Source: Hydrogenobaculum sp. (GTDB taxonomy: Bacteria; Aquificota; Aquificia; Aquificales; Aquificaceae). From it: a stretch of 32,929 nucleotides of DNA. The position numbers and the translations under genes are program-made. The notes under the pieces were generated by a model. The model was given only the letters and a program-made list of their open reading frames with translations, was not told where the DNA came from and did no database searches. The DNA lies in assembly GCA_002878215.1 (NCBI GenBank), contig PNJC01000146.1, forward strand, positions 1 to 32,929, read 5' to 3'. This document shows positions 1 to 32,929 of the stretch, in pieces (the first letter of the stretch is position 1; each line of letters starts with the position of its first letter).

Positions 1-72
1 TATAAGCAAGATTTTAGAATAGACATGATAGAGTATGCTTTAAGAGAGTTGAAAACGTCGAAGAGTTTATAA
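1..72 (+). CDS. C-terminal end of a CDS truncated by the window start (function unknown)
   Basis: Frame 1 is open from base 1 to TAA at 70-72, reading ...YKQDFRIDMIEYALRELKTSKSL*; too short to identify. Confidence 0.4.
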   Translation, partial: YKQDFRIDMIEYALRELKTSKSL

Positions 73-131
73 AGCTTGTAAAAGTCGGGAAACTTTAATT
101 TTTATTCTGCTTTTTGAAGTATAATAATATA

Positions 132-1340
132 ATGGCAAAAAGAGTGATACTTGCTTATTCTGGTGGTTTGGATACGTCTATCATAGTAAGATGGCTTACG
201 GAAAGAGGCTTCGAGGTTATAACCTATACGGCAGATGTAGGGCAAAAAGAGGAACTTTCGGAAATACCAGAAAAAGCTAGAAAAGCCGGGGCGATAGAGG
301 CTATAGTAGAAGACATAAGAGAAGAGTTTGCCAAAGATTTTTGTCTTCCAACTCTTAGGGCTTTGGCCTTGTATGAGGGCAAATATCCTTTGACAGCTTC
401 TTTATCAAGGCCCCTCATATCTAAAAAGCTCATAGAATACGCCAAAAAAAGAAATGCAGATTACATAGCTCATGGGTCCACTGGTAAAGGAAACGACCAA
501 GTGAGGTTTGAGGTCTCTGCGTGGGCTTTAAATCCAGATATAGAAGTGCTTGCCCCTGTAAGAGAATGGGAATTCAAATCTAGAGAACAAGAGATAGAAT
601 ACGCTTTAAAATATCAAATACCCGTAAAAGCTACAAAAGAAAATCCTTACTCTATAGATAGAAATCTTTGGGGTGTATCTATAGAATGCGGTATTTTAGA
701 AGACCCTTATCAAGAACCTCCAAAAGATGCCTATCAAATCACAAAAGACCCAGAAGAAGCTCCAAATACTCCAGAATACGTAGAGATAACGTTTGAAGAG
801 GGAAAACCTGTAGCCGTAAACAATAAAACCTTTGATAACCTTTACAAGTTAATAGAGTATCTAAACGATATAGCCTCATTGCATGGAGTAGGGCGCATAG
901 ACATGGTAGAAAATAGGTTGGTGGGTATAAAAAGCAGAGAGATTTACGAAGCTCCCGGGGCTATGTGTTTGTATAAAGCTTACAACGACTTAGCATCTTT
1001 GACTTTGGACAAGTATACCTATCAGTATCTAATAGGCCATGTATCAAACACTTACGCAAACTTAGTATATGAAGGGCTTTGGTTTTCTCCTTTAAGGGAA
1101 GCTTTGGACGCTTTTAACAACAACATATCCAAATACATAAACGGTACAGTAAGACTAAAGCTATACAAAGGAAATATAGATGTGGTAGGAAGAAAATCTC
1201 CAAACGCCCTATATATTGAAGAGCTGTCCACATACACAGAAAAAGATGCTTTCGACCATAAAGCTGGTGCTATGTTTACAAAGGTTTACGGCTTGCCTTT
1301 AAAGGTTTTAGGTCGCGTAAAAGCTAGAAACCAAAAATAA
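132..1340 (+). CDS. argG: Argininosuccinate synthase
   Basis: MAKRVILAYSGGLDTSIIVRWL N-terminus (PP-loop SGGLDTS), HGSTGKGNDQVRFE and SREIYEAPGA motifs. The ATG at 132 is preferred over 114. Confidence 0.97.
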   Translation: MAKRVILAYSGGLDTSIIVRWLTERGFEVITYTADVGQKEELSEIPEKARKAGAIEAIVEDIREEFAKDFCLPTLRALALYEGKYPLTASLSRPLISKKLIEYAKKRNADYIAHGSTGKGNDQVRFEVSAWALNPDIEVLAPVREWEFKSREQEIEYALKYQIPVKATKENPYSIDRNLWGVSIECGILEDPYQEPPKDAYQITKDPEEAPNTPEYVEITFEEGKPVAVNNKTFDNLYKLIEYLNDIASLHGVGRIDMVENRLVGIKSREIYEAPGAMCLYKAYNDLASLTLDKYTYQYLIGHVSNTYANLVYEGLWFSPLREALDAFNNNISKYINGTVRLKLYKGNIDVVGRKSPNALYIEELSTYTEKDAFDHKAGAMFTKVYGLPLKVLGRVKARNQK

Positions 1341-1341
1341 G

Positions 1342-4300
1342 ATGGAAAATGCCTACATAGAAAAAATTGTAGTTACAAACTTTAAATCTTACGGTACAGA
1401 AAAACTAGAAATACCCATAGGGGAGGGTTTTATAGGGATTGTGGGACCAAACGGAGCAGGCAAATCAAACATAGGTGATGCCATATCCTTTGGTCTTGGG
1501 CTTTCCACATCAAAAACCATGCGCGCTAAAAATCTTACACACCTTATATATTCAAAACAAGGCCAAAGAGAAGACTTTGCACAGGTGGATATATACTTTG
1601 CAAACCCTCAAATATTTGGATACGATGAGTTTATAGTTACAAGGATTATTTATAAAGATGGTAAAAGCGTATATAAACTAAACGGCAAGGTTATAAGGGA
1701 AAAAGATTTACATCTAATACTTGCAAAAGGCGGTATATACAAAGAAGGTTACAACATAGTATTACAAGGAGATATAGTAAAATTTGTCAAAATAACACCT
1801 TTAGAGCGAAGAAAAATAATAGAAGATGTAGCGGGTATAAGCGAATACGAACAAAAAAGACAGTTTGCTTTAGAAGAACTAGGAGAAGCAGATATAAAAA
1901 TAAGAGAGTTAAAACCGCTTGTAGAAGAATTGGAGACAAATTTAGAAAAATTTGAGAAAGAGAAAGAAAGGCTTCGTCAATACAAGGCTTTAATCGAAAA
2001 AAAACATACGCTTGAATGTGTTTTGCTTTTAAAAGAAAAACAAAGCCTTTTAAAGGACTTACAAAAAACTTTGGAAGAAAAAGAAACTTTGGAAGCTAAA
2101 AGCTCAAAACTTTTGGAAACCATAGATATAAAAACAAAAGAACTAAAAGATGTAGAGCAAAAAATAACAAGTTTGCAAGAAACCCTTCTTCCTTATAGAG
2201 AATCGTCTGGTAAGTTATCTGCAAAGATAGAGTATATAAAAGAGCAAAAAGCCTCAAAAGAGCAAGAACTAAAAAAAGAACTATCTCACAAAGAAGACAT
2301 TGAAAAAAAGATTGATTTTCTTGAAAAAGATTTGCTCAGTTTAGAAAAAGAGCTTTTAGAAGTAGAACAAGAAAAAATATCAAAAGAAAAAGAGATTTAT
2401 AGCATAGAAAATGCAATCAAAGAAAAAGAAAAGGAGTTAAAAGCCACGGAAGAAAAGCTAAACCTATCACCAGAAGAGATAGAGGAAATAGAAAAAAAAG
2501 AAAAAGAGCTAAAAGCTGTGTTAGAACAAAAGAAAAAAGAATACCAACACTATGTAGAGCAAATTCAAGATATGTCTCAAAAACAAAATAGATACAAAGA
2601 TGATATAGAAAGATTAAAAGCCGATTTACAAGCGTTAGAACAAAAAGACTCTATTGAAGAAAAACTAAAAACCTTTCAAAAAAATATAGAAGACGCAAGG
2701 CTTTCCATAGAGGCAATACAACAAACCATAGCCAAATACACAAGCTCGTTGACAGAAACAAAAAAAGAAATAGAGCAAATCATATCAGAAAAAGCAAGAA
2801 TAGAGTCTCAGCTTAGATACAACGATGATGATACGTTTATCTTTCAAAATATAAAAGGTGTCTACGGCAAAGTAGAAGATCTTATAAGCCTAAAAGATGA
2901 AGAATACAAGATTGCTATAGAAGCATCAGCCGGTGGTAGACTTTCTTATGTAGTAGTGGAATCTGAAGAAATAGCAAAGCAGTGTATTGAGCTTTTAAAA
3001 AAACAATCTGACAAAAGGGTTAGTTTTATACCGCTAAACCGTATAAAAACCCAGTCGTTGCCACCTTACCCAAGACAGCGAGGATACATAGACTTTGCAG
3101 TAAAGCTTGTTGATTACGATAAAACGTTGGAAGCTGCTATAAGCTTTGTCTTTGGTGATACCCTTGTGGTAGAAAGCTTTGATGTAGCTAAAAGCCTACA
3201 AAACTACAGATGTGTAACATTGGAAGGAGAGGTATTTGAAAAATCTGGTGTTATTAGCGGTGGAAAAACAAAACAACACTCAAACATAGGTAAAAAAGCT
3301 CTTTTAGAAAAACTTGAATCTTTAAACGAAAAATACAGCATCTTAAAAGCAAAAGAACAACAGCTAGACCAAAACATCGGTAAGGCAAAGTCTTCGCTCA
3401 TAGAAAAAGAGGGCATAATAGCAATAAATACAAAGTACATAAAGGATTTGGAAAATCAAAAAAAAGATACACTCTCACAAAAATCAAACATATTAGAGCG
3501 CATAAAAGCCGGCGAAGAATATATAGAGCATTTAGAAAACAAGAAAAAAGAACTTTTAGAGATGTTAGAACCTCTAAAAGAGGAAATCAAGTACATAGAA
3601 GAAAAACTAACAAACCTAGAACTTAGAAAAAAAGATATACTTTCTTACTATACAAGCAAAGAGATAAAACAATTAAAAGACACTATAGAGTCTTACAAAA
3701 AACTCCATTTAGATAAGACGAAAGAACTAAACGCCGTAGAATTAAAGAAAAATGACATTTCCAAAAATATAGAATATGTAAAATCATCTATAGACCAGAA
3801 AAAGCAAGAGCTTATCACCATAAATTCTCAATTAAAGAACTTAGAAGAAGAGTTAACGTCTTTAGAGCTTGAATTAAACAGCACAGAAGAAGAGTTGAAA
3901 GAATCAAATGCGATGTTTTACAAACTATACGAAGAGAAAGAGCTTTTAGAAAAAGATCAAAAAAATCTACAATCGGAGCTAGGCGGCCTCAAGTTAGAGC
4001 ATGAGAGACTTTTAGAAGAGATTGGCTCTTTATCAAACGATATCACAAGAATCCAAACAAAGGTAGAATCCATAAACGATGCTCTAAAAGAAAAGCAATA
4101 CGACGGTAAAATCTACGAAGAGCAAAATCAAAGTATATCAAAGATAAAAGAAGAGTTAGAACATACAAAGAAACTTTTAGAAAATATGACGGATATAAAC
4201 TTAAAAGCTGAAGAAGAGTATGAAGAAACCCTAAATAGATTAAAAGATTACAAAGAAAAGCTAGAACAACTTATTAAAGATAAGCAAGCTATAAAAGCCA

Positions 4301-4788
4301 TGATAGAAGAAATAGATAGAAAAAAGTACAACGCTTTTATGGAAGCTTTTAACAACATAAGAAAAAATTTCAAAGAAATATACAAAAAAGTGTCTTATCA
4401 AGGAAAAGCAGATTTATCTTTGGACAACGAAGAAGACCCATTTTCTGGCGGTGTTTCCATATTTGTAAAACCAAGAGGGAAGGATGTGCAGTATGTAGAG
4501 GCAATGTCTGGTGGAGAACAAACCCTGGCAGCCATGTCTTTAATTTTTGCCATACAAGAGTATAAACCTTCAGTATTTTACTACTTTGATGAGATAGATG
4601 CCCATTTAGATGAAGCAAACGCATACCTTCTTGGTCAAATGATAAAGGAAAAATCCAAAAATGTGCAATTTATAGTTGTAACTCTTAGAGAAAACTTAGC
4701 AAACTTTGCGGACAAGCTTATAGGAGTTACCAACAAAGATGGTATTTCAAAAACGCTTACCTTCAAATCCTTAAAAGAGGTATCCTAA
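1342..4788 (+). CDS. smc: Chromosome segregation protein SMC
   Basis: Walker A GPNGAGKSNI, long coiled coils, hinge (VYGKVEDLISL...EASAGGRLSYVVV), ABC signature MSGGEQTLAAMSLIFAIQ and Walker B FYYFDEIDAHLD; 1148 aa. Confidence 0.96.
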   Translation: MENAYIEKIVVTNFKSYGTEKLEIPIGEGFIGIVGPNGAGKSNIGDAISFGLGLSTSKTMRAKNLTHLIYSKQGQREDFAQVDIYFANPQIFGYDEFIVTRIIYKDGKSVYKLNGKVIREKDLHLILAKGGIYKEGYNIVLQGDIVKFVKITPLERRKIIEDVAGISEYEQKRQFALEELGEADIKIRELKPLVEELETNLEKFEKEKERLRQYKALIEKKHTLECVLLLKEKQSLLKDLQKTLEEKETLEAKSSKLLETIDIKTKELKDVEQKITSLQETLLPYRESSGKLSAKIEYIKEQKASKEQELKKELSHKEDIEKKIDFLEKDLLSLEKELLEVEQEKISKEKEIYSIENAIKEKEKELKATEEKLNLSPEEIEEIEKKEKELKAVLEQKKKEYQHYVEQIQDMSQKQNRYKDDIERLKADLQALEQKDSIEEKLKTFQKNIEDARLSIEAIQQTIAKYTSSLTETKKEIEQIISEKARIESQLRYNDDDTFIFQNIKGVYGKVEDLISLKDEEYKIAIEASAGGRLSYVVVESEEIAKQCIELLKKQSDKRVSFIPLNRIKTQSLPPYPRQRGYIDFAVKLVDYDKTLEAAISFVFGDTLVVESFDVAKSLQNYRCVTLEGEVFEKSGVISGGKTKQHSNIGKKALLEKLESLNEKYSILKAKEQQLDQNIGKAKSSLIEKEGIIAINTKYIKDLENQKKDTLSQKSNILERIKAGEEYIEHLENKKKELLEMLEPLKEEIKYIEEKLTNLELRKKDILSYYTSKEIKQLKDTIESYKKLHLDKTKELNAVELKKNDISKNIEYVKSSIDQKKQELITINSQLKNLEEELTSLELELNSTEEELKESNAMFYKLYEEKELLEKDQKNLQSELGGLKLEHERLLEEIGSLSNDITRIQTKVESINDALKEKQYDGKIYEEQNQSISKIKEELEHTKKLLENMTDINLKAEEEYEETLNRLKDYKEKLEQLIKDKQAIKAMIEEIDRKKYNAFMEAFNNIRKNFKEIYKKVSYQGKADLSLDNEEDPFSGGVSIFVKPRGKDVQYVEAMSGGEQTLAAMSLIFAIQEYKPSVFYYFDEIDAHLDEANAYLLGQMIKEKSKNVQFIVVTLRENLANFADKLIGVTNKDGISKTLTFKSLKEVS

Positions 4789-4811
4789 GCTATATGCTAT
4801 AATTAGATTTC

Positions 4812-5492
4812 ATGTACAGATTTCAAAGAAAAAATGACGGTATTTGGCTTTTAGGAGAAAGTGAAGAGATAGAATTTAAACCCACAAAAATAGTATGCGT
4901 TGGGTTAAACTACAAAGCTCACGCTAAAGAATTAAACATGGATATACCAAAAGAACCCTTGTTGTTTCTAAAACCCACAAGCAGCATCATTCTAGACCAA
5001 GAATACATCTTATATCCAAAATCTTCTACAAGGGTTGACTACGAAGGAGAGCTTGCTATAGTGATATCAAAACAATCAAAAAAACTCTCTTACAAAGATG
5101 CGAAAGATGCAATATTGGGCTTTTCCATAGCAAACGACGTAACAGCAAGAGATTTGCAAAAAAAAGATATTCAGTTCACAAGATCAAAATCCTTTGATAC
5201 ATTTTGCCCCATAGGACCAACAATAGTAAAAGATATAGACCCATTTAACTTAAGCATAAAAACATTTTTAAACAACGAACTAAAACAGTCTGGTCATACC
5301 TCGGATATGATATTTGATGTATATGAGATTGTAAGCTTTATATCTTACGTTATGACTCTCTACCCACACGATATAATTATCACAGGTACACCGCCTGGTG
5401 TTGGTCCAATGCAAAAAGAAGACAAGGTAAGTATAGAGATAGAAGGAATAGGCATCCTGACAAACACTGTTAAAGAAGATGTGGAAAACTAA
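4812..5492 (+). CDS. Fumarylacetoacetate hydrolase family protein
   Basis: [55 protein letters not shown] and [11 protein letters not shown] motifs. Confidence 0.93.
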
Positions 5493-6432
5493 ATTTGCAC
5501 TTAGCATAATTATATTTTTGGTGATTCTTGCTATATTTGCTCCTTTTATAGCCCCATATTCATATAAAAAGCAATTCAGAGACTACGTGTTTGCCCCGCC
5601 TACCCATATACACATGTCTTTAAAAGGTTTATACATATACAGATTAAAACCTGTAAAATCTTTAACTAGAGCTTATAAAGAGGATAAGAACAAAATCTGT
5701 TATATAGATTTTTTTGTGAAATCAAAAAAGGATTTTAAGCTTTTTAGACCAAGCTGCGGACATATATTTTTACTCGGTACAGATGCTCTTGGAAGGGACG
5801 AATTTTCTAGGCTTTTATACGCTTTAAGAGTTTCTCTTGCCATATCTGTAATAGGTGCTATCACCACAATCACAGTAGGAACTTTGATAGGTAGCTTGGC
5901 AGGGTATGTAGGCGGATTTTTAGACAACATCGTTATGAGACTTGTAGAAGTTATGATGGCCATGCCCACATTTTATCTTATGCTATCCATAAGAGCGCTT
6001 TTCCCTCTTGATATATCTGGAGTTTATGTATTTGGAATGATTGTTTTTATATTGTCGTTTTTTGGTTTTGCACCGTTTTCAAGGATTATAAGAGGAATGG
6101 TGTTGTCCATAAGAGAATACGATTATGTAAATGTTGCAAAATTTTACGGAGCGAATCCCTTTTACATTATTTTCAAACATATTCTACCAAACATAAAAAG
6201 CTACATTGTTATAAGTACGGTTTTATCTATACCAGCTTACATAGTAGCTGAAGGTTCTCTTAGCTTTCTTGGACTTGGTATTCAAGAGCCGTATCCATCT
6301 TTGGGAAACATGCTACCAAAAAGCATATACATTATATTGCTATATCCTTGGACTCTGTCATCGGCTGTTGTAATATTTTTGCTTATAGTAGCGTTAAATC
6401 TCTTAGGAGATGGATTATCAGAGCGAGAATGA
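5479..6432 (+). CDS. ABC transporter permease, OppC/DppC type
   Basis: OppC-like N-terminal TM segment, [23 protein letters not shown] and C-terminal [22 protein letters not shown] motifs; overlaps the upstream CDS by 14 nt. Confidence 0.9.
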
Positions 6433-7328
6433 ATGTAAAAATAACTCCCCTTGGCATATTTTATATAATCATAATGCTTCTTTTTGGTTTTGCTGCAATA
6501 AACACTGCCAACAATCTCCTTTACATGATTACATCTTTTATGATGGCTTTTATGATAATAAGCGGTGTTATATCTTACTACAATATAAAATTTTTAGAAG
6601 TAACGTTTGTGAAAGCTTATGATTTTTTTGCAAATGAACCAGGAATAGTAGTCTTGTCTATAAAAAATCGGAAGAACTGGCCCTCTTTTCTTTTAAATAT
6701 ATTTGTGGCAAAAGACTTACATAAAGATATAAAAAGATTTTTTAAAAAATATAAAACTTTTGAAGTACTGTATGAAAAATCTATTTTTATATTAAAAGCT
6801 AAAGAAGAAAAACAAATAGAGATTATATTAAGCTTTGAAAAAAGAGGCAATTACAAAGAGCTTGAGATTTACTTATCTTCTGACTTTCCTTTTGGTTTTG
6901 CGTATAGGGAGATGAAATATACAATCCCAGCTGATATATACGTATATCCAAATCCAAAACAATGCAAAACAAACGCGGCTCAATACAAATCAGAAAAAGG
7001 TTTTACAAAAACAAGCGAGGGACAAGAACTTTATCAAATAAAAGAATATCAAAGCGAGCACCCAAAATATATAAACTGGAAAGCCTCAGCCAAAGTGCAA
7101 AAGTTGATGGTAAACGATTTTTCAGATTTTATAAGCAAAGAAATCATACTAAGACCAGAAGATTTTGATATGGACTTAGAGCAAAAGCTATCTTGCATGA
7201 GTTTCATAGTGTTAGAAGCCTCAAAACAAAATGCGAAAATAGGGCTTGATTGGAATGGTTTTGTTATTCCACCTAGCGATTCTACGTTTCATTATATAAA
7301 AATTTTGAGATTCTTGGCTACGGCGTAA
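6429..7328 (+). CDS. DUF58 domain-containing protein
   Basis: Two N-terminal TM helices, then GQELYQIKEYQSEHPKYINWKASAKVQKLMVNDF, similar to the DUF58 core. The ATG at 6429 overlaps the preceding TGA. Confidence 0.75.
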   Translation: MNVKITPLGIFYIIIMLLFGFAAINTANNLLYMITSFMMAFMIISGVISYYNIKFLEVTFVKAYDFFANEPGIVVLSIKNRKNWPSFLLNIFVAKDLHKDIKRFFKKYKTFEVLYEKSIFILKAKEEKQIEIILSFEKRGNYKELEIYLSSDFPFGFAYREMKYTIPADIYVYPNPKQCKTNAAQYKSEKGFTKTSEGQELYQIKEYQSEHPKYINWKASAKVQKLMVNDFSDFISKEIILRPEDFDMDLEQKLSCMSFIVLEASKQNAKIGLDWNGFVIPPSDSTFHYIKILRFLATA

Positions 7329-7358
7329 AAGTTGGCAACATGTTATAATTTATTGAAG

Positions 7359-7586
7359 ATGGATTATTTAAAGCATCTTTTTAGTAGCGATTTTATATTG
7401 GTAGCTGGGGTATTTGGCATTTTATTTTACTTTTTATACGATGCCATAAGAAGGAAAAAATGGGGATGGGCTATTTTCTTAGCTATTTTACCCCTTGGCT
7501 TTATAAGCGTTCCGTTATATATTTTATTTGGATTTAACGATGGAGCAAAAAGTGAAGATAGAAACGATAGCAACAAAACCAATTGA
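7359..7586 (+). CDS. Small membrane protein (75 aa), unknown function
   Basis: Two predicted TM stretches around a basic RRKKWGW loop (FILVAGVFGILFYFLYDAIRRKKWGWAIFLAILPLGFISVPLYILFGF); tail overlaps the next gene by 47 nt. Confidence 0.55.
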   Translation: MDYLKHLFSSDFILVAGVFGILFYFLYDAIRRKKWGWAIFLAILPLGFISVPLYILFGFNDGAKSEDRNDSNKTN

Positions 7587-8181
7587 CGAAAACTGTACCG
7601 TTATAAAAAACGAGGAAACAAAAGAAGCCATTGTTGTAGACCCGGGCTCAGATATAGAAAACATATTAGAAGCTATAAAAGACTTCAAGGTGGTGGCTAT
7701 ACTAGCCACGCACGGGCACTATGATCACGTAGGACAAGTAGCCACATTAAAAGAAATATACAACGCACCTTTTTACATAAATAAAGAAGATGAATTTTTG
7801 CTAAAAGACGAGATTCTTCCGGGCTTTTCATTGTATCTAAACGCAAAAACACCACCAAAGCCTGATTTTTACCTAAAAGACGAAGACAAGCTAAATATAG
7901 CTGGAATAGACATAGAGGTTATCCACACACCAGGCCATACCCCAGGAGGATGCTGTTTTTACATAAAATCTCAAAACACCCTTATAGCTGGAGATACGCT
8001 TTTCAAAGGAGGCGTTGGAAGAACAGATTTACCTGGTGGTTCTTGGGAAAAGTTAGCCTCGTCTTTAAAAAAGATTTTTTCTACTTTTCCAAAAGATACA
8101 AAGGTTATATGCGGGCACTATCAAGACACAACGTTAGAGCATGAGTTAAAATTTAATCCATTCCTTAGGGGCTTATGGTGA
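7540..8181 (+). CDS. MBL-fold metallo-hydrolase (glyoxalase II-like)
   Basis: ATHGHYDHVGQ (HxHxDH), HTPGHTPGGCCFY, AGDTLFKGGVGRTDLPGGS and ICGHYQDTTLEHE motifs. Confidence 0.95.
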   Translation: MEQKVKIETIATKPIDENCTVIKNEETKEAIVVDPGSDIENILEAIKDFKVVAILATHGHYDHVGQVATLKEIYNAPFYINKEDEFLLKDEILPGFSLYLNAKTPPKPDFYLKDEDKLNIAGIDIEVIHTPGHTPGGCCFYIKSQNTLIAGDTLFKGGVGRTDLPGGSWEKLASSLKKIFSTFPKDTKVICGHYQDTTLEHELKFNPFLRGLW

Positions 8182-8564
8182 AGACTATAGTAGGCCTATA
8201 CGCTGGAGAGATATTTGCAATAGTTTTTATAGTCTCTTATGTGCTTTTTAGAAAGCTAGAATCCAAAAACTTAGCCGGAAGAATATATGGACAAATACTT
8301 TGGAGATTTTATAAAATAGCCATTTTAGAACTTTTGTTGGTATTTTTTCTAAATATCAGCCTCTATACGTTTTTTATGATTTTGGGACTACTGGCAAATA
8401 TATATTTGTCTTATTATACTAAAAGCCTAAAACAAAGCATAGGAGATATAGATAAAATAGATATAAACGACCCTAGAAGGGGGAAATTTAGAAAAGTTTC
8501 TAAGGCATCTTCTTTTATGCTAATTTTAAATATGATTTTAGCTATTATCTACTTGTTAAAATGA
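8175..8564 (+). CDS. Integral membrane protein, unknown function
   Basis: 129 aa with several hydrophobic stretches, tightly packed between the MBL gene and thiL. Confidence 0.6.
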   Translation: MVKTIVGLYAGEIFAIVFIVSYVLFRKLESKNLAGRIYGQILWRFYKIAILELLLVFFLNISLYTFFMILGLLANIYLSYYTKSLKQSIGDIDKIDINDPRRGKFRKVSKASSFMLILNMILAIIYLLK

Positions 8565-9487
8565 TAGGAGAGTTCGAACTTATAAAAAAACTTACCGCAA
8601 TACTTGAAGACAATAGCATAGGTGATGATACTGCTTACATTAACATAGACAACAAAGTTAGTTTAAATATTACTTGCGACGCTTTTTTAGAAGATGTGCA
8701 TTTTTTAAGACGATATCCGCCAGAATCCATTGGCTTTAAATCTATATCCATAAACGTATCAGACATAGTGGCAAACGGCGGTAAACCTCTTTATAGCCTT
8801 ATCTCTCTTATGATACCAGATGATATAGACGAAAGATTTATAGAACGCATTTACGAAGGAGTGAAGTCCGCTTCTTTGTTTTACAATCTAAAAATAGTTG
8901 GTGGTAATATATCAAAATCTTCAAAACTGGGTATAGATGTATTTTTAATAGGTGAAGTAGATAGGTTTGTTTCAAGGGCTGGTGCAAATGTAGGTGATGA
9001 TGTAGTAGTAAGCGGGACTCTTGGAGATTCGTATGCAGGTTTTAAGCTTTTAACATCAAAAAAACAATATGAAGAGTATGAGCTAAGGCTAATAGAGAGG
9101 CATTTAAGACCAACTGCCAGAATAGACTATATAAACCATATACGCAAATACGCTAGTGCCTCCATGGATATATCCGATGGACTATCTTCTGATTTATGGC
9201 ATATTGCAGAGCGCTCAAACGTTGTAATAGATATAGATTTAAACAAAATACCTATTTCTCGTGAGCTTAGACTTTACGCTTCAAAAGAAAATCTAAACCC
9301 TTACGACTTGGCTTTATCTGGCGGCGAAGATTATCAACTCTTGTTTTGCCAAAAAAAAGAACACTTTAACCCGTTTTTAGACAACACTGTGATAGGACAA
9401 GTAGTAGAAAAAGGTAAAGCCTTGGTGCTTGTAAATGGAAAAGAGCTTGAAAGAACAGGTTTTGACCACTTTAAGAACCGACAATAG
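8561..9487 (+). CDS. thiL: Thiamine-phosphate kinase
   Basis: SIGDDTAYI, NVSDIVANGGKPLY, GGNISKS, SMDISDGLSSDL and ALSGGEDYQLLF motifs. Confidence 0.95.
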   Translation: MIGEFELIKKLTAILEDNSIGDDTAYINIDNKVSLNITCDAFLEDVHFLRRYPPESIGFKSISINVSDIVANGGKPLYSLISLMIPDDIDERFIERIYEGVKSASLFYNLKIVGGNISKSSKLGIDVFLIGEVDRFVSRAGANVGDDVVVSGTLGDSYAGFKLLTSKKQYEEYELRLIERHLRPTARIDYINHIRKYASASMDISDGLSSDLWHIAERSNVVIDIDLNKIPISRELRLYASKENLNPYDLALSGGEDYQLLFCQKKEHFNPFLDNTVIGQVVEKGKALVLVNGKELERTGFDHFKNRQ

Positions 9488-10325
9488 ATTTTACAATATC
9501 AAAGAACATTTAAGAGATGTACTTTTAAAAGAAGTCTCAAATATATATAAACCAAATATCCACTCACCTCATACAAACCAAACCAATCTATACGATGAAT
9601 ACTACAACGAGTTTTATCACAGCATCACTACAGGACCTTTAGAAGAAGCATACAGCAAGTTTGTAAACCCTGTTTTAGGGTTTTTAAAAGAAAAGAGTGT
9701 TATAAACGTATTAGACATAGGCTCTGGAATGTTTGTAAACTCTGGAGTATTGGCTTACGAGCTTCTAAAATTAAATAAAACTATAAATATAGTAAGTATA
9801 GATAAAAAACTTCCACCTTTTATAGCTCTAAATCATGCATCTGATGAGATAAGATATTTGCTCTATGAAAGCAATTTTTCTGTAAAAAGCAGTCGTTTAA
9901 CGTGGCAAGTGATTTTGAAAGATGCAAGGACGATTAAAACAAACACGATGTTTGATATCATACTACACGATGGATTTTCACCCTATAAAAATCCGTCTTT
10001 ATGGACACTGGATTTTTTGTATATACTTTATAAAAGCTTAAAACAAGAAGGCATTTGGATAAGCTACACATCAAACAAAAGCGTGCAATCTTCCCTTAAT
10101 TTTCTAAACTTTAAAATAGATTTCGTAGAACCTGTGGGACGAAAAAGACCCTCTATGATGGCTTTTAAAACAGCTAAACATAAATCAAACATAGACTTGC
10201 AAAACCCTTACGCTATACCTATGAGAGATATAACCCTTAGTGCTGACGAGGACAAAATAATATCTGATTATTTTATAAGGGTTTATATCCTAAAATCCAA
10301 ATACTATTCACCTTCAAAAGATTGA
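9435..10325 (+). CDS. Stand-alone MnmC2-type (DUF752) tRNA methyltransferase
   Basis: YYHSITTGPLEEAYSKFVNP, VLDIGSGMFVNSGVLAYELL (SAM-binding), FDIILHDGFSPYKNPSLWT and WISYTSNKSVQSSLNF. The oxidoreductase (MnmC1) domain is absent. The exact start is uncertain because it overlaps thiL. Confidence 0.85.
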   Translation: MEKSLKEQVLTTLRTDNRFYNIKEHLRDVLLKEVSNIYKPNIHSPHTNQTNLYDEYYNEFYHSITTGPLEEAYSKFVNPVLGFLKEKSVINVLDIGSGMFVNSGVLAYELLKLNKTINIVSIDKKLPPFIALNHASDEIRYLLYESNFSVKSSRLTWQVILKDARTIKTNTMFDIILHDGFSPYKNPSLWTLDFLYILYKSLKQEGIWISYTSNKSVQSSLNFLNFKIDFVEPVGRKRPSMMAFKTAKHKSNIDLQNPYAIPMRDITLSADEDKIISDYFIRVYILKSKYYSPSKD

Positions 10326-10600
10326 AGTTCTTCCATCAACGATTTTACTTGATGCATGATAGCTCCTAGCAAAGATTCCACAGAAGAGTTCCAATAAGAC
10401 TCGTTAAAAACGATCTTCTTAGAAGGGCCTTCACCATCATCTCCCAAGTAAGAAACCAAAACATAGGGGTATTCCTCTCTCTCTTCACATTCAGCCTCTT
10501 CAATACCAGGAAAACATATAGCCAAATCTATCTCAGGGCTTATAGCCATACTTTTTATACGTCTTGCCAGTTCTTCAAACTTTGTTTTTGGGTATTCCAT
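10304..10600 (-). CDS. Hypothetical acidic protein (98 aa)
   Basis: Complete minus-strand ORF, tail-to-tail with the MnmC2 gene with 22 nt overlap; upstream region divergent with the HIT gene. Confidence 0.6.
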   Translation of the reverse strand: MEYPKTKFEELARRIKSMAISPEIDLAICFPGIEEAECEEREEYPYVLVSYLGDDGEGPSKKIVFNESYWNSSVESLLGAIMHQVKSLMEELQSFEGE

Positions 10601-10672
10601 GCTTACAAAATATAAAATTTGTATAAAAGCTTTCCATAATAAAATGCATAAAATCTATGCTAAAATAAAATT

Positions 10673-10995
10673 ATGGAATGCATTTTTTGTAAGATAGCAA
10701 ACAAGGAAATTAAGTCGGATATAGTTTACGAAGATGAGCTTTTGGTAGCTTTTAAAGATATAAAACCTGTAGCACCGACGCACGTATTAATAATTCCCAA
10801 AAAACATATAGATGGCGTACAGGCTTTGAAAGAAGAAGACGAAGCTCTGGTGGGTAAGATGATAGTAAAAGCAAAAGAAATAGCTGACCAGCTAGGGTTA
10901 AAAGAAGGCTACAGGCTTGTGTTTAACATAGGTGAGCACGGAGGGCAAACTATAAACCATATACACCTACATGTGATAGGTGGCAGACCTTTGAT

Positions 10996-11011
<16 letters not shown>
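10673..11011 (+). CDS. HIT family protein (HinT-like)
   Basis: CIFCKIANKEI N-terminus and C-terminal [23 protein letters not shown] (HxHxH). Confidence 0.96.
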
Positions 11012-12730
<1,719 letters not shown>

Positions 12731-12737
12731 AACAAAG

Positions 12738-13721
12738 TTGAATTTTGTAGATACAGCCCAGATAAAGGTAAAGGCTGGAGATGGTGGAAACGGGGGGGTA
12801 TATTTCTTAAGGGAGAAGTATAGACCTTACGGGGGGCCTGCAGGTGGAGATGGAGGAAAAGGTGGTTCTGTTATAATACAGGCAGATTCCTCAAAAACAA
12901 CGTTTTTGGATTTTAAGTATAAAAGGCATTTTATAGCCCAAAACGGGGAGCATGGAAAACCAAAAAACCAACACGGCAAAAATGGCAGAGATATTGTGAT
13001 AAAAGTACCAGTAGGGACGATAATAATAGACAAAAAAACCAACGATGTTTTATGTGATCTTGTAAAACATGGGCAAAGTTGCATAGTGGCAAAAGGTGGC
13101 GATGGTGGTCTTGGTAACGCTCACTTTGCAACACCTACAAATCAAACTCCAAGAAAGTTTACATACGGCAAGAAAGGAGAAGAAAAGGAGCTTATCCTTA
13201 TATTAAAAACAATAGCTGACATAGGCATAGTAGGCTTGCCAAACGTTGGTAAATCAACGCTTTTATCAGTTCTCACAAACGCAAATCCGAAAATAGGAAA
13301 CTATCCTTTTACCACATTATATCCAGAGCTTGGTGTTTTAAAAGTAGACGATAGATCTTTTACAATAGCAGATATACCAGGTATTATAGAAAACGCTCAC
13401 AAAGGAGCAGGTCTTGGGCTTGATTTCCTAAAACATATAGAACGCTCCAAATACCTGATTTTAGCTATAGACCTATCTAGCGAAAATCCTGTTAAAGATT
13501 TTGAAATTCTAACCACAGAACTCTCCCTTTACGATAAAAGCTTGATAAAAAAAATTAAAGCCATCGTAGGTACAAAGCTTGATATAGCAAAAAAAGAAAA
13601 TTTAGAGCTTTTAGAAAAATTAACCAAGGAAAAATCGCTTGATTTTATACCAGTTTCTTCTACTACAGAGCAAAACATAGAATGTTTAAAAGAATACATA
13701 ACAAACTTAATTAATTATTAA
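12738..13721 (+). CDS. obgE: GTPase Obg
   Basis: Glycine-rich Obg N-terminal domain ([32 protein letters not shown]), G1 [42 protein letters not shown] start. Confidence 0.97.
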
Positions 13722-13824
13722 AAGCATAAAAAAATCAGTTTTATCAGATACTTACAAATATCTATAACATATATCATAGTTATAAAATATTCTTAATAAT
13801 AAGTTATTTAATATAATTAAAAAG

Positions 13825-13840
13825 CCCCTCGAAAGAGGGG
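13825..13840 (-). terminator. Rho-independent terminator for the cyd operon
   Basis: cccctc-gaaa-gagggg hairpin; on the minus strand it is followed by CTTTTTAATT; 46 nt beyond the cydB stop. Confidence 0.8.
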
Positions 13841-13885
13841 TAAAAGAAGGATAGGAATGGTTGCATCAAGACGCTAACGATAACA

Positions 13886-14926
13886 TCAATAATAGCTTTT
13901 TTCTCCGCTTACTTTACCACTAAACACTTTATATGCGTACCTAGTATAGTATATAACTATAGGCATAAATATGACCGTTACAATAAGCATCACTGTTAGA
14001 GTGAGGGTAGAAGAAGAAGCGTTAAACACCGTTAGGCTGTAATCTGGATTTATGCTTGAGCGCATTAGTACTGGGAAAGAAGCGCAGGCTACATTTAAGA
14101 CTGTGAAAGCATTGACAAGCCCAGAAGCATAAACAACTTTATCGTATTTACCAGATTTTAGCAAAATTACATAAAGCACAACACCTACAAGCATCACTAG
14201 AGGTATAGCAAACAGTATTGGATAGGTGAAATAATTTTTATACAAAAACGGGGCTTCTTGCATCGCTAATACGTTTGTCAATATTACAGATATTACGTAT
14301 CCTACAACACTTATGCTAGCGTATTTTTTAGCCATCTCGAAAACAGAACCTTGGGTTTTAAGCAACAAGTATGCTGCTCCATGCATAGCAAACATGAAAA
14401 AGCTTACCAATCCCATTGCAAGGGGTACTGGTCTTAAAAGTGTGAAAAATGTACCATGGTATACAGCGTCTTTGTCTATTGGAACTCCTACCACAGCATT
14501 CCCTACGGCAACTCCAAAAAGAATGGCAGGCAAAACGTTACCAAGCCAATATATAAAGTCGAATGTATGTCTCCAAGCCATAGATTCTCTTTTGTTGCGA
14601 TACTCAAAAGCCACAGCCCTGCCTATCAAAGCCCACAAAACAAGAAGTATAGCAAGATAGAATCCAGAGAAAGAAGCAGCATAAACAGTGGGAAAAGCGG
14701 CAAAGAGCATGCCGCCACCAGCTATAAGCCAAACTTCGTTTCCATCCCATACTGGTGCAACAGAATTATAGAGAGCTATCCTATCATGCTCCTTTTTCAT
14801 AAATATCATGGGAAAAGCACTACCTAAGTCAAACCCATCGGTTATTGAGTAGCCAATTAAAAATACACCTGCCAAAAGAAACCAAAGGCCTTGCAACGTA
14901 AAAAGCCCATCTGGTAATATACCCAT
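13886..14926 (-). CDS. cydB: Cytochrome bd ubiquinol oxidase subunit II
   Basis: LQGLWFLLAGVFLIGYSITDGFDLG and PVWDGNEVWLIAGGGMLFAAFPTVYA motifs. AGGAGG sits 7 nt before the ATG at 14926; the ORF track start (14932) is an upstream TTG. Confidence 0.96.
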   Translation of the reverse strand: MGILPDGLFTLQGLWFLLAGVFLIGYSITDGFDLGSAFPMIFMKKEHDRIALYNSVAPVWDGNEVWLIAGGGMLFAAFPTVYAASFSGFYLAILLVLWALIGRAVAFEYRNKRESMAWRHTFDFIYWLGNVLPAILFGVAVGNAVVGVPIDKDAVYHGTFFTLLRPVPLAMGLVSFFMFAMHGAAYLLLKTQGSVFEMAKKYASISVVGYVISVILTNVLAMQEAPFLYKNYFTYPILFAIPLVMLVGVVLYVILLKSGKYDKVVYASGLVNAFTVLNVACASFPVLMRSSINPDYSLTVFNASSSTLTLTVMLIVTVIFMPIVIYYTRYAYKVFSGKVSGEKSYY

Positions 14927-14938
14927 TTCCAATCCTCC

Positions 14939-16483
14939 TTAAGAAATTCTGTTGCTATCGTTTAAATCGGTCCTGTTAGCGGCAAGACCAACACCTAAAC
15001 CAGTAGAAGGTGATGAAGAAGGGGCAACCTCAGTATATTCATACTCTCTAACCTTTTTGACCATAGTAGTTACATATACGTAAAATAGTAGTATGTATAT
15101 TGTTACGAAGGTAAACACAGAAAACATTACATTTGAAGTAGAATTAAAAGATACGGCATCGGCAGTTTTAAGCATGCTAGTAACTATCCAAGGTTGACGA
15201 CCTACTTCAGCAGTCATCCATCCAAGCTCAGAAGCTATGAAAGGAAGAGGTATCGAGTATAACACCGTCTTTAGAAAAGCTTTGTTTTGATAAATGGTAC
15301 CTTTCTTATACAGATAAAGCCCCCACAAAGTTACGAAAGCAAAGAAGAAACCAAGCCCTACCATTATATGAAATGGCATGAAAACTAAATTTATAGACGG
15401 TAAATCTTTTAAAGATATATTGTATGCCTTAGCATAAGACTCATCTGCTACTATCTTATCCTTTATAGCTGGGTTTGGATTAGAAGTGTATTGAGCCTTT
15501 AACATATTTGCTTCATTTGCATAGTTTTGGGCTTTTTGATCATACATAGTAATTAGATCTTTGATACCATAAATTTTCGCATCGAAATTATGATAAGCCA
15601 AGAAAGACAATAAACCAGGGATTTGTATAAAAGGATAAGTCTTTTGAGCGCTTTGGTCAACATAGCCAAACACATCTAAGGAAGCTGGTTGTTCAGTTTT
15701 CCATTTTCCTTCCATCATTGCAAATTTAAGTGGTTGATATTTTGCTACGAGTTGTCCAGCCGTATCACCTACTATTATTTCCGCCACCGATACTATGACG
15801 GTAAATATGAGAGCCACTTTTAATCCAGCTTTAGCCATATCTATATTTCTGTTTCTTAGCAAGAAGTAAGCCATAACACCCATAACAAAGAAACCGGCAG
15901 TAACCTGACCAGCAGTCACCGTATGCAAAAATCTTATTATCGTAGTATGGTTTATAACGGCTTCCCAAAAGTTTGTGAGTTCAGCCCTTATACCTTGAGG
16001 AGTTTGAACTATTTTATATCCAGCTGGCGTTTGCATCCAAGAGTTTGCTATTAAAATCCAAAGAGCGGATAAGTTGCTACCAAGAGCTACCATCCAAGCT
16101 GAAAAAGTGTGCATACCATCAGATATTCTGTCTTTTCCAAAGAGAAATATACCTATAAAGGTTGACTCTAAAAAGAAAGCCATCAAACCTTCAATGGCAA
16201 GAGGGGCTCCAAAGATATCACCTACAAACTTTGAATAGGTAAACCAGTTTGTTCCAAACTCAAATTCCATAGTAAGACCAGTAGCTACACCAGCGGCAAA
16301 ATTTACGGCAAAAAGCTTCATCAAAAACATAGCCAATTTGTCGTACTTTGGATCTTTAGTTTTGTAGGCTATGGTCTTGACTATAGCTATGAATACAGAG
16401 AGCCCCAACGTAAGGGGCACATAGATAAAATGGTTGATCGCCGTAAAGGCGAATTGGAACCTGGACAAATCAAGTAGGTCCAT
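14939..16483 (-). CDS. cydA: Cytochrome bd ubiquinol oxidase subunit I
   Basis: LSRFQFAFTAINHFIYVPLTLGLS, GVATGLTMEFEFGTNW, EGLMAFFLESTFIGIFLFG and TAEVGRQPW; AAAGGAGG upstream of the ATG. Confidence 0.97.
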   Translation of the reverse strand: MDLLDLSRFQFAFTAINHFIYVPLTLGLSVFIAIVKTIAYKTKDPKYDKLAMFLMKLFAVNFAAGVATGLTMEFEFGTNWFTYSKFVGDIFGAPLAIEGLMAFFLESTFIGIFLFGKDRISDGMHTFSAWMVALGSNLSALWILIANSWMQTPAGYKIVQTPQGIRAELTNFWEAVINHTTIIRFLHTVTAGQVTAGFFVMGVMAYFLLRNRNIDMAKAGLKVALIFTVIVSVAEIIVGDTAGQLVAKYQPLKFAMMEGKWKTEQPASLDVFGYVDQSAQKTYPFIQIPGLLSFLAYHNFDAKIYGIKDLITMYDQKAQNYANEANMLKAQYTSNPNPAIKDKIVADESYAKAYNISLKDLPSINLVFMPFHIMVGLGFFFAFVTLWGLYLYKKGTIYQNKAFLKTVLYSIPLPFIASELGWMTAEVGRQPWIVTSMLKTADAVSFNSTSNVMFSVFTFVTIYILLFYVYVTTMVKKVREYEYTEVAPSSSPSTGLGVGLAANRTDLNDSNRIS

Positions 16484-16506
16484 AATCTATACCTCCTTTC
16501 AAAAAA

Positions 16507-16602
16507 TTAATCAAGTATAAAAGGATGCAGCACTCCTACAGCTGCCATAACACCAAATGCACCAACTGCATATTCCAGAAAATCACGTCTTGAAGCTTCC
16601 AT
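16507..16602 (-). CDS. Small ORF (31 aa) with a twin-arginine motif and one TM helix, first gene of the cyd operon
   Basis: My own translation of the reverse complement: MEASRRDFLEYAVGAFGVMAAVGVLHPFILD*. AAGGAGG lies 8 nt before the ATG, TAA stop, 23 nt gap to cydA. Below the size cut-off of the supplied ORF track. Confidence 0.72.
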   Translation of the reverse strand: MEASRRDFLEYAVGAFGVMAAVGVLHPFILD

Positions 16603-16616
16603 ATGCAAAACCTCCT

Positions 16617-16642
16617 TAGGTCGATTAGCGCCAACCAACCTA
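16617..16642 (-). promoter_or_regulatory. Predicted leader hairpin abutting the Shine-Dalgarno of the small ORF
   Basis: Minus-strand RNA UAGGUUGG-(UUGGCGCUAA)-UCGACCUA, 8 pairs including 2 G-U, immediately followed by AGGAGG. Confidence 0.35.
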
Positions 16643-16846
16643 CACAAGTTTAATTTAACTTAAAAATTATCTTATAACAATGAAATATATCATATCATAA
16701 TAGTAAAATAAAAGTAACTATGAATATAGAAGTATTGTGAAATATATGTGTGAAACTATTATTTGATAAATAGTATATACATACTAACTCAAAATAAAAA
16801 TTTTCACTATAGCGCAAGTATATTAGCTTTTAGAATCGTGCTTTAA

Positions 16847-17287
16847 TTATTTGAAACGAGCGTTTAGGGCTACACCAAAATCTAATTGAACATCGTTTTG
16901 ATAAAGTTCAACAAGTTCGTTACCTTTGTTAGTGGGTCTTATATATGTATTTTTGGTAATAATATCTTTTTCGTAATAATCAGCATGCCTTCTTATGTCA
17001 GAGGTGTATATCTCTGGCGGCGGTTCTTGATAAGTTTTTGATAAATTAAGAGATTTTATATTGTCCACTAAAGCGCTTACAGAAGGAAGTCTGTTGAAAA
17101 AGAATGAAAATCCTACGCTTTGCTTCTCATCTCTTGGTAAAGGGGATGATACGCTGGCGTATGCACGATGATTGGTTTTGAAATTTACATCCTTATAAGG
17201 TATTTTTATATCAAGTTTTAGCGGTTTAGAAAAAGCAAAATGTCCAAATACAAAAAGCCCTAAAACAACCACTCCCCGCTTTAACAT
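16847..17287 (-). CDS. Hypothetical exported protein (146 aa)
   Basis: From the internal start MLKRGVVVLGLFVFGHFAFSKPLKLDIKIPYKD (signal-peptide-like); the longer ORF (start 17437) would run into aspS. Confidence 0.6.
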   Translation of the reverse strand: MLKRGVVVLGLFVFGHFAFSKPLKLDIKIPYKDVNFKTNHRAYASVSSPLPRDEKQSVGFSFFFNRLPSVSALVDNIKSLNLSKTYQEPPPEIYTSDIRRHADYYEKDIITKNTYIRPTNKGNELVELYQNDVQLDFGVALNARFK

Positions 17288-17354
17288 AAAGTTTATTATA
17301 TACCTATCAAAATAAAATTTCAATGATATAGTCTTTTTAGTATATAATATAAGC

Positions 17355-19139
17355 ATGTTAAGAGACACGTATATAGGCTTAGTAGACGATAGCTTTATAG
17401 GAAAACACGTTAAATTAGCGGGATGGATAGATTCCATAAGAGATCACGGTGGTGTTTTGTTTATTGATTTAAGAGATAAAGAGGGTAAGCTTCAAGCTGT
17501 TTTAGAAGAATCGGAAAATAAAGAACTTTACGATATAGCAAAGCATTTTAAAGAAGAAAGCGTTGTATTGGTAGAAGGCTTGGTAAGAAGAAGGCCATCT
17601 GGTACGGAAAATCCAAAAATAAAATCTGGCAACGTAGAACTTTTAATAGAGCGTATTGAGCTTTTAAACGCATCGGAGACGTTACCGTTTCCCATAGATG
17701 ATAACATAGATATTTCAGAGGAGCTAAGATTAAAATATAGGTATCTTGATTTAAGAAGACCAAAGTTTCAAAAAGCCATAAAAACAAGAAGCAAAGCCCT
17801 TAAAATAACAAGGGATTTTTTCGAAGAAAACGGCTTTTACGAGATAGAAACTCCATTTTTAATAAAATCAACTCCAGAAGGCGCCAGAGACTTCTTGGTA
17901 CCATCAAGACTTCATCCTGGTAAGTTTTACGCCCTTCCTCAATCCCCACAACTTTTTAAACAAATATTAATGGTATCCGGTTTTGATAGATACTTTCAAA
18001 TAGCAAGATGTTTTAGAGACGAAGATCTAAGGTCTGATAGGCAGCCAGAGTTTACCCAGATAGACTTTGAAATGTCTTTTGTAGAAGAATCAGACATTAT
18101 GGAAATATCGGAAAAACTTCTTTCTAAACTATTTTTGGAGCTTTTAGGCATAGAGTTAAACATACCTTTTAAAAAGATTACCTACAAAGAAGCTATGGAA
18201 AGGTATGGCTCCGATAAACCAGACACTCGTTTTGGCTTGGAGCTTGTAGACTTAACAGATATATTTAAAAATACAAATTTCAACGTATTCAAAAGCGCTT
18301 TAGAGCAAAAAGGTATAATAAAAGCCATAAAGATAAATAAAATTTTATCGAGAAAAGAGATAGACAACCTTACAGAGTATGTGAAAGGACTTGGTGCTAA
18401 GGGGCTCGCTTGGGGTAAAGTAGAAAATGGTGAATTTAACTCTCCCATAGCGAAATTCTTGGCTGATCAAGAAGTGAAAGCGATGTTGTCAAGGCTTGAT
18501 GCAAAAGACAACGAAATGATATTTTTCTCAGCAGATAAGCCTAAAAACGTATATAAAATACTTGGAAACTTAAGATTGCAACTTGGCAAGATGCTAAACC
18601 TTGTAGATGAATCCAAGTTTGAGTTTCTATGGGTGGTGGATTTTCCCATGTTTGAATACAACGAAGAGGAAGGAAGGCTTGAAGCTATGCACCATCCATT
18701 TACATCTCCAAAAACGGAAGACTTGGATAAGATAAGATATATTATTGACAAAGAAAACAAAGAAGATATAATTAATATTGGTGAAAATATTGGTGCAAGG
18801 GCATACGATATTGTGTTAAATGGTGTTGAAATAGGAGGAGGTTCTATAAGAATACACAACAAAGATGTACAAAAGCTTGTATTTAAGATTTTAAACATAT
18901 CAGACGAAGAAGCGAACATGAAATTTGGATTTTTGTTGGAAGCATTAAAATACGGAGCACCACCACACGGGGGTTTAGCTTTTGGTTTTGATAGGCTAAT
19001 GGCTATGATGCTTGGTTTTGACTCAATAAGAGATGTGATAGCTTTTCCTAAAACTCAAAAAGGTACTTGTTTGCTCACCGGTGCTCCAGATATAGTCTCA
19101 GACAAACAGTTAAAAGAACTGCATATAAAAATTACCTGA
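17355..19139 (+). CDS. aspS: Aspartyl-tRNA synthetase
   Basis: OB-fold N-terminus, LRLKYRYLDLRRP, FYALPQSPQLFKQILMVSGFDRYFQIARCFRDEDLRSDRQPEFTQID and GGLAFGFDRLMAMMLG. Confidence 0.98.
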   Translation: MLRDTYIGLVDDSFIGKHVKLAGWIDSIRDHGGVLFIDLRDKEGKLQAVLEESENKELYDIAKHFKEESVVLVEGLVRRRPSGTENPKIKSGNVELLIERIELLNASETLPFPIDDNIDISEELRLKYRYLDLRRPKFQKAIKTRSKALKITRDFFEENGFYEIETPFLIKSTPEGARDFLVPSRLHPGKFYALPQSPQLFKQILMVSGFDRYFQIARCFRDEDLRSDRQPEFTQIDFEMSFVEESDIMEISEKLLSKLFLELLGIELNIPFKKITYKEAMERYGSDKPDTRFGLELVDLTDIFKNTNFNVFKSALEQKGIIKAIKINKILSRKEIDNLTEYVKGLGAKGLAWGKVENGEFNSPIAKFLADQEVKAMLSRLDAKDNEMIFFSADKPKNVYKILGNLRLQLGKMLNLVDESKFEFLWVVDFPMFEYNEEEGRLEAMHHPFTSPKTEDLDKIRYIIDKENKEDIINIGENIGARAYDIVLNGVEIGGGSIRIHNKDVQKLVFKILNISDEEANMKFGFLLEALKYGAPPHGGLAFGFDRLMAMMLGFDSIRDVIAFPKTQKGTCLLTGAPDIVSDKQLKELHIKIT

Positions 19140-21265
19140 TGGAACTCTACAAAACGTTGTTAAACCTTGGCTACGAAAAAAGAAAAAGCCAAGAAGAAAT
19201 GTTTAGCATAGTCGAAGAATATATAAACAAAAATTCAGAAGACCAATACGTAATTTTAGACGATTTTCATAATCAAGGACAAAACATCGTATTGATAGAA
19301 GCTCCTACAGGAGTTGGAAAAAGCTTTGGATACTTGTTGCCTATAATAGAACACAATCAAAAAGCGATAATATCCACTAAAACAAAAATTCTACAAGAAC
19401 AGCTTCGAAGAGACCTCGAATTTTTATCATCCACAAGAAAAAATTACTTTGGCAAAGGTATCAACTATCTTATATTGAAAGGAAAAGGAAATTACCTTTG
19501 TCTTGATAGATTTTACGATAAAGAAAACGAGCTAAAACAAACAACGATATTTGGAAAAGTAAGCTTATCACAAAATATAAGAAATCTCATAGAATCTTCA
19601 ACATGGGACGGAGATGTAGAATTCACCAACATCCCATTAGAAGTCTGGACTGATATAAACATAGACGAAAACTACTGCGATTCTAACTATAGAAAGTCTT
19701 GTCCTTACTTAAAGGATTGTTTTTACTATAAAAAGCTAAAAGACAAAGAAAGAGTGGCAGATATTTTGGTAATAAACCACAGCCTTTTGGTCTTAAAAAA
19801 TTTTGATAAAGAATCAGATAAAATACTAGTAATAGATGAAGCTCATGAACTTGATGAAGCCTTGGTAAAATCTCTTACCGTTGGATTCTCAGTCAACGGT
19901 CTAATGAGGCTTGTAGCATCTATAAGAGATATGCTTCCAAACGACAGCAAGAATATGCTTGATAGTGTAGATATACTTGGAATATTTAAAAGTTTATTTG
20001 AAAACATCTTTGAAGATAAAAAACAAAAACCTATTGACAAGTATGCCACGCCCTACAAGTCTGCCACGGCTCACAAGCCTACCACGGTTAGCAATTCTGC
20101 CGATGGTAAAGGTAAATATCCAAGTTCAATACCTTTGGATGAGGCTTTTTTCGTAGAGCCAATGATTAGCATGATTTACGAACCGCTAAAACAAGCCGTT
20201 AACGTTATAAAAAACCATGTTGTTAAAACGGTTATGGAAAGGCTTGAATACAAAAATACAATAAGTCAAAAGTTTAAGGCTTTTTTAGAAAGCTCTTTGC
20301 TGTTTAACGATGAATTCTTAAATAGATTTAGCATAGATACAAGCCAACTACAAAACGGGTTTAACGATGAATCCATAGACAGGTTAGAATACGAGATTAT
20401 GAAACTCATAGCTAAATTCAAATCTATTTCGAACCGTGTATCAAACATTTACAACAGTTTAAAATATATGGAGGATGAAGAAAATAAAGATATCATAGGT
20501 TTTGTGGTAAGTAGAGAGTTTTCAAAAAAACTTGAAGATTTCAACTATAAGATAGAGGCTTTTCCTATTTTCCCTAAAAACGCAATAGACCTAGACAACT
20601 ACAAGGCGGTTATACTGACATCGGCAACGTTAGACAAAGATCTTATAGAACTTACCACAGGTATTAAAGGAAAATATTACTCTCTAAAACCAGTCTTCAA
20701 CTATGAAGACGTAAACTTTATAATAAAAAACATAGTACCGAAGAACAAAGATTTGTGGAAAGAAGAGTTGGCAAATAGTCTAAGATACTTAAGAACATTT
20801 TACAGCAAGGTTTTGGTGCTTTTAACAAGCTATGAGCAGATGGAATACATACCAAAAGACGAAGATATCGTATTCCAAAATACAACAACGCTAAGAAAAG
20901 CTATAGAAATGGTAGAAAATGGAGACAAAAACGTGCTGGTGGGTGTAGACTCTGTATGGACAGGTATAGACTTAAAAGGTGAAAAAGGCCTTCTTATAGC
21001 AAAGCTTCCCTTCGATTCTCCTACCGATCCTATAAACTACCACAGGATGAAGTATTTTGAAAAACACAACATGGACGGTTTTAGCTATGCGAGGAAAAAG
21101 GCATTTTTACAGTTTAAACAAGGGTTTGGAAGACTCGTAAGAAGCAAAAAAGACAAAGGCACAGTAATAATATGCGATTCTAGAATATGGAAGTACGAAG
21201 AGTTTATAAATTTTATTAAAAGCTTAAAAGTTAAAATATATTATCGCCAGCAAAGAGGCGACTAA
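19139..21265 (+). CDS. DinG/XPD-like ATP-dependent helicase
   Basis: EAPTGVGKSFGYLLP (Walker A), four-Cys FeS-like cluster (YLC...NYC...SC...DC), VIDEAHELDEAL (DEAH), ILTSATL and QGFGRLVRSKKDKGTVIICDSR. The ATG at 19139 overlaps the aspS stop (TGATG). Confidence 0.9.
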   Translation: MELYKTLLNLGYEKRKSQEEMFSIVEEYINKNSEDQYVILDDFHNQGQNIVLIEAPTGVGKSFGYLLPIIEHNQKAIISTKTKILQEQLRRDLEFLSSTRKNYFGKGINYLILKGKGNYLCLDRFYDKENELKQTTIFGKVSLSQNIRNLIESSTWDGDVEFTNIPLEVWTDINIDENYCDSNYRKSCPYLKDCFYYKKLKDKERVADILVINHSLLVLKNFDKESDKILVIDEAHELDEALVKSLTVGFSVNGLMRLVASIRDMLPNDSKNMLDSVDILGIFKSLFENIFEDKKQKPIDKYATPYKSATAHKPTTVSNSADGKGKYPSSIPLDEAFFVEPMISMIYEPLKQAVNVIKNHVVKTVMERLEYKNTISQKFKAFLESSLLFNDEFLNRFSIDTSQLQNGFNDESIDRLEYEIMKLIAKFKSISNRVSNIYNSLKYMEDEENKDIIGFVVSREFSKKLEDFNYKIEAFPIFPKNAIDLDNYKAVILTSATLDKDLIELTTGIKGKYYSLKPVFNYEDVNFIIKNIVPKNKDLWKEELANSLRYLRTFYSKVLVLLTSYEQMEYIPKDEDIVFQNTTTLRKAIEMVENGDKNVLVGVDSVWTGIDLKGEKGLLIAKLPFDSPTDPINYHRMKYFEKHNMDGFSYARKKAFLQFKQGFGRLVRSKKDKGTVIICDSRIWKYEEFINFIKSLKVKIYYRQQRGD
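20030..20101 (+). repeat. Degenerate 18-bp in-frame tandem repeat inside the DinG-like gene
   Basis: acgccctacaagtctgcc / acggctcacaagcctacc / acggttagcaattctgcc at 20048-20101, plus a weaker unit cctattgacaagtatgcc before them. Confidence 0.65.
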
Positions 21266-21294
21266 AAATATCTTTGCAATAAGAAGAGGTAAGT

Positions 21295-21810
21295 TTGCAA
21301 GAGTATAGAGTAAACGAAAAGATTACGGCAAGAGAGGTGAGGCTAATAGACGAGAATGGGAATCAAATAGGCATAGTACCCATAGGAGAAGCTCTTGAAG
21401 CCGCCAACAGAAAAGGGCTTGATCTCGTTGAAATAGCCCCGCAGGCAAATCCACCTGTATGTAAGATTTTAAACTACAGCAAGTTTAAGTACGAGATTCA
21501 AAAAAAAGAAAAAGAAGCTAAGAAAAAGCAAAAAGAATCTGCTATAAACGTAAAAGACATAAACCTTAAAGTCATGATAGACAATCACGACTTAGCTATT
21601 AAAATCAAACAGATGAGAGAGTTTTTGGAAGATGGAGATAAGGTAAGAGTGCGTATAAGGTTTAGAGGAAGAGAAAACATATATCCAGAGCTTGGCAACA
21701 AGCTTGTTGATAAAATAATAAACGAATTGGCAGACGTTGGCGTTTTGGAAAAGCCTCCGCTGAAAGAAAACGTTTTCTTAACCTTTACATTGCTTCCTAA
21801 GAAAAAATAA
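21295..21810 (+). CDS. infC: Translation initiation factor IF-3
   Basis: YRVNEKITAREVRLIDENGNQIGIVPIGEALEAA and GLDLVEIAPQANPPVCKILNYSKFKYE; TTG start. Confidence 0.97.
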   Translation: MQEYRVNEKITAREVRLIDENGNQIGIVPIGEALEAANRKGLDLVEIAPQANPPVCKILNYSKFKYEIQKKEKEAKKKQKESAINVKDINLKVMIDNHDLAIKIKQMREFLEDGDKVRVRIRFRGRENIYPELGNKLVDKIINELADVGVLEKPPLKENVFLTFTLLPKKK

Positions 21811-21848
21811 GTTATAATAATAAGCTTAAACTAAGTTTGGAGGTTTTT

Positions 21849-22052
21849 ATGAAGGTAAAGATGAAGACGAATAGAACTATGGCAAAAAGGTTTAAGATTA
21901 CGGCAAAGGGCCATATCAAAAGGGCTAAAGCGAACGGTAGTCACTACAACACAAGAAAACCAAAGGATAGAAAAAGAAGGCTTAGAAAGAAAACCCTCAT
22001 CACAAATCCAACCGTCGAAAGAAAGTTAAAACCGCTACTTCAAAACGTATAA
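21849..22052 (+). CDS. rpmI: 50S ribosomal protein L35
   Basis: MKVKMKTNRTMAKRFKITAKGHIKRAKANGSHYNTRKPKDRKRRLRK; GGAGG upstream of the ATG at 21849. Confidence 0.95.
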   Translation: MKVKMKTNRTMAKRFKITAKGHIKRAKANGSHYNTRKPKDRKRRLRKKTLITNPTVERKLKPLLQNV

Positions 22053-22071
22053 ACCATTAAAGCTTAACTCA

Positions 22072-23097
22072 ATGGTCTTTGTTATAAAAATAGGCTCTAA
22101 CGTGCTATCTACAGAGGGAGGGGATTTTGATATCAGCTTTTTATCTTCTATAGCAGAGGATATAAAAACCCTTCAAAAGCAAGGTATTAAATTTGTAATA
22201 GTTTCCTCTGGCGCCGTTATGGCTGGCAAAAAAATACTAAATATACACACAGATTCAATATTATCAAGGCAAATTTTAGCTTCTGTTGGTCAATCAAGAC
22301 TAATGTCCTTATACGACAGCATATTTTCAAACTATAGCCTTGTTATAAGCCAAATACTTATCACTTCAGATGTTTTCACAAACCAAAACATGTTCTCAAA
22401 TGCCCAAAGGACTATAGAAGGCCTTTTAGAATACAATATAATACCCATTATAAACGAGAACGATGCCATAGCTACAGAAGAACTCATATTTGGTGACAAC
22501 GATTTTTTAAGCGTATACGTATCTTACATATCAAAAGCTTCGAAGCTCGTAATATTTTCTACAGCCGGTGGGCTATATACAAAAGATGGGAAAACGCTTA
22601 TAGCCGAAGTAAAAGATTTTGAAGAAGCCTTTAAACAGGTAAATCCTACAAAAAGCACCTTTGGAAGTGGAGGTATGTTGAGCAAGCTTCAAGCTTCTAT
22701 GATGGCATCAAAAATTGGTGTGGAAGTTTTTATCACTTCTAAAAGCCAAAAACTTATAGATATATACAACAACAAAGCCTTGGGCACAAAAATACCAGCT
22801 TCTTCAAACACGAAATTAAAACCAAAAGATATTATAAAACTAGCTCAATATTCAAAAGGTATAATTTATGTAGACGAAGGTGCAAAAAAAGCCATTTCCA
22901 ACAGAAAAGCGCTTTTAGCTATAGGCATAAAAGGATTTGACGGGGTATTCAAAAAAGGTGATATCGTAAGCATAGTAGATGAACAACAAATACTTGTAGG
23001 CAAAGGCAAAATTCAATACGATTCCAAAGAACTGAAAAACATAATAGGTAAAAAAAATAAAGAAGTTATAAAAACTGACGACATTTACACAATTTAA
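22072..23097 (+). CDS. proB: Glutamate 5-kinase
   Basis: VIKIGSNVLS, IVSSGAVMAGKK, NENDAIATEELIFGDNDFLSVYVS, GSGGMLSKLQASMMASKIGVEVFI, and a C-terminal PUA-like region. Confidence 0.95.
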   Translation: MVFVIKIGSNVLSTEGGDFDISFLSSIAEDIKTLQKQGIKFVIVSSGAVMAGKKILNIHTDSILSRQILASVGQSRLMSLYDSIFSNYSLVISQILITSDVFTNQNMFSNAQRTIEGLLEYNIIPIINENDAIATEELIFGDNDFLSVYVSYISKASKLVIFSTAGGLYTKDGKTLIAEVKDFEEAFKQVNPTKSTFGSGGMLSKLQASMMASKIGVEVFITSKSQKLIDIYNNKALGTKIPASSNTKLKPKDIIKLAQYSKGIIYVDEGAKKAISNRKALLAIGIKGFDGVFKKGDIVSIVDEQQILVGKGKIQYDSKELKNIIGKKNKEVIKTDDIYTI

Positions 23098-23198
23098 ATA
23101 TCTAAAACCAAGCATAAAATAAAATTCAAATTTAAATTTTCTGTGAAGTAAAAATGTTTAGATTTTTTTATCTTCTAATAATATTAGGAAAGTCATTG

Positions 23199-23224
23199 AA
23201 TATATAAAAAATTTTTTATATATT
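23199..23224. promoter_or_regulatory. 26-bp perfect AT-only palindrome upstream of the ArsB-like gene
   Basis: aatatataaaaaattttttatatatt is its own reverse complement and ends 7 nt before the ATG at 23232. Confidence 0.55.
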
Positions 23225-23231
23225 AGAAAAT

Positions 23232-24533
23232 ATGTTAGAAGAACTACCAAGCATATCCATATTCCTATTAACTATGTTTCTTATAATAAAACAACCCAAA
23301 AACATTCCAATAGGTTTATCAGCAACAATCGGAGCCGTATTAAGCGTCATCCTTGGTATTGTTAGCCTAAAAAACGTATACGAGGTGATAAAAATCGTAT
23401 GGGATGCCAGCTTAGCGTTTGTGGGAATAATTTTTATATCAATAGTTTTGGACCATATAGGATTTTTTGAATGGATTTCATTAAAAGCCATAGACAAGGC
23501 AAACGGCAACGGTATCAAGCTTTACGTTTACATGCTTTTAATAGGTGCTTTAATATCGATATTTTTAGCCAACGACGGTGCCGCTTTGATGTTAACTCCT
23601 ATAGTGTATTCTAAGATAAAACATCTAAATCTAAAAGATGACGAGGCAAAAGCCTATATGATAGGTGGTGGATTTATATCGGATACCGCAAGCATTGGTC
23701 TTGTTATATCGAACCTAACAAACATAATAACTGCAGATTTTTTCCATATTAGCTTTTTAGACTATGCAAAAACTATGTTTTTTGTAAATATAGTCTCAAT
23801 AGTCAGTTCCATAGGTATTTTGCTTTTAATGTATAAAAACCATATTCCAAAAACCTACAAGAAAGACATATTAGAAGACAAAAACCCAGCAGATGCCATA
23901 AAGGATAAACTGTTGTTTAGCATGGTCTGGCCTATAGGGGCTTTTACAATAGCTATGCTATCCATATCTCATATTTACCACATACCTACGTCTTTCATAA
24001 TAATATTTTCAAGCGTTTTTATTTCTCTTATAAGCCTAAAAAACAAAAAAATAAATATAAAACATATACTTTTCAAGGAAACACCTTGGCAAATACTTAT
24101 ATTTTCTATTGGTATGTATGTTGTAGTGTTTGGTCTACAAAAAACATTTTTTTCTCACATACTGCCAGAGTTTATACAAAGTATGGTACACGCCGGAAAA
24201 CTAGCAGCTATATTGGGTGTTGGGTTTTTATCAGGTATCATGTCAGCTCTTATAAACAATCTACCTACGGTTATGATAATAAATTTAAATATAAAACTTG
24301 TACATACTCAAAACAACATTGCTAATATACTTGCTTTAGCAAACGTAATAGGCACAAACATAGGACCAAAGATGACGCCCATTGGCTCTTTAGCAACGCT
24401 TCTTTGGTTGCATATCTTAAATAAGAAAGGATTAAACGTATCTTACGGCTATTACATGAAAGTTGGCATTGTTCTTACAATACCAGTACTGACAACAACG
24501 CTTATTAGCCTTTATCTGATTAGTAAATTCTAA
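23232..24533 (+). CDS. ArsB/NhaD-type (ion transporter superfamily) permease
   Basis: 433 aa, about 11 hydrophobic segments, FLANDGAALMLTPIV, GGGFISDTASIGLVISNLTNII and NNLPTVMI...NVIGTNIGPKMTPIGSLATLLWLHIL, similar to ArsB. Confidence 0.85.
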   Translation: MLEELPSISIFLLTMFLIIKQPKNIPIGLSATIGAVLSVILGIVSLKNVYEVIKIVWDASLAFVGIIFISIVLDHIGFFEWISLKAIDKANGNGIKLYVYMLLIGALISIFLANDGAALMLTPIVYSKIKHLNLKDDEAKAYMIGGGFISDTASIGLVISNLTNIITADFFHISFLDYAKTMFFVNIVSIVSSIGILLLMYKNHIPKTYKKDILEDKNPADAIKDKLLFSMVWPIGAFTIAMLSISHIYHIPTSFIIIFSSVFISLISLKNKKINIKHILFKETPWQILIFSIGMYVVVFGLQKTFFSHILPEFIQSMVHAGKLAAILGVGFLSGIMSALINNLPTVMIINLNIKLVHTQNNIANILALANVIGTNIGPKMTPIGSLATLLWLHILNKKGLNVSYGYYMKVGIVLTIPVLTTTLISLYLISKF

Positions 24534-24538
24534 ATTAT

Positions 24539-24554
24539 CGCCCCTTTAGGGGCG
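24539..24554. terminator. Hairpin between convergent genes, probable weak bidirectional terminator
   Basis: cgcccct-tt-aggggcg perfect stem between the stops at 24533 (+) and 24563 (-); no strong T-run on either side. Confidence 0.5.
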
Positions 24555-24562
24555 TGTGCATA

Positions 24563-24946
24563 TTATCCGTTTGAAAGCGCTGCTATCAAATCTGGGGTAG
24601 AGCCGTCAAATACATAAACGTTTGTATAGCCAAGAGCTTCTAAATAACCCATAGCCCTGTTGGCAAATTTTACAAGCTTGCAAGTGGTTATAATTGGTGC
24701 TTCCTTATCTTTTGGAAGCTTATCAAGGTGTTTTGTAATATCTGTTATTGGTATGTAGTAAGCATTTTTAATGCCGGCTTCTTCCACATTCTTACCTTCC
24801 ACTTTGCCTACAGGTCTTACATCTAATATGAGAGCCCCGTTTTGGTATAGCTCTTTTACCTTTTCAATGTCAATAAGCCCTAAATTTGGCTTTTTCTTGT
24901 CTTGCTCAATGGCCTTTTCAATCTTATCCACAAGCATTCCAAACAT
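24563..24946 (-). CDS. Rhodanese-like domain protein
   Basis: GALILDVRPVGKVEGKNVEEAGIKNAYYIPITDITKHLDKLPKDKEAPIITTCKLVKFANRAMGYLEALGYTNVYVFDGS. AAAGGAGG before the ATG at 24946. Confidence 0.88.
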   Translation of the reverse strand: MFGMLVDKIEKAIEQDKKKPNLGLIDIEKVKELYQNGALILDVRPVGKVEGKNVEEAGIKNAYYIPITDITKHLDKLPKDKEAPIITTCKLVKFANRAMGYLEALGYTNVYVFDGSTPDLIAALSNG

Positions 24947-25023
24947 AAACTTACCTCCTTTAAAGTTAGTTTTGATTAACAAAATATATTAATTTAAAAT
25001 CTTTTGAAAATGATTTTACTTAG

Positions 25024-25314
25024 TTATTTAAATCTCTTATATACTTTTGTATGCTTGCCAAGCATAACAAGGATTAACTCATCATCCTTGATTTTAAATA
25101 TCATCACCAAATCTCCTTGTATATGTAAAGCTTCGTATCCTTTTAAATCACCAACAAGTTTATGCCTTCTGTATATTTGGCTTATAGGATCATTATGTTG
25201 AAGCTTTTCTATTATACTTTTTATCTCATTAAATATTTCATCGTTGTATTTTCCACTCTTTTTTAACTCAATAATATCCTTTTCAAAACCTTTTTCCGTT
25301 TTTAGTTTTAACAA
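25024..25314 (-). CDS. YafQ/RelE-superfamily mRNA interferase toxin
   Basis: HKLVGDLKGYEALHIQGDLVMIFKIKDDELILVMLGKHTKVYKRF matches the YafQ C-terminal layout including its His residues; downstream of a RelB/DinJ-like gene. Confidence 0.88.
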   Translation of the reverse strand: MLKLKTEKGFEKDIIELKKSGKYNDEIFNEIKSIIEKLQHNDPISQIYRRHKLVGDLKGYEALHIQGDLVMIFKIKDDELILVMLGKHTKVYKRFK

Positions 25315-25316
25315 AT

Positions 25317-25580
25317 TTACAAGCTTAATTTGTCGAACAGATCATCTACATCTTTATATTCGTTTATATTTTTGCCATTTTCTACATTTTTTATCCTTTT
25401 CTTAAGCTCTGGTGAGGGGATATAACCACTTGACTTAACCAATTGTGCAAACTCATCAGGATCAATTTTACTCAATATAAGTCTAATGGCCTCAGTAAAA
25501 GTTAAGCCATACTGCTCAAATATTTTTTTTGATTTAGCATAAGTATTTTCATCTATCACTATACTAGTTTTTTTCATCAT
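25317..25580 (-). CDS. RelB/DinJ-family antitoxin
   Basis: KKTSIVIDENTYAKSKKIFEQYGLTFTEAIRLILSKI (RelB/DinJ ribbon-helix-helix N-terminus); 2 nt from the toxin gene. Confidence 0.87.
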   Translation of the reverse strand: MMKKTSIVIDENTYAKSKKIFEQYGLTFTEAIRLILSKIDPDEFAQLVKSSGYIPSPELKKRIKNVENGKNINEYKDVDDLFDKLSL

Positions 25581-25634
25581 AAACTCCTCAAAATATCCCT
25601 AATAATCTAAACCTAATCTTCCAAATTTACCAGT

Positions 25635-25646
25635 TGATAATTATCA
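25635..25646. promoter_or_regulatory. 12-bp perfect palindrome tgataattatca
   Basis: Self-complementary sequence in the divergent relB/fadL-like intergenic region. Confidence 0.45.
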
Positions 25647-25664
25647 TAATCTATATCCATTTAT

Positions 25665-25678
25665 TTAGCATATGCTAA
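25665..25678. promoter_or_regulatory. 14-bp perfect palindrome ttagcatatgctaa
   Basis: Self-complementary sequence in the same intergenic region; candidate operator. Confidence 0.5.
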
Positions 25679-25746
25679 TATTCTTATATAACTATTTATA
25701 CTAAAAGCTATAAGAAAATAGAAAAGTAAAGTCACAAATATTTCAC

Positions 25747-25765
25747 TATAATGATAATCACTATT
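25747..25765 (+). promoter_or_regulatory. Fur-box-like site overlapping a TATAAT -10 element
   Basis: tataatgataatcactatt matches GATAATGATAATCATTATC at 16 of 19 positions (counted by hand); TATAAT at 25747-25752. Confidence 0.55.
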
Positions 25766-25780
25766 TTAGGAGGTTTTGGT

Positions 25781-27118
25781 ATGAAAAAGAAGCTTCTTCT
25801 TTTGGCAGTATTTGCAAGCATAGTAGCTATACCGCTTCAGTCTTCCTTTGCCACAAACGGCGATGACTTGATAGGTGTCACACCAAATTCAGAAGCTATG
25901 GGTGGTATAGGCGTAGGCATGCCTGTTGGTTCAGTGGACTCAATATTTAGAAACCCAGCTTGGATGGACACTGCAAAAAGTACTAAAGTCCAATTTGGCG
26001 GTATGCTCTTTATGCCAAGTGTAAAAGGAGAAGTTAATCCAGGCGCTTCGGCAGATAGCAATGCAAACCTTTTCTTAGTCCCAGAAATAGGTATAATACA
26101 TAGAATAAACAATAAACTCGTATTTGGTATAGGTGCTTTTGGCGTATCCGGTATGGGTACAGACTATAGTGGCAAGGGCATACCATCTCAATATCCAAGC
26201 ACGTGGGCACCACCGCTAGGAAACATGAGAACAACACTCCAATTTATGCGTATAATACCTGCTTTATCCTACCAGATAAACCCTATGATAAGCATAGGTG
26301 CTGGTATGGATTTTGCTTACGGTTCTCTTGATATGAATGCGACTATGCCAAATGGATGTGGACAAACATCTCCTTGCACTGGAGAGGCATCTTATGGCGG
26401 TGGTCAAAGCTCGACTCTTGGAATAGGAGGTCAGCTCGGTATAGCCTTTAACTTTGGAAACTTTGTATATGCAGGTTTAAACTATCAATCACCTATATCT
26501 ATGACCTATAAACATGTATTTGATTTTCAAGGTGCATCACGAGGTAATTTTAGCGGAAACTTCCAAGATTTAAAACTTGAACAACCCCAAGAACTTGCCT
26601 TTGGTGTAGGTATAGCCCCCACTGAAAAATGGAACGTAGGTGCTGATGTTAGATGGATAAACTGGTCAAATGCCGATGGTTACAAAGAGTTTGGCTGGAA
26701 AGACCAATGGGTGTTTGCAGTAGGTACCTCTTACAAAGTAACACCAAAACTTACATTAAGAGCTGGTTTTAACTACGCGAGAAGCCCAATAAGAAGCAAC
26801 AATTTTGGGTATAGTAGCCCTCAATTAACACATCCTTCTGTCTCCATAAGCGGTGCTCAGTTTAACCAATATGATATAGATTATTTTAACTTGTTAGGAT
26901 TTCCAGCTATCACAGAAGAAGCTATAACACTTGGTGGAAGCTATCAATTTACAAATACGTTTGGCGTATCTTTAGCCTATGAACACGATTTCCAACACAG
27001 TGTAACAGATAGTGGTCAATGCTTTAATCCTTACACAGGACAAGGTCCATATCCATGCTCTATCACAGCCAAAAACGCAGAAGATTCTGTAAGCGTAGCT
27101 TTGGAATGGAGATTTTAA
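25781..27118 (+). CDS. OmpP1/FadL/TodX-family outer-membrane transporter
   Basis: Signal peptide MKKKLLLLAVFASIVAIPLQSSFA, TNGDDLIGVTPNSEAMGGIGVGMPVGSVDSIFRNPAW, repeated amphipathic beta strands and C-terminal VSVALEWRF. AGGAGG before the ATG at 25781. Confidence 0.9.
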   Translation: MKKKLLLLAVFASIVAIPLQSSFATNGDDLIGVTPNSEAMGGIGVGMPVGSVDSIFRNPAWMDTAKSTKVQFGGMLFMPSVKGEVNPGASADSNANLFLVPEIGIIHRINNKLVFGIGAFGVSGMGTDYSGKGIPSQYPSTWAPPLGNMRTTLQFMRIIPALSYQINPMISIGAGMDFAYGSLDMNATMPNGCGQTSPCTGEASYGGGQSSTLGIGGQLGIAFNFGNFVYAGLNYQSPISMTYKHVFDFQGASRGNFSGNFQDLKLEQPQELAFGVGIAPTEKWNVGADVRWINWSNADGYKEFGWKDQWVFAVGTSYKVTPKLTLRAGFNYARSPIRSNNFGYSSPQLTHPSVSISGAQFNQYDIDYFNLLGFPAITEEAITLGGSYQFTNTFGVSLAYEHDFQHSVTDSGQCFNPYTGQGPYPCSITAKNAEDSVSVALEWRF

Positions 27119-27135
27119 TAGTTTAGAGGTTTATT

Positions 27136-27160
27136 AAAAAGAGGGGCTTTTGCCCCTTTT
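27136..27160. terminator. Bidirectional rho-independent terminator
   Basis: aaaaagaggggc-tttt-gccccttttat between convergent genes: aggggc/gcccct stem flanked by A-run and T-run. Confidence 0.8.
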
Positions 27161-27773
27161 ATCCAAGATATATTATTCTGTCAAAGAAAGGTTTTAGCTC
27201 TTCGTTGTGGGTAGCTACTATTATAGTTATATTTGATTCTTTGTTTAGGGATTTTAGTAAAGAAAAAATCTTCTTTGATTCTTTGTAATCAAGATTTCCA
27301 GTAGGCTCGTCGGCTATAAGGATTTGAGGCTCTCTCACAAGGGCTCTTGCTATAGCTACCCTTTGTTGCTCACCGCCTGAAAGCTCGTAGGGTTTGTGAT
27401 GAAGCCTGTGTTCTAACCTTAAGAATTTCAAAAGCTCCAAAGATTTTTTCATATCTCCAAACAAAGCCACATTTTCTAAGACGTTAAAATCTTCCAAAAG
27501 GTAGTAAAACTGAAAAATAAAGGATATATACTTTCTTCTTAACTTTGCTATTTTCTTTTCATCGGTGTGTTTTACGCCCATTATATAAACCTCTCCTTCC
27601 GTAGGATTGTCTATACCGCCTATTATGTGAAGGGTGGTAGATTTACCGCATCCGGAAGGTCCCATAATACCTACAAACTCACCCTTTTTAACAGATATGT
27701 TTAAGTTTTCAAACACAACGGTATCTTTGTATCTTTTTGATACGTTTTTTAGCTCTACAACACTTTCAGTCAT
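27159..27773 (-). CDS. ABC transporter ATP-binding protein, LolD-like
   Basis: GIMGPSGCGKSTTLHIIGGID (Walker A), ELSGGEQQRVAIARALVREPQILIADEPTGNLD; paired with a LolC/E-type permease. Confidence 0.92.
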   Translation of the reverse strand: MTESVVELKNVSKRYKDTVVFENLNISVKKGEFVGIMGPSGCGKSTTLHIIGGIDNPTEGEVYIMGVKHTDEKKIAKLRRKYISFIFQFYYLLEDFNVLENVALFGDMKKSLELLKFLRLEHRLHHKPYELSGGEQQRVAIARALVREPQILIADEPTGNLDYKESKKIFSLLKSLNKESNITIIVATHNEELKPFFDRIIYLG

Positions 27774-28965
27774 TTCTTAGTATCCTTACAATATTTTCTC
27801 TAACGGCGTAAAAAGACGGTATAAAACCAGCCAACATGCTCAAAAACATCACAAGCAAAAACACCTCTAGGATATCCTTAGAAGATATAGAAACTGGCAC
27901 GTATGACATAAGGTATATGCTTTTTTGCACGTGTATTAGTTTAAATTTGTTTATGAAAAACTCCAAAACAAAAGAAAGCATCACACCCACCAAAAACCCC
28001 ATAAAACTCAGCAAAAACCCTTGAATAAGCACTATAGCCATGATAAAACTTTTTGGTTCACCGTAAACTCTAAATATAGCGATATCTCTTAGCTTTTCTT
28101 TTACTTTTATAAAAAGTAGGCTTGTAATGTTGAAAGAAGCCACCACTATCATAAGAGTAAGCACAAAAAATATACCTCTTTCTTCGGTTTGAAGGGCTTC
28201 AAAAAGCGGTTTATTCATATCTATCCAAGTTGTGATTACAAACTTATCTCCTACCATAGGTTTTAGGCTTTTAGCAAAAGCGCTTGCCTCAAAAGGATTT
28301 TTTAAGTTTATCTCAATAACCCTCGTAGGCGGATTGTTTACAAAAAGCTTATCGGCAAGGCTATTATCCATAAGCACAGTAGAATAATCAATATCAAATA
28401 TACCACTATGAAGAGTACCCACCACCGGTAAGTTTTGAACTTTTGGCATATAACCAAAAGGCGTTTGGATACCAACCGGCGATATAATGCTTACATAATC
28501 TCCTAAAGAAGCTCCAAGCATAGAAGCCAAATCACTCCCTAGTATTACACCTTTTTTATCTAGAGATCCCTTTATCTTACTTGAAAAAAAACCAAGGTTT
28601 TTCTTGTTGTTAAAATCCATAGCATCTACGTTTACAGCGCTAATGTAAGAGCCTCTTTGAATAGCTCCGTGATATATCTTAAAATAAGAAAATAGCTTTA
28701 TATCGTTGTTTTTTTCTAAAAGCTTCAAAACTTTTGGTACATCTGTTTTAGAATTATCCCCTATATATGTTAAGATAATGTTTGGCATAGACCCAAGAAG
28801 CTTTACCCTTAGGTTGTCTTGAAAGCCTTCAAAAACTCCGTTTGTAAGAAGTATTCCTGCGGTACTTATCACAATTCCAAGAAAAGATATAAAGCTAATA
28901 ATAAAAGTGCTTCCTTTGAAACTAAGCAAGTACCTAATAGCTATCTTTAACGCTCTAAATCTCAC
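27766..28965 (-). CDS. LolC/LolE-like FtsX-domain ABC permease
   Basis: N-terminal RALKIAIRYLLSFKGSTFIISFISFLGI, periplasmic domain, and a C-terminal FtsX module with IFRVYGEPKSFIMAIVLIQGFLLSFMGFLVG. Confidence 0.88.
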   Translation of the reverse strand: MRFRALKIAIRYLLSFKGSTFIISFISFLGIVISTAGILLTNGVFEGFQDNLRVKLLGSMPNIILTYIGDNSKTDVPKVLKLLEKNNDIKLFSYFKIYHGAIQRGSYISAVNVDAMDFNNKKNLGFFSSKIKGSLDKKGVILGSDLASMLGASLGDYVSIISPVGIQTPFGYMPKVQNLPVVGTLHSGIFDIDYSTVLMDNSLADKLFVNNPPTRVIEINLKNPFEASAFAKSLKPMVGDKFVITTWIDMNKPLFEALQTEERGIFFVLTLMIVVASFNITSLLFIKVKEKLRDIAIFRVYGEPKSFIMAIVLIQGFLLSFMGFLVGVMLSFVLEFFINKFKLIHVQKSIYLMSYVPVSISSKDILEVFLLVMFLSMLAGFIPSFYAVRENIVRILRND

Positions 28966-29098
28966 AGCTTATATTATACTTGTTGTAAATGAAAATATCA
29001 TGAGAGTAATAAATACAAAACTTATAATATTAAAACAAAAAATTATGGTAAAATATTTGTTTAAAGCGTTAAACTTTGATTAATTTTAAGGAGGTAGC

Positions 29099-29434
29099 AT
29101 GAGCTCAAGACATTATCGTGCACAGAGGATGTACGAAAGTGTGGTGGTGTTTAAGCCCACACTTACCGAGGATGAGTACAACACAAAGCTAAACGAAGTC
29201 AAAGACTTCATAGCTAAAAAAGGTGGAAACATAGTCCACGAAGAAGATTGGGGCACAAAGAACTTGGCCTATAAAATAAGCGGTTTTGGCCATGGAAGAT
29301 ACCACTTCTTTAAAATATTTTCTACAAATCCGCAACTACCAAACGACCTTGACTTTTATTACAAGATAAACGAAGATGTCATAAGATGGTTAAACATACT
29401 ATCCAAAGAAAGTAGCGAGGAGAAGGCTTCGTAA
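29099..29434 (+). CDS. rpsF: 30S ribosomal protein S6
   Basis: MYESVVVFKPTLTEDEYN, KKGGNIVHEEDWGTKNLAYKI and IRWLNILSKE; AAGGAGG upstream; first gene of rpsF-ssb-rpsR-rplI. Confidence 0.96.
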   Translation: MSSRHYRAQRMYESVVVFKPTLTEDEYNTKLNEVKDFIAKKGGNIVHEEDWGTKNLAYKISGFGHGRYHFFKIFSTNPQLPNDLDFYYKINEDVIRWLNILSKESSEEKAS

Positions 29435-29450
29435 TAAATAGGGGAATTTT

Positions 29451-29909
29451 ATGATAAATAAAGTTATTTTAATAGGTAGACTCACGAAAGACCCGGAATT
29501 AAGGATACTACCATCTGGCAACAAGACAATTGACATATCCATAGCCTACAACAGAAATTACAAAGTAAACAACGAGTGGAAAGAGGAAGCTCACTATTTT
29601 GATGTAAAAGCCTATGGAGCGTTGGCTGATAGACTATCCACACAAATATCAAAAGGTTATATGATACTTGTAGAAGGAAGACTTGCTCAAGACAGATGGA
29701 CTTCTCAAGATGGTAAAAATATGTCTAAAGTAAGCATAGTAGCCGAAAGCATAAAGATAATCTCAAAACCACAAGGGGCACAGAATAAACCTTCTACACA
29801 AGAAGATTTGTCTGAAGGCTTTTACAACGATGAAGATATAAACGGCATAGAAAATATTAAGTCTGATATAGAAAAAAGTATAGAGGACGATGATGATGTA
29901 CCTTTTTAA
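29451..29909 (+). CDS. ssb: Single-stranded DNA-binding protein
   Basis: MINKVILIGRLTKDPELRILPSGNKTIDISIAYNR, YFDVKAYGALAD, and acidic C-terminus EDDDDVPF. Confidence 0.97.
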   Translation: MINKVILIGRLTKDPELRILPSGNKTIDISIAYNRNYKVNNEWKEEAHYFDVKAYGALADRLSTQISKGYMILVEGRLAQDRWTSQDGKNMSKVSIVAESIKIISKPQGAQNKPSTQEDLSEGFYNDEDINGIENIKSDIEKSIEDDDDVPF

Positions 29910-29936
29910 AAACTTTGAAAAAAAGGAGTGTGAAGT

Positions 29937-30158
29937 ATGATGGAAACTAAGATGAAAAAAGCTAAAGTTTGCAAGTTTTGCATGGAAAAAAGAGACCCAG
30001 ATTATAAGAATTACAACGAACTAAGAGAGTTTATGTCTGAGCACGGGAAAATTCTTCCAAGAAGAATGACTTTCGTATGCGCCAAACACCAAAGAAAGTT
30101 GGCCAACGAAATAAAAAGGGCTAGACAGTTGGCTTTACTACCTTACGTAGTTGTATAA
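29937..30158 (+). CDS. rpsR: 30S ribosomal protein S18
   Basis: [60 protein letters not shown], a Cys-containing (zinc-type) S18. Confidence 0.97.
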
Positions 30159-30168
30159 GGAGGATATC

Positions 30169-30618
30169 ATGAAGGTAATACTTTTAGAAGAATTGGAAGG
30201 ACGCGGAAGCTTTGGAGATATCATAACGGTAAAAGATGGCTTTGCTAACAACTACCTAATACCAAGAAAATTGGCATTACCAGCCACTGAGGGCAACATA
30301 AAACATATTCAAAGCATACTCTCTCAAAAAGCTAGAAAACTTGAAAAGATAAGGGCTCAAGCTCAAGAGTTAGCCAAAAAACTCGATGGTGCAGAAATAA
30401 CCATCAGAAAACCAGTAGGTCAAAATGGTAAGCTGTTTGGTTCTATAACCACTTCAGACATAGCCAAAGCCCTTAACGAAAAAGGCTTTAACGTAGATAA
30501 GAAACAAATCATAATAAGCTCACCCATTAAAAACTTAGGTTTATATACCATAAAAGTGAGATTACACAACGACGTATACGCTAATATCAAAGTAAACGTA
30601 GAAGAAGAACAAAAGTAA
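30169..30618 (+). CDS. rplI: 50S ribosomal protein L9
   Basis: MKVILLEELEGRGSFGDIITVKDGFANNYLIPRKLALPAT; AAGGAGG before the ATG at 30169. Confidence 0.97.
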   Translation: MKVILLEELEGRGSFGDIITVKDGFANNYLIPRKLALPATEGNIKHIQSILSQKARKLEKIRAQAQELAKKLDGAEITIRKPVGQNGKLFGSITTSDIAKALNEKGFNVDKKQIIISSPIKNLGLYTIKVRLHNDVYANIKVNVEEEQK

Positions 30619-30629
30619 ATATCCTATAT

Positions 30630-30651
30630 AGCTGGCTTTATGCCAGCTTTT
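30630..30651 (+). terminator. Rho-independent terminator of the rpsF-rplI operon
   Basis: agctggc-tttat-gccagct hairpin followed by ttt. Confidence 0.8.
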
Positions 30652-30700
30652 CCAATGTAAAATCATAGATTTCTATAAATACATAAGTTATCATTTACTT

Positions 30701-31150
30701 ATGAATGTTTTAGTGCTTTTCATACATATAACATTTGCTTGCTTGTGGGTAGGTGGCATGCTGTTTATGGTGTTTGTATCTTCTCCGTACATAAGAAAAA
30801 CGCCGTTTAAAGATGAGGCTTTTCAAAACATAGGGAAGAGGTTTAGCAACATAGGTACTCTAATAGGTCTTCCAACGCTTTTCATAACAGGTCTTTTAAA
30901 CATGCATTTTTTATCAGTACCTTACAGCTCATTACTTCATCCAGAGTCAGTATATCAAAAAACGCTTCAAATTAAAATTCACACTTTTTTCTTGATAGTG
31001 TTGATATCAATTCTTCATGATTTTTATTTTAGTCCAAAAGCCAAAAACTCTAAAAAATACGCAAAAATAACAAGAATACTGGGTATATTAAACTTAATTT
31101 TAAGCCTAGGCATAGTTTTTCTTGCAAGCGCTTTGAGATACAACATGTGA
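30701..31150 (+). CDS. CopD-like integral membrane protein
   Basis: FIHITFACLWVGGMLFMVFVSSPYIRK and KTLQIKIHTFFLIVLISILHDFY; His-containing TM helices typical of CopD/DUF4149-type proteins. Confidence 0.6.
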   Translation: MNVLVLFIHITFACLWVGGMLFMVFVSSPYIRKTPFKDEAFQNIGKRFSNIGTLIGLPTLFITGLLNMHFLSVPYSSLLHPESVYQKTLQIKIHTFFLIVLISILHDFYFSPKAKNSKKYAKITRILGILNLILSLGIVFLASALRYNM

Positions 31151-31162
31151 TAAAATTGTTTT

Positions 31163-31747
31163 ATGGAAAAAAATCATTCAATAACATCCTTAGCTTTTGG
31201 TATACTTATAGGTTATTGGCTTTTAACAATAACAATAAACGCCGTAAAAATAAAAGTAGGAAATAAAGAAAAACTAATTCAAAAATACCTAACCGAGGAT
31301 GAACGCATAATAGCAGAAGGAGAAATGGTATACGTAAAGGAAATTATCACAGCCATATCAACAGGCATAATCGGACTAATAGTAAGCGTATTTGTATTGC
31401 TGGTCAAAAAAGATGTAAGCCTATTTTTCTTGGTATTTTTATACGCAGCAAGCTTTAGCTTATCTATATTAGTAAAACCTTACGTTTTGAAAAAAACCAC
31501 AAAACTTCTCATCACAAACAAAAGGCTTATCTTAGCTTATGGAACCTGGAGCAACAACGTAATTGATTATAGCCTTGACAAAATATCAAACATAGTGTTA
31601 AAACAAAGTCTTTTGGGTAGAATTTTTGGTTTTTCAAAAATTGCTATAATAAGCACATCTGGAGCAGAACTAAAAATCTGGAACAGAGAACTTGAATTAA
31701 AAAACGCCGAAGAGTTTATAAAAGCTTTTGTATCAATGAGAACTTAG
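31163..31747 (+). CDS. Membrane protein with a bacterial PH-like domain
   Basis: TM segments followed by KKTTKLLITNKRLILAYGTWSNNVIDYSLDKISNIVLKQSLLGRIFGFSKIAIIST, resembling bPH domains. Confidence 0.7.
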   Translation: MEKNHSITSLAFGILIGYWLLTITINAVKIKVGNKEKLIQKYLTEDERIIAEGEMVYVKEIITAISTGIIGLIVSVFVLLVKKDVSLFFLVFLYAASFSLSILVKPYVLKKTTKLLITNKRLILAYGTWSNNVIDYSLDKISNIVLKQSLLGRIFGFSKIAIISTSGAELKIWNRELELKNAEEFIKAFVSMRT

Positions 31748-31749
31748 TT

Positions 31750-32040
31750 TTATTTACATATTTTCTCTTCTGTGGTGGAGCTTGGTACTTTTTGACCTTG
31801 TTTAAAATGTGATTTTTCTATATTTATACATCCTTTTGTGCTTAGGTTTAATTTGATAAATCCATCTTGATTATCAGTTTTTGTATAAAAGCTTTTAACA
31901 GAGGAAGCAGGACATATTGTTTGAACAGTAGTATAATCTGGCACACGCTGACCATAGCTAAAGTGCTCTGTAGTTATCTTTATACAATCACCATAAGAAA
32001 AACCAAACACTAAAATTCCTAAAATAAAAAACTTTTTCAT
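31750..32040 (-). CDS. Small secreted protein with two Cys-bounded repeats
   Basis: Signal peptide MKKFFILGILVFGFSYG, then CIKITTEHFSYGQRVPDYTTVQTIC and CINIEKSHFKQGQKVPSSTTEEKIC; GGAGG upstream. Confidence 0.75.
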   Translation of the reverse strand: MKKFFILGILVFGFSYGDCIKITTEHFSYGQRVPDYTTVQTICPASSVKSFYTKTDNQDGFIKLNLSTKGCINIEKSHFKQGQKVPSSTTEEKICK

Positions 32041-32067
32041 AACACCTCCTTAAAACATATTTGTAAA

Positions 32068-32826
32068 TTATATTCTAACATGCACGTTATTTTCTTTCAA
32101 ATAAGCTTTTAACCTTGGTATAGATATTTCTTTAAAGTGAAATATTGAGGCTGCTAAGCAAGCGCTTGCTTCTGTCATTTTAAAAGCTTCTAAAAAATGT
32201 TCTTCTTTACCAGCCCCACCAGAGGCTATAACGGGTATGTTTACGGCTTTTGATATAGTGCTTGTTAGTTTTATATCGTAACCTGATTTTGTACCATCTT
32301 TATCTATAGAGGTTAATAAAATTTCACCAGCCCCAAGAGATTCCACTTGTTTAGCCCATTCTATAGCGTTTAAATCTGTATTTACCCTACCGCCGTTTAT
32401 GTAAACATGCCAAATATCATTATCTACATGTTTTGCGTCTATTGCTACCACTATACACTGAGAGCCAAACTTCCTTGCACTCTCGTAGATAAGCTGAGGA
32501 TTTTTAACGGCAGCTGAGTTTATGGATACTTTATCAGCACCAGCTTCCAAAAGCTTTCTTATGTCGTCTAAAGTTCTTATCCCACCTCCTATGGTAAAAG
32601 GGGTGAAGATATTTTCAGCTACTCTTCTTGCCAAATCTATAACCGTATTTCTTTTTTCATAAGAGGCTGTAATATCTAAAAACACTATCTCATCAGCCTT
32701 TTGCTCTTCATAAACAACTGCATTTTCTACTGGATCCCCAGCATCTTTTAAATCTACAAAATTTATACCTTTTACCACCCTACCATCTTTTATGTCAAGA
32801 CACGGTATAATCCTCTTAGCGAGCAT
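32068..32826 (-). CDS. hisF: Imidazole glycerol phosphate synthase subunit HisF
   Basis: [74 protein letters not shown] and [10 protein letters not shown]. Confidence 0.98.
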
Positions 32827-32929
32827 TATTTAACTCCTTATCTATGTTTTTCGTTTCGTTATCTATTTTATGAGTTTCTCTGTTTATTTCTTGTATTATT
32901 TTAGGTAATATGCTGTTTGGATTTCTTGA
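32816..32929 (-). CDS. C-terminal end of a CDS truncated by the window end (unknown function)
   Basis: Minus-strand frame open from 32929: ...[37 protein letters not shown], stop at 32816-32818, overlapping the hisF start by 11 nt. Confidence 0.5.

Follow-up and report, generated by a model that had tools for sequence, protein, structure and literature searches.

The 31-codon open reading frame (ORF) directly upstream of cydA in this window (the whole stretch of 32,929 nucleotides analysed here) is, with a probability of roughly 88%, an ordinary gene remnant, namely the 5′ stub left from a second Rieske gene that belonged to the cydAB operon and is specific to the genus. Its peptide is homologous to the N-terminus of bc1-type Rieske proteins, full-length genes lie at the syntenic position in congeners, a deletion separates those genes from the short ORF, another species has lost the gene altogether, and the genome under study carries a full bc1 Rieske elsewhere. 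Throughout, G000 denotes the genome under study (a draft of 153 contigs) and G001–G004 its congeners, of which G002 is a complete genome.

A Rieske signal-anchor ahead of cydA

The ORF occupies positions 16507–16602 of the minus strand, translates as MEASRRDFLEYAVGAFGVMAAVGVLHPFILD and ends in TAA (16507–16509). A Shine–Dalgarno (SD) sequence AAGGAGG (complement of 16611–16617) is spaced 8 nt from its ATG; an alternative upstream TTG start, which has no SD, would extend the same frame to 46 codons. The gap of 23 nt between the stop codon and the cydA ATG (16483) contains cydA's own AAGGAGG (16492–16498, minus strand), identical in all five genomes. Length, ribosome site and distance to cydA are thereby as the first-pass annotation had described them, and its placement of the ORF in the cydAB operon also stands.

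Matches to the bc1 Rieske N-terminus, to genes of congeners and to a Pfam family together indicate that this is not a chance ORF. The peptide is 66% identical over 29 aa to the N-terminus of the bc1 Rieske of its own genome (E = 3.6e-9), and 90, 86 and 69% identical over 29 residues to the genes at the same locus in G004, G003 and G001, with E of about 1e-12 for the G004 and G003 matches. Pfam family UCR_Fe-S_N (PF10399) matches residues 2–29 with 30.5 bits (gathering cut-off 24), and the NCBIfam Tat signal model TIGR01409 is also above its cut-off. The proposal that the peptide resembles a Rieske Tat signal-anchor is thus borne out by both families and by the congener genes. The model for the full-length bc1 Rieske (TIGR01416) stays below cut-off at 19 bits against 97.4, and the 2Fe-2S domain with its CTHLGC and CPCHG motifs is absent from the ORF, which ends at codon 31. 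Residues 1–28 align with Aquifex aeolicus Rieske-I (PDB 6KLS/6KLV), which shares the N-terminal MEASRRDF of the Tat signal-anchor. Unlike the bc1 Rieske, the stub ends short of the 2Fe-2S domain, and its place is ahead of cydA rather than in the bc1 gene cluster; likewise the segment described by PF10399 (the bc1 Rieske TAT signal) begins a longer protein in the family but stands alone here.

An intact gene at the same position in congeners

The order aspS, 146-residue ORF, [Rieske], cydA, cydB, obgE is common to G000, G002, G003 and G004, while in G001 the cyd locus is split over two contigs. Both oxidase genes of the window are intact on the minus strand: cydA (14939–16483, cytochrome bd subunit I, 514 aa; PF01654, 1e-161) and cydB (13886–14932, subunit II; PF02322, 6e-86). 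The 146-aa ORF that separates aspS from the former Rieske gene (16847–17287, minus strand) is in place in all five genomes. It has no Pfam match and diverges much faster than its neighbours, with 49% identity to G004 compared with 92% for CydA. Elsewhere in the window, a toxin–antitoxin pair lies at 25024–25580 (minus strand), with a YafQ-type toxin (PF15738) and a RelB-type antitoxin (PF04221).

In three congeners, G004 (L003), G003 (L004) and G001 (L005), a full bc1-type Rieske of 183 residues is encoded directly upstream of cydA and retains the CTHLGC and CPCHGS cluster motifs; the G003 protein scores well above the TIGR01416 cut-off. Between G003 and G004 the cyd-locus Rieske shows a dN of 0.009 and a dS of 0.45, which argues that the gene is strongly constrained where it is intact. 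The ribosome site of the stub is an inheritance from the full-length gene: the same AAGGAGG is found in G003 and G001, and AAGGAGA in G004. The short ORF therefore has an intact ortholog at the same locus, with flanks that can be aligned on both sides of the gap. Conservation of the stub itself upstream of cydA in relatives, on which the first-pass annotation had made its proposal depend, was not found: no examined genome other than G000 has it, the others carrying either the full-length gene or, as in G002, nothing.

The deletion and a loss in a second species

When G000 is compared with its congeners, the nucleotide alignment is unbroken up to Rieske codon 26 and picks up again within the gene's final bases. 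The ATG codons of the Rieske gene and of cydA are 582 or 581 nt apart in the intact congeners and 119 nt apart in G000, a net loss of 463 bp (582 to 119 nt). The junction falls on a 4-nt microhomology, ATCC (16523–16526, minus strand), with ...GTGCT(A/G)TATCC on the 5′ side and ...TGGGATCC on the 3′ side in G003; the longer junction sequences are GTGCTATATCC (5′ side) and TGGGATCCTTATACTTGATTAAT (3′ side) in G003, and GTGCTGCATCCTTTTATACTTGATTAAT in G000. Beyond it, positions 16506–16522 (minus strand) hold the remnant of the gene's last bases and stop region (CCTTATACTTGATTAAT in G003, CCTTTTATACTTGATTAAT in G000). Two extra Ts beside the join place this old tail in another frame. Codons 1–26 of the ORF thus correspond to the Tat signal-anchor of the Rieske gene that the cyd operon formerly had, and its C-terminal FILD, with the new TAA, to the shifted 3′ end of the old gene. 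As read from the 153-contig draft assembly, one deletion of about 460 bp truncated the cyd Rieske gene of G000.

A whole-genome search of G000 with the full cyd-type Rieske matched the stub and the bc1 copy only; nothing of the missing 2Fe-2S domain was recovered from the rest of the assembly. A decayed Rieske gene had been named in the first-pass annotation as the outcome that would speak against a new subunit, with a frameshifted iron-sulfur remnant as its mark. Decay is essentially what was found, but by internal deletion and not by frameshift, so that downstream of the stub no iron-sulfur remnant is present in another frame and only the gene's last bases are left.

Loss of the gene is tolerated in a related species. 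G002 has cydAB at the same place without any Rieske sequence there; its sequence follows that of G003 as far as the ribosome site of the Rieske gene and agrees with it once more over the 25 nt that precede cydA. G003, which still has the gene, is the sister of G002 (93.9% identity over 5.3 kb of flanking genes, versus 87.4% to G000), from which it follows most simply that G000 and G002 lost it separately. The breakpoints in the two genomes also differ. Synonymous distances in cydA run opposite to those in aspS, cydB and obgE, being lower for G000–G004 (0.69) than for G000–G002 (0.79), a possible hint of recombination of the Rieske–cydA stretch between lineages.

Fate of the stub and alternative readings

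The proposed course of events starts from an ancestor in which a duplicate of the bc1 Rieske would have lain directly before cydA and been read from its own ribosome site. In G000, about 460 bp lying between ATCC repeats, from codon 26 to near the stop codon, would then have been deleted; with the entire 2Fe-2S domain gone, the anchor would have been fused to the gene tail, leaving the 31-codon ORF. Start codon, SD and hydrophobic helix of the stub are intact, and translation of it probably remains possible. The Tat signals that anchor Rieske proteins stay uncleaved (PMC7317946), so the peptide, which carries no cofactor domain, could insert in the membrane, most likely without a function there. 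An inert relic is the simplest reading, because G002 manages with neither the gene nor the stub and a ribosome site of its own precedes cydA in each of the five genomes; at most, the stub would be translated as a passive leader for cydA.

The first-pass annotation had proposed a new accessory subunit of the bd oxidase, possibly derived from a Rieske anchor. In this reading the stub would serve cytochrome bd as a single-helix subunit, in a role either retained or newly acquired, its Rieske anchor docking on CydAB in the manner of CydX or CydS; selection would have retained the orphan anchor as a helper helix after the deletion, which would imply that the intact cyd-operon Rieske of relatives docks on the bd oxidase as well. 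Besides the intact translation signals and helix, the position in the operon speaks for it, as do the small proteins CydX, CydY and CydZ of other cyd operons (PMC4325964), which like the stub are short, have one hydrophobic helix and belong to cydAB operons. So does the pattern of substitution: the 26 retained codons differ between G000 and G004 by four synonymous changes and one nonsynonymous change, although the sites are few and the changes undated relative to the deletion. Such low decay may reflect either a recent deletion or weak continued constraint. Against a subunit, the only replacement that sets G000 apart from the other cyd copies, Y26H, falls at a position occupied by Tyr in every one of 19 aligned full-length Rieskes, and the C-terminus is the old tail read out of frame. 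The distribution at the locus, with a full gene or nothing in relatives and cydAB kept in G002 without either gene or stub, also counts against a new subunit. The genes of the known small subunits follow cydB, and their products have a conserved Trp where the helix begins, with the motif YxxWxxGx15E/D in CydX (PMC4325964), whereas the stub lies before cydA, has Rieske ancestry and lacks both Trp and YxxWxxG. Overall, a retained or newly gained subunit role finds no positive support, and we regard it as quite improbable. Nor did we find support for the other suggestion, a Tat-targeted assembly factor.

A CydX-like identity, considered separately, was rejected on the position before cydA and on the motif (no Trp in 31 residues), in agreement with the first-pass annotation. 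Downstream of cydB, neither the window nor the loci that extend past this gene contain a small ORF with an SD, and among Aquificota relatives no conserved small ORF recurs before cydA or after cydB.

Two further readings leave the peptide aside. The stub could serve as a translated leader that aids cydA translation by coupling, the peptide itself being unused, and its strong SD, its shortness and a stop codon 23 nt before the cydA start would suit such a role. We consider this highly unlikely, given that the AAGGAGG of cydA is invariant across the five genomes and that G002 has no SD-bearing leader ORF upstream of cydA. It is also very doubtful that misassembly created the apparent deletion and that G000 in fact carries a full cyd-type Rieske gene. 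A draft in 153 contigs with two similar Rieske paralogs, which in congeners show conversion-like similarity to each other, might be prone to such an error; however, the junction sits at 4 nt of microhomology inside one gene and not between paralogs, no trace of the missing domain occurs elsewhere in the assembly, and loss of the gene does happen, as the complete genome G002 demonstrates. The gene-remnant reading carries a general caution. Even when a short ORF has a perfect ribosome site, carries a Tat motif and sits within an operon, it may be the scar of a deletion, and comparing the locus across a few congeners is enough to settle that question.

Distribution and origin of the second Rieske

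The other Rieske of G000, also of 183 residues, is encoded on a different contig and is followed directly by cytochrome b (named from sequence), which marks it as the bc1 copy. Among 136 Aquificota genomes searched, a second Rieske match occurs only in the source genus, the other genomes with a match having one, and no Rieske lies beside cydA outside that genus. The genus is most likely Hydrogenobaculum, and its family, Aquificaceae, is supported by a member, G007, whose Rieske has the sequence of the A. aeolicus structure. Across the Aquificota genomes compared, the cyd-locus Rieske is therefore a genus-specific duplicate. In 80 named CydA relatives from other genomes, a Rieske is found on the examined stretch only in L124 (Sulfurovum), and there on the opposite strand. 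In the tree, the cyd and bc1 Rieskes of the genus form one clade apart from those of other Aquificaceae (support 100/100), within which the two types fall on separate sides of a moderately supported branch (90/77), a topology consistent with duplication of the bc1 Rieske either inside the genus or shortly before its origin. Mesorhizobium loti likewise carries a second bc1-type Rieske gene, but its copies lie in two Rieske/cytochrome bc1 clusters (PMC6256036), whereas the congeners have their intact second copy in the cydAB operon. Titles and abstracts of open-licence literature yielded no account of a cyd operon that contains a Rieske gene.

A side result of this analysis is a duplicated bc1 Rieske that one genus has in its cydAB operon and that two of the five species compared have lost or truncated; it offers a modest lead on the rearrangement of branched respiratory chains. 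For the intact cyd-operon proteins (L003, L004, L005), candidate roles are an alternative bc1 subunit or a partner of the bd oxidase. The two paralogs of one genome can be locally identical: within G004, the bc1 copy (L061) and the cyd copy (L003) share DGDPGVHLPNTPIFHCPCHGSLYTPWGD, and within G003 the corresponding pair (L062 and L004) shares a C-terminal FWDPYT, a pattern that suggests gene conversion.
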